A DNA stretch of 46,060 nucleotides from NCBI GenBank assembly GCA_948441945.1, contig CAOJQV010000010.1, positions 1-46,060 on the forward strand, written 5' to 3'. Shown one piece after another: positions 1 to 46,060 of the stretch. This stretch comes from an uncultured Clostridium sp. Lineage in GTDB: Bacteria; Bacillota; Clostridia; TANB77; CAG-508. Each line of letters opens with the position of its first letter. The first letter of the stretch is position 1. A program made the translations under genes and the position numbers. The notes beneath the pieces were generated by a model. The model was not told the DNA's origin and made no database searches. It was given only the letters and a program-made list of their open reading frames with translations.

Positions 1-651
1 TTTTCTTCGATTCGTAAAATTTTGTGTCTATATATCTATTCTAACACCATTTTTGAAAAATTTATTCCAGGAATTACAAAAGAAGGAAGACAAAGGAGAG
101 ACATAAAAAACAGAAAACATATAATAGAAGGTGAAATAGGTACTTATAAGTTTATGATAGAGAAGAATCCATTTCAAATATTTGGAGCGAATAAAGATGT
201 CAAAGGAGAGTTAGTAGCAAGAATGGATGTAACTCAATTAGATAAATACTCAACAAGTCAAAATGATTTAAAAAACTATTTAAAACCTAATAATAGTGTC
301 AAATCAATTGTAGATAGTATAAAAAGAGAAGATATGAATAATTTGTTAGAATCTTACCCTGTATTAAAAGGAGAATCTAGTCATCTTATAAGTGAACTTA
401 TAAACAATGGAATTGAAGCATTTAATGCAATGGTTGGTAAAATAGCTAAAGATAGTACTCAAAAGAAAAATAAACTAATACCCCAAATAGACTATGAAGA
501 ACAAGAAGGTAGTGATAAAGATATATTAAATAATATAACACAGCAAATTCAAAGCATAATGAATAATCTTACTCCAGAGCAGTTAGATGAACTTAAACAA
601 AGAGAACAAAAAGATGAATTAGCAAATGAATTCGAGCATAATGAAAAATAA
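1..651 (+). CDS. hypothetical protein, 5' end outside window
   Basis: The frame is open from base 1, so the true start probably lies upstream; a TTG at 22 is the first possible start inside the window but has no ribosome site. The visible part (about 216 codons) is hydrophilic and mostly helical, with no signal peptide or membrane segment. It ends in a Glu/Lys-rich tail after a segment reading NNLTPEQLDELKQ. I do not recognise the family. The stop at 649-651 is followed by an intrinsic terminator, so this is the last gene of its unit. Confidence 0.6.
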   Translation, partial: FSSIRKILCLYIYSNTIFEKFIPGITKEGRQRRDIKNRKHIIEGEIGTYKFMIEKNPFQIFGANKDVKGELVARMDVTQLDKYSTSQNDLKNYLKPNNSVKSIVDSIKREDMNNLLESYPVLKGESSHLISELINNGIEAFNAMVGKIAKDSTQKKNKLIPQIDYEEQEGSDKDILNNITQQIQSIMNNLTPEQLDELKQREQKDELANEFEHNEK

Positions 652-687
652 TAGAATTCTAATTTTATTATTTTAAATATAAAAATG

Positions 688-720
688 CATCTCTAACATT
701 TAAATAGAGATGTGTTTTTT
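688..720 (+). terminator. intrinsic terminator
   Basis: A perfect 7-bp stem (688-694 with 706-712) and an 11-base loop are followed by TGTTTTTT. It closes the transcript of the upstream unknown gene. Confidence 0.8.
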
Positions 721-758
721 GTTTATTGAGCTTTTTATCTAAAATATCAAAAAGTTAA

Positions 759-787
759 TTGTTTTCATACTTGTTTTATGGTATAAA
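759..787 (+). promoter_or_regulatory. promoter of the histidine phosphatase gene
   Basis: TTGTTT at 759-764, a 17-bp spacer and TATAAA at 782-787, with TGG just before the -10 (extended -10). It lies 58 bp before the start codon. Confidence 0.6.
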
Positions 788-844
788 ATAATAAGATAAA
801 AAGTTTAAATATAACTTTTATTAGGTAATAATAGAGGAAGAAAT

Positions 845-1375
845 ATGAAATTATATGTAATTAGACATGGAGAAACCAATATGGGAAAAAATAATATAAT
901 TGCAACCGAAGATGAACCATTAAATGAAACAGGAATAAAACAAGCAATAGAAGTAGGAAAAGAAATTAGAAAACTAGACATAGACAAAATATACTGTTCA
1001 CCTATTGAAAGAACAAAAGAAACATTAAGGTTATTTAAATTAGACAAGAACATCCCTGTAATAATTGAAGATAGAATAAAAGAAAGAAATATGGGAATAT
1101 ATGAAAAAATACCTTTTGAAGAATTAAATTGGGATGAATTTTGGAATTATAATTCAGATAAATTTTATCCAGAGTTAGAAACTATGAAAAATGTATATGA
1201 AAGAATATCAGAATTTTTAAATGAGATAAAATTAAGTAATAGAAACAATAATATCTTGTTGGTTTCACATGGAGGAATATCAAGAGCAATTTATTGGTAT
1301 TTTAATGGGATACCAAAAAACGGGAATTCATCAAATATTAATGAGAATTGTAAAATATATGAGTATGAATTATAA
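845..1375 (+). CDS. histidine phosphatase family protein (phosphoglycerate mutase-like)
   Basis: 176 residues, the usual length of small members of the histidine phosphatase (PGAM/cobC/PhoE) superfamily. The N-terminal LYVIRHGET carries the phospho-accepting His and its Arg-His-Gly signature. CSPIERTKET supplies the second conserved Arg region, ERNMGIYE the general acid Glu region, and LLVSHGG the second catalytic His. The enzyme hydrolyses or transfers phosphate through a phosphohistidine intermediate; the substrate cannot be read from sequence. The start is ATG at 845 after AGAGGAAGAAAT. It has its own promoter and is followed by an AT-only gap, so it is probably monocistronic. Confidence 0.88.
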   Translation: MKLYVIRHGETNMGKNNIIATEDEPLNETGIKQAIEVGKEIRKLDIDKIYCSPIERTKETLRLFKLDKNIPVIIEDRIKERNMGIYEKIPFEELNWDEFWNYNSDKFYPELETMKNVYERISEFLNEIKLSNRNNNILLVSHGGISRAIYWYFNGIPKNGNSSNINENCKIYEYEL

Positions 1376-1444
1376 ATATTTTTTATATAAAAGAAAAAAT
1401 ATATTTTGTGAAAAACTAAAAAACAACAAAATACTATAAAAATA

Positions 1445-1473
1445 TTGTCATTTTAATAAATTTTATGTATAAT
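1445..1473 (+). promoter_or_regulatory. ftsZ promoter
   Basis: TTGTCA at 1445-1450, a 17-bp spacer and a consensus TATAAT at 1468-1473. This places transcription start about 35 bp before the ftsZ start codon. Confidence 0.7.
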
Positions 1474-1515
1474 AATAGAAACTGGAATTAAAAGGAAATG
1501 TAGGAGGAAGTTAAA

Positions 1516-2469
1516 ATGAATGATCTTAGGGATGTAGACAAAATTTTAAAAATAAAAGTTATAGGTGTTGGAGGAGCAGGAAATAATGCAATAAATAGAA
1601 TGATAGAAGATAATGTAAAAGGAGTATCATTCTATATGATAAACACAGAAACGGAAACATTAAAAAGGTCAAAAACAAGTAACACTCTACAAATAGGAAA
1701 GCAAACAACAAAAGGACTTGGAGCAGGAGCAAATGAAACAGTAGGAGAAAGAGCCGCAATTGAAAACAAAGAAGAAATAAAAGAAATTATAAGAGGAGTA
1801 GACCTATTATTTATAACAGCTGGAATGGGTGGAGGAACAGGAACAGGAGCAGCACCTATTGTAGCAGAAATAGCAAAAGAAATGGGAATATTAACTATAG
1901 GAATAGTAACAAAACCATTTGGATTCGAAGGAAAACAAAGAATGTTAAGAGCAGAAAGAGGAACAGAAAGATTAAAAAATAATGTAGATGATTTAATTGT
2001 AATATTAAATGATAATCTTTTAAAATCAACAAACTCAAAAATAACTTTAAACAACGCATTTTCTTTTGCAGATAGTGTATTAGAACAAGGAGTTACAGGG
2101 ATTACAGACTTATTAACATCAATAGGAGAAGTAAACATAGACTTTGCAGATATAAAAACAACAATGGGGTATAGAGGAAAAGCATATATGGGTATAGGAA
2201 TGGCTAAAGGAGAAAGAAAAGTACAAGAAGCTGTAACACAAGCAATAGAAAATCCATTAACAGAAAGTAAAATTGAAGGAGCAAAAGGCGTTATATTTAA
2301 TATAAAAGGAAATAAACAAATGAGTCTAATGGAAATTAATACTGCGGTCTCTGTAATTAATGAGAGAGTAAGTGAAGATGCAAACATAATATTTGGAACT
2401 GTTATAGATGAAGACATGGGAGACTATGTATCAGTAACTGTAATTGCAACAGGAGTAGAAGAAAAATAA
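1516..2469 (+). CDS. ftsZ: cell division GTPase FtsZ, core only
   Basis: Tubulin-like GTPase that forms the division ring. Visible motifs are VGGAGNNAINRM (residues 18-29), the tubulin signature GGGTGTG (105-111), and the T7 loop NIDFADIK (207-214) with the catalytic Asp at 212. The protein has 317 residues and stops right after the C-terminal subdomain (VSVTVIATG). Typical FtsZ runs 350-400 residues with a flexible linker and a terminal peptide that binds FtsA, SepF or ZapA; both are missing here. The ribosome site is GGAGGAAG before ATG 1516. It stands apart from any mra/mur cluster, so it may be a second ftsZ; a main copy elsewhere cannot be excluded. The next gene starts 31 bp downstream and is probably cotranscribed. 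Confidence 0.93.
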   Translation: MNDLRDVDKILKIKVIGVGGAGNNAINRMIEDNVKGVSFYMINTETETLKRSKTSNTLQIGKQTTKGLGAGANETVGERAAIENKEEIKEIIRGVDLLFITAGMGGGTGTGAAPIVAEIAKEMGILTIGIVTKPFGFEGKQRMLRAERGTERLKNNVDDLIVILNDNLLKSTNSKITLNNAFSFADSVLEQGVTGITDLLTSIGEVNIDFADIKTTMGYRGKAYMGIGMAKGERKVQEAVTQAIENPLTESKIEGAKGVIFNIKGNKQMSLMEINTAVSVINERVSEDANIIFGTVIDEDMGDYVSVTVIATGVEEK

Positions 2470-2500
2470 ATATAATTTAAGTATAACAGGAGGAAGGCAA

Positions 2501-3187
2501 ATGAAGAAGATGCTAGCCATTATAATGGTATTATTAATAATTTTTATAGGGATGTTTATACATACAAAAAATGCAAATCAAAATAAAGTAACTGTTTCAG
2601 AAGTTCAGCAAATAGAAGAATATTTAACAAAAATATATATGTGGCAAGAAGTAACAGAAGAAGCATTACCAAAGTTTGATAATATTAATAATGCATCTGA
2701 TTTATGGACATGGGAAGTTGTAAAAAAGAATTTAGAAAGCTTTGAATTATCAAAAGAAGAAATTGAAGAAAAGGCAATAGAATTATTTGGAAAGAATTTT
2801 ACTAAAAGATTTCCAGATGAAGGCTCAGAATTTATTATATATGATGAAGAAACTGGATTATACTACACAAACGGTATGGGTCTAGATTCCTTAGAAGATT
2901 GTTTTTTTATAAAAAAAATAAATAAAGTAGAAGATACATATCAGGTAGAAATTGTAGAATATTTAGAGGATTATGAAAATTCAATAGATGAAGAAGGAAA
3001 CCTATTAGATGAATATAATATAGATATTATGAATTTAGACAGACAGGTAGTTTTAACATTCAAAAATACTGAAGGAGAAGAAAGAGCAATTGAGATGGTA
3101 AAAGAGAATTTAGAAAAATTTTCTAGTAAAAATATTATTTTAAAAAAGGATGTTGAAGGCAACCTAAATGTAGAAAGTGTAAGATAG
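2501..3187 (+). CDS. membrane-anchored extracytoplasmic protein, unknown function
   Basis: 228 residues. One hydrophobic segment near the N-terminus (about residues 4-21) follows Lys-Lys and has no lipobox Cys, so it is probably an uncleaved anchor or Sec signal. The rest is acidic and soluble, alternating helical and beta segments, and looks extracytoplasmic. I do not recognise the family. The AGGAGGAAG ribosome site precedes ATG 2501. It follows ftsZ by 31 bp, and its TAG (3185-3187) abuts the ATG of the radical SAM gene, so translation of the two is likely coupled. Confidence 0.75.
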   Translation: MKKMLAIIMVLLIIFIGMFIHTKNANQNKVTVSEVQQIEEYLTKIYMWQEVTEEALPKFDNINNASDLWTWEVVKKNLESFELSKEEIEEKAIELFGKNFTKRFPDEGSEFIIYDEETGLYYTNGMGLDSLEDCFFIKKINKVEDTYQVEIVEYLEDYENSIDEEGNLLDEYNIDIMNLDRQVVLTFKNTEGEERAIEMVKENLEKFSSKNIILKKDVEGNLNVESVR

Positions 3188-4075
3188 ATGCAAAAATATT
3201 TAGAAAAGTGTACAATATGTCCTCATGAATGTAAAGTGAATAGAAATAATGGTCAAGTAGGAAGATGCAAATCAAAAAATACTGTAAAAATTGCATTATA
3301 TTCAACTCATAATTTTGAAGAACCATGTATTAGTGGAAAAAAAGGCTCAGGAACAGTCTTTTTTTCAAATTGTAACTTGAATTGTGTATTTTGTCAGAAT
3401 TATGAAATTAGTCAGCAAGGAAAGGGAAAAGAAATATCAGCCCAAAGATTGGCAGAAATTTTTTTAGAACAACAGAAAAAAGATGTTGAAAATATAAATT
3501 TAGTTACGCCAACCAGTTATGTCCTACAAATTATTGAAGCAATTAAAATAGCAAGAAATAAAGGACTTAAGTTACCAATTGTTTATAACACAAATGGTTA
3601 TGAAAAAATAGAAACACTAAAGCTTTTAGAAGGATATATAGATATTTATTTACCTGATTTTAAATATTCTAATAACTTACTTGCAAAGCGTTTATCAAAG
3701 ATTGATAATTATTATGAAATTGCAACAGAAGCTTTAAAAGAAATGTATAGACAAGTAGAAAAACCAGTTTTTGATGAAAAAGGAATTATGCAAAAGGGTA
3801 TGATTATTAGACATTTAATTTTGCCAAATTATATTATAAATTCAAAAAGGGTTTTAAAATGGATAAATGACAATATGCCAGATGTTTATGTTAGCATAAT
3901 GGCACAATATTTTCCAACCTATAATGCAAAAGAGATTGATGATATTAATAGAAAACTAACTTTAAAAGAATATAAAGAAGTAGAAAATTTCTTATATACA
4001 TTGAATTTGGATAATGGTTTTATTCAAGAGTTAGGAGAACATGAAGAAGAATATGTGCCAAAATGGGAAAAATGA
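3188..4075 (+). CDS. PflX-like radical SAM protein (putative activating enzyme)
   Basis: 295 residues. The radical SAM cluster motif is CNLNCVFC (Cys 62, 66, 69). It is preceded by an N-terminal Cys set (8, 11, 15, 27) within CTICPHEC and GRCK, as in the PflX group of uncharacterised proteins related to pyruvate formate-lyase activating enzymes. Such enzymes cleave S-adenosylmethionine, and the canonical members install a glycyl radical on a partner. No glycyl radical enzyme is encoded in this window, so the substrate is open. The ATG at 3188 directly follows the upstream stop. The stop codon forms the first bases of the terminator hairpin. Confidence 0.85.
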   Translation: MQKYLEKCTICPHECKVNRNNGQVGRCKSKNTVKIALYSTHNFEEPCISGKKGSGTVFFSNCNLNCVFCQNYEISQQGKGKEISAQRLAEIFLEQQKKDVENINLVTPTSYVLQIIEAIKIARNKGLKLPIVYNTNGYEKIETLKLLEGYIDIYLPDFKYSNNLLAKRLSKIDNYYEIATEALKEMYRQVEKPVFDEKGIMQKGMIIRHLILPNYIINSKRVLKWINDNMPDVYVSIMAQYFPTYNAKEIDDINRKLTLKEYKEVENFLYTLNLDNGFIQELGEHEEEYVPKWEK

Positions 4076-4111
4076 GACACTTGGGACAGGCTAAAAGTGT
4101 CTCATATTTTT
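4073..4111 (+). terminator. intrinsic terminator with GGGACAGG loop (hairpin family D)
   Basis: A 9-bp stem (4073-4081 with 4096-4104) begins in the stop codon and is followed by TATTTTT. The loop GGGACAGGCTAAA recurs almost unchanged in the hairpin at 38093-38126. Confidence 0.85.
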
Positions 4112-4136
4112 GTCGATTTTTGTAGATGAATTTTTA

Positions 4137-4165
4137 TTGATATAAATATAATTTTGTAGTATAAT
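4137..4165 (+). promoter_or_regulatory. hicB promoter
   Basis: TTGATA at 4137-4142, a 17-bp spacer and TATAAT at 4160-4165. TGTCGAT, one base off a Spo0A box, lies at 4111-4117. Confidence 0.65.
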
Positions 4166-4320
4166 TTTAATGTTAAATAATTTAACATTTTTTCAAGTTT
4201 TAAATCAGCTAAAATCTTAGCAAAAAATCAAAAAAATATTGATAATACGTATAATACGTAGTAATATAAGAAAGAAGGAGATATATTGACATTTAAACAA
4301 GTTAAAGAAAAGGTGATAAA

Positions 4321-4734
4321 ATGAAATTAGTATATCCAGCATGTTTTTATGAAGAAGATGATGATGGAGGATATAGTGTAGAAGTTCCAGATTTATTAGG
4401 ATGTTGCACACAAGGAGATACATTAGAAAGTGCAATAGAAATGGCTCAAGATGCTGCATTAGGTTGGATTTTGACAACAATAGAGGAAGAAGAACAAATT
4501 CCGAAAGCTTCTAAAATAGAAGATATAGAATTATCTAATGGTAAAGGATTCAAGACTTTGCTTTTATTAGACATAGACCAATATACACAAAAATATGGTT
4601 CAAAACAATCTGTTAAAAAGACATTAACTATACCAATGTGGTTAAATAAAAGAGCTGAAAAAGTTGGTATTAATTTTTCTCAAACGTTACAAGACGCATT
4701 ATTAAATAAAATTATAAAGATTAGAAAAAAGTGA
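4321..4734 (+). CDS. HicB-family antitoxin, orphan
   Basis: 137 residues. The N-terminal part (YPACFYEEDDDGGYSVEVPD, then GCCTQGDTLESAIEMAQDA) is the HicB partial RNase H-like fold that normally covers the HicA mRNA interferase. The C-terminal part (KTLTIPMWLNKRAEKVGINF) looks like a ribbon-helix-helix DNA-binding domain used for autoregulation. No HicA fits on either side: there are 245 bp before and 107 bp after, without a suitable frame. The start is ATG 4321 with AAAGGTGAT upstream. A 12-codon frame from TTG 4286, itself preceded by AAGGAG, ends in an ATGA overlap with this start and may be a translational coupler. It could act as a stand-alone regulator or on a HicA elsewhere. Confidence 0.85.
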   Translation: MKLVYPACFYEEDDDGGYSVEVPDLLGCCTQGDTLESAIEMAQDAALGWILTTIEEEEQIPKASKIEDIELSNGKGFKTLLLLDIDQYTQKYGSKQSVKKTLTIPMWLNKRAEKVGINFSQTLQDALLNKIIKIRKK

Positions 4735-4779
4735 AGTTAAAAAACAATTATAATTTGTGTAATAATTTAATAAAAAAGC

Positions 4780-4808
4780 TTGTAAAAAAATATCTAATTT
4801 GATATATT
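4780..4808 (+). promoter_or_regulatory. thyX promoter
   Basis: TTGTAA at 4780-4785, a 17-bp spacer and TATATT at 4803-4808, 33 bp before the thyX start. Confidence 0.55.
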
Positions 4809-4841
4809 AATGTCAAATAAAATAGAAAGGAAGTATTAAAA

Positions 4842-5513
4842 ATGAGATTAGTAGAACCATGGATAAAAGTAGAAAAAATAGATGGGGTAAAGATAATGAA
4901 AAGAATTGAAAGGGCTTGCAGAACTTGTTATCGTTCAGAAGGAAAAATAACAGAAGATTCTTATAAAAACTTGATTAATAATTGTCTAACAAGAGGACAT
5001 GAGTCAGTATTAGAACATGAAAAAGTTACAGTAAGAATTTATGATGATGTAGGTTCTTATAAAGATTTAACAAGACATAGATTTGGAAGCTTCTCTGTAG
5101 AATCAACAAGATATTGTAGTTATGATAAAGATAAATATGGAAATGAAATTGCTTTTATGAATCCATCTTACATCGAAGATAAAGCTATTTATGAAGAATG
5201 GAAAAAATGTATGGAAGAAATTGAACAAAGATATATGAAAATGAAAGAATTAGGAGCAACAACTGATATGTGTAGAGAGGTATTACCTCATTCAACAGCT
5301 GGAGAATATACAATGACTGCAAACATAAGAGAGTGGAAACATATTTTAAGTCTAAGAACAACAAAACATGTTCATCCATCAATAAGACAAGTATTAATTC
5401 CATTATTAAAATATTTTAAACAAGAAATGCCAGAAATTTTTGGAGATGTTGAATATGATGAAGACTTTGACCCTAAATATTATGCTAAATTGACAATAGA
5501 AGAGGAAGTATAA
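4842..5513 (+). CDS. thyX: flavin-dependent thymidylate synthase ThyX
   Basis: Converts dUMP to dTMP using methylene-tetrahydrofolate, NADPH and FAD, releasing tetrahydrofolate. 223 residues, normal for the family. The ThyX signature RHR-x7-S is at residues 78-88, within TRHRFGSFSVESTRYC. TRGHESVLEHE (50-60) is the conserved segment before it, and the C-terminal SLRTTKHVHPSIRQ matches the substrate-binding region. The AAAGGAAG ribosome site precedes ATG 4842. It is followed 3 bp later by the PHP gene and then folA, so dTMP synthesis and folate reduction share a transcript. Confidence 0.95.
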   Translation: MRLVEPWIKVEKIDGVKIMKRIERACRTCYRSEGKITEDSYKNLINNCLTRGHESVLEHEKVTVRIYDDVGSYKDLTRHRFGSFSVESTRYCSYDKDKYGNEIAFMNPSYIEDKAIYEEWKKCMEEIEQRYMKMKELGATTDMCREVLPHSTAGEYTMTANIREWKHILSLRTTKHVHPSIRQVLIPLLKYFKQEMPEIFGDVEYDEDFDPKYYAKLTIEEEV

Positions 5514-5516
5514 AAT

Positions 5517-6407
5517 ATGATAGATTTGCATATTCACAGTACTTATTCAGATGGAAGTTATTCAGTTGTAGAGTTATTAAAAGAAGCAGAAAAAAAGAAA
5601 ATAGAAATAATTTCTATTACTGACCATGATAATGTTGGAGCTTATGAAGAACTAAGGAATCTGGATGTAAAAAGATACTTTTCTGGAAAAATTATACCAG
5701 GTTGTGAATTTAAATGTGTATTTACCAAATATGGATTACCAATAGAGATATTAGGATATGGCTTTGATGTTTCAGCTATAGAAGAATTTTTGAAATATAA
5801 TAGTTCAATAAACAAACAAGAAAGATATTTAAAACATTTAAAAGAAGTAGGAAGCAAAATAGGGTTAATATTTGATAAAAATATAAAAATTAATCCTAAT
5901 AGAAATGAATATGCTTCAGCAATTTTTGAAAAAGAATTAAATAAGCACATAGAAAATAAAGAAATATTGCTAGCAAATAATATAAAAATTGAAACTAATT
6001 TTTATAGAGATGCTCAAAGTAATAAAAATAGTATATTTTATATAGATGAATCAAAAGACTATGTAGAGCCAAACATAATTATAGATTTAATACATAAATC
6101 TGGGGGAAAAGTATTTTTAGCACATCCCTATATATATCATATAGATAATATATTAAATGTAATTGAAGATTTTATAAATAATTATAATATTGATGGTTTA
6201 GAATGCAATTATTCATTATTTTCTAAAGAACAGACAAATAATTTAACTAAGTTGTGTGAAAAATATAATCTATATACATCAGGAGGTACAGATTTTCATG
6301 GAACTAATAAACCTGATATAGAATTAGGTATAGGACAAGGAAATCTTAATATTGAGAAAAAGGTTATAGAAAATTGGATAACAAAAGTAGATAATATAAT
6401 CAAGTAA
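5517..6407 (+). CDS. PHP-domain phosphoesterase
   Basis: 296 residues of the polymerase-and-histidinol-phosphatase fold. Metal ligands are visible in LHIHSTYSDG (near residue 4), ITDHDNVGA (near 35), the segment FLAHPYIYH (about 203) and the C-terminal GGTDFHG. The layout resembles the YciV/RNase AM type, which removes phosphate from 3',5'-bisphosphonucleosides or trims RNA 5' ends; the exact substrate is not shown by the sequence. It lies 3 bp after thyX and 14 bp before folA, so it is part of the same operon. The start ATG 5517 follows an AGAGGAAG site inside the end of thyX. Confidence 0.85.
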   Translation: MIDLHIHSTYSDGSYSVVELLKEAEKKKIEIISITDHDNVGAYEELRNLDVKRYFSGKIIPGCEFKCVFTKYGLPIEILGYGFDVSAIEEFLKYNSSINKQERYLKHLKEVGSKIGLIFDKNIKINPNRNEYASAIFEKELNKHIENKEILLANNIKIETNFYRDAQSNKNSIFYIDESKDYVEPNIIIDLIHKSGGKVFLAHPYIYHIDNILNVIEDFINNYNIDGLECNYSLFSKEQTNNLTKLCEKYNLYTSGGTDFHGTNKPDIELGIGQGNLNIEKKVIENWITKVDNIIK

Positions 6408-6421
6408 AAGGAGCAAAACAA

Positions 6422-6910
6422 ATGTTAAGTATAATAGTAGCAAAAGCAAAAAACAATATAATAGGAAAAGATAATGGCTTGTTATGGAAATTGCCAGATG
6501 ATTTAAAAAGATTTAAAGAAAGAACAACAGGACATACAATAATAATGGGAAGAAAAACATTTGAATCTTTAGGAGGAATTTTACCAGATAGAATGCATAT
6601 CATACTAAGTAGAAATCCAGACTTTAATATTGATTCAAACAGTGTAAAAGTAGTACATTCACTTTTAGAATTACAAGAATATATAGAAGATGAAGAAGAA
6701 CATTTTGTAATTGGTGGAGCAATTGTTTACAATTTATTAATGCCTTATGCTAATAAAATGTATGTAACACAATTAGATAAAGATTTTGAAGGAGATAGCT
6801 TATTTCCAAGAATTAATGAAGAAGAATGGAAAGAAGTATCAAGAGAAAAAGGTCCTGATGATGGAGTTAATGATTTCGATTATGAATATATAACTTATGT
6901 AAGAAAATAA
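6422..6910 (+). CDS. folA: dihydrofolate reductase
   Basis: Reduces dihydrofolate to tetrahydrofolate with NADPH. 162 residues, standard length. Family landmarks are IVAKAKNNIIGKDNGLLWKLPDDLKRF, given here in two parts as IVAKAKNNIIG and LLWKLPDDLKRF (folate pocket with the catalytic acid), IIMGRKTFESLG (NADPH pocket), and FVIGGAIVYNLLMPYA (cofactor Gly-Gly). The start ATG 6422 follows AAAGGAGC. It is the third gene after thyX; ThyX itself does not consume reduced folate, so carrying both is a notable combination. The stop lies at the start of a 39-bp sequence that is repeated at 7628-7666. Confidence 0.95.
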   Translation: MLSIIVAKAKNNIIGKDNGLLWKLPDDLKRFKERTTGHTIIMGRKTFESLGGILPDRMHIILSRNPDFNIDSNSVKVVHSLLELQEYIEDEEEHFVIGGAIVYNLLMPYANKMYVTQLDKDFEGDSLFPRINEEEWKEVSREKGPDDGVNDFDYEYITYVRK

Positions 6911-6938
6911 ATAAAATAAAAGCTTTAGGTTAAACTAA
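6900..6938 (+). repeat. 39-bp direct repeat, copy 1
   Basis: Identical to 7628-7666. It spans the last folA codons, the stop and the left half of the folA terminator. The two copies bracket the DUF4160/DUF2442 pair. Confidence 0.9.
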
Positions 6939-6948
6939 GGCTTTTTTT
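6919..6948 (+). terminator. folA terminator
   Basis: A 10-bp stem (6919-6928 with 6935-6944, one G-T pair) and a 6-base loop are followed by seven T. Only the left arm of this structure is present in the second repeat copy. Confidence 0.8.
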
Positions 6949-6972
6949 GTCGAAATTTGCGATGGAAAATTA

Positions 6973-7001
6973 TTGACAATAAAAAGATTTTAAAGTATAG
7001 T
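6973..7001 (+). promoter_or_regulatory. promoter of the DUF4160/DUF2442 pair
   Basis: TTGACA at 6973-6978, a 17-bp spacer and TATAGT at 6996-7001. A TGTCGAA sequence (Spo0A-box consensus) is at 6948-6954. Confidence 0.65.
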
Positions 7002-7100
7002 TGTAGTGTTTTATTCGTTTTGCTAATGTAATTCATACATTTAGTATTTCCAAGTATTGAAATTATAAGTAAAAATTGATATAATGATGGAGGTGATACA

Positions 7101-7367
7101 TTGCCAATTATTTCACAATTTTATGGAATTATAATACAAATGTTTTTTGATGAAAATGGACAACACCATCAAAAACATGTACATATAAAATATAATGAAT
7201 ATAAAGCTGTATATGATTTAAAAGGAAAGATATTAGAAGGTAAACTACCAAAAAAACAACATAAATTGGTTGAAGCATGGATGTTTATTCATCAAGAAGA
7301 ATTACAAAGTTTATGGAATTTAATGCAAGAACAGGGTGAATATTTTAAAATAGAACCATTAAAATAA
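7101..7367 (+). CDS. DUF4160 domain protein
   Basis: 88 residues. FYGIIIQMFFDENGQHHQ followed by KHVHIKY and a C-terminal AWMFIHQEELQSLWNLM are the hallmarks of DUF4160. These proteins are usually encoded directly before a DUF2442 protein, as here, in an arrangement that looks like a small toxin-antitoxin module, although the activity is not established to my knowledge. The start is TTG 7101, placed 7 bases after a strong GGAGGTGAT. The 16-bp gap to the next gene implies one transcript from the promoter at 6973. Confidence 0.8.
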   Translation: MPIISQFYGIIIQMFFDENGQHHQKHVHIKYNEYKAVYDLKGKILEGKLPKKQHKLVEAWMFIHQEELQSLWNLMQEQGEYFKIEPLK

Positions 7368-7383
7368 AAAAGGGGGAATATTT

Positions 7384-7638
7384 ATGTATATAGTACCAGA
7401 TCCAATCGAAGTTAAAGCAATATCGAAATACAAGTTATACATAAAATTTGAAAATGGAGAAGAAAAGATTTTAGACATGGAAAAAGAACTTGATGAAAAA
7501 TTTTATAATAAGTTAAAAAATTATGAATATTTCAAAAATGTAAAAATATCTAAAACAGGAATTACAATTGAATGGGAAGATGGTGAAGATATTTCACCAG
7601 AAAATTTATATTATAATAGCAAAACAATAAGAAAATAA
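7384..7638 (+). CDS. DUF2442 domain protein
   Basis: 84 residues. The pattern KYKLYIKFENGEEKILDME, then a NVKIS-TGITIEWEDGEDISPE segment, is typical of DUF2442, a small beta-rich domain often paired with DUF4160 in toxin-antitoxin-like gene pairs. AAAGGGGGAAT precedes ATG 7384. Its last codons (Arg-Lys-stop) fall inside the second copy of the 39-bp direct repeat that also ends folA, so the 3' end of this gene may have been shaped by the rearrangement that placed the pair here. Confidence 0.8.
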   Translation: MYIVPDPIEVKAISKYKLYIKFENGEEKILDMEKELDEKFYNKLKNYEYFKNVKISKTGITIEWEDGEDISPENLYYNSKTIRK

Positions 7639-7666
7639 ATAAAATAAAAGCTTTAGGTTAAACTAA
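7628..7666 (+). repeat. 39-bp direct repeat, copy 2
   Basis: Identical to 6900-6938, 728 bp upstream. It keeps only the left arm of the folA terminator; the right arm and T-tract are absent, so transcription probably continues into the next gene. Confidence 0.9.
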
Positions 7667-7686
7667 TTTTGAAGGAGAAAAAAAGT

Positions 7687-8685
7687 ATGTTTAAACCTAA
7701 AGCTATTTATTTTGAAAAAGAGATTGAAAACTATGAACTAGGAAAGCAACTATTAGAAAAATATAAAGAAGTTCCAAAAGTAGAAATAGAAAATCACAAT
7801 AATATAGAAGAAATGAGAAAAAAGCAGAACAGCGAATTTATGGATATGAAAAGAAATTTAATAATTGGAACAAGAAAAACACACAAATTTGTAGAAAATC
7901 ACAAAACATCAGACTATTTAGTTCCATATACATCATCTGGATGTACAGCAGCATGCATGTATTGTTATTTAGTTTGCAATTACAATAAATGTGCATATTT
8001 AAGACTATTTGTAAATAGAGAGCAGATGTTAGAAAAAATTATAAAAGTTGCTAACAAATCAGAAAAAGATTTAACATTTGAAATTGGAAGTAATAGCGAC
8101 TTAATTTTAGAAAACACAATAACAGGCAATTTGCCTTGGACCATAGAAAATTTTAAAAATTCGCCAAAAGGTCATCTTACATTTCCAACTAAATTTGATA
8201 TGGTTGATGATATTTTAAGTATAGACCATCAGGGAAAAGTAACTATTAGAATGAGTGTTAACCCAGAAACGATTATAAATAGAGTAGAATTTGGAACATC
8301 TAGACTAAAAGGAAGAATTGAAGCTATAAATAAACTAAAAGAAGCAGGATATAAAATAGGAATATTAATAGCACCAGTAATTATGGTTGAAAATTGGAAG
8401 GAATTATATTTAGAATTAATTAAAGAGTTATCAGAAAGTTTAACAGAAAAAGTAAAGAGAGATGTATTTTTTGAGATTATTTTTATGACATATAGTTTTG
8501 TTCATACAAAAATAAATGAAGAAGCATTTCCAAATGCAATTAATTTGTATGACAAAGAATTAATGACAGGGAGAGGAAAAGGAAAATACATGTATAAAAA
8601 TCAATTAAGAGAAGAAGGAGAGAAGTTTTTAAGAGAACAAATGAAAAGGTACTTTCCCAATAATGAAATAATGTATATAGTGTGA
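7687..8685 (+). CDS. spore photoproduct lyase family radical SAM protein
   Basis: 332 residues from ATG 7687, chosen because GAAGGAG lies at 7671-7677; an in-frame TTG at 7669 overlaps that ribosome site. The radical SAM motif is CTAACMYC (Cys 86, 90, 93), followed by YLVCNYNKCAYLRLFVN, characteristic of the SplB family that reverses UV-induced spore photoproduct in germinating spores. The region where Bacillus SplB has its hydrogen-donating Cys (a Cys-Thr-Ser-Asp context, as I remember it) reads FEIGSNSD (131-138) here, without Cys. It is therefore either a divergent lyase or a related enzyme with another substrate. The stop is inside the terminator stem. Confidence 0.83.
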   Translation: MFKPKAIYFEKEIENYELGKQLLEKYKEVPKVEIENHNNIEEMRKKQNSEFMDMKRNLIIGTRKTHKFVENHKTSDYLVPYTSSGCTAACMYCYLVCNYNKCAYLRLFVNREQMLEKIIKVANKSEKDLTFEIGSNSDLILENTITGNLPWTIENFKNSPKGHLTFPTKFDMVDDILSIDHQGKVTIRMSVNPETIINRVEFGTSRLKGRIEAINKLKEAGYKIGILIAPVIMVENWKELYLELIKELSESLTEKVKRDVFFEIIFMTYSFVHTKINEEAFPNAINLYDKELMTGRGKGKYMYKNQLREEGEKFLREQMKRYFPNNEIMYIV

Positions 8686-8716
8686 CAAAAGGTCGTTCCT
8701 TTTTGCCACACTTTTG
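8679..8716 (+). terminator. terminator with GTCGTTCC loop (hairpin family B)
   Basis: The arms AGTGTGACAAAAGG and CCTTTTTGCCACACT pair around TCGTT and are followed by TTTTG. Nearly the same hairpin occurs at 31047-31086 and 32046-32083. Confidence 0.8.
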
Positions 8717-8750
8717 TTTTTTAAATTATAAATAATTTTTATGTAAAATA

Positions 8751-8779
8751 TTGAAATTAAAAAGCGAATATAGTATTAT
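8751..8779 (+). promoter_or_regulatory. promoter of the dCMP deaminase gene
   Basis: TTGAAA at 8751-8756, a 17-bp spacer and TATTAT at 8774-8779, 27 bp before the start codon. Confidence 0.55.
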
Positions 8780-8806
8780 ATAAAAAAAGAAAGGGAGGCA
8801 TGAATT

Positions 8807-9319
8807 ATGGAACAAGACTTGAACAAAAAAAGAGAAAATTATATTAGTTGGGAAGAGTATTTTATGTCTATAGCAAAACTTTCAGCGATGAGAAGTAAAG
8901 ACCCATCAACACAAGTAGGAGCATGTATAGTAAGTAATGATAATAGAATATTATCAATTGGGTACAATGGAGCTCCAAATGGATTTAGTGATGATAAATT
9001 CCCTTGGGCAAGAAAAGCAGAAAATAACCTAGACACAAAATATCCTTATGTATGTCATGCAGAATTAAATGCAATTTTAAATTATAGAGGAAGTAAAAAA
9101 GACTTAGAAGATGCAAAATTATATGTAGATTTATTCCCATGTAATGAATGTGCAAAAATAGTTATTCAATCAGGGATTAAAGAAATTATATATTTATCAG
9201 ATAAATATGCTACATCAGAAAACAATATTGCTTCTAGGAGATTATTTGATAGTTGTGGTGTTACTTATAGAAAGATGGTAACTGATGGAAAGAAAATAGA
9301 GATTAATTTAGAAAGTTAA
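8807..9319 (+). CDS. dCMP deaminase (ComEB-like)
   Basis: 170 residues of the zinc-dependent cytidine/deoxycytidylate deaminase family. HAELNAIL (His 84, catalytic Glu 86) and PCNECAK (Cys 112, Cys 115) provide the zinc site. The N-terminal [15 protein letters not shown] and [11 protein letters not shown] segments are those of the dCMP deaminase/ComEB branch. It makes dUMP from dCMP, the substrate of ThyX encoded 3.3 kb upstream. The ribosome site GGGAGG (8793-8798) decides for ATG 8807; the ATG at 8800 is out of frame. Single gene between its own promoter and a shared terminator. Confidence 0.92.
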
Positions 9320-9326
9320 ATTAAAG

Positions 9327-9355
9327 AAAAGGGATTAAGACTCATAATCCCTTTT
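9327..9355. terminator. bidirectional terminator (hairpin family C, short form)
   Basis: An 11-bp perfect stem (9327-9337 with 9345-9355) around a 7-base loop, with A-runs on the left and T-runs on the right. It serves the deaminase gene on + and mutS2 on -. Its GGGATTA/TAATCCC core matches the hairpins at 33125, 33966 and 43436. Confidence 0.8.
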
Positions 9356-11707
9356 TTATTGTAATTCTACTATAGTAACTCCTAATTCTCCTTCGCCAAA
9401 GCTACCTATACGAAAAGACTGCACATGAGAATTAGTCTTTAAAAATTTATGAATTCCCTCACGAAGTTTGCCAGTTCCTTTACCATGGACAATTCTTACT
9501 GATTGTAATTTTGCTAAAGAAGTGTCATCTAAAAATTTATCAATTACCCAAATTGCTTCATCAACATTCATTCCAATTACATTTATTTCTGATTTTACTG
9601 ATTTTGATTTAGAAATTGAATTATAAGAAGCAGTAGAGTTTTTACCAGTATTTGATTTTTTAATTTTCTCTAAATACTGAATTGGAACATTTATCTTCAT
9701 ACTGCCAATCTGAACTTGTACCTCATTAGACTTAGAAATATTAGATACAATTGTACCATTTTGACCTAAACTAGTTACAAATACTTCAACTCCTGGATGA
9801 ATATCGCTAACACTTATTGCATTTTTAGGCTTTTCTGGTTGTGTTTTAGGTATAGATAAATCCTTAATTTTAGCATTTAGATTATTTCTTAACTTATTTA
9901 ACTCACTACTTGACATAGAAATATCATTCATTTTACTAATTATAGAATTAGCTTCTTCTTTTGCCTCTAATAAAATCTTTCTTGCTTCTTGCTTAGCATT
10001 ATTTATTATATTTTTATTTTGTTCTAATAAATTAGAATTATCTTTTTCTAAAGACTTTCTTAAGTTTGTTACTTTCTCTAATTCATTTGAAATTTCTATT
10101 TTATCTTTTTCAATTTTTGATTTATTATCATAAATATTTTTCAAAAGTTCCTCAAAATCAATATCAGTTTTATCTAAATTAGATTGAGCATTATTAATGA
10201 CTTTTTCTGATAATCCAAGCTTTTTACTAATTTCATAAGCATTGCTTTTTCCAGGTACACCAATTAGAAGATTGTAAGTTGGACTTAAGGTGTTTATATC
10301 AAATTCAACAGAGGCATTTTCAAAACTATTATGAACCAATGCATATTTTTTTAATTCTTGATAATGTGTTGTAGCAACTGTTAATGAACCATTAGATTGA
10401 AAATGCTCTAAAATACTAATAGCAAGTGAAGCACCTTCTAAGGGGTCAGTCCCTGAGCCAAGTTCATCAACTAAGATTAAAGAGTTATTAGTAGAGTTTT
10501 CTACGATGTCTACAATATTTTTTATATGAGATGAAAATGTGCTAAGAGATTCAGAAATACTTTGGTCATCTCCTATATCTGCAAATATCTTGTCAAATAC
10601 ATAAATAGAAGTTTTTTCAGAAGCTGGTATATTTAGACCACTACAAGCCATTGCTGTTAATAATCCAATTGTTTTTAAAGTAACAGTTTTTCCGCCAGTA
10701 TTAGGACCAGTTATAACTAAAGTTTGAAAAGATGTGCCTAATTCTAAAGAAATTGGAACAGCCGTAGATTGTTCAAGTAAAGGATGTTTAGCATTTTTTA
10801 AAATAATTTGTTTTTGCTTATTTATTTTGGGAGTAATTCCATTTAGAACTTTAGAGTACTTAGCTTTTGCAAAAATGAAATCTAATTTAGCAATTACATC
10901 AATGTCCTGCTTTATCTCTTCTATGTAAGGGAAAAATAACTTACTCAAATCTTCTAAAATTTTTTCAATCTCAATATTTTCTTGGGCTTTTAAATTTGAA
11001 ATTTCATTATTTAATTCAAAAACTGAGACAGGTTCTATAAAAACTGTAGAGCCAGAGCTTGATATATCATGCACAAATCCCTTTATTTGACTTCTATATT
11101 CTTCCTTTACAGGAATTACATATCTATCATTTCTAATTGTTACTATAATATCTTGAATATATTTAGAATAAGTAGAAGAATGTAGATAAGCATTAAGTTT
11201 TGATTTTATATCTTGTTCTAAGTTTCTTTGTTTTTTTCTGATATTATATAACTCTTTTGATGCTTTATCATCGATTGTACTTTCATCTATAATGCAACTT
11301 GAAACCTTTTCAATAATAGAATTATTTGTATATAATTTAGAAAAAGTATCTTGCAAAATTGAATATTCTTCTTGATTAATATAATCTACTTGGAAATAAT
11401 TTTTTAAATCATTTGAAATCTGCAAGACTCTAGTTACATCTAATATAGATTTAGCTGAAAGGGTACTATGAGATTCTAATATTTTCAGATTAGCTGTATT
11501 ATCTGATAATTCTGTAAGAGGAGGAGTATTACATCTTGCCATAAGATTAACACTTTCTTCTGTTTCCTCTAACATTTCTTCAACTTCGTCTTGACTATTA
11601 GAAGGTAATAGATTAAAACATAAATCTTTTCCCAAAAATGTAATAGCATAATTTGCAAGATTATTTAAAATTTTATTATATTCTAGTTTTTCTAGATAGT
11701 GATTCAT
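9356..11707 (-). CDS. mutS2: endonuclease MutS2
   Basis: 783 residues, matching Bacillus MutS2 in length. Order of parts: N-terminal helical clamp region, ABC-type ATPase with Walker A GPNTGGKT (about residues 332-339) and VDELGSGTDPLEGASLA, a long coiled coil (about 520-620), and a C-terminal Smr domain (about 705-783). MutS2 acts on branched DNA and, in Bacillus, on collided ribosomes. In the Smr domain HGKGTGKLR is intact, but the usual Leu-Asp-Leu-Arg-Gly motif reads INVIGMNVDEA, losing the Asp and Arg. AAAGGAATGG precedes the ATG. It is a single-gene unit convergent with the deaminase gene. Confidence 0.95.
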   Translation of the reverse strand: MNHYLEKLEYNKILNNLANYAITFLGKDLCFNLLPSNSQDEVEEMLEETEESVNLMARCNTPPLTELSDNTANLKILESHSTLSAKSILDVTRVLQISNDLKNYFQVDYINQEEYSILQDTFSKLYTNNSIIEKVSSCIIDESTIDDKASKELYNIRKKQRNLEQDIKSKLNAYLHSSTYSKYIQDIIVTIRNDRYVIPVKEEYRSQIKGFVHDISSSGSTVFIEPVSVFELNNEISNLKAQENIEIEKILEDLSKLFFPYIEEIKQDIDVIAKLDFIFAKAKYSKVLNGITPKINKQKQIILKNAKHPLLEQSTAVPISLELGTSFQTLVITGPNTGGKTVTLKTIGLLTAMACSGLNIPASEKTSIYVFDKIFADIGDDQSISESLSTFSSHIKNIVDIVENSTNNSLILVDELGSGTDPLEGASLAISILEHFQSNGSLTVATTHYQELKKYALVHNSFENASVEFDINTLSPTYNLLIGVPGKSNAYEISKKLGLSEKVINNAQSNLDKTDIDFEELLKNIYDNKSKIEKDKIEISNELEKVTNLRKSLEKDNSNLLEQNKNIINNAKQEARKILLEAKEEANSIISKMNDISMSSSELNKLRNNLNAKIKDLSIPKTQPEKPKNAISVSDIHPGVEVFVTSLGQNGTIVSNISKSNEVQVQIGSMKINVPIQYLEKIKKSNTGKNSTASYNSISKSKSVKSEINVIGMNVDEAIWVIDKFLDDTSLAKLQSVRIVHGKGTGKLREGIHKFLKTNSHVQSFRIGSFGEGELGVTIVELQ

Positions 11708-11817
11708 TTTACCATTCCTTTATTTTGTATATTTTTCACTGTTTTAGTGCATTATAATTATACATAGATTGGAAACATAAGTCAAATCAACTTTAATAGA
11801 AAAATTTCAAAATGGGG

Positions 11818-11847
11818 TTGACAAATAAAGGGAAGATGAGTTAAAAT
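11818..11847 (+). promoter_or_regulatory. tRNA promoter
   Basis: TTGACA at 11818-11823 and TAAAAT at 11842-11847 (18-bp spacer), followed about 30 bp later by the first tRNA. Confidence 0.65.
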
Positions 11848-11880
11848 ATAAAGGTGCCAAGAACAAGCACGGAAACTATG

Positions 11881-11957
11881 GTGGATGTAGCGTAGTTGGT
11901 TAACGCGCCAGTTTGTGGCACTGGAGACCGTGGGTTCGAGTCCCATCTTCCACCCCA
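11881..11957 (+). tRNA. tRNA-His (GTG)
   Basis: A complete cloverleaf: D arm GCG...CGC, anticodon stem CCAGT/ACTGG with loop TTGTGGC (anticodon GTG), and T arm GTGGG-TTCGAGT-CCCAT. The acceptor arms pair with one T-T mismatch, and CCA is encoded at 11955-11957. First gene of a two-tRNA transcript. Confidence 0.95.
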
Positions 11958-11966
11958 TTAATATAT

Positions 11967-12041
11967 TGGACTGTAGCCAAGCGGTAAGGCACCAGACTTT
12001 GACTCTGGCATGCGCTAGTTCGAATCTAGCCAGTCCAGCCA
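11967..12041 (+). tRNA. tRNA-Gln (TTG)
   Basis: Acceptor TGGACTG/CAGTCCA, anticodon stem CCAGA/TCTGG with loop CTTTGAC (anticodon TTG), T arm GCTAG-TTCGAAT-CTAGC, and an encoded CCA. It lies 9 bp after tRNA-His. A second glutamine tRNA, with anticodon CTG, is at 16775. Confidence 0.96.
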
Positions 12042-12042
12042 A

Positions 12043-12072
12043 AAAACGGGATTTTTAGAAATCTCGTTTTTT
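12043..12072 (+). terminator. tRNA operon terminator
   Basis: A 12-bp stem (12043-12054 with 12059-12070, one G-T pair), a TTAG loop and a T-rich tail. Confidence 0.85.
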
Positions 12073-12185
12073 TATTTTTATTTTTTATTATTGTTATTTT
12101 ATCCTTTATTATCAATAGTTTTAAAGGATAAGGTTAAAGAAAATATTTTATTATGCATTTATTATTTCTTATTATTAAAATATAA

Positions 12186-12215
12186 AATTGCATGAAAAAA
12201 TATTTTCATGCAATT
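12186..12215. repeat. 13-bp perfect hairpin in a gene-free stretch
   Basis: 12186-12198 pairs with 12203-12215 around AATA. There is no T-tract on +; the - side is T-rich, but no minus-strand gene ends here. Apart from this hairpin the stretch 12073-12287 is plain AT-rich sequence. Confidence 0.5.
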
Positions 12216-12287
12216 CAGTAAATAAAGGGTTATATTATTTTATTTTAACAAGTGTTTTCTTAATTATATAAATTTAATAAAAAAATA

Positions 12288-12902
12288 ATGAGAAAAATAT
12301 TTGAATTGTTCAAATGGAATTTTGTAGAAAGACTAGTATCAAGAATAGATAACTTTATATTCAATATTTTAGTATCTAGAATAGGAGAAAACGAATATGC
12401 AGTACATGTAATTTTAATACAGATAAGAGATATTGTAGAGTCCTTTATACAAGGATTTGGAGATGGAATTACAATAAGTGTTGGAATTGCGTCTGGTAAA
12501 AAAGATGAATTATATATGAAACAAGTAAGAAAGGTATCTAAAACAATAATTAATATATCGTCTATAATAGTGTCTATAATAACTTGTATAATAGCATTTG
12601 TAATAATGAAAATATCTCTAAATGAAGAAAACTTAAAAGTTATATTCTATCAAGTATTGCCTATATTATTACTAGGAATTTATACTGTAATGAGTGCAAC
12701 ATATTATTATGCAATAATTAGGGGATTAAGAGATTTTAAATTTTTAGCAATAAGAAATTTTGTTAGTTCCCTAATAAAAATAATAGTAGCAACAATTTTA
12801 GCATATACTCCACTAGGAATAATAGGTGTATGGATTTCGTATCTAATATATTGCATATTACAAAAATATATGTCTAAAAGTAGAGCAAATCAATTGATAT
12901 AA
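12288..12902 (+). pseudogene. C-terminal half of a MATE-type transporter (remnant)
   Basis: 204 codons with about six hydrophobic segments. The pattern ENEYAVHVILIQIRDIVESF, then FGDGITISVGIASGKKDE, and a later GVWISYLIYCILQKYM matches the second half of MATE efflux proteins, which normally have 12 membrane segments and about 450 residues. The first half is absent, and there is no ribosome site before ATG 12288 (only AT-rich sequence). I read it as a 5'-deleted remnant. A short functional protein is possible but less likely, since the two halves of MATE proteins form one substrate chamber. Confidence 0.6.
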
Positions 12903-12928
12903 AACAAACTAAAAGGAATATTTCAAGA

Positions 12929-12960
12929 CTAAAATAATATAATATATTAGATTATTTTAG
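12929..12960 (+). promoter_or_regulatory. inverted repeat before the TIGR04086-like gene
   Basis: A 10-bp perfect repeat, CTAAAATAAT/ATTATTTTAG, around ATAATATATTAG. It ends at the GGAGG of the next gene, so a folded transcript would mask the ribosome site. Function unproven. Confidence 0.4.
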
Positions 12961-12971
12961 GAGGAAATAAT

Positions 12972-13349
12972 ATGGGAGATAATATCTTTATAAATCTAGC
13001 AAAAGGCATAGGAATTTCATTAGTTGCAACATTAGTTTTATTAATAGTATTTGCACTTATTTTGACATATACTAATATATCAGAAACAGTAATTAGTCCT
13101 GTGATTATGGTGATTACAGCAATTAGTATATTAATTGGAAGCTCAATTGTAAATATGAAAATCAAAAGAAATGGTTTAGTAAATGGAGGAATCATTGGAG
13201 GTATTTACATATTAACAATTTACTTGATTTCTAGCATTTTAAATTGGAAGTTTTCACTTAATTTACAATCTATTATAATGATTATTTTAGCAATTTCTTT
13301 TGGAATATTAGGAGGAATTATAGGAGTAAACCAAAGAGCAAGTCAATAG
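12972..13349 (+). CDS. TIGR04086-like small membrane protein
   Basis: 125 residues with four hydrophobic segments (roughly 12-34, 40-60, 70-92, 97-118). The Gly-rich NGGIIGGIYI and ILGGIIGV in the last two segments resemble the TIGR04086/YrzE group of Firmicute membrane proteins of unknown function. TAGGAGGAAATAAT precedes ATG 12972. It is a single gene, closed by a strong terminator, between the MATE remnant and the secreted-protein operon. Confidence 0.65.
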   Translation: MGDNIFINLAKGIGISLVATLVLLIVFALILTYTNISETVISPVIMVITAISILIGSSIVNMKIKRNGLVNGGIIGGIYILTIYLISSILNWKFSLNLQSIIMIILAISFGILGGIIGVNQRASQ

Positions 13350-13358
13350 TAAAAACTT

Positions 13359-13410
13359 AGTCTAGCTTTTTGACAACTATTTTAAAAGTGTCAATTTAGC
13401 TAGACTTTTT
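13359..13410 (+). terminator. intrinsic terminator, two-part stem
   Basis: The outer stem AGTCTAGCT/AGCTAGACT (13359-13367 with 13398-13406) encloses a second stem TTGACA/TGTCAA and is followed by TTTTT. Confidence 0.8.
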
Positions 13411-13441
13411 GTATATGTCATAATTTGTCGAAAAGTTTTTA

Positions 13442-13470
13442 TTGACAAATGAGAAAAATGGAATTATAAT
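13442..13470 (+). promoter_or_regulatory. promoter of the secreted-protein operon
   Basis: Full-consensus TTGACA (13442-13447), a 17-bp spacer and TATAAT (13465-13470). TGTCGAA, a Spo0A-box consensus, is at 13426-13432, 9 bp before the -35. The leader to the first gene is about 115 bases and contains a weak hairpin near 13509-13533. Confidence 0.75.
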
Positions 13471-13591
13471 CTAAATACATTTTCATATTTTAATTTTTAA
13501 TTTATTCAAAAAGCAGTTCAAAAGAACTTTGCTTATCAATTATAATCTAAAAAAATCCAAAAAATAAAATTAAATAAAAGGAGGAATGCTA

Positions 13592-14182
13592 TTGAAGAAA
13601 AGAAAGAGAATAGTATTAATAATTATAGCAATTATTGCAGTTATATTATCATTTATTGGAGGAAATGCATTTGCAAAATACATGTCAAAAGTAGAAGGAA
13701 AAGGCAGTGCAGATATTGCAAGTTGGAAATTTAAAGTAAATGAAAATGATGAGAATTTGCAAACAATATCATTAAGTTCCACAATAAATAATGAAACATT
13801 ATCAAATTATAAGATTGCTCCAGGAACAGAAGGAAAATTTCAAATAAATTTAGATGCAACAGGAGCAGAAGTAGGAGTTGATTATCAAATTAGATTTGAA
13901 AATGAAACACAGAAACCTACAAATCTAGTATTTATGTATCAAGGAAATAATTACAGTTCAATAAAAGAACTAGAAGAAAACTTGAAAGGTACTATCAATG
14001 CAAATGAAGAAGAAAAAACGAAAGCGATTGAAGTCAATTGGAAATGGGCTTATGAAACAGGTGAAACATTAGAAGAAATTTCTAGAAATGATGAAATTGA
14101 TACAGAAGAAGTACAAAGCATCAGTAATTACTCTTTTGATATAATCGTTTCAGGAACGCAAGTAGTACCACAAAATTCATAA
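13592..14182 (+). CDS. TasA/camelysin-like secreted protein
   Basis: 196 residues from TTG 13592, chosen because GGAGG at 13580-13584 is 7 bases away; the in-frame ATG at 13586 would be only 1 base from it. A basic start, a hydrophobic segment (about 6-26) and NAFAKYMSKVEGKGSADIA resemble the signal region of SipW-dependent TasA/camelysin-type proteins. The mature part is beta-rich with KIAPGTEGKF and VNWKWAYETG. The protein two genes downstream repeats this pattern (KIAPGTKGEF, IKWYWKFE) and is a clear paralogue. First gene of a four-gene operon. Fibre or matrix function is inferred from the family only. Confidence 0.65.
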   Translation: MKKRKRIVLIIIAIIAVILSFIGGNAFAKYMSKVEGKGSADIASWKFKVNENDENLQTISLSSTINNETLSNYKIAPGTEGKFQINLDATGAEVGVDYQIRFENETQKPTNLVFMYQGNNYSSIKELEENLKGTINANEEEKTKAIEVNWKWAYETGETLEEISRNDEIDTEEVQSISNYSFDIIVSGTQVVPQNS

Positions 14183-14217
14183 AAATGTAAAATATGAAAA
14201 TGTAAAAAGGAGGTTAG

Positions 14218-14721
14218 ATGAAAAAAAGAACAAAGAAAATAACTCAAAAGACAATTATAGCAATATTAATAATATTTATAATCTGTCTATTATTTGTAGG
14301 ATATACTTTTGCAAAAGGAATAGAAAATGTAATAGTAAAATCAAATGGACAAATAGCAGAACCAATATTACTTATTGAAAATGACCCAAGTATAGATATA
14401 ACAGCTAACAATAACGAAGGAATCTATAATTTTGCAATTAAAAACTATAATGAACAAGATAAAATAACAGATATTAAACTCAAATATTATATAGAAATTT
14501 TAGCTAATGTAGATAATTCAGTACAAATAGACTTATTTAACAATGAAGATAAAATTGAATTAAATGATAACAAAACAGATTATATAGAAGTTTCAAATGA
14601 TGAAAAAGAAGAAAAACAATATCAAATAAAAATAAAATACGAAAAAGAAAAATCAGAGTCTGTTTCAGAAATAATGGAAAAAATTCAAGTTAAGGTTCAT
14701 ACAGAACAAGTAAAGGCATAA
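14218..14721 (+). CDS. secreted TasA-like protein, second of operon
   Basis: 167 residues. A Lys/Arg-rich start, a hydrophobic segment (about 13-31) and GYTFAKGIENVIVKSNGQIA form a SipW-like signal region. The mature part IYNFAIKNYNEQDKITDIKL then LKYYIEI recalls the beta-sandwich of camelysin/TasA-type proteins. Acidic and Lys-rich towards the C-terminus. AAAAGGAGG precedes ATG 14218, 36 bp after the previous gene. Role inferred from context; no catalytic motif is visible. Confidence 0.6.
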   Translation: MKKRTKKITQKTIIAILIIFIICLLFVGYTFAKGIENVIVKSNGQIAEPILLIENDPSIDITANNNEGIYNFAIKNYNEQDKITDIKLKYYIEILANVDNSVQIDLFNNEDKIELNDNKTDYIEVSNDEKEEKQYQIKIKYEKEKSESVSEIMEKIQVKVHTEQVKA

Positions 14722-14730
14722 GGTGATTAC

Positions 14731-15264
14731 GTGAAGAAAATTAAAATTTTAAGTCTAATTATAATTCTTTTTATTATAAGTATACTTTTTATAAAAGGTT
14801 TAAAGAAAAGTCAAATTTTTGATGATATTTTATTCTTAAAGTTAGGTTCTAACACTTACCCAGAAAATACAAATATTAATTTAATGGAAACAGCAAATGA
14901 AGATACGTTAATCAAAAAAAAGATTGCACCAGGTACAAAAGGAGAGTTCTCTATTTTATTAAATGCAAAGAAAAATCTCAACTATAAGATAATATTTGAA
15001 GATTTAAATGAAAAGCCATCTAATTTAAAATTTATTGCAATGAATAATCAAAATATGATAATAGAAACAGATACTTTAGAGGAAATGTCAAATTATTTAT
15101 CAGGAAATATTTCAGAAAATGAGCAAATAGAATTTAAAATAAAATGGTATTGGAAATTTGAAAATATAGATGATAAAAATACTACAGATTTCCAAGATAC
15201 AAATGATGGACAAAAAATCAAGCAATATCAATTTAAAGTTTATACAGTTGCACAAGAGAGTTAG
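14731..15264 (+). CDS. secreted protein, paralogue of the first operon gene
   Basis: 177 residues from GTG 14731, 10 bp after the previous stop, with AAGGTGAT upstream. An N-terminal hydrophobic segment (about 5-22) is followed by KIAPGTKGEFSILLN, NYKIIFEDLNEKPSNLKF and IKWYWKFE. These line up with KIAPGTEGKFQINLD, DYQIRFENETQKPTNLVF and VNWKWAYE of the gene at 13592, so the two arose by duplication. The Ala-rich cleavage site seen in the first gene is missing here, so this copy may stay membrane-anchored. Confidence 0.62.
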   Translation: MKKIKILSLIIILFIISILFIKGLKKSQIFDDILFLKLGSNTYPENTNINLMETANEDTLIKKKIAPGTKGEFSILLNAKKNLNYKIIFEDLNEKPSNLKFIAMNNQNMIIETDTLEEMSNYLSGNISENEQIEFKIKWYWKFENIDDKNTTDFQDTNDGQKIKQYQFKVYTVAQES

Positions 15265-15276
15265 GAGGTGGAATAG

Positions 15277-16614
15277 ATTATAAATAGAATAGTAAAAATT
15301 ATATTTTTAGGTATAGTTATAATAAGTATTGGAACAATAGCAAAGGCTAAATACAAAATAGATAGTGAATTTTGTATAGCAAATCTTGCTATTGATAGAC
15401 AAATTCCCATTATAGATGTAGTAGAAATCCAAAATAGTAATTCTAATTATGAAGGTTATGCAAATAAAAATCATACAATAAGCATAACACTAAAAGTTAT
15501 TGAAAAATATATACAAGATACATATATTGATAAAAAAAATATAGAAATAAAGGTCGGTGGACAAGAAGTCAAAGATGCAAATATAGATATAAAAGAAATT
15601 TCAACAAATAGTGATGGAAAGATATATAAAATTGAATTGAATTGCTTAGAAGGAGATGGAGAATTAGAATTACAAATTTTAGAGGGAAGTGTTATTGATA
15701 CAAGTGGATTAAAAAATGAGAATAAAAAAATAAAAACGAATATTATAATTGATAACACTCCACCAAGTGGAAAATTAACTGAAAATAAAATATCTGGAGG
15801 AAAAGTAAATGCAGTAATTTCAATGAATGAAAATATAAGAGGTCTAGAAGGATGGAATTTTTCATCAGATAAATTAACATTAGAAAAAGAATTTACTAAT
15901 AATATTTCTTATGAGTTGCCAATTGTAGATTATGCAGGAAATCAAATTGATTTTAATATTAATATTACACAAGCTACATTTGTAAATATTGTATATGCTT
16001 CTCATAATTCAAATATAGGATGGACTTACGGATATGGTAATTATGATGTGGCTGGTAGTAAAGCAGTAAAGACTGATAGAAAATACAAAACGGAAGCATT
16101 AGCTTTTAGAATAACTGGAAATGTAGATAATGATTTTATACAGGCAAATGCATATGTATATACACATTGGGGAGAAGGTTCTAAAGCAAGGTGTGGTACC
16201 TCAAACATGATATATAGATATGGTCATAATCCAGATGTAGGAACATTTAAATCTATGAATTCAAATGATTTAGTAACAATAAGTGGAAATGAGTTTTTTC
16301 AATTAGGAGGAGCTGGAGTTAATACACCAAATTATACTGATATTAATGGGAATAATCCTGTACCTGATACAGGAAAATTTTCATATGGAATCTCAGGAAT
16401 TAGTATGAAACTAAAAGATTATTCACAATTTTCTATAGTATATCAAATTCTTGTAAATAATGTTGGCTGGCTTCAAGCTTGCTCGGATGGTCAAGAATGT
16501 ATGTATAACAAAACAAAACCTATGTCTGCTTTTAGAGTTGCCTTAGTTCCAAATACAGAAAAACAATATGTGTTAGATACTTGGAATAAAGATATTGGCA
16601 CTTATAATTTATAA
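15277..16614 (+). CDS. large secreted protein with ChW-like repeats, ATT start
   Basis: The frame is open from the TAG at 15274. The first plausible start is ATT at 15277, 6 bases after a perfect TAGGAGGTG (15262-15270). No ATG, GTG or TTG follows before the hydrophobic signal segment, which reads NRIVKIIFLGIVIISIGT then IAKAKYK, a good Sec signal with cleavage near AKA. Starting at the first TTG (15637) would delete the signal. This gives 445 residues. The middle (about 60-210) is Ig-like. The end has two ChW-type segments around NIGWTYGYGNYDVAG and NNVGWLQACSDGQE (clostridial hydrophobic repeat with conserved Trp). Last gene of the secreted operon. Confidence 0.72.
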   Translation: MINRIVKIIFLGIVIISIGTIAKAKYKIDSEFCIANLAIDRQIPIIDVVEIQNSNSNYEGYANKNHTISITLKVIEKYIQDTYIDKKNIEIKVGGQEVKDANIDIKEISTNSDGKIYKIELNCLEGDGELELQILEGSVIDTSGLKNENKKIKTNIIIDNTPPSGKLTENKISGGKVNAVISMNENIRGLEGWNFSSDKLTLEKEFTNNISYELPIVDYAGNQIDFNINITQATFVNIVYASHNSNIGWTYGYGNYDVAGSKAVKTDRKYKTEALAFRITGNVDNDFIQANAYVYTHWGEGSKARCGTSNMIYRYGHNPDVGTFKSMNSNDLVTISGNEFFQLGGAGVNTPNYTDINGNNPVPDTGKFSYGISGISMKLKDYSQFSIVYQILVNNVGWLQACSDGQECMYNKTKPMSAFRVALVPNTEKQYVLDTWNKDIGTYNL

Positions 16615-16640
16615 TTTATTTTTTAATTTTTCTATAACTT

Positions 16641-16708
16641 TAAGTTTCAGTGTTTTATATATTAATTTCTATTCTTATTTTGAAATGGTTATAAAGTACT
16701 GAAACTTA
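16641..16708 (+). repeat. long foldback after the ChW-like gene
   Basis: An 11-bp perfect stem (16641-16651 with 16698-16708) encloses 46 AT-rich bases. There is no T-tract after it. It may end or stabilise the operon transcript. Confidence 0.45.
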
Positions 16709-16719
16709 AATATTATTAC

Positions 16720-16748
16720 TAGACAAATAGCTAGAATTATGGTATAGT
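16720..16748 (+). promoter_or_regulatory. promoter of tRNA-Gln(CTG)
   Basis: TAGACA (16720-16725), a 17-bp spacer and TATAGT (16743-16748) with TGG before the -10. Confidence 0.65.
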
Positions 16749-16774
16749 AACTTTTGAACATAAATTTTAAATAT

Positions 16775-16849
16775 TGGGGTATCGCCAAGCGGTAAGGCAT
16801 CGGACTCTGACTCCGACATTCCTGTGTTCGAATCACAGTACCCCAGCCA
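16775..16849 (+). tRNA. tRNA-Gln (CTG)
   Basis: Acceptor TGGGGTA/TACCCCA, anticodon stem TCGGA/TCCGA with loop CTCTGAC (anticodon CTG), T arm CTGTG-TTCGAAT-CACAG, and CCA encoded at 16847-16849. A lone tRNA with its own promoter and terminator. Confidence 0.96.
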
Positions 16850-16854
16850 CGTCG

Positions 16855-16886
16855 CAACTAGTTAGTTTGACTAGTTGTTTTGTTTT
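16855..16886 (+). terminator. tRNA-Gln(CTG) terminator
   Basis: An 8-bp stem CAACTAGT/ACTAGTTG (16855-16862 with 16870-16877) is followed by TTTTGTTTT. The stretch 16887-17167 after it shows no gene, only AT-rich sequence and the ribosome site of the next gene. Confidence 0.85.
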
Positions 16887-17167
16887 AAAAAACAACATAA
16901 GTCAAAATACTGTTGCTCCTTGTTTCGAAAAAAGTATCGCTTCGCTAATAACTTTTTTTGAGAGTATTTTCTGTAAGTGTAAGAACATTTGATAATACAT
17001 TTGCAGATTTATTTTTTTACTGATTATGATATATATAAGGAAAGAAAATTCAAAAAAACAATTGAAATTTATGTAAATATATGATAATATATACTTGAAA
17101 TTTTTAAATCTTACCAAGTGTAAGTTGTAACAATTAATCCCGAAAAAAATTTAAGGAGGAATGAACA

Positions 17168-17863
17168 ATGCATGAAAGGGAAGATAACCAATTTAAGAGG
17201 CGGATGAAAGAATATAGGGATGAAGCTATCAATTCTCCATATTCAAGTACATCTTGTGCAGACGAAATTGTGCATAGAATTAGCACCTTAGCAGAAAACT
17301 GTATGAACGCTAGGGTAAAGTGGAATGGAGCAGCCGTATGCTGGCAACTTGAAGGAATTGTAAAAATGTTGCCATATCTTGCACAAAATACTCGTAATTA
17401 TGAGAAATTAAGTGACGAGGATATGGCATCACTTGAAAAAATCTTCGAAGAATTAAATGAACTTCGCTCCGAAGTGATTTTACGCAATTCTCAGTTTCGG
17501 TGTAAGGACGAGCTTAGCAACAAAATAGGTTGCATCAGCGAAATTTTACAAAAAAACAAGTTTGGTCTTCATGATTCAGCTGTAAGCGAAGGAAACTGGC
17601 GTGATGGAATGCTTTTCCAGAGTTATGAAAATTTATGGAAAGTAATCCACCGTGTAAACGCAGAATGGGAAGAACTCTGGAGTAGGGGATTTTCTGTGAA
17701 TGTATTTATACAATACTGGATGATGTTTCAAAGTGAAAGAGGTAATGGAGTAGAAAAGTCTGAAAAAGAAAAACTTGAGGAATTCATGGAGTTACTTGAT
17801 GGTAAGATGCGATATGTAGCATTACCATACAAAAAACAGTTCGCAAGAATGAGAAACCGATAA
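17168..17863 (+). CDS. hypothetical protein, compositionally foreign
   Basis: 231 residues, hydrophilic, rich in helices, Trp and charged residues, without signal or membrane segment. I do not recognise the family. Codon use differs from the neighbours: CGG, CGC, CGT, GCC and CTC codons appear here and are rare elsewhere in the window, and G+C is visibly higher. TAAGGAGGA (17152-17160) is 8 bases from ATG 17168; an ATG at 17161 stops after four codons. It is flanked by tRNA-Gln(CTG) and a strong terminator, as expected for a transferred cassette, but I see no integrase or duplicated tRNA end. Confidence 0.7.
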   Translation: MHEREDNQFKRRMKEYRDEAINSPYSSTSCADEIVHRISTLAENCMNARVKWNGAAVCWQLEGIVKMLPYLAQNTRNYEKLSDEDMASLEKIFEELNELRSEVILRNSQFRCKDELSNKIGCISEILQKNKFGLHDSAVSEGNWRDGMLFQSYENLWKVIHRVNAEWEELWSRGFSVNVFIQYWMMFQSERGNGVEKSEKEKLEEFMELLDGKMRYVALPYKKQFARMRNR

Positions 17864-17887
17864 AAATGCAAAGTTCTAAAAAGTAGT

Positions 17888-17926
17888 ACACAAAAAACTG
17901 GTTCATAAGAGCCAGTTTTTTGTGTA
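17888..17926 (+). terminator. strong intrinsic terminator
   Basis: A 14-bp perfect stem (17888-17901 with 17912-17925) with the T-run inside the right arm. Confidence 0.85.
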
Positions 17927-18000
17927 AATAAATAATAAATAGAAAAGCTTGCAAAACTCAAGAAGATATGCTAAATTATAAGCATAGTAAAGGAGAAAAT

Positions 18001-18738
18001 ATGAAACAAACACAAGAAAAAGGGATTACTTTAATGGCATTAGTTATTATGGTAATAATCTTATTAATATTAACTTCAATAGGAGTCACATCAGGAACAA
18101 CAGCAATAAAAACATCACAATATACACAATTCAAAAATGAACTAAAAATCTTACAAACAAAAGTAAACGAATTAAATCAAGAAAATAAAACTGAGATTGG
18201 AAGACTGATAACCCAAGAGGAAAAGAACAGCCTTGAAAAACAAGACATATCCGATATAATTTATAAAGCAAAAAGTGATGAAGAAAAAATAAAAATTCAA
18301 CAAGGATTTAGATATTGCAATCAAGAAAGTATAAAGAATGAATTGAATTTAGAAAGCATAAAAAGAGAATATTTAATAAATGTGGAATATCGTTATATAA
18401 TTTACTATAAAGGCTATGAGTATAATAACAAAACTATATATATGATAAATCAACTTGACAATAGTATATATAATGTAGAATATCAAGAAAACAATAGTGC
18501 AACAGGAAGTTTTGAAGTACAATACACAACTGAGGGGAATAAGTGGAAAATAGAAATTGTAAATATAAATTATGATGGGAATATTGATAACTGGAATGTA
18601 AGATATAAACATATTGATGATGAAAAGTGGAAAGAAACAAATAATTTAAACTTTTATGTAACAAAAAAAGGAAAATATTCAATTGAAGTTAAACATGGAA
18701 ATGATATTAATTTAGGGATAAAAACTTTAATAATATAG
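18001..18738 (+). CDS. type IV pilin-like protein
   Basis: 245 residues from ATG 18001, chosen for AAAGGAG at 17991-17997. The N-terminus KGITLMALVIMVIILLILTS has the Gly-Ile cleavage site and hydrophobic helix of prepilin-type proteins. The Glu normally at position 5 after the cut is Ala here, a variant that may not assemble through the usual charge contact. The middle is helical and charged; the C-terminal about 90 residues (SFEVQYTTEGNKWKIEIVN, then WNVRYKHIDDEKW) look like a fibronectin/Ig-type beta domain. No peptidase or assembly ATPase is nearby. The TAG lies in the outer edge of the 133-bp palindrome. Confidence 0.72.
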   Translation: MKQTQEKGITLMALVIMVIILLILTSIGVTSGTTAIKTSQYTQFKNELKILQTKVNELNQENKTEIGRLITQEEKNSLEKQDISDIIYKAKSDEEKIKIQQGFRYCNQESIKNELNLESIKREYLINVEYRYIIYYKGYEYNNKTIYMINQLDNSIYNVEYQENNSATGSFEVQYTTEGNKWKIEIVNINYDGNIDNWNVRYKHIDDEKWKETNNLNFYVTKKGKYSIEVKHGNDINLGIKTLII

Positions 18739-18866
18739 GGATATGGGGACGTTCTTTTTCTCCCGTAAAACAGGGAATTAGGGACACTCCTTGATATTAA
18801 TTTTATCAAGGAGTGTCCCTAATTCCCTGCTTTACGGGAGAAAAAGAACGTCCCCATATCCCTATA
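18734..18866. repeat. 133-bp near-perfect palindrome between convergent genes
   Basis: Two 63-base arms (18734-18796 and 18804-18866) are reverse complements apart from one mismatch (18772 region, A opposite a C in the other arm), with a 7-base TTAATTT loop. The outermost TATAG of each arm supplies the TAG stop of both the pilin-like gene (+) and the CDF gene (-). The arms contain GGGGACGTTC, a T-run and TCTCCC, plus GGGACACTCC, which recall the loops of other hairpins in this window. It could serve as a bidirectional terminator, but its length and GC-rich blocks suggest an inserted REP-like element. Confidence 0.95.
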
Positions 18867-19725
18867 TTGGCTCTACATGTATAATTGTTTTATAAACATT
18901 ATCTAATAAGCTAACTGATTCTTCAATTGTATTTGCTAATGAATGACTATCAAAAGTACTTAAATTACCATCTAAACATATTGTAATAAAGACTATATGC
19001 TGAGCTCCAACAGGAGATGAGGAAATAGAGTCTATTTTTTTTACATCCTTAAAACTATTTATAATATCTAAAATTAAATCCCTAGTCTTTTCATCTATTG
19101 ATATATCCATCAAAACATTATAGCTTTCTAAAAGAATTGTAATACCAGTATACCCAATCCAAAGAGAAATACCAATACCAACAATACTATCAAACCAGTA
19201 AATTTGATAAGCAGATAAAATAATAGAAATAAGGGTAAAAGTAGTTAAAACACAATCATTTCTATGGTCTTTCATATTAGATTTTAATAAAATATTATTA
19301 TATTGCTTATAAATGTACTTTGTATATAGAAATAGAGCTAATTTAGTTATAATCGTAATTATACATACTAAAATTAGAAACCAAGAAAATTGTAGAGTAC
19401 TTCCTAAAATCAATGTACAAACAGCATCATAAAATAATTTTCCTGCTATAAATATCATAGAAATTGCAATAAACATAGAAAAAATATACTCTGCTTTTCC
19501 ATGCCCAAAATTATGGTCTTCATCATTTGGCTCACTTGCAATTCTATTACCAATAAAAGTCATAAGAGAAGCAAATATATCTCCAGCACTATTAAATGCG
19601 TCAGCTATCATAGCTTGACTTTTAAAAGTAAAACCAATAATTGCTTTAATAATAAGCAAAAATATATTGCCTATAACTCCTAATATTCCTGCTCTTTTTG
19701 TTAGTATAAATCTATCTTCATTCAT
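18862..19725 (-). CDS. CDF cation exporter, manganese-type site
   Basis: 287 residues; ATG 19725 is preferred over GTG 19731, which overlaps the AGGTG ribosome site. Six membrane segments are followed by a C-terminal cytoplasmic dimer domain (about 205-287) with HIVFITICLDGN. The membrane metal site reads Asn45-Ser-Ala-Gly-Asp49 in segment 2 and Asp153-His-Arg-Asn-Asp157 in segment 5. The Asn-Asp/Asp-Asp set is the one I recall for the Mn exporter MntE, whereas zinc carriers use His/Asp. The likely role is proton-driven Mn(II) efflux. The promoter lies in the foldback element upstream; the stop lies in the 133-bp palindrome. Confidence 0.88.
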   Translation of the reverse strand: MNEDRFILTKRAGILGVIGNIFLLIIKAIIGFTFKSQAMIADAFNSAGDIFASLMTFIGNRIASEPNDEDHNFGHGKAEYIFSMFIAISMIFIAGKLFYDAVCTLILGSTLQFSWFLILVCIITIITKLALFLYTKYIYKQYNNILLKSNMKDHRNDCVLTTFTLISIILSAYQIYWFDSIVGIGISLWIGYTGITILLESYNVLMDISIDEKTRDLILDIINSFKDVKKIDSISSSPVGAQHIVFITICLDGNLSTFDSHSLANTIEESVSLLDNVYKTIIHVEPI

Positions 19726-19764
19726 ATTCACACCTGTTTCATTATATGTAATTGTTTGAGAAAT

Positions 19765-19792
19765 ATTATACCACAGAAAAACTGTAAGTCAA
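19765..19792 (-). promoter_or_regulatory. promoter of the CDF exporter
   Basis: Read on the minus strand: TTGACT (19787-19792), a 16-bp spacer and TATAAT (19765-19770) with TGG before the -10. The -35 is at the left tip of the foldback element. Confidence 0.7.
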
Positions 19793-20122
19793 ATTGTATG
19801 ACAATTGCTTAAAATTTTTTAGATGTTGAGTGTCTACTTGTGCTTGTTCCTCTTTAGGTTCTAATCCTATTGGACGTTATTTTTTGTTCATTACATTTGA
19901 TTTAGAAGTTCTATGTTACGTATTAAGCCGAGTTGTGAAATAAAAAATGAATATAATATAACTTTTTTCCGTGAACATCCCCTATTGGCTAACTTAACAA
20001 ATTCTAAATCTCATTTCAATCAAGCAAAATAACATCTAATAGGATTAGAACCTAAAGAGGAACAGACATAAGTAGGCACTCCACATTTAAAAATTTTAAA
20101 CGATTGCTATATCAAATTGAAA
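19787..20122. mobile_element. foldback (MITE-like) element with about 95-bp inverted ends
   Basis: The left end (about 19787-19886) and right end (about 20022-20122) are imperfect inverted copies, best over GTTCCTCTTTAGGTTCTAAT, which is exact in both. Identity falls slowly outwards, and short indels are present. The middle (about 19887-20021) has no reading frame of note. The gene-free stretch 19732-20170 is otherwise only the two flanking promoters. Size, inverted ends and lack of coding capacity fit a non-autonomous transposable element; no target-site duplication could be identified with certainty. Confidence 0.7.
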
Positions 20123-20145
20123 GTGAAAAGTTTTTATGATATAAT
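20117..20145 (+). promoter_or_regulatory. priA promoter
   Basis: TTGAAA (20117-20122), a 17-bp spacer and TATAAT (20140-20145), extended -10 TGA. The -35 is at the right tip of the foldback element. Confidence 0.7.
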
Positions 20146-20170
20146 GCAAAAAAAATTATGAGGAGAGAAA

Positions 20171-22408
20171 ATGGTAGCAGAAGTAATAATAAATAGTACA
20201 GCAAAAAAATTAAATAGAACATTTGACTACAATATACCAGAAAATTTAGAAGATTTAGTATTAGTTGGTAGTAAGGTTTTGGTACCATTCGGCAGATTAA
20301 AAAATCTAGAAGAAGCATATATAGTAAAAATAAAGCAATCTTCAGAGTTTGAAATCAAAGACATTGCAAAAGTTGAAACAGAACTTACAGACAAACAAAT
20401 TGAACTTGCAAGTTGGATGGCAAATAAATATTTTTGTAATATTTCAGAATGTATTAAACTAATGCAAACACCAGGCACAAGAACTAAAAATGTTACTAAT
20501 AGAATTCAAGACAAAAAAATAAATCTAGTATGTTTAAAAAAAGAATTTGATGAAATTTTAATAGATATAGAAAACAAAAAGTTGAAATCAGAAAAACAAA
20601 TCAAAATACTAGAATTTTTAAAAGATAACTCAAAAGCTACTATTACTGAAATAGAAATGTTTACAGGTAGCTCCAGAACAATTGTTAATACACTAATAAA
20701 AAATGGATACTTGGAACTTAAAGAACAAAAAGTACAAAGAAATCCATTAAATAATAAGAAAATAGAAAATACACAAAATTTAAAACTTACAGATGAACAA
20801 GAAAAAGCATTTAATAAGATTGTAAAAACAATAGATAATAAAAAATATGAACAATTTTTATTATATGGTGTAACAGGGTCAGGGAAGACAGAAGTTTATT
20901 TACAGTTAATTAATAAAGTGTTAAATGAAAATAAATCAGCAATCGTATTAGTGCCAGAAATTTCACTAACTCCACAAATGCTAGATAGATTTATTTCACG
21001 CTTTGGAAAAGAACAAATAGCAGTTTTACATAGTAAATTATCAATTGGAGAAAGACATGATGAATGGGAAAGAATTAAAGAAGGACAAGCAAAAATTATA
21101 ATTGGAGCAAGGTCAGCGATTTTTGCCCCTGCACAAGACTTAGGAATAATTATTATAGACGAGGAACATGATAGCTCTTATAAATCGGAGGCAAGTCCTA
21201 GATATAATGCAAAAGAAGTAGCAGAAAAAATATCAAATGACTTACAGATACCATTATTGTTAGGAAGTGCTACACCAGATTTAAATACATTTTATAAAGC
21301 AAAAGAAATTAATCAAATTACATTACTAGAATTAACTAAAAGAGCAAATAAATCTAACTTGCCAAAAGTAGAGATAGTAGACTTAAAACAAGAATTAGCA
21401 AGTGGTAACAGAACAATGCTAAGTAGAGACCTTTATCAAGCAATTGAAGAAAATTTAAAAAATAAATTACAAACAATTTTATTTTTAAACAGAAGAGGAT
21501 ACTCAACATTTATAATGTGTAGAAATTGTGGATATACTGTAAAATGTAAAAACTGTAATATTAGTATGACATATCATAGTTACGAAAACAAATTAAAATG
21601 TCATTATTGTGGATATGAAGAAAAAGTAGTTAAAATCTGTCCAGAATGTGGAAGTGATAAGATAAGATATTTTGGAACAGGAACTCAAAAATTAGAACAA
21701 GAAATTTTAAAACAATTTCCAGAATCTAAAACAATTAGGATGGATGTTGATACTGTAACTAAAAAGAACTCTCACGAAGAGATTTTAAACAAATTTAAAA
21801 CAGAAAATATAGATATATTAATTGGAACACAAATGGTAGTAAAAGGACACCATTTTCCAAAAGTTACTCTAGTTGGAGTAATAGCAGCAGATGGCTCACT
21901 TAATATTGATGATTACAGAGCAACAGAGAGAACTTTTCAAATACTGACACAAGTAGCAGGAAGAGCAGGAAGAGAAAACTTGCCAGGAAAAGTAATAATC
22001 CAAAGTTATAATCCAGAAAACTATAGCATCCAAAATGCACAAAAACAGAATTATGAAGAATTTTATAAAATAGAAATACTATTACGAAAACAGTTGAAAT
22101 ATCCACCATTCTGCGATATAATAGTAATTGGATTTAATGGAACAAACGAAAAAGAAATTAAAGAAATATCTCAAAATGCTTATGAATTTGCACAAAACAA
22201 GTTAAATACATCTAAATTTAAAGTAATGAGACCAATGCCATCACCAATAGACAAAATACAAAATCGATTTAGATGGAGAATGATAATTAAAGGAAATATG
22301 ACGAAAGAAGCAAATGAGACTTTAAATAATTTACTTAAAAATATATATGATAAAGATTATAAAAATACCAAGATTACTATTGATGTAAATCCAAATAGTA
22401 TGATGTAA
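20171..22408 (+). CDS. priA: primosomal replication-restart helicase PriA
   Basis: 745 residues, normal length. An N-terminal 3'-DNA-binding domain is followed by a winged-helix part (about 140-190). The helicase core has Walker A GVTGSGKTE (about 233-241), the DEEH box (about 328-331) and QVAGRAGRENLPG. Eight zinc-binding Cys (about 450-500) are seen in CRNCGYTVKCKNCN, CHYCGYEE and CPECGSDK. It reloads the replisome at stalled forks. GAGGAGAGAAA precedes ATG 20171. def and fmt follow, a common order in Firmicutes (priA-def-fmt). A family A palindrome sits at the stop codon. Confidence 0.96.
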   Translation: MVAEVIINSTAKKLNRTFDYNIPENLEDLVLVGSKVLVPFGRLKNLEEAYIVKIKQSSEFEIKDIAKVETELTDKQIELASWMANKYFCNISECIKLMQTPGTRTKNVTNRIQDKKINLVCLKKEFDEILIDIENKKLKSEKQIKILEFLKDNSKATITEIEMFTGSSRTIVNTLIKNGYLELKEQKVQRNPLNNKKIENTQNLKLTDEQEKAFNKIVKTIDNKKYEQFLLYGVTGSGKTEVYLQLINKVLNENKSAIVLVPEISLTPQMLDRFISRFGKEQIAVLHSKLSIGERHDEWERIKEGQAKIIIGARSAIFAPAQDLGIIIIDEEHDSSYKSEASPRYNAKEVAEKISNDLQIPLLLGSATPDLNTFYKAKEINQITLLELTKRANKSNLPKVEIVDLKQELASGNRTMLSRDLYQAIEENLKNKLQTILFLNRRGYSTFIMCRNCGYTVKCKNCNISMTYHSYENKLKCHYCGYEEKVVKICPECGSDKIRYFGTGTQKLEQEILKQFPESKTIRMDVDTVTKKNSHEEILNKFKTENIDILIGTQMVVKGHHFPKVTLVGVIAADGSLNIDDYRATERTFQILTQVAGRAGRENLPGKVIIQSYNPENYSIQNAQKQNYEEFYKIEILLRKQLKYPPFCDIIVIGFNGTNEKEIKEISQNAYEFAQNKLNTSKFKVMRPMPSPIDKIQNRFRWRMIIKGNMTKEANETLNNLLKNIYDKDYKNTKITIDVNPNSMM

Positions 22409-22442
22409 ATGTCCCAAAAGGGACGTTTACCTGTGGGACATT
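22408..22442. repeat. palindrome with GGGACGTTTAC loop (family A, copy 1)
   Basis: ATGTCCCA (22409-22416) pairs with TGGGACAT (22434-22441). The sequence matches 38308-38342 except for the four bases CTGT/TTTT. It lies between priA and def without a T-tract, so it is more likely a repeat than a terminator. Confidence 0.85.
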
Positions 22443-22504
22443 ATTTATAAATACCCTACAGGTATCTGCCCATTTTGGGAAAAAGAAACAAAGGGGGAAG
22501 AAAA

Positions 22505-22981
22505 ATGGCAATAAGAAATCTAAGATTAGAAGGCGATGAAATTCTAAATAAAAAATCTAGAGAAGTTGAAGTAATAGATGATAAATTACAAATATTAATA
22601 GATGATATGATTGAGACTATGCATAAATATAATGGTGTAGGACTAGCTGCTGTTCAAGTTGGAATTTTAAAAAGAGTAATTGTAATAGATTTATATGATG
22701 ATAAAGGACCAATTGTTTTAATAAATCCAGTTATTTTAAAAACAAAAGGAGAACATGAAGTTGATGAAGGATGCTTGAGTTTTCCAAATAAATTTGCAAA
22801 AATAATGAGACCAGAAGAAGTAACAGTAGAATATACAGATAGAGAAGGAAAGAGAATAAAACTTAAGGCTAAAGATTTGTTAGCACAGGCAGTTTGTCAT
22901 GAATGTGACCATTTAGAAGGAGAAGTTTTTGTAGATAAAATTCTTCCTGGAACTTTAGAATATGTAGAACCTGAACAATAA
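22505..22981 (+). CDS. def: peptide deformylase
   Basis: Removes the N-formyl group from nascent proteins; iron or zinc enzyme. 158 residues from ATG 22505, preceded by AAGGGGGAAG; an in-frame TTG at 22475 would place the ribosome site inside the coding region. All three family motifs are intact: GVGLAAVQ (44-51), EGCLS (88-92, metal Cys 90) and HECDH (132-136, metal His and catalytic Glu 133). It is followed 16 bp later by fmt, so addition and removal of the formyl group are cotranscribed. Confidence 0.96.
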   Translation: MAIRNLRLEGDEILNKKSREVEVIDDKLQILIDDMIETMHKYNGVGLAAVQVGILKRVIVIDLYDDKGPIVLINPVILKTKGEHEVDEGCLSFPNKFAKIMRPEEVTVEYTDREGKRIKLKAKDLLAQAVCHECDHLEGEVFVDKILPGTLEYVEPEQ

Positions 22982-22997
22982 AAGGAGAATATAGAAT

Positions 22998-23954
22998 ATG
23001 AATATATTATTTATGGGGACGCCAGACTTTGCAAAAGAAAGCTTAGAAATGGTATATAATGCGGGGCATAAAATACTAGGAGTAGTTACAAATCCAGATA
23101 AACCAAAAGGGAGAGGGATGAAAATGATAGCTTCTCCTGTAAAAGAATTTGCATTACAAAAAAGTATGCCAATATATCAACCGATAAAAGTACGAAATAA
23201 TCCAGAATTTATAGAAGAAATAAGAACTCTAAAACCAGATGTTATATGCGTTGTAGCTTATGGAAAAATTCTTCCAAAAGAAATATTAGATATACCAAAA
23301 TTGGGGTGTATAAATGTACATGGTTCACTACTTCCTAAATACAGAGGAGCTGCACCAATTCAATGGGCTGTTTTAAATGGAGACAAAAAAACAGGAATAA
23401 CAACAATGTATATGGATGTAGGTATGGATACAGGAGATATGATTTTAAAAGAAGAAGTTGATATTGGAGAAAATGAAACAACAGGAGAATTATGGGAAAG
23501 ACTTTCTAAAATAGGCGGAAATTTATTAGTTGAAACATTAAAACAAATTGAAAATGGAACAGCACCAAGAGAGAAACAAGGAGAAGATTTTACAATGGCA
23601 CCGATGCTTGATAAAGAAATGTCTAAGATTGACTGGGAAAATAAAACTGCTGAAGAAATTAAAAATTTAGTTAGAGGATTAAATCCAATTATGGGAGCAT
23701 ATACGCTTTTAAATGGTAAAAAAATAAAATTCTGGAAAGTCGATATAGCAACGAATATTGGATATGATGAAGAAAATATTAAAATATTTAGAAATGGTAC
23801 AGTTCTTATATCAGACCAAAGAGATGGATTATTTATTAAAACTAAAAAAGGAATATTAAGTGTTTTAGAAATCCAAGGAGAAAATGCAAAAAGGATGAGT
23901 ATATTAGACTTTTTAAGAGGAAATCAAATTGAAGAGTTTGAAGTATTTGAATAA
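22998..23954 (+). CDS. fmt: methionyl-tRNA formyltransferase
   Basis: Formylates initiator Met-tRNA using 10-formyl-tetrahydrofolate. 318 residues, normal size. Catalytic-domain landmarks are FMGTPDFAKESL at the N-terminus, GCINVHGSLLPKYRGAAPIQ (active-site Asn and His) and MDVGMDTGDM (active-site Asp). A C-terminal beta-barrel (about 205-318) binds tRNA. AAAGGAG precedes ATG 22998. The formyl donor can be made by Fhs, encoded 6 kb downstream. Confidence 0.96.
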   Translation: MNILFMGTPDFAKESLEMVYNAGHKILGVVTNPDKPKGRGMKMIASPVKEFALQKSMPIYQPIKVRNNPEFIEEIRTLKPDVICVVAYGKILPKEILDIPKLGCINVHGSLLPKYRGAAPIQWAVLNGDKKTGITTMYMDVGMDTGDMILKEEVDIGENETTGELWERLSKIGGNLLVETLKQIENGTAPREKQGEDFTMAPMLDKEMSKIDWENKTAEEIKNLVRGLNPIMGAYTLLNGKKIKFWKVDIATNIGYDEENIKIFRNGTVLISDQRDGLFIKTKKGILSVLEIQGENAKRMSILDFLRGNQIEEFEVFE

Positions 23955-23981
23955 AAATTTAAAGGGGGAAAAGTAAGTATA

Positions 23982-25037
23982 ATGAATAATATAAATTATG
24001 AAAAAAATAACAAAGAAAGAGTAGTATACTTAGATATTTTAAAAATTATATCAATGTTGGCAGTAGTGTTTGTACACATATCTGCACAAAATTATTATCT
24101 AGTGGAACCTCAATCATTTGAATGGAAAGTTTTTAATATATATGATAGTTTTGCAAGATTTAGTGTACCAGTTTTTGTAATGATTAGTGGATGCTTATTT
24201 TTAGACAATAAAAAAGAATTAACAATGAAAAAACTATATTTTCATAATATTCTTAGAATTATAACAGCATATATATTTTGGGCAATATTATATGCAATTG
24301 AACCATTGATATTTGGACAAGAAATTTCATTAAAAGATACTTTAGTAAGAATTATAGAAGGCAGTTATCATATGTGGTTTATGTTTATGATTGTAGGATT
24401 GTACATTGTTACACCAATATTAAGAAAAATCGTAGAAGATAAGAAAGTTACAGAGTATTTTCTTATTACAGCACTTATTTTTACAATTATAATACCAGAA
24501 ATTTTAGGATTATTACATATAACAAAATTATCACAAACTTATTCAAAACTTAATATTACAATAACATTAGGATACTCTTGTTATTTTATATTAGGATATT
24601 ATTTAAGTAAAAAAGAATTGAAAAAGAAAAACGAAATACTTATATATCTATTAGGAATATTAGGATTTATAGCTACAGCAGTAATAAGTCAAATTATTAC
24701 TAATAAAACAGGTAAAGCGTATGGGCATTATAGTTATTTTTATACTGGAGTTATGTTAGAAGCCATTGCAGTATTTATTTTGGTAAAAAATATAGCATCA
24801 AAAATAAAATTAAATGAAAAAATGAAAAATATTATATATAATATTTCTAGAAATTCTTTTGGGGTTTATTTAAGCCATATTTTAGTAATGGAAATTTTGC
24901 AAGCACGAGGAATAAGTACTATACTATTTAATCCAATATTTTCTGTTCCTATAATATCAGTATTAGTATTTATAATTTCTAATATTATTTCAGAAATAAT
25001 TCACCATATACCAATACTAAAAAAGTATATAGTTTAG
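23982..25037 (+). CDS. acyltransferase 3 family membrane protein
   Basis: 351 residues with about ten membrane segments. The opening YLDILKIISMLAVVFVHISA is the classic start of the AT3 family (OafA/WecH type), with the conserved His in segment 1. It is followed by FSVPVFVMISGCLFL and the YHMWFMFMIVGLYIVTPIL segment. Such proteins move acetyl or other acyl groups onto cell-surface sugars or lipids. AAAGGGGG precedes ATG 23982 after a longer-than-usual 12-base spacer. Last gene of the priA-def-fmt run; substrate unknown. Confidence 0.85.
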   Translation: MNNINYEKNNKERVVYLDILKIISMLAVVFVHISAQNYYLVEPQSFEWKVFNIYDSFARFSVPVFVMISGCLFLDNKKELTMKKLYFHNILRIITAYIFWAILYAIEPLIFGQEISLKDTLVRIIEGSYHMWFMFMIVGLYIVTPILRKIVEDKKVTEYFLITALIFTIIIPEILGLLHITKLSQTYSKLNITITLGYSCYFILGYYLSKKELKKKNEILIYLLGILGFIATAVISQIITNKTGKAYGHYSYFYTGVMLEAIAVFILVKNIASKIKLNEKMKNIIYNISRNSFGVYLSHILVMEILQARGISTILFNPIFSVPIISVLVFIISNIISEIIHHIPILKKYIV

Positions 25038-25104
25038 GATTTGATATAAAGATAGAACAAAATATAGGAAATTTTAATGTATATAAAAAATAACCCAAAA
25101 AAGG

Positions 25105-25133
25105 TTGTAAAAAATGCCAAATATTGATATACT
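25105..25133 (+). promoter_or_regulatory. asp23 operon promoter
   Basis: TTGTAA (25105-25110), a 17-bp spacer and TATACT (25128-25133). The -10 lies inside the left arm of the palindrome at 25123-25157. Confidence 0.6.
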
Positions 25134-25157
25134 TATAACATATTTAAGTATATCAAT
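25123..25157. promoter_or_regulatory. 13-bp inverted repeat over the -10 (candidate operator)
   Basis: ATTGATATACTTA (25123-25135) and its exact complement (25145-25157) are separated by 9 bases, covering the -10 and the start region of the asp23 promoter. Alternatively it could be a weak terminator of the acyltransferase gene, since TTTT follows. Confidence 0.5.
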
Positions 25158-25185
25158 TTTAAATTCAAAAAAGGAGGAATTTTAA

Positions 25186-25614
25186 ATGGAAGAAAATGAA
25201 GTAAAAAAGCAAGAAGAAGTAGTAGAAGAAGTTAAAGAAGAACAAACAGAAAATGGAATAGAAATATCAAATGATGTTATAGCTGTAATAGCAGGAGTTG
25301 CAGTTTCAGAAGTACAAGGAGTAGCTTCTATGTCAGGAGGATTTGCAGGAGGAATTACAGAAGTATTAAGTGGAAAGAAAAATCTAGCAAAGGGAATAAA
25401 AGTTGAAAAATCAGAAAATTCAGCAAAAATAGACGTTAACATTATAGTAGAATATGGTTCAAGGATACCAGATGTAGCATTTGAAATTCAAAATAGAGTA
25501 AAAAAATCAGTAGAAGATATGACAGGATTCAAAGTAGAAGAAGTTAATGTTCATATTCAAGGTGTTAATACAGAAGTATTAAAAGAAGAGAAAGAAAACA
25601 ACACAGAAGAGTAA
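25186..25614 (+). CDS. Asp23/Gls24 family envelope protein
   Basis: 142 residues. An acidic, Glu/Lys-rich N-terminal tail (1-30) precedes the Asp23 domain: ISNDVIAVIAGVAVSEVQGV, a Gly-rich segment, then VNIIVEYGSRIPDVAFEIQN and a KVEEVNVHIQGV end. Asp23 forms a layer under the membrane held by AmaP and is linked to envelope stress. AAAGGAGGAAT precedes ATG 25186. It is first in a run with AmaP-like and DUF2273 proteins, matching the known module. Confidence 0.9.
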   Translation: MEENEVKKQEEVVEEVKEEQTENGIEISNDVIAVIAGVAVSEVQGVASMSGGFAGGITEVLSGKKNLAKGIKVEKSENSAKIDVNIIVEYGSRIPDVAFEIQNRVKKSVEDMTGFKVEEVNVHIQGVNTEVLKEEKENNTEE

Positions 25615-25711
25615 AAGATGATTACAGAATTTATTTCATAAATTCTGCATAAGTTATCCGTAATTCACTAACGTTCAAACGGCTAACTTAAAAGGAGAAA
25701 GAGGTATAAAA

Positions 25712-26278
25712 ATGAAAATAATAGAAAAAATTACATTAATTATATATTCAAACTTAATATTAATTGCATCAGTTATAGCATGTTTGATAATATTTAAATG
25801 GATAGATGTTGATATAGTACTAAGTTTGGTTAAAAATTTAATTGTATCAGAACCTTCATCAAAAATTATTTTAGGAGTAAGTATAGTATTTATTTTATTA
25901 TCTATAAGATGTATATTCTTTGACCCAACATCAAAACAAAACTTAAAAGATAAACAAGGAGTCTTATTAGAAAATGAAAATGGAAAACTAATGATATCTA
26001 AAGAAACAATAGAAAACTTAGTAGAAGCTGTAACAAATGAGTATAAAACAGCAAAAGAAGTATCTTCAAGAGTCGAAATTGATAAAGAAAACAATGTTAA
26101 TATTTTTGTTAATCTAATTGTTGGAGCAGACTCTGTTATAAAAGATTTATCTGTTGATTTACAAGAAAAAATAAAAAGTAGAGTAAAAGAAACTACAGAC
26201 TTAGATGTTAAAGAAGTAAACATTATGATAAAAAGGGCTATCCAAGAAAAACAAAAAACTGAAAAAGAACAAGCATAA
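25712..26278 (+). CDS. AmaP-like alkaline-shock membrane anchor
   Basis: 188 residues. Two membrane segments (about 6-28 and 50-68) are followed by an Asp23-like cytoplasmic domain (ISKETIENLVEAVTNEYKTA, then VFVNLIV-type strands and VKEVNIMIKRA), the AmaP layout. It anchors the Asp23 layer to the membrane. AAAGGAGAAAG precedes ATG 25712. The 97-bp gap before it holds two small hairpins (around 25626-25648 and 25651-25684) that may set its expression relative to asp23. Confidence 0.85.
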   Translation: MKIIEKITLIIYSNLILIASVIACLIIFKWIDVDIVLSLVKNLIVSEPSSKIILGVSIVFILLSIRCIFFDPTSKQNLKDKQGVLLENENGKLMISKETIENLVEAVTNEYKTAKEVSSRVEIDKENNVNIFVNLIVGADSVIKDLSVDLQEKIKSRVKETTDLDVKEVNIMIKRAIQEKQKTEKEQA

Positions 26279-26299
26279 GAAAGAAGGGAACAAAAGAGT

Positions 26300-26503
26300 A
26301 TGGAAGATTTTAAAAAATTTGTAACTCAATATAGAGGTGCAATCATAGGAGTTATTGTTGCAATTGTAATATTAGCTACAAGATTATATGCACTAATTGT
26401 AGGAGTTTTGTTAATTTTAGCAGGTGCTTTTATAGGAAATTATGTACAACAAAATAAAGATGATGTAAAAAATAAGTTGAAGAATTTTATTGATAAAATG
26501 TAA
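26300..26503 (+). CDS. DUF2273 small membrane protein
   Basis: 67 residues: a short charged start with YRGAIIGVIVAIVI, two closely spaced membrane segments (about 13-30 and 32-48), then a Lys/Asp-rich tail. Size, pattern and position between AmaP and NusB identify the DUF2273 component of the Asp23 membrane module. GAAGGGAAC precedes the ATG at 26300. Confidence 0.85.
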   Translation: MEDFKKFVTQYRGAIIGVIVAIVILATRLYALIVGVLLILAGAFIGNYVQQNKDDVKNKLKNFIDKM

Positions 26504-26522
26504 ATAGAAGAGGATTAGAAAA

Positions 26523-26927
26523 ATGAATAGAACAACTATGAGAGAAAATGCTTTCAAACTAATATATAGTTTAGAAATTCAACAATCAGATAATTTAGAA
26601 GAACAAATTGAATTATTTATTGAAAGTAATGAAATAAAAGATAAAGAAGCAAAAAAATATATTGAAGAAGTTATTTTAGGAATTAAAGAAAAACAAACTG
26701 ATATATTAAAAGCAATCGAGCAAAATTTAAAATCAGATTGGAAAATAAGTAGAATTTCTAAAATGGATTTAGCTATTCTAAAATTAGCTATTTATGAAAT
26801 AAAATATAATGAAATACCATATAAAGTAGCAATAAATGAAGCGGTTGAACTAGCAAAAAAATATGGAGAAGATAAATCAAAAAACTTTGTTAATGGTATT
26901 TTAGCAAGTATAGTAAAGGAAATATAA
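26523..26927 (+). CDS. nusB: transcription antitermination factor NusB
   Basis: 134 residues, all-helical. It binds boxA with NusE (ribosomal protein S10) during rRNA transcription. Family landmarks are [19 protein letters not shown] at the N-terminus and [33 protein letters not shown], then [14 protein letters not shown] at the end. AGAGGAT precedes the ATG at 26523. It is followed 4 bp later by xseA, the standard clostridial order. Confidence 0.94.
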
Positions 26928-26931
26928 ATTT

Positions 26932-28125
26932 ATGAGATATGAAGAAATGGCAGTTACGGTAAGTCAGCTAAACAGTTATATCAAAGATAAAATAGCAGAT
27001 GACGAATATCTAAATAATATATTAGTAAAAGGTGAAATATCAAATTTCAAAAATCATTATACAGGACATTTATATTTTACACTAAAAGACGAAAACTCGT
27101 TAATTAAATGCATCATGTTCAAAAGCTATGCCCAAAAACTTGAATTCATTCCAAAAGATGGGATGAAGGTATTTGTATTAGGTGGTATATCTGTATTTGA
27201 AAGAGATGGTGTATATCAAATATATGTAAAAGCTATGCAAGAAGATGGAGTTGGAGCTTTATATAAAAAATATGAAGAACTAAAAAACAGACTAAAAAGT
27301 CAAGGATATTTTGATGAAAGTCATAAACAAAAAATACCATTAATGCCTAAAACAATAGGAGTATTAACCTCTCAAACAGGTTCAGTTATTAGGGACATTA
27401 TTAATGTAAGCACAAGAAGGAATCCTAATGTAAATATTAGACTATTACCAGTGCCAGTACAAGGAGAAGGAGCTGCAGAAAAAATAGCACAAGGAATTAC
27501 ACTAATGAACGAAAAGAAATTAGCAGATGTTTTAATTCTTGCAAGAGGAGGAGGTTCTTTAGAAGACCTATGGCCATTTAATGAAGAAATTGTAGCACAC
27601 AGTATATATAATTCAGAGATACCAATTGTCTCAGCAGTAGGACATGAAACTGACTTTTCTATATCAGACTTTGTAGCAGACTTAAGAGCACCAACACCTT
27701 CGGCGGCTGCAGAACTTACAGTTCCAGATATTTATGAATTAAAACAAAAAAATAATATATATCAAAATAGACTAAGGCTAGCTTTAGTAAAAAAAGTAGA
27801 AATTATGAAATTACGATTTGAAAAAGCTATGTCAAGTAGAATTTTTAAAGAACCATTAAGAAATATAAATGACCAATATTTAAAAATAGACAATAATATT
27901 AAAAGATTAGAAAATGCAATTAAAAGCAAGCAAAAAGAAGAAAAAACAAAATATATAGAATTAATATCTAAATTAGATGCATTAAGCCCATTAAAAACTT
28001 TAACAAGAGGATATTCTTTTACAGAAAAAGAGAATAAAATAGTTAGAAGCATAAAAGAACTTAATACAGGAGACAAAATAACTATAAGATTAGTAGATGG
28101 ACAAAAAAACGCTCAAATTATTTGA
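26932..28125 (+). CDS. xseA: exodeoxyribonuclease VII large subunit
   Basis: 397 residues. The N-terminal OB domain (VSQLNSYIKDKIADDEYLNN, then GEISNFKNHYTGHLYFTLKD) is followed by the catalytic domain with GVLTSQTGSVIRDI, LARGGGSLEDLWPFN and AVGHETDFSISDFVAD. A C-terminal coiled coil (about 270-350) binds many XseB subunits. The enzyme degrades single-stranded DNA from both ends. The start ATG 26932 lies 4 bp after nusB. A weak ribosome site (AAAGGAAATA) inside the nusB end suggests coupling. Confidence 0.95.
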   Translation: MRYEEMAVTVSQLNSYIKDKIADDEYLNNILVKGEISNFKNHYTGHLYFTLKDENSLIKCIMFKSYAQKLEFIPKDGMKVFVLGGISVFERDGVYQIYVKAMQEDGVGALYKKYEELKNRLKSQGYFDESHKQKIPLMPKTIGVLTSQTGSVIRDIINVSTRRNPNVNIRLLPVPVQGEGAAEKIAQGITLMNEKKLADVLILARGGGSLEDLWPFNEEIVAHSIYNSEIPIVSAVGHETDFSISDFVADLRAPTPSAAAELTVPDIYELKQKNNIYQNRLRLALVKKVEIMKLRFEKAMSSRIFKEPLRNINDQYLKIDNNIKRLENAIKSKQKEEKTKYIELISKLDALSPLKTLTRGYSFTEKENKIVRSIKELNTGDKITIRLVDGQKNAQII

Positions 28126-28149
28126 AAAAGTTAGAATAGAGGTAAAAAA

Positions 28150-28647
28150 ATGACAAATAAAACAAAAATTGTTATAGGAATATTAGTAATATCTGCGATT
28201 ATAATTGCTATTGTAGGAATTGCAGGCAATATAAGAAAAGATGATAAAGAAAAAAAGAAAGATGAACTTGAAAAGATGTATGAGTATTTTAATCAAACAA
28301 ATAATTCAAATGATAATCAAATAGAAAATAATGCAGAAGGAAGTAAAGACGAAACAGAAAATAATAATAACACAGTAGAAAATATTAATCAAAACAAAAA
28401 TAATACTGTAATTGGAAAAGAAGAACAAGATAGCAAACAAGCAAGTCAAAACTCAGCTAATTATGAGCAAAAAGCGATAGATATGGCTAAAGAAGAATGG
28501 GGTATATCTATCAACTCTTACGATTTTCAAATAACAGAAAAACAATCAGATACAATTTATAAAGTAACAGTAAGAGAACAAAATGGCAACAAAAATGCAG
28601 TAGCAATTTATACTATTGATGTAGAAAAAGGAACTGTAAAAGAGTAA
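28150..28647 (+). CDS. membrane-anchored protein with PepSY-like end
   Basis: 165 residues. A single N-terminal membrane segment (about 8-27) is followed by an Asn/Glu/Lys-rich low-complexity linker (about 30-105). The C-terminal domain (EQKAIDMAKEEWGISINSYD, then YKVTVREQNGNKNAVAIYTI) has the size and strand pattern of a PepSY-type extracytoplasmic domain. That assignment is tentative. It splits xseA from xseB, which are usually adjacent. GAGGTAAAAAA precedes ATG 28150. Confidence 0.65.
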   Translation: MTNKTKIVIGILVISAIIIAIVGIAGNIRKDDKEKKKDELEKMYEYFNQTNNSNDNQIENNAEGSKDETENNNNTVENINQNKNNTVIGKEEQDSKQASQNSANYEQKAIDMAKEEWGISINSYDFQITEKQSDTIYKVTVREQNGNKNAVAIYTIDVEKGTVKE

Positions 28648-28661
28648 AGGAAGGAAGTAAA

Positions 28662-28886
28662 ATGGCAAAATCAAATTTTGAAGATAATATGCAAAGCTTA
28701 GAAAAAATCGTAACAGAATTAGAAAAAGGAGACTTGAATTTAGAAGATTCCATTTCTAAATTTGAAGAGGGAATAAAATTATCAAAAGAATGCAACAAAA
28801 TACTAGAAGAATCAGAAAAGAAAATAACAATTTTATTAGAAAAAGATGGTAACTTAGAAGAAGTTAATTTTGTTGCTGAAGACTAA
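28662..28886 (+). CDS. xseB: exodeoxyribonuclease VII small subunit
   Basis: 74 residues, normal for XseB. NFEDNMQSLEKIVTELEKGD then LNLEDSISKFEEGIKLSKEC are the two helices of the family hairpin that binds the XseA coiled coil. AAGGAAG precedes ATG 28662, 14 bp after the PepSY-like gene. Not fused or overlapping with xseA. Confidence 0.93.
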   Translation: MAKSNFEDNMQSLEKIVTELEKGDLNLEDSISKFEEGIKLSKECNKILEESEKKITILLEKDGNLEEVNFVAED

Positions 28887-28917
28887 AGAAAATAGCAAAT
28901 TAAGGAGAGAACAAAAC

Positions 28918-29358
28918 GTGAATAATCTATTAGAGATAATACAAAACAAATATATATATATGCCAATTTTAATGTGGTTTTTTAGCCAATTATTTAAGGT
29001 AATATATGATTTTATAACAACAAAAAAATTAAATTTTAAAAGAATGCTAGGTGCAGGAGGAATGCCAAGTTCTCATTCTGTAATGGTAATGACTTTAGCA
29101 ACAATGGTAGGAAAAGCCGAAGGAGTAGATTCTACTATATTTGCAGTATCATTTATATTTGCATTAATTGTGATGTATGATGCATGTGGTGTAAGGAGAG
29201 CAGCTGGAAAACAAGCAGAAGTGTTAAATAAAATTATAGATACACCAAAATTTACAGGATTACAAATGTCAGAAAGATTAATAGAAGTATTAGGGCATAC
29301 TCCAATACAAGTATTAGTAGGAGCAATAATTGGAATTATAGTAGGACTAATAGTTTAA
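28918..29358 (+). CDS. YuiD/DUF212 family membrane protein (divergent PAP2)
   Basis: 146 residues from GTG 28918, which follows AAGGAGAG; an in-frame TTG at 28870 overlaps the end of xseB. Membrane segments surround GGMPSSHS (47-54), the phosphatase-like Ser-His signature of the divergent PAP2 group, and DACGVRRAAGKQA (88-100). A phosphatase or lipid-phosphate role is inferred from family. Last gene before fhs, 18 bp apart. Confidence 0.85.
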   Translation: MNNLLEIIQNKYIYMPILMWFFSQLFKVIYDFITTKKLNFKRMLGAGGMPSSHSVMVMTLATMVGKAEGVDSTIFAVSFIFALIVMYDACGVRRAAGKQAEVLNKIIDTPKFTGLQMSERLIEVLGHTPIQVLVGAIIGIIVGLIV

Positions 29359-29376
29359 ATATAGGAGGTAGTAAAA

Positions 29377-31038
29377 ATGGAAGATATTGAGATTGCAAGA
29401 AATACGAAATTACAAAGGATAGAAGAAATTGCACATAAATTAAATATAAAGGATGAAGATTTAGAGTGCTACGGAAAATATAAAGCTAAGATTTCTAATT
29501 CAGTATTAGAAGAATTACAAACTAAGAAAAACGGAAAATTAGTTTTAGTAACAGCAATAAATCCTACACCATTAGGGGAAGGAAAGACAACAGTATCAAT
29601 TGCAATTGCAGACGGATTATCTAAAATTGGAGAAAAACCCATTTTAGCATTAAGAGAACCATCTTTAGGACCAGTATTTGGAATCAAAGGAGGAGCAACT
29701 GGTGGTGGAAAAGTACAAGTTGCACCTATGGAAGATATTAATTTACACTTTACAGGAGATATTCATGCTATGACATCTGCTAATAACCTATTAGCAAGTA
29801 TGATAGACAATCATATTTACTTTGGAAACGAGTTAGATTTTAAAAGAGTTACATGGAAAAGATGCGTAGACTTAAATGATAGACAACTAAGAGTAGTAGA
29901 TACAGGACTATCAGGAGAAAAAAATATTGTACCAAGAAAAGATGGATTTGATATAACAGTTGCATCTGAAATTATGGCAATACTATGCTTATCAGAAAAC
30001 ATAGATGATTTAAAAACAAAATTAGGGAACATAGTTATTGGATATAATTCAAAAGAAGAACCAATATATGCAAAAGACTTAAAAGCAGAAGGAGCAATGA
30101 CAGTTCTTCTAAAAGATGCTATAAAGCCAAATATAGTACAAACATTAGAACATACACCAGCAATTCTTCATGGAGGACCATTTGCAAATATTGCTCATGG
30201 ATGCAATAGTATTATAGCAACTAAAATGGCAATGAAATTAGCAGACTATGTAATTACAGAAGCAGGATTTGGAGCAGACTTAGGAGCAGAAAAATTCTTA
30301 AATGTTAAATGTAGAAAAGCAGGAATAAAACCAGATGCAGTAGTAATTGTAGCAACAATTAAAGCACTAAAATATCATGGAGGAATTGAAAAAGATAAAA
30401 TACAAGAAGAAAATTTAGAAGGCTTAAAAAATGGTATGAGCAACTTGTATCAACATATAAGAAATATAAAAGAAAAATTTGGACTAAATGTAATAGTTGC
30501 AATTAATAGATATAACACAGATACAGTTAATGAAATAGAATTTATACAAAAAGAACTAGAAAATAAAAATATAGAAGTAAGTCTAGTAGAAGGATGGGCA
30601 AAAGGTGGAGAAGGTGCTATAGACATAGCACAAAAACTAACTAAATTAGTAAATAAAGAAGAAAACTTTAAATTTATTTACGAAGATAACGATAATATTC
30701 GAACAAAAATAGAAAAAGTAGCAAAAGAAATATATGGAGCAACAGGAGTACAACTATCAGAAGAAGCAGAAAAAGAAATCAAAAAAATCGAAAAGTTAGG
30801 GTACAAAAATCTACCAGTATGTATTGCAAAAACACAATATTCATTTTCAGATGATGCAAAAAATCTAGAATGTAAAGAACCATTTAAAATAACTATTAGA
30901 GAAGTTAACTTAAAAGCAGGAGCAGGATTTGTAGTAGCAATAGCAGGAAAAATAATGACAATGCCAGGGCTTCCAAGAGTACCAGCAGCAGAGAATATAG
31001 ATATTGACGAAAATGGTAATGTAGAAGGAATATTTTAA
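29377..31038 (+). CDS. fhs: formate-tetrahydrofolate ligase
   Basis: Makes 10-formyl-tetrahydrofolate from formate, ATP and tetrahydrofolate. 553 residues, full length. Landmarks are the P-loop TPLGEGKTT (about 64-72), REPSLGPVFGIKGGATGGG, the FTGDIHAMTSANNLL segment and the C-terminal AGAGFVVAIAGKIMTMPGLP. AGGAGGTAG precedes ATG 29377. Its product feeds Fmt and purine synthesis, and after reduction ThyX. It closes the long run from asp23 with a family B terminator. Confidence 0.97.
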   Translation: MEDIEIARNTKLQRIEEIAHKLNIKDEDLECYGKYKAKISNSVLEELQTKKNGKLVLVTAINPTPLGEGKTTVSIAIADGLSKIGEKPILALREPSLGPVFGIKGGATGGGKVQVAPMEDINLHFTGDIHAMTSANNLLASMIDNHIYFGNELDFKRVTWKRCVDLNDRQLRVVDTGLSGEKNIVPRKDGFDITVASEIMAILCLSENIDDLKTKLGNIVIGYNSKEEPIYAKDLKAEGAMTVLLKDAIKPNIVQTLEHTPAILHGGPFANIAHGCNSIIATKMAMKLADYVITEAGFGADLGAEKFLNVKCRKAGIKPDAVVIVATIKALKYHGGIEKDKIQEENLEGLKNGMSNLYQHIRNIKEKFGLNVIVAINRYNTDTVNEIEFIQKELENKNIEVSLVEGWAKGGEGAIDIAQKLTKLVNKEENFKFIYEDNDNIRTKIEKVAKEIYGATGVQLSEEAEKEIKKIEKLGYKNLPVCIAKTQYSFSDDAKNLECKEPFKITIREVNLKAGAGFVVAIAGKIMTMPGLPRVPAAENIDIDENGNVEGIF

Positions 31039-31046
31039 ATAAGAAG

Positions 31047-31086
31047 AGTGTGACAAAGGGGGCGTCCCTTATTGTCACACTTTTTA
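31047..31086 (+). terminator. fhs terminator (hairpin family B, copy 2)
   Basis: AGTGTGACAA (31047-31056) pairs with TTGTCACACT (31072-31081) around GGGGGCGTCCC and is followed by TTTTT. Confidence 0.88.
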
Positions 31087-31214
31087 TATTAGTTTATGTT
31101 ACATTTGTAATAATAAAAATATATAAATGTAATATATGGAAAAAATAAATTTACTATTATAAAAATCCGTAAGTTGCTAAAATAAAAAATAGTGAAAATT
31201 GTAAAATAGTACAG

Positions 31215-31242
31215 TTGACACTATTTTTTTTTACATTATAAT
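31215..31242 (+). promoter_or_regulatory. promoter of the Ig-like secreted protein gene
   Basis: TTGACA (31215-31220), a 16-bp spacer containing nine T, and TATAAT (31237-31242). Confidence 0.7.
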
Positions 31243-31308
31243 TAAAACAATTATAATTAAAATAATGATTATAAAATATAGAAATTATTAAGAGAGGAGA
31301 TAAGTAAT

Positions 31309-32040
31309 ATGAAAATAAAAAAAATACTAGCAATTCAGATAACATTAATAATGTTAATAGATCTGTTTTTGCCATATTTAATGTTACTTACAAAATCGTA
31401 TAATAAAACATTAATTGTACCAAATCCAACAACAATTATAGAACCAATTACAGAAGAGTGGGCTAATGGAAAATTGAAGCCAAATAAAATACATAATAAT
31501 GTTACAAGTATAATAATAAAAACACCTACAAAAACAACATATATGCATGGAGAAGAATTAGATTTAGCAGGTGGAACAATTACCATAAATTATGATAATG
31601 GAGTATCAAATACAGTAATAATCACAAAAGATATGATAACAGAAGTAGATGGAACAAAATCTGTAAATATGAGACCAAATGAATTTGAATATGATAGTAT
31701 AACACATAGATTTTCAAAAACAGTACAGATAACTTATACAGATGCAAGTGGAGTAACAGTTACAAAACCTTATACATTTGATATAATAAATGATATAAAA
31801 TCAATAAGTGTATATGGTGATAAGCATAAGATAATATATAATGTAAAAGAACCACTAGACATAATGAATTTAGAAATTTTAGTAAGAAGAGCAATAGGAA
31901 CATCAATAGTAGCTGTTACAGACCCAAGTATGATAAGTGGATTTAAAAATGATAAAAGCTATGAAGATTTACCATTAACAATAACTTATAGTGAAAATGG
32001 TATATACAGAAAATGTCATTATACTACAAATGTAATGTAA
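31309..32040 (+). CDS. secreted protein with Big_3-type Ig-like domain
   Basis: 243 residues. An N-terminal hydrophobic signal or anchor (about 6-28) is followed by a bacterial Ig-like domain (about 60-150) reading IIIKTPTKTTYMHGEELDLA then GGTITINYDNGVS. The same module, with PTKT-Y and LSGG, occurs five times in the large protein starting at 43635. A second, weaker Ig-like half follows (about 160-243). No sorting signal is visible. AGAGGAGATAAGT precedes ATG 31309. Single-gene unit, probably a surface protein. Confidence 0.75.
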   Translation: MKIKKILAIQITLIMLIDLFLPYLMLLTKSYNKTLIVPNPTTIIEPITEEWANGKLKPNKIHNNVTSIIIKTPTKTTYMHGEELDLAGGTITINYDNGVSNTVIITKDMITEVDGTKSVNMRPNEFEYDSITHRFSKTVQITYTDASGVTVTKPYTFDIINDIKSISVYGDKHKIIYNVKEPLDIMNLEILVRRAIGTSIVAVTDPSMISGFKNDKSYEDLPLTITYSENGIYRKCHYTTNVM

Positions 32041-32045
32041 CAAAA

Positions 32046-32083
32046 TATGTGACAAAAGGGTCGTTCCTTTTTGTCACATTAAT
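32046..32083 (+). terminator. terminator-like hairpin (family B, copy 3)
   Basis: ATGTGACAAAAGG pairs with CCTTTTTGTCACAT around GTCGTT-type bases. The tail TAATTG lacks a T-run, so termination may be weak and gpr could be read through. Confidence 0.7.
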
Positions 32084-32136
32084 TGAATAAAAAAATAAAA
32101 AAAACTCACAATAATATAAAGAAAGTGAGGTTTTTT

Positions 32137-33117
32137 ATGTTAGAAGATAAAATAGAAATACAAAATAGTGAAAATACAGCATCATTTAATTTCAGAACAG
32201 ATTTAGCATCAGAAAGAAGAGATTTATATAAAAAGGCAAACAGTATTGAAAATGAAATAACAGGTATAGAAAGTATGAAAGAAGAAATAAATGATAAAAT
32301 ATCAGTAGAAAGAGTAAAAATAACAAATGAAGAAGGTGAAAAGGCAATAGGAAAACCAAAGGGGAGTTACATTACAATAGATATAAAAAAATTAAAATTA
32401 GCACAAGATGAAGATATAGAAAAATCTGCAGAAACATTAGCAAATGAATTAAGAACAATAATTGATGCACATATTGATAAACAAGGAGAAATCTTAGTAG
32501 TTGGATTAGGAAATATATATGTTACACCAGATGCTTTAGGACCAAAAGTAATTAATGAAATAGAAGTAACTAGACATATTATAAACTATTTACCACAATA
32601 TGTAGAAGAAGGAACAAGGATGGTAAGTGCTATATCACCAGGAGTTTTAGGAACAACAGGAATAGAAACACTAGAAATAATAAAAGGAATAGTAGACAAT
32701 ATTCATCCAAAACTTGTTATAGTAATAGATGCATTAGCCTCAAGAAGTATAGAAAGAATTAGTAGTACTGTACAACTATCAGACACAGGAATTATTCCAG
32801 GAGCAGGAGTAGGAAACAAAAGAGCAGAAATAAGTCAGTCAACATTAGGAATTCCAGTTATTGCAATAGGTATACCAACAGTTGTAGAAACAGCAGTACT
32901 TGTAAATGATTGCTTAGATTTATTTATTAGTAAATTACAAGAAGAAGCAAAATCAAATGATTATTTAAATCAATTAAAAGAACAAGATAATTATGAAGAA
33001 ATAAAAGAGGCATTATTACCAAAAGAATATAATTTAATTGTAACACCTAAGGAAATAGATGATTTAATCGAAAATATGAGCGAAGTTGTAGCAAAAGGAA
33101 TTAATATGAGTATGTAA
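32137..33117 (+). CDS. gpr: GPR germination protease
   Basis: Aspartic-type endoprotease that degrades small acid-soluble spore proteins at germination. 326 residues from ATG 32137, preceded by GTGAGG 6 bases away; an upstream in-frame ATG at 32083 lies inside the hairpin region. FNFRTDLASER (about 17-27) matches the autoprocessing site of the zymogen. VVGLGNIYVTPDALGPKV and the MVSAISPGVLGTTGIET segment are family core motifs. Strong evidence that the organism sporulates. Expected to be transcribed in the forespore, though no such promoter is obvious. Confidence 0.95.
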   Translation: MLEDKIEIQNSENTASFNFRTDLASERRDLYKKANSIENEITGIESMKEEINDKISVERVKITNEEGEKAIGKPKGSYITIDIKKLKLAQDEDIEKSAETLANELRTIIDAHIDKQGEILVVGLGNIYVTPDALGPKVINEIEVTRHIINYLPQYVEEGTRMVSAISPGVLGTTGIETLEIIKGIVDNIHPKLVIVIDALASRSIERISSTVQLSDTGIIPGAGVGNKRAEISQSTLGIPVIAIGIPTVVETAVLVNDCLDLFISKLQEEAKSNDYLNQLKEQDNYEEIKEALLPKEYNLIVTPKEIDDLIENMSEVVAKGINMSM

Positions 33118-33124
33118 AACATAG

Positions 33125-33170
33125 AGAGGGATTTTGAGACTTGTTCTCTTAATCCCTCTTAAAAATTTTT
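33125..33170 (+). terminator. gpr terminator (hairpin family C)
   Basis: AGAGGGATT (33125-33133) pairs with AATCCCTCT (33151-33159), with an inner GAGAC/GTTCTC part, then a T-rich tail. Confidence 0.82.
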
Positions 33171-33188
33171 AAAAAATGTCGAAAAAGA

Positions 33189-33217
33189 TTGTATTTTTTT
33201 TATTTATGTAATATAAT
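33189..33217 (+). promoter_or_regulatory. promoter of the TM2/DUF2752 pair
   Basis: TTGTAT (33189-33194), a 17-bp spacer and TATAAT (33212-33217). TGTCGAA (Spo0A-box consensus) is at 33177-33183. Confidence 0.65.
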
Positions 33218-33248
33218 TATACCATAAAAAATTTAGGGGGAAAATAAA

Positions 33249-33584
33249 ATGGAAAAATCAAAAATCGATTTATACTTAACAACAAACGCAAAATACTTTG
33301 AACCATCAGCAATACCAGTTATCAGACAAAAATTAGAAAATGCTAGTGATGATGCATTAATAACATTACAAGCAACAGAATTAAAGGATCCAACAACTAT
33401 ATTACTTATTTCTATATTCTTAGGAGGACTAGGAATAGACAGATTTATGATTGGTGATACAGGATTAGGAGTTTTAAAATTATTAACAGGTGGACTTTGT
33501 GGAATTATGACAATTATTGACTGGTTTACAATTAGTAAAAAGACAAAAGAAGTAAATTTATCAAAAATTAGTATGATAATGTAA
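33249..33584 (+). CDS. TM2 domain membrane protein
   Basis: 111 residues. A soluble N-terminal part (1-48) is followed by a TM2 domain: ILLISIFLGGLGIDRFMIGD (first membrane segment and the conserved Gly-Asp-Arg-Phe turn) and VLKLLTGGLCGIMTIIDWF (second segment with terminal Asp-Trp). Function of the family is poorly known. TTAGGGGGAAA precedes ATG 33249. Its TAA overlaps the ATG of the next gene (TAATG), so the two are coupled. Confidence 0.88.
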   Translation: MEKSKIDLYLTTNAKYFEPSAIPVIRQKLENASDDALITLQATELKDPTTILLISIFLGGLGIDRFMIGDTGLGVLKLLTGGLCGIMTIIDWFTISKKTKEVNLSKISMIM

Positions 33585-33967
33585 TGGGAAAGATAAATAA
33601 AATTTTTAAATATATAATCATTAATATTCTTATATTAGTGATTATATATTTATTTTACTTAAAAGGAATTAGAATATGTCTTATTTATAATGTGTTTCAT
33701 GTACCCTGTGTAGGATGTGGACTAACAAGAGCAATTATATGTTTATTACAAGGTGATTTTATAAAATCTATACAATATAATTTGTTGGCAATTCCTATAT
33801 GCTTTATATATTCGTTAATGACAGTATGGTATATAATAGATGCTATAAAAGAAAAAAATTCTTTACAAGAATTCCTTAATAAAAATAAAAAAAAGATAAT
33901 TGTAATATGTATTATACTTTTTTTTGTTAGTACTATAAAAAATTTAACAAATCCACTATTATATTAA
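33584..33967 (+). CDS. DUF2752 membrane protein
   Basis: 127 residues with three membrane segments. VPCVGCGLTRAIICLLQGDF is the signature of DUF2752 (Cys-x2-Cys-Gly-Leu-Thr-Arg). These small proteins are often encoded beside TM2 proteins, as here with a 1-base overlap, suggesting a joint membrane role that is not yet defined. It ends at a hairpin shared with the convergent gene. Confidence 0.85.
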   Translation: MGKINKIFKYIIINILILVIIYLFYLKGIRICLIYNVFHVPCVGCGLTRAIICLLQGDFIKSIQYNLLAIPICFIYSLMTVWYIIDAIKEKNSLQEFLNKNKKKIIVICIILFFVSTIKNLTNPLLY

Positions 33968-34008
33968 AGAGGGATTTCAAGACTAGGTCTCTTAATCCCT
34001 CATAAAAC
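33966..34008. terminator. shared terminator of convergent genes (hairpin family C)
   Basis: AGAGGGATT near 33968 pairs with AATCCCTC near 33992, with inner AGACTAGGTCT. The stop codon of the minus-strand gene (33992-33994) is part of the right arm. Confidence 0.78.
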
Positions 34009-34852
34009 TCGTTTTTCTATTCTTATATAAATTACAAATATCACAATCAGTACATATTTCAATTCTATTTTCAAAAATTAAAATTAAAGTTTGAATAAAT
34101 TCATCTATATAATTATTTATAAGATGGATATAAATTTTTTTCGGTAGTAAATTAAGTAATGTATTTAAAGCATAATCATTTGAAGAAAAAGTAATATCAG
34201 ATAAATATTTAGCCTTAAAAATATCATCAGATATATTAATAATGTCTTTATTTTCATCTAATAATATAGAAGATTCATTACTATAAATTAGATGTAGCAT
34301 TTGGCAATTCGGACTTTGAGAATTAATATACATTTTTAGCAAAGACACAAATTCAGTATATTCTTTTTCTATAATAAAGCTATTTACTGCATCATCTACA
34401 ACATTTTCTAAAATAGATAAATAATTTTTTAATCTAAAATTTATAAAGCCAAGTAGTATAATAGATTTATGCTCAGTTAAATAATCCTCAAAACTTTTTA
34501 TCAAACAATTATATTTTTTATCAAAATAAGTATTAAAGTCATCTGTAAAAATATCTAAACATATATTTAAAATACGCTTTTTTTCATTGCTATCAAAGTA
34601 AAAATAATTTTTTTGTAAAATATTTTTTATGAAAACTTCTTCTAATTCGTCAATTACTAAACAGGATAATATACAAGAAATTTCATGAATAAATACTGTA
34701 TCATTATCACCACAATAATGTACAATAACATTTTGATAGTTTTTAAACTTGTTAGAAGATATAAAAACAGGACTTGTTTCAACATAGTCAAGTTCATTTA
34801 GTAGATAATCTAATAATTTTAAGTCATTTGTTTTGATACATATAGATTTCAT
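33992..34852 (-). CDS. YtxC-like sporulation protein
   Basis: 286 residues; ATG 34852 is chosen because GAGGGGAG precedes it, while a TTG six codons earlier overlaps that site. The segment FEDYLTEHKSIILLGFINFR, then LKNYLSILENVVDDAV and FIIEKEYTEFVSLLKMYINS matches the YtxC family of clostridial and Bacillus proteins connected with sporulation. Near the end ICTDCDICNLY carries a Cys pair. Biochemical function unknown. It is convergent with the DUF2752 gene; the minus-strand GH57 gene upstream has its own terminator. Confidence 0.75.
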   Translation of the reverse strand: MKSICIKTNDLKLLDYLLNELDYVETSPVFISSNKFKNYQNVIVHYCGDNDTVFIHEISCILSCLVIDELEEVFIKNILQKNYFYFDSNEKKRILNICLDIFTDDFNTYFDKKYNCLIKSFEDYLTEHKSIILLGFINFRLKNYLSILENVVDDAVNSFIIEKEYTEFVSLLKMYINSQSPNCQMLHLIYSNESSILLDENKDIINISDDIFKAKYLSDITFSSNDYALNTLLNLLPKKIYIHLINNYIDEFIQTLILIFENRIEICTDCDICNLYKNRKTSFMRD

Positions 34853-34936
34853 GAAATTCTCCCCTCTCAAATATTATCTACTAAATTTTTAAAGTTATAC
34901 ATTATAATATGCAAAATACTTAAAAAGGAGCTTGTT

Positions 34937-34979
34937 TAAAAAAAATAGAAATATGTTTATAAAAATAAAACATATTTCT
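34937..34979 (-). terminator. terminator of the GH57 gene
   Basis: A 12-bp perfect stem (34947-34958 with 34968-34979). On the minus strand it is followed by a run of eight T-type bases (34938-34945). Confidence 0.8.
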
Positions 34980-34983
34980 TCTT

Positions 34984-36567
34984 TTATAAATAAATTCGAT
35001 AATCGATATCTGGAAAAATACAGTCTTTTTTCGTAATATCTTTTAAGAAATCTTCATCAATTTCATCATTTTTAATTTGATTATATAATTTTGTAAAACG
35101 ACCAATATGGTCTTTGATACGCTTTTTAGCATAATCAACCATAGTACCATTAGTAATAATAAATAACCAATCACTACTTTGTGCAAGTAATAATTCTCTA
35201 GCACATTGATTTAAAGCTTTTTTCTTTAAGCCTTTTGCATCAGGAAATGTGCATGCAAGTTCGCACATCCTATCACCAGCTATATGAAGATGTTTGTGTA
35301 CATAATCATTACTTTGATTTAGCCATACTTCACTATATCCATTAGCACCCCAACTTGAGCGACAAGGAGAACATACTTGAATTTCTGGATATTTATCAAT
35401 ATATTCAGAAGGGGTAATTAACTCAAAATTACATTCATCATAATAAATTTTTTTAAATAAAATATATAGCCAATAAGGTCCCTCATACCACCAATGACCA
35501 TAAAGTTCAGCATCATAAGGACATAAAACAATAGGAGGTTTATTCATAAGTGATGAAACATCATTTATTTGTTTTGTTCTAGAATCTAGAAAATGACCAG
35601 CCTGTTTTTCAGCAGAATCTTTAGCCCACTGAATGTTATAATAGTCTTTTTCTTCTGTTTTTCCAGTAATTCTGTAATATTTGATTCCCGTATGAACTCT
35701 AGCACCATTATGAGCAATATAAGGCTTGATATAATCATAATCAGCCTCATAACCAATATCACGGTAAAATTCTCTATAATTAAAGTCACCAGGATAGCCA
35801 TTAATAGAACTCCATACTTGTCTAGAAGATTCAATATCACGTCCAAAGGCAACAAGCCCTTCTGGAGAAACAATAGGAGAAAAAGTTCCATAAATAGGAG
35901 CAGGGTCTGCATATAAAATTCCATGTGATTCAGTAATTGCATATTCAATTCCAAATTCTTTTAAATATTTATCTGCTTCTGGAATATAACCACATTCTGG
36001 AAGCCAAATACCACGAGGTTGTTTCCCAAAATATTTTTTATATGTTTCAACTCCAACAGCAATTTGTGCTTTAACAGCTTTTTCATTGAGATATAATATA
36101 GGAAAATATCCATGTGTTGCACCACAAGTAATTATTTCTAGAACTCCAATATCCTGAAAATGTTTGAATTGGCTAATTAAATCACAATTATAAATATCCT
36201 TAAATAGATGTAAATCATTTGAATAACGTTCTAAATAATAGTGTGCTAAGTTATTTAGTTTTTTATCTTTTGAAGTTCTTATAATTTCTTTTTCTGAAAG
36301 TTCAATTAGTCTTTTTAAATATTTAATATATTTTTTTTGTAATAATTTATTATCCAACATAGACAATAGAGGAGGAGTCATAGACATTGTTATTCTAAAG
36401 TTAACTCCTTCATCTACTAGCTTTTGGAAATTTGTAAGTAATGGTATATAAGTTTCTGAAATTGCTTCATATAACCATGATTCTTCTAAATAGTCGTCAC
36501 TTTCTGGATGATGTATAAATGGAAGATGTGCATGTAATACAAAGCTTACATAGCCTTTTTTTTGCAT
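34984..36567 (-). CDS. GH57 family 1,4-alpha-glucan branching-type enzyme
   Basis: 527 residues, the size of GH57 branching enzymes with a DUF1957 C-terminal part. Landmarks are FVLHAHLPFIHHPE at the N-terminus, GIWLPECGY with Glu191 as likely nucleophile, CPYDAELYGHWWYEGPYWL with Asp352 as likely acid/base, and a helical end with FTKLYNQI. By analogy to archaeal GH57 branching enzymes it would make alpha-1,6 branches in glycogen. No other glycogen gene is in the window. TAGGAGT precedes the ATG. It is second in a minus-strand pair with the DUF4912 gene. Confidence 0.88.
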   Translation of the reverse strand: MQKKGYVSFVLHAHLPFIHHPESDDYLEESWLYEAISETYIPLLTNFQKLVDEGVNFRITMSMTPPLLSMLDNKLLQKKYIKYLKRLIELSEKEIIRTSKDKKLNNLAHYYLERYSNDLHLFKDIYNCDLISQFKHFQDIGVLEIITCGATHGYFPILYLNEKAVKAQIAVGVETYKKYFGKQPRGIWLPECGYIPEADKYLKEFGIEYAITESHGILYADPAPIYGTFSPIVSPEGLVAFGRDIESSRQVWSSINGYPGDFNYREFYRDIGYEADYDYIKPYIAHNGARVHTGIKYYRITGKTEEKDYYNIQWAKDSAEKQAGHFLDSRTKQINDVSSLMNKPPIVLCPYDAELYGHWWYEGPYWLYILFKKIYYDECNFELITPSEYIDKYPEIQVCSPCRSSWGANGYSEVWLNQSNDYVHKHLHIAGDRMCELACTFPDAKGLKKKALNQCARELLLAQSSDWLFIITNGTMVDYAKKRIKDHIGRFTKLYNQIKNDEIDEDFLKDITKKDCIFPDIDYRIYL

Positions 36568-36587
36568 TTTTATACTCCTAATCTTAA

Positions 36588-36615
36588 AAATTGCATATTA
36601 TGAAATATGCAATTT
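36588..36615 (-). terminator. hairpin between DUF4912 and GH57 genes (attenuator-like)
   Basis: A 12-bp stem (36588-36599 with 36604-36615), on the minus strand followed by TTTTT. It could reduce read-through into the GH57 gene. Confidence 0.6.
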
Positions 36616-36619
36616 CAAA

Positions 36620-37372
36620 TTATTTGAATTTTGATGAACTTGGATTTATTTCTTGATAAATCTCTTTATATAAATCATAAATATTATAAATTTTACCCAT
36701 ATTTTGTATAAACGATAAAGTTGATATATCTTTTGAACTTATTTTATTAGTTTTTACATTTTTAAAATATATCATTTTTTGCGAATGGTCAAATAATATA
36801 TGGTCATTTGGAGCTTCTATTGTATTTGAAGCAGTGATATATAAATAATCCTTTTTAAAGTTTTCATTATATTTAATAGGACGTCTGCCAAGTTCAATTG
36901 TGTAATCTGATTTACTATTATCTACATGTAAATACCAACTATTAGCAAAATCATTTATTTCAACCTCAAAACTATAATTTAAAGTGTTATTATGAATAAT
37001 TAATACTGGTTTGGATGTTTCAAAGAAATTTTCTCCATATTCTTTTTTGTAATTTTCTATATCATCATCAGATATTTCCCAATATATAAATAGTGTAGTA
37101 GGAGTTTGTGCTAGAACTTTTACCATAGTTTTATTATATTTATAGGGTAAATCGTAATATTCTACTATAGAATTTTCTTTTTTTGTAGTAGATTTTTTTG
37201 TTGATGTTTTTTTCGTAGCTTTTTCAGTTTTTTTATTATTTGATTTTGCCACCTTTTTTGTAGTTGTTTCAGTTTTTGATTTTGTTGTCTTTTTTGCAGA
37301 TGTATTTGCTACTTTTTTAGTTGAAGTTTTAGGTTTGGTATTTTTTGTTTCTTCTTTTGCTTTTCTTGGCAT
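36620..37372 (-). CDS. DUF4912 protein with Lys/Thr-rich tail
   Basis: 250 residues. The first about 70 are a Lys/Thr/Ala/Ser-rich, histone-H1-like basic tail with repeated KK-T motifs. The DUF4912 domain follows, with VLAQTPTTLFIYWEISDDDI, SWYLHVDNSKSDYTIELGRR and a C-terminal LSFIQNMGKIYNIYDLYKE. The domain has an Ig/carbohydrate-module-like beta fold and is often found beside GH57 enzymes, as here 52 bp upstream, suggesting a part in glucan metabolism. The basic tail may bind nucleic acid or polysaccharide. GAGGAAAAA precedes the ATG. Confidence 0.82.
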   Translation of the reverse strand: MPRKAKEETKNTKPKTSTKKVANTSAKKTTKSKTETTTKKVAKSNNKKTEKATKKTSTKKSTTKKENSIVEYYDLPYKYNKTMVKVLAQTPTTLFIYWEISDDDIENYKKEYGENFFETSKPVLIIHNNTLNYSFEVEINDFANSWYLHVDNSKSDYTIELGRRPIKYNENFKKDYLYITASNTIEAPNDHILFDHSQKMIYFKNVKTNKISSKDISTLSFIQNMGKIYNIYDLYKEIYQEINPSSSKFK

Positions 37373-37411
37373 TTTTTCCTCCTATGTGTAGTCTCGTTTT
37401 ATTCTTTATAT

Positions 37412-37440
37412 ATAGTATAATAAAATAAAAATAAATTCAA
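37412..37440 (-). promoter_or_regulatory. promoter of the DUF4912-GH57 operon
   Basis: Read on the minus strand: TTGAAT (37435-37440), a 17-bp spacer and TACTAT (37412-37417). Confidence 0.55.
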
Positions 37441-37546
37441 GTATATTTTGTATTTATGTAGAATTTTTTTGTATTAATGTTTATGATATGTTTTTATTGA
37501 TTTTTATGTAAATTTATATTATAATGATAATAATGTTTGTGTAATA

Positions 37547-37571
37547 TATCAAAGGCTTAGTAACTTTGATA
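37547..37571 (+). promoter_or_regulatory. hairpin in the leader of the Cys-rich gene
   Basis: An 8-bp stem TATCAAAG/CTTTGATA (37547-37554 with 37564-37571) is followed by the palindrome GTGTATATACAC at 37578-37589. Role unknown. Confidence 0.4.
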
Positions 37572-37655
37572 GCTGAAGTGTATATACACAAATGCACTAA
37601 AAAGAAAGGAGATAAGAAACTATTAATCAACAAGCAAAAAGAAAGGAAGGCAAAA

Positions 37656-38078
37656 ATGGAAATTAGCAAAATCTTAAGGCGGACTCCAAGTAAAATCTTC
37701 TGTCCATTATGCGGACAATGGCATAAGTGGGAAGGAGGAACACTTAAATCACATGATGAGGAAAATCCTTATAAATATTTATGTGAGTGCGAAGGAGGAG
37801 TAGAGATTAATATCTGGCATGAAGACGGGTATATCTGCATTGAGTCTAGCGACCTCTGTAGTAGGATAAATGATATGATTTATGGAAAAGTGTTTATGAA
37901 CCTTAGCGAAGATAAGAACCAAATAGAACTTGTTACATGCATTATTGCAGACAATCCAATCAATTCACGTGAATGTTGTGATGAATGTTGTAATCTGTGT
38001 TTACTTGGAGACAAGCACAACTGGGATGATGTCGATGAGCTTGAGTTAAAGTTCATACTTAAGTTAAAAGAAGAGTAG
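37656..38078 (+). CDS. Cys-rich hypothetical protein, compositionally foreign
   Basis: 140 residues from ATG 37656, set by GAAAGGAAGG (37641-37650); a longer frame from TTG 37566 would run through that site. Two zinc-finger-like groups are visible: FCPLCGQWHKW with YLCECEGG, and ECCDECCNLCLLGDKHNW. It is probably a zinc-binding protein; I know no named family. Codons such as CGG, CTC and GCG and a higher G+C set it apart, as with the gene at 17168. The isolated setting, between a minus-strand operon and an Rpn-like nuclease, suggests recent transfer. Confidence 0.68.
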   Translation: MEISKILRRTPSKIFCPLCGQWHKWEGGTLKSHDEENPYKYLCECEGGVEINIWHEDGYICIESSDLCSRINDMIYGKVFMNLSEDKNQIELVTCIIADNPINSRECCDECCNLCLLGDKHNWDDVDELELKFILKLKEE

Positions 38079-38092
38079 TAGTTTATATCTTT

Positions 38093-38126
38093 GAGACAAG
38101 TGGGACAGGTTAAATTTGTCTCGTGA
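38093..38126 (+). terminator. terminator with GGGACAGG loop (hairpin family D, copy 2)
   Basis: GAGACAA (38093-38099) pairs with TTGTCTC (38116-38122) around GTGGGACAGGTTAAAT and is followed by GTGATTTT. The loop matches that at 4073-4111. The gene-free stretch 38079-38404 also holds a TGTCGAA (38130-38136), two promoters and a family A palindrome. Confidence 0.75.
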
Positions 38127-38174
38127 TTTTGTCGAATTTTGCGATGAAAAGATTTGTTTAATAGCAAATAATTA

Positions 38175-38203
38175 TTGCAAAATTCGGCATTTTGTTGTAT
38201 TAT
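38175..38203 (+). promoter_or_regulatory. upstream promoter of the Rpn-like gene
   Basis: TTGCAA (38175-38180), a 17-bp spacer and TATTAT (38198-38203). It lies 200 bp before the gene, with a palindrome in between. Confidence 0.5.
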
Positions 38204-38307
38204 AAAGCATATTAATTCAAAATACTTTAATTCAAGAATTATTGCAAATTCTTAAGCAATAAAAATTCCAAGAAAGAAAAAATACAGAGAAAAGGAGATG
38301 AGGACAA

Positions 38308-38342
38308 AATGTCCCAAAAGGGACGTTTACTTTTGGGACATT
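38308..38342. repeat. palindrome with GGGACGTTTAC loop (family A, copy 2)
   Basis: ATGTCCCA pairs with TGGGACAT; near-identical to 22408-22442. It contains an 11-codon frame (38309-38344) created by the palindrome itself, judged not to be a gene. Confidence 0.85.
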
Positions 38343-38358
38343 AACTACAAAATAAATA

Positions 38359-38387
38359 TTGACAAACAAGAAAAATAAAATTATAAT
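38359..38387 (+). promoter_or_regulatory. proximal promoter of the Rpn-like gene
   Basis: Full-consensus TTGACA (38359-38364), a 17-bp spacer and TATAAT (38382-38387). The start would be only about 10 bp before the coding frame, giving a very short leader. Confidence 0.65.
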
Positions 38388-38404
38388 AAAGGAGATGAAG
38401 CTAT

Positions 38405-39391
38405 ATAGAAATATTTACTTATAAACAATATTTAAAACATTACCCAACATTTAAAGCAATATGGGGAATAGAAGAAGATAATTATGAAATATCAAGAGTC
38501 GAAGAAGAAAAAGCAGAATATATAATAGAGCAAGAACATGACAAAATATTTAGAACACTATTAGATAATAAAAAAGAAAGTATGAAATTTATAAACAAAA
38601 CATTAAAAACAAAATTCATAGAAAAAGAATTAGAAAAATACAATAGTAGTTTTGTAAATAAGATATTCCAAAATAGAGAAGCAGATGTGGTATATAAACT
38701 AAAAGCCAAAAACATATTTATACTAATAGAACATCAAACGAAAATAGACTTTTCAATGGCATATAGGATACTAGAATATCAGATGGCAATAATAAAAAGT
38801 GCAGTAGATGAAAAAAAGCTAAAAACAAAAGAATATAAACTTCCATTAGTAATTCCAATAGTAATATATGTAGGAAAGCAAAAATGGAATGCAAATAAAT
38901 ACATAGAAGAAAGTCAAGAGAAGTTAGAGGGGGTGAAAAATAATTTAGCAAACTACAATTTAGTAGATGTAAATAATTTTACAGAAAAAGAATTAATAGA
39001 AGACGACACATTAATATCAAAATTGATGTTGCTAGAAAAAGCAGGAAATACAAAAGAAACAGTAGACTATATAGAAAAAATAATACCAAAGATAAATGAA
39101 GAGCAAAAGGAATTAATGATAAGAATATTAGGAATAATTTTTGAAGAAAAAATAGGAAAAGAAAAGACAAATGAATTAATAAATAAATTAAAAGGAGGAA
39201 GAGAAAAAATGGTATCGCCAATAATAGAAATGATAAGAAAAGAAAATCAGATGTATATTAGCATAGGTGAAAAGAGAAAGCAAAAAGCAATAATAAAAAA
39301 CATGTTAGCAGAAGGAATTCCAATAAGTCTTATATCTAAAATAGTACAACTAGACGAAAAAGAAATAGAAAAAATAAATAATAGTAAGTAA
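38405..39391 (+). CDS. Rpn/PD-(D/E)XK nuclease family protein, possible ATA start
   Basis: The frame is open from a TGA at 38396. The N-terminal part typical of the family (EIFTYKQYLKHYPTFKAIWG, then EQEHDKIFRTLLDNKKE) lies upstream of the first ATG at 38582 and contains no ATG, GTG or TTG. I therefore place the start at ATA 38405, 10 bases after AAAGGAG; this gives 328 residues. A one-base frameshift after the ATG at 38395 is the alternative. The nuclease core is READVVYKLKAKNIFILIEH then QTKIDFSMAYRILEYQMAI, with Asp and Glu-x-Gln of the PD-(D/E)XK fold. The C-terminal helices resemble a DNA-binding tail. Rpn proteins promote RecA-independent recombination; many are linked to mobile DNA. 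Confidence 0.72.
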   Translation: MEIFTYKQYLKHYPTFKAIWGIEEDNYEISRVEEEKAEYIIEQEHDKIFRTLLDNKKESMKFINKTLKTKFIEKELEKYNSSFVNKIFQNREADVVYKLKAKNIFILIEHQTKIDFSMAYRILEYQMAIIKSAVDEKKLKTKEYKLPLVIPIVIYVGKQKWNANKYIEESQEKLEGVKNNLANYNLVDVNNFTEKELIEDDTLISKLMLLEKAGNTKETVDYIEKIIPKINEEQKELMIRILGIIFEEKIGKEKTNELINKLKGGREKMVSPIIEMIRKENQMYISIGEKRKQKAIIKNMLAEGIPISLISKIVQLDEKEIEKINNSK

Positions 39392-39421
39392 ATATTTAAT
39401 ACAAATACTTATTGACATTTT

Positions 39422-39458
39422 AAAGAGAAAAGAGTAATAGTAACTTTTTTCTCTTTTA
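39422..39458 (+). terminator. terminator of the Rpn-like gene
   Basis: A 10-bp stem AAAGAGAAAA/TTTTCTCTTT (39422-39431 with 39447-39456), with its T-run in the right arm. Confidence 0.6.
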
Positions 39459-39460
39459 TA

Positions 39461-39489
39461 TTGATAATTTACATAAGATATGATATAAT
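39461..39489 (+). promoter_or_regulatory. promoter of the GNAT-like pair
   Basis: TTGATA (39461-39466), a 17-bp spacer and TATAAT (39484-39489), with TGA before the -10. Confidence 0.65.
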
Positions 39490-39529
39490 CTAAAACAAAT
39501 TAAAAATAAAGATAAAACTAGAGGTAAAA

Positions 39530-40579
39530 ATGGAAAAAGAAGAAATAAAAGTAGTAGAATTAACACAAAAAAATTATAAACAATATATAGAACAAATCGC
39601 AAAACTAGAAGAAAATGTTTTAGAAGAAATGAAGCAAGAGGGAAAAGAAGAACAATTTTTTACAACTGGAAAAAAAGATATAATGCAATATATTTTAAGC
39701 AACAATAATATAGTAATAGTTGCTATTGATAAAAATAATAATGTTCAATCAGCAACCTTTCTAACACAAGGACAAACACCATATACCTATAATGACATCA
39801 CAAAATATTTTAAATATGGAGAAAAATATCAAAAATACATTAAGGATTTATATACAACTCAAGAAGAATATCAAAAAGACATGATAGAATTATACAATCA
39901 AAAAATAAAGGCTTATAAAATTGCAAAGGAAAAAATTTTAAATGAAAATCCAAAATTCAAAAATAATATATTACAGTTTTTAGAAAGCGAAATAAAACAA
40001 AATGGATTTGATGAAAAAAGTATATTAAGAGAAAAACTAAATGAATATATGTCTAAACAAATGAATGACATAAGCAAATATCAAAGATTTTACAATATCA
40101 CATGGAAAGACATATATAAAGAGACAGGAAAAGATTTAAGAACAATAAAAGAAAATGAAATGTCTGAAGATGAAGAATATGGAATAATACTAAAAAATAT
40201 GCAATTTAAGATTTATGATGAACCTGAATTTGAAATTAGTAAATATTATACAGCTAATACAAACAATAGTATTGAAATTGACACTTATATGACTGCACCA
40301 AATTATAGAAAATCAGGATTAGCTAGAAAATCAGTATATGAAGGACTTAAGATAGCAATCAATAAATATTTTGAAAAAACAGAAAATGAAGAAGTTTTTT
40401 TATGTCTTACATTACATAGAGAAAATAATAAATCTAGAAATGTTGCCGAATTTTTTGGACTAAAAGATAACATTTTAGTAAATCGAAGAAGAGGAATAGA
40501 TAGAGAAGTACATATGACTAAAATAAAGAAAGAGGAAGTGAAAGAATATTTTTCAAAAATAGGAAGGATGTTGAAATAA
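39530..40579 (+). CDS. large GNAT-like protein of unknown substrate
   Basis: 349 residues. The N-terminal part (LTQKNYKQYIEQIAKLEENV) and VIVAIDKNNNVQSATFLTQG resemble the first strands of a GNAT acetyltransferase. A charged helical insert (about 110-225) separates these from the acetyl-CoA segment TYMTAPNYRKSGLARKSVYE, in which the usual Arg/Gln-x-x-Gly-x-Gly/Ala is recognisable as RKSGLA. An interrupted GNAT fold with a long insert is unusual. The next gene follows with a 2-base gap and AAAT before its ATG, so translation is coupled. GAGGTAAAA precedes ATG 39530. Confidence 0.6.
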   Translation: MEKEEIKVVELTQKNYKQYIEQIAKLEENVLEEMKQEGKEEQFFTTGKKDIMQYILSNNNIVIVAIDKNNNVQSATFLTQGQTPYTYNDITKYFKYGEKYQKYIKDLYTTQEEYQKDMIELYNQKIKAYKIAKEKILNENPKFKNNILQFLESEIKQNGFDEKSILREKLNEYMSKQMNDISKYQRFYNITWKDIYKETGKDLRTIKENEMSEDEEYGIILKNMQFKIYDEPEFEISKYYTANTNNSIEIDTYMTAPNYRKSGLARKSVYEGLKIAINKYFEKTENEEVFLCLTLHRENNKSRNVAEFFGLKDNILVNRRRGIDREVHMTKIKKEEVKEYFSKIGRMLK

Positions 40580-40581
40580 AA

Positions 40582-41511
40582 ATGGAAAAAGATATTTATG
40601 AATTAACAGATGAAATTATTAATATTAATCATCAGATTACTTCTTATCTAATTGATTTTGCACAAGCTGAAATGGAAGGACAAGAGGTTAAGGTAGAAAG
40701 AAATAGTATTTTAAAATTACTGTTTGAAAGATTACAAGCAAAATATAGAGAGATACAACAAAAATTAAAAGATGTACAAATAGTTAAATTTGAAGATTTT
40801 ATTAATGGGAACTATACAATAGTAAAAGATATAGAAGAAGATGAAGACTATGCAAATGAGGAAACAAAAGATATGAAAGCAACAACCATTGATGAATTAT
40901 TAAATTATATAGAATCGATATATGTAAATTTTCATTATATAAGCGATAATGGAGACATAACTAAAGAAACAATAGAAACCCAAGATAGTATTTATAAAGG
41001 AAATGGCTTTGAAGATTTAAGATATATGGAATATATTATGCAAAGATGTGCTTTAGAAGATATGAGAAAAAGAATGGTAATAAATGAAGAAACAAGAGAT
41101 TTATCTTTTGATGAAAAAAGATATGTATTAACAGATTTAGCAGAAAAGAAATTTTATAAAGAATTTGCAATAAGACAAGTATCACAAGAAATAAAAGAAT
41201 TAGAATCAAAAAAGGAAGAAACAGAACTTGAAAAATATGAAAGAATTAGAAGAAAATTGTATGAATCAAAATATATAGCATACTATGAATATCTAAATAA
41301 TATGTATAATGGAATAATACAAGAAAATGAGATTGGTAAATTAGCAAGAATTAAGAAATTTATTGATGCTGGAGCAGAACAAATAATTTTAGGTATGACA
41401 AAATATGAAATAGAACAAAATATAAGAATTGATATAACGAAAATGCAAAATGATTTTATAGAGGCAATGGATATAACATTAGAAGTAGAAGATTTAGATA
41501 GAGAAATATAA
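40582..41511 (+). CDS. helical acidic protein, partner of the GNAT-like gene
   Basis: 309 residues, rich in Glu, Lys and Ile, predicted from heptad-like spacing to be mainly helical (coiled-coil segments about 45-75 and 195-225). There is no signal, membrane segment or catalytic motif that I recognise. It starts 2 bases after the stop of the GNAT-like gene and ends right before the rpsB promoter. The tight coupling suggests that the two proteins work together, perhaps as enzyme and substrate or scaffold; that is inference only. Confidence 0.65.
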   Translation: MEKDIYELTDEIININHQITSYLIDFAQAEMEGQEVKVERNSILKLLFERLQAKYREIQQKLKDVQIVKFEDFINGNYTIVKDIEEDEDYANEETKDMKATTIDELLNYIESIYVNFHYISDNGDITKETIETQDSIYKGNGFEDLRYMEYIMQRCALEDMRKRMVINEETRDLSFDEKRYVLTDLAEKKFYKEFAIRQVSQEIKELESKKEETELEKYERIRRKLYESKYIAYYEYLNNMYNGIIQENEIGKLARIKKFIDAGAEQIILGMTKYEIEQNIRIDITKMQNDFIEAMDITLEVEDLDREI

Positions 41512-41526
41512 ATTTTCGAAAAATGC

Positions 41527-41555
41527 TTGCAATTGTAAAAAAATGCTGGTATAAT
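41527..41555 (+). promoter_or_regulatory. rpsB promoter
   Basis: TTGCAA (41527-41532), a 17-bp spacer and TATAAT (41550-41555) with TGG before it: a strong extended -10 promoter. Confidence 0.75.
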
Positions 41556-41582
41556 ATTATGCGTATTAAACACATAAAGGAA

Positions 41583-41621
41583 GTTTAAAGGGAAGTGCCA
41601 AGAACTTGGTCCTGTTTAAAC
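41583..41621 (+). promoter_or_regulatory. structured leader of rpsB
   Basis: The outer stem GTTTAAA/TTTAAAC (41583-41589 with 41615-41621) encloses CCAAG/CTTGG (41598-41602 with 41605-41609). It lies in a roughly 100-base leader between promoter and ribosome site and is a candidate S2 feedback site; it matches no leader I can name. Confidence 0.5.
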
Positions 41622-41664
41622 GATGAACTTTATGGAAGTAAAAACAAAAAGGGAGGAATTAAAA

Positions 41665-42453
41665 ATGGCAGTAGTTGCAATGAAACAATTACTAGAAGCA
41701 GGTGTTCACTTTGGACATCAAACAAGAAGATGGGACCCTAAAATGGCTGAATATATATTTCAAGCTAGAAATGGTATCCATATCATCGATTTACAAAAAA
41801 CATCTAAAAAATTAGATGAAGCTTATGCATTCTTAAAAGAACAAGTAGAAGAAGGAAAAACAGTTTTATTTGTAGGAACAAAAAAACAAGCACAAGAATG
41901 TGTGAAAGAAGCAGCTGAGAAATCAGGAATGTACTACATTGACCAAAGATGGTTAGGAGGAATGCTAACAAACTTTGAAACAATTAGAGCAAGAGTACAA
42001 AGATTAAAAGACTTAGAAACAATGCAAGAAGATGGAACATTTAATGTATTACCTAAAAAAGAAGTAATATTATTAAAGAAAGAAATGGAAAAATTAGAAA
42101 AGAACTTAGGTGGAATTAAAGAAATGGACAAAATTCCAGGAGTTATTTTCTTAGTAGATCCAAAAAAAGAACATATAGCTGTTTTAGAAGCTAAAAAATT
42201 AGACATTCCAGTAATCGGATTAGTAGACACAAACTGTAATCCAGAAGAAGTTGACTATGCTATACCTGGAAATGATGACGCAATAAGAGCTGTAAAACTA
42301 ATTACAGATGTTATGGCAAATGCAATAATAGAAGGCAAACAAGGAGAAAGCTTCGAAACAGAAGAAATGCAAGAAGAAGTTGCAGAAAATAGTGAAGTTG
42401 TTGACCAAGAAGAACAAATGTCAATAGAAGAAGTAGTAAGCGAAGAAGAATAA
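41665..42453 (+). CDS. rpsB: 30S ribosomal protein S2
   Basis: 262 residues from ATG 41665, set by GGGAGGAATTAAAA; an in-frame ATG further upstream lies in the leader. Family landmarks are [48 protein letters not shown] and [20 protein letters not shown]. After the S2 core there is an acidic tail of about 35 residues (Glu/Val/Met-rich) common in clostridial S2. First gene of the rpsB-tsf unit. Confidence 0.97.
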
Positions 42454-42471
42454 TTTTGTAAAATAATAAAG

Positions 42472-42526
42472 AAAGAGCGAGCGACGCTCGTTCGAAAATA
42501 TTCGGACGAGAATTAGCTTGCTTTTT
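42472..42526 (+). terminator. nested hairpin between rpsB and tsf (attenuator-like)
   Basis: The outer arms 42472-42482 and 42516-42526 pair with G-T pairs. The inner stem CTCGTTCG/CGGACGAG (42487-42494 with 42503-42510) closes an 8-base loop. The right outer arm ends in TTTTT. It probably terminates part of the transcripts, lowering tsf relative to rpsB. Confidence 0.65.
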
Positions 42527-42549
42527 AAATATAAAGGAGGAATTATAAA

Positions 42550-43428
42550 ATGATTACAGCTAGTTTAGTAAAAGAATTAAGAGAAAAAACAGGAGCAGGA
42601 ATGATGGACTGCAAAAAAGTTTTAACAGAAACAGATGGAGACATGGAAAAAGCAATGGATCTTTTAAGAGAAAGAGGAATTGCAAAAGCAGCTAAAAAAT
42701 CAGGAAGAGTAGCAGCAGAAGGATTAGTAGATTGCTATATTGCAGAAAATGGAAAAGTAGGAGCAGTTGTAGAAGTTAACTCTGAAACAGACTTTGTTGC
42801 TAAAAATGAAGAATTCAAAGAATTCGTTGTAAATGTTGCAAAACAAGTTGTTGATACAAATCCAAAAGATGTAGAAACATTACTTGCATCACCTGCAGAA
42901 TTTGAAGCAGGAAAAACTGTACAAGAAGCTTTAGTAGGAAAAATTGCAACAATAGGAGAAAACTTATCAATAAGAAGATTTGTAAGATTTGAATCAGAAG
43001 GATTAGTGGCAAAATATATTCATGGAGACGGAAAAATAGCAGTCTTAGTGAATATGGCAAAAGGAACAGAAGAAGTTGCAAAAGATATTTGTATGCAAAT
43101 AGCTGCAGCTAGACCAGAATATGTAAAAAAAGAAGAAGTTCCAGAAGAAAGAGTTAATAAAGAAATGGAAATCTTAAAAGTTCAAACAATGAACGAAGGA
43201 AAACCAGAAGCAATTGCTGAGAAAATAGTTCAAGGTAGAATTGGAAAATTCTATGAAGAAATTTGTTTAGTAGACCAAGCTTTTGTAAAAGATCCAAATA
43301 AAAAAGTATCTCAATTATTAGCAGAAACAGGAGCAGAAGTAGTAGCTTTTGCTAGATTTGAAAAAGGTGAAGGAATTGAGAAAAAAGAAGAAAACTTTGC
43401 AGAAGAAGTTATGAAACAGTTACAATAA
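42550..43428 (+). CDS. tsf: elongation factor Ts
   Basis: 292 residues. Exchanges GDP for GTP on EF-Tu. Landmarks are LVKELREKTGAGMMDCKKVL (N-terminal module binding EF-Tu), KAAKKSGRVAAEGLV and VVEVNSETDFVAKNEEFKEF, followed by two core subdomains ending at GAEVVAFARFEKGEG. AAAGGAGGAATTAT precedes ATG 42550, 96 bp after rpsB. The order rpsB-tsf is near-universal in bacteria. Closed by a family C terminator. Confidence 0.97.
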   Translation: MITASLVKELREKTGAGMMDCKKVLTETDGDMEKAMDLLRERGIAKAAKKSGRVAAEGLVDCYIAENGKVGAVVEVNSETDFVAKNEEFKEFVVNVAKQVVDTNPKDVETLLASPAEFEAGKTVQEALVGKIATIGENLSIRRFVRFESEGLVAKYIHGDGKIAVLVNMAKGTEEVAKDICMQIAAARPEYVKKEEVPEERVNKEMEILKVQTMNEGKPEAIAEKIVQGRIGKFYEEICLVDQAFVKDPNKKVSQLLAETGAEVVAFARFEKGEGIEKKEENFAEEVMKQLQ

Positions 43429-43435
43429 AATATAA

Positions 43436-43475
43436 AAGAGGGATTGAGAGACTAGGTCTCCTAATCCCTCTTAAA
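43436..43475 (+). terminator. tsf terminator (hairpin family C)
   Basis: AAGAGGGATT (43436-43445) pairs with AATCCCTCTT (43463-43472). The inner GAGAC/GTCTC (43448-43452 with 43456-43460) makes a compound stem. TTAAAATA follows, a weak tail. Confidence 0.78.
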
Positions 43476-43634
43476 ATATGTAATAAAAATGTAATACAAA
43501 AATAATATTTTCCAAAAATCGCTAAAATATCACTAAAACAAAGCAATATAAAAAAAATAGTAAGTTGACATCATTATAATATAATGCTTTAATACAATTA
43601 GATAATTTTATTTAAATTTAAGGGGTAATAATAT

Positions 43635-46060
43635 ATGAAAAAAGAAATCAAAATTAAATTAAGTACTATAATATTAATAGTATTAATAATAGGAATTATA
43701 CTAACAATAATTATACAAAACAACAAAAATGGTAAAATAGCCTCTATACAAGAAAGTAGTGTAAAAGCTACTCAAGAAGAAGATTATTTTTCAACAGAAC
43801 TTAAAGCAGATGGAACATTAACTTTAAAGTCCTACAATAAAGGATTAGGCTTACAATCAATTGTAATACCAGAAGTAGTTGGTGGGAGAACAGTAACTGA
43901 AATTGGTGCAAATTGCTTTTTAGGAGCCGATGAAGTAACATCAGTAACAATACCTGGGACTATTAAAACAATAGGAGATGCAGCTTTTCAATATTGTTCA
44001 AACTTAACAAGTGTAAGCATACCAGATGGATTAACTTATCTTGGAAAAAATGCTTTTGTAGGATGCTCTAAATTAACTAATGTTAATATTCCAAGTGCTA
44101 TACAAACATTAGAAAATGGAGTTTTTGCAGGATGTGGATTTAGTACAATTACAATACCTAGCAATATAACTAGAATAAATGATAGTGCATTTGCAACAAG
44201 CAATATATCTAGTATTACAATTCCAGATACTGTTACAAGTATGGGAGCTTCAGTGTTCCAAGGTTGTAAAAACTTATCGACAATTCAACTAAATTCAACA
44301 TTAACATCATTGGGAGAAGGAGTATTTAAAGCTTCAGGATTACAAAGTATAACAATTCCTCAAAATATAAAAAATATAGGAAATTTATGTTTCTTAGGAT
44401 GTACATCATTAACAAATGTTAATGTACAAAGTGGAGTAAATACAATTGGTAATAAGAGCTTTGCAAACTGTACCAGTTTAAGTGTAATAAATTTACCAAA
44501 TACAGTAACAACTATTTCAAATGATGCATTTACAACAGTTAGTGATAATCTTTTTGGAAATAATATTACAGGAAAGCTAAATATTATAATAGAATGTGGA
44601 ACAAATTCTTATGCATATACTTATGCTGTTAGTAATGGATTTACTTTTGTGTTTACAGATTTAGTAGAAAAAATAGAAATTATAACATTACCAACAAAAA
44701 GAGATTATACAGAAGGTGATGTTATAGATTTATCAGGTGGAGTTATAAAAGTAAAATTATCTGATGGAAGCGAAAGAAATATAAATATGACAGAACCAGA
44801 GGTATATATAGTAAATGGACCTACTACTGCAAAAGTAGGACAAACATCAGTGCAAATATGTTATGCTGGTAGATTAGCAACTTTTGAAATAACAGTAAAG
44901 GATAAAATTATAAAAGCTTTAAGTAGCATAAATGTAAAAACACCTCCAACAAAAACAGAATATTCAAAAGGTTCAAATGAAACATTAGATTTATCAGGTG
45001 GAGTGTTAGAACTAGTATATAATGATGGAACTAAGGGAACATTAAGTATGACAAGAAGTGAAGTAACAACAAGTGGATTTAATACTCTAACAGAAGGAAC
45101 AAAGACAATAACAGTGACTTATAAAAATAAAACAACAACTTTTACAGTTACAGTAAGTAGGACAGTAAGTAGTGTAGTAGTACAGACATTACCAACAAAA
45201 AGAGACTATACAAAAGGTTCAAATGAAACATTAGATTTATCAGGTGGTGTATTAAAAGTAACTTATAGTGATGGAAATACAGATACAATGAGTATGACAC
45301 AAACAGGAATAACAACAAGTGGGTTTGATATATCATCAACAGGAACAAAAACAATAATATTAACTTATGGAGGAAAAACAGCAAGCTTTACAATAAGAGT
45401 AAACGAACAACAAACACAACCAACAAAAACACTAAGTAGTATAAGAGTACAAACACAACCAACAAAAAGAGAATATACAAAAGGTTCAAACGAACAACTA
45501 AGTTTAGCAGGAGGGGTACTTGGATTAACTTATAGTGATGGAAGTACAAGTACATTAAGTATGACAGAAGCAGGAGTAACAACAAGTGGATTCAGTACAG
45601 CTATAACAGGTTCAAAAACAATAACAGTAGCATATCAAGGAAAAACAGCAACTTTCACAATAACAATAAAAGAAACTACACAACCAACAAAGACAATAAG
45701 TAGTATAGAAGTAAAAACAGGAACAGTAAAAACAACTTATAAAATAGGAGAACAAATAAACTTATCAGGGGGAAAAATAACAGTAAAATATAGTGACAAT
45801 ACTTCAGAAGATATAAATATGACAACATCAGGAGTAACAGTAAATGGATTTAATAGTAGTACAGTAGGAGAAAAGACAGTAACAATAACATATCAAGGAA
45901 AAACAACAACTATAAAAATAAAGATAATTGATATGGAATATCATGAAAAAGAAGATGAAACAGGAATAGTAATAGACAAGATAGGGCCAAATGAAGGACC
46001 AAGAGTAGAAATACCAGAAGAAATAAATGGAAAACCAGTAACAGACATAGGTTCAGGAGC
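43635..46060 (+). CDS. BspA-like LRR and Ig-like surface protein, 3' end outside window
   Basis: Open from ATG 43635 (AGGGGTAATAAT upstream) to the window edge: 808 codons seen. A single membrane anchor or signal segment (about 8-28) is followed by leucine-rich repeats of the LRR_5/BspA type (about 50-330), each with a core like LTSVSIPDGLTYLGKNAF and a Cys-Ser/Thr turn. Five Big_3-type Ig-like domains (starting near 345, 432, 514, 603 and 691) then carry PTKR-YTKGSNE and LSGG. From about 770 a second LRR block begins (IDKIGPNEGPRVEIPEEING). It is probably an adhesin; the cell-wall anchor, if any, lies beyond the edge. A TTGACA at 43565 may be its promoter. Confidence 0.88.
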   Translation, partial: MKKEIKIKLSTIILIVLIIGIILTIIIQNNKNGKIASIQESSVKATQEEDYFSTELKADGTLTLKSYNKGLGLQSIVIPEVVGGRTVTEIGANCFLGADEVTSVTIPGTIKTIGDAAFQYCSNLTSVSIPDGLTYLGKNAFVGCSKLTNVNIPSAIQTLENGVFAGCGFSTITIPSNITRINDSAFATSNISSITIPDTVTSMGASVFQGCKNLSTIQLNSTLTSLGEGVFKASGLQSITIPQNIKNIGNLCFLGCTSLTNVNVQSGVNTIGNKSFANCTSLSVINLPNTVTTISNDAFTTVSDNLFGNNITGKLNIIIECGTNSYAYTYAVSNGFTFVFTDLVEKIEIITLPTKRDYTEGDVIDLSGGVIKVKLSDGSERNINMTEPEVYIVNGPTTAKVGQTSVQICYAGRLATFEITVKDKIIKALSSINVKTPPTKTEYSKGSNETLDLSGGVLELVYNDGTKGTLSMTRSEVTTSGFNTLTEGTKTITVTYKNKTTTFTVTVSRTVSSVVVQTLPTKRDYTKGSNETLDLSGGVLKVTYSDGNTDTMSMTQTGITTSGFDISSTGTKTIILTYGGKTASFTIRVNEQQTQPTKTLSSIRVQTQPTKREYTKGSNEQLSLAGGVLGLTYSDGSTSTLSMTEAGVTTSGFSTAITGSKTITVAYQGKTATFTITIKETTQPTKTISSIEVKTGTVKTTYKIGEQINLSGGKITVKYSDNTSEDINMTTSGVTVNGFNSSTVGEKTVTITYQGKTTTIKIKIIDMEYHEKEDETGIVIDKIGPNEGPRVEIPEEINGKPVTDIGSG
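44675..45935 (+). repeat. five imperfect tandem repeats encoding Ig-like domains
   Basis: Units of about 240-270 bp begin near 44675, 44934, 45178, 45447 and 45710. Units 2 to 4 are most alike, sharing AAAAGGTTCAAA(T/C)GAA. The first and fifth are more diverged, a gradient expected of expansion by recombination in the middle. Confidence 0.8.

Follow-up and report, generated by a model that had tools for sequence, protein, structure and literature searches.

A palindrome between two convergent genes is one copy of a small repeated element, probably mobilized by a transposase encoded at another locus of this Clostridia genome

The window (the whole 46,060-nt stretch of DNA analyzed here) belongs to a draft Clostridia genome, G000, which comprises 1,409,507 bases (1.41 Mb) in 56 contigs and is 79.5% complete. 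Two genes converge in it on a long palindrome: a pilin-like gene of 256 aa on the + strand (17968–18738), and a CDF cation efflux gene of 289 aa on the - strand (18862–19731; Pfam Cation_efflux, NCBIfam CDF). The pilin-like protein has weak, sub-cutoff prepilin matches in NCBIfam only, and none in Pfam. The inverted repeat between the genes consists of two 65-nt arms (18732–18796 on the + strand and 18804–18868 on the - strand) that are 98% complementary and lie 7 nt apart, with the loop at 18797–18803; the near-perfect palindrome at 18734–18866 given in the preliminary description was borne out and sits within these arms. Alignment with other copies places the border of the element at GGGA...TCCC, giving a core of 125 bp (18738–18862), and each measured arm includes 6 nt outside that core (AATATA on the left, TATATT on the right). 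Both arms carry an outer motif, GGGACGTTC (18746–18754, + strand, and 18846–18854, - strand), and an inner motif, GGGACACTC (18781–18789, + strand, and 18811–18819, - strand).

As single-stranded DNA the palindrome folds at -74.6 kcal/mol, compared with -12.85 ± 2.43 for 200 dinucleotide shuffles, none of which was as stable (0/200). No other inverted repeat in the window is as long at such a match. An inverted repeat upstream of a 745-aa ORF (19809–19910 and 19999–20100) is longer, at 102 nt, but only 79% complementary, with no Rfam match above gathering score. A terminator-like match (a GC-rich stem followed by a T-run) was found at the palindrome once on the - strand and not on the + strand. 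At 18000–19800, Rfam gave only matches below gathering score (microRNA models and rli51), and in the whole window that score was reached by three tRNAs only; an ARAGORN tRNA-Cys call at 31991–32078 (anticodon aca), absent from Rfam at gathering score, is doubtful. A search of the plasmid collection with the palindrome locus returned no match.

The outer TATAG on each side forms the TAG of the pilin-like gene (18736–18738, + strand) and of the CDF gene (18862–18864, - strand), so that both stop codons straddle the element border. Because that border lies at GGGA/TCCC in the alignment, the core supplies only the third base of each TAG (the G at 18738 and the G at 18862, respectively) and not whole codons. 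The earlier claim that the palindrome supplies the stop codons of both genes is accordingly right in that both TAGs are completed by it, but has to be narrowed to their final G.

BLAST of the region against G000 returned many inverted matches, mostly 70–85% identical. The pattern GGGACGTTCNTTNNNTCCC, allowing up to two mismatches, matched 29 + 27 times in the genome (backward control, 0), and these matches group into 33 sites; the search of the genome with the arm, suggested in the preliminary description, thus disposes of the idea that the palindrome is present only here. The 23 paired copies examined vary in size: twelve (113–141 bp) resemble the window copy, two are minimal (62 bp), one is decayed (150 bp), two measure 177–186 bp, five measure 275–282 bp and have an extra internal hairpin (judged by eye), and one, of 1,008 bp, contains a RAYT gene. 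The family also includes single arms. Six of the 33 sites are found at the end of a contig, and with copies so placed in draft genomes the family is undercounted. One minimal palindrome (C4:51390; L125:1483–1544) is a mosaic of two families, in which the outer end of another RAYT's repeat, that of C7 (TGCCAAAGGGGACG), is joined to an inner TTTTTATCCCT type. At the start of contig C30, positions 1–45 (L038) adjoin an element arm and are presumably Illumina adapter sequence.

G000 encodes four Y1_Tnp genes (Pfam). One of them, the 255-aa C29 RAYT, lies between arms of this same family, which measure 76 nt, are 86% complementary, and enclose 864 nt; a search for Y1/RAYT genes had been proposed in the preliminary description. 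Of 194 genomes in the genus, 21 contain a homologue scoring >200 bits (hereafter the RAYT clade). In G004 the homologue is bracketed by related arms (54 nt, 93%, 1,197 nt apart), with a ferredoxin gene and another partial arm also in the interior; in G172, too, the RAYT gene lies between arms. A script detected flanking repeats of at least 28 nt at 11 of the 21 clade loci. The H-x-H and Y---NP motifs are invariant in the 13 RAYTs aligned, and all 13 match NCBIfam REP_Tyr_transpos (E ≤ 1e-3). The C29 protein itself scores 65.9 bits against that model, below the cut-off of 80, which we counted against our preferred explanation. A profile found one solved structure, TnpArep 4er8 (E 9e-4). For the C-terminal helix-turn-helix of TIRYT subclass 2.1, there was a sub-cutoff HTH_19 match in the G004 protein only, at 17.4 bits (cut-off 30.2), with none in the C29 protein. 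At 17 of the 21 clade loci, that of C29 included, the RAYT gene adjoins vorA and/or a ferredoxin gene, and the RAYT therefore looks anchored. No relative was confirmed when the contig collection was scanned with the C29 RAYT.

The other three RAYTs of G000 have repeats of their own. Two of these repeat families are dispersed as well (pattern searches with up to three mismatches), with 28 + 26 matches (controls, 0 and 1) and 23 + 22 matches (controls, 0 and 0); in the former the sites are fewer than the matches, because the motif is partly self-complementary. Repeats resembling those of the other three RAYTs also occur in the window. Hairpins of the C16-RAYT type (TGAGACA...TGTCTC) lie at 4073–4104 and 38092–38123, the second recognized by eye, and the first three bases of the one at 4073 are the TGA stop of ORF 3188–4075. 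Hairpins like TGTCCCAAAAGGGACGTTTAC.TGTGGGACA, the type that flanks the C9 RAYT, lie at 22410–22440 and 38310–38340, the former starting one base past the TAA of ORF 20171–22408. A C7-RAYT-type repeat (AGTGTGACAA...TTGTCACACT) at 31047–31081 follows ORF 29377–31038 and is itself followed by a T-run, in a terminator-like arrangement.

Across the genus, the arm was matched with at most one mismatch in 49 of 194 genomes and not in the other 145 (backward control: single matches in five genomes). Matches are very uneven in number, with for example 126 in G081, 115 in G001, 86 in G008, and 58, 57, and 56 in G195, G077, and G000, respectively. Four or more matches were found in 16 of the 21 genomes with a clade RAYT vs. 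8 of the 173 without (Fisher p 1e-13, a value that overstates the association, since the 200-bit line was set at a gap after the list had been seen and the species are related). The exceptions run both ways: G008 (86 matches), G193 (23), and G142 (11) are rich in matches without a clade RAYT, whereas G018, G021, and G140 have a clade RAYT and no matches; the pattern does not pick up the variant arms of these three (GGGACGCCC, GGGACGGTCC). A scan of the contig collection with the VorA protein confirmed 575 loci, the best 80 of which come from entries labeled Clostridia, Clostridium, Clostridiales, and Clostridiaceae. The closest among these 80 is L258, from goat colon (94%), and a RAYT match (E ≤ 1e-10) was present in the DNA examined at six of them.

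Among 20 loci with pilin matches, the same convergent pilin-CDF pair was found in six relatives (G165, G019, G111, G180, G087, and G172). None of the six has the palindrome, and each has a short hairpin in its place (by eye); in G172 the family is nonetheless present elsewhere in the genome. Conservation in all relatives with no empty site had been named as a result that would speak against insertion, and in these six relatives the palindrome is absent. Together with the 33 sites and the bracketed RAYT, they support the original suggestion of a REP/BIME-like inserted element tied to Y1/RAYT transposases. The closest relative at the locus is G165 (pilin 72% and CDF 82% identical to those of the window). 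Agreement between the two runs up to AACTTTAATAAT and resumes at ATTGG. In G165 the 37 nt in between contain the pilin stop with the three codons before it, the hairpin AATCGGTCAAAATTGACCGATT, and the CDF stop; in their place the window has the element, flanked by ATA/TAT. The hairpin of the G165 type was presumably the former terminator. It had also been proposed that the insertion redefined the ends of both proteins. This holds for the pilin, which ends three residues earlier than its counterpart in the nearest relative (TLII* vs. TLIIQEE*), but not for the CDF protein, whose residues are unchanged (..HVEPI*, as in G019 and G165, where the stop is TAA). The relatives thus show the element standing in place of a host hairpin and three codons. 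In a separate set of 16 CDF loci from the same genus, covering up to 140 bases of each and with G019 common to both sets, this position is occupied in G010 by another palindrome, with GGGGACGTTTC, in G018 by a GAGACAGTT-type hairpin, and in G008 by a GGGACGTTCCTTAAATCCC block at a contig end; no block of these three types was seen in the bases covered for the other 13.

Gene ends were counted in six genomes for 68 paired copies, from fetched matches favoring pairs and with automatic gene calls of at least 60 aa. The flanking genes are tandem at 33 copies, convergent at 29, divergent at 5, and unknown at 1. Ninety-two gene ends face these copies, and 53 of them stop inside the element or on its border (25/34 in G000, 7/12 in G172, 6/10 in G081, 5/10 in G195, 8/17 in G077, and 2/9 in G105); a further 12 stop at 0–5 nt, 9 at 6–20 nt, and 18 farther away. 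Stop capture at gene ends is general for the family and not a property of the window alone. Stops recur at offsets of -1 (TA|G), -8/-9, and -22, and a few far offsets (e.g., -101) may come from spurious ORFs. Of the 34 facing ends in G000, 22 use TAG as their stop, compared with 5 of the 41 other ORFs in the window.

Individual junctions differ. At the C2 locus, the G172 version of the gene terminates in AATCCATAA and the element lies 9 nt beyond, and in G000 the element directly follows AATCCA and adds eleven codons before a TAG. Several gene ends have the element in both of these genomes, but in a different variant and with a different junction, which, on the sequences compared, points to turnover or repeated insertion at preferred gene ends rather than one simple event. 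The vorA gene ends TN|RD*, with AGGGATTAG or AGGGATTAA, at 10 of the 15 clade loci with a readable end; among the best 80 of the 575 VorA loci, most of which are without a RAYT match, many vorA genes end TNKE* or TNK*. At L258 and L292, a short hairpin comes after the TNRD* end of vorA, and the DNA examined contains no RAYT match; these ends are perhaps scars left by the loss of a RAYT element. The palindrome continues for 4 nt or more into the outer flanks of 6/23 copies in G000 (null 2.4%), 4/7 in G172 (11.9%), 1/7 in G081 (0), 1/10 in G195 (4.4%), 1/11 in G077 (4.5%), and 0/9 in G105 (4.2%), and some of the runs in G000 may reflect a preference for ATA or the element ends themselves. We considered whether the element generally inserts into the loop of host terminators, and did not retain this rule. 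Group IIC introns insert near terminators. TA is modestly favored at the junction (13 of 42 flanks in G000 that are GGG-started vs. 11.6% in the window).

The two arms of a copy resemble each other more than they resemble the arms of other copies. For 21 paired copies in G000, within-copy identity averaged 97.2%, compared with 81.6% between copies (210 pairs, maximum 94.5%); the low within-copy values are those of the decayed copy (73%) and the RAYT-bearing copy (91%). In 20 of these copies, 98.4% of positions pair, vs. a mean of 82.0% when right arms were shuffled among copies (maximum of 1000 shuffles, 86.9%), and double changes fill 135 cells vs. a shuffled mean of 36.9 (maximum 63). The decayed copy (C28:17225) was included in the identity comparison and excluded from the pairing test, and the 12 of the 33 sites without two measurable arms were excluded from both. 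Similar values were obtained elsewhere: five short-spacer pairs in G172 are 98–100% identical (one cut by a contig end), with the RAYT-bearing pair at 82% and a decayed pair at 75%, and seven arm pairs in G081 are 93–98% identical. At three copies (G172 L186 and L187, and G000 C4:51390) the arm match carries on into the flanks, for 10 nt to ≥15 nt.

Template switching is described as perfecting quasipalindromes in E. coli (PMC7202029), and compensatory changes are described across REPIN hairpins (PMC3116915); since each has precedent in these sources, both template switching and selection for pairing could account for the arm identity. A version in which the element is RAYT-linked and the arms are kept alike by RNA or DNA pairing selection alone, without template switching or copying during transposition, is a tentative possibility that deserves weight. 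The excess of double changes (135 vs. about 37) agrees with it, as do the compensatory changes reported for REPINs (PMC3116915). Two observations suggest otherwise without deciding the matter, namely that arm agreement enters host flanks in the three copies just named, and that agreement is lower (91% and 82%) in RAYT-bearing copies, whose arms are separated by ~0.9 kb. Near-perfect arms in copies that have diverged strongly from one another offer a natural test between template-switch correction and pairing selection.

We favor, with a probability of roughly 0.8, a non-autonomous, REPIN-like element of two inverted arms of ~58 nt, whose likely partner is the C29 RAYT, a TnpA_REP-type HUH transposase. 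That a host-evolved bidirectional terminator or 3'-end hairpin, never mobile, arose at this convergent pair would fit a palindrome that lies between convergent genes, abuts both stops, and has a terminator-like match on the - strand, but it is very improbable given that copies of its arm occupy 33 sites and bracket a transposase gene, and that the relatives have unrelated short hairpins at the locus. Inverted repeats with a short interior or none are the plan of a MITE as well, and such an element of an unrelated (e.g., DDE) transposon might surround a RAYT by chance; we give this little credence, because the RAYT gene itself lies between arms in three genomes (G000, G172, and G004) and arm matches track the RAYT clade. 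An assembly artefact is scarcely credible: G000 is a draft in 56 contigs with 6 of 33 family sites at contig ends, yet the family occurs in other genomes with different arms and junctions, the two sides of the window palindrome enter different genes, and its arms carry a mismatch.

We infer movement by the RAYT, a terminator function, and the cause of the arm identity from sequence patterns. For the REPIN-like element, the C29 RAYT would recognize the arm as a single-stranded hairpin and place copies at gene 3' ends, and the insertion, or a later deletion, would take out the old terminator. Stops borne by the arm (TA|G at the border, one ~9 nt in, and TAA ~22 nt in) would make such landings tolerable, and the hairpin of the element could then act as a shared transcript end, its arms being kept alike by fold-back template switching, by pairing selection, or by both. 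More speculatively, and on balance unlikely, the elements may be portable gene-end cassettes that seek or replace terminator hairpins, bring stops near each end, and have their second arm remade by fold-back copying. If so, each copy would stay a near-perfect palindrome while copies diverge, and several RAYT families per genome would be rewriting many gene 3' ends.

Among known systems, REPINs and TIRtrons come closest; the window element is REPIN-like in its working and nearest to the TIRtron class, to which its arms, as long terminal repeats, bring it closer than to classical REPs. RAYT genes with flanking inverted REPs are known (PMC2817692), and REPINs are REP doublets that form hairpins (PMC3116915). 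As described for Pseudomonas fluorescens SBW25, REPINs share with the family two inverted units that make one hairpin, dispersal, a cognate RAYT beside copies, and compensatory changes; the family differs in its ~58-nt arms with few bases between them, its Clostridia host, its placement at stop codons where an old hairpin was replaced, and the lack of a conserved GT[AG]G (PMC3116915). At the hairpin foot, GT[AG]G is not conserved in the 55-nt G000 arms, and GTGG occurs only in the variant inner end of the C2 copy. Di Nocera et al. (PMC3733652) report that REPs are located chiefly between ORFs in tandem or convergent arrangement, and that the termini of GTAG REPs often supply flanking TAG stops; the family shares both features, but the foot of its arm carries no conserved GT[AG]G, and it also provides stops deeper in the arm. 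IS200/IS605 elements belong to the same HUH single-tyrosine transposase family (Pfam Y1_Tnp), from which the clade differs in the Y---NP motif, as stated for class 2 (PMC6006769), and in its shared position in 17 of 21 genomes.

TIRYTs are RAYT-like genes within long TIRs, whose TIR families are moderately abundant and include dimers (Di Nocera et al., PMC3733652). With these the C29 system shares the RAYT-like gene in long TIRs and the TIR copies and dimers elsewhere; its blocks resemble GGGGWSAS (PMC3733652, PMC6006769). GGGGWSAS itself is matched exactly, as GGGGACAC, in some copies, with AGGGACAC in the window and the RAYT-flanking arms. Relative to the published blocks, the inner one here is AGGGACAC or GGGGACAC and the outer one, GGGGACGT, is an imperfect match; relative to "moderately abundant" families, this one may be larger (>100 arm matches in some relatives), and its copies are near-perfect palindromes (PMC3733652, PMC6006769). 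In the literature covered, which included few subscription journals, we found neither a replaced terminator nor such within-copy arm agreement. REP termini that give TAG stops are already in print (PMC3733652), and what is distinctive here, against the sources available, is the replaced hairpin and the homogenization of the arms. According to Quentin et al. (PMC6006769), most TIRYTs fall in subclass 2.1, next to which they identified no REP-like sequences; the present family links a TIRYT-like transposase to a dispersed population of hairpins in Clostridia.
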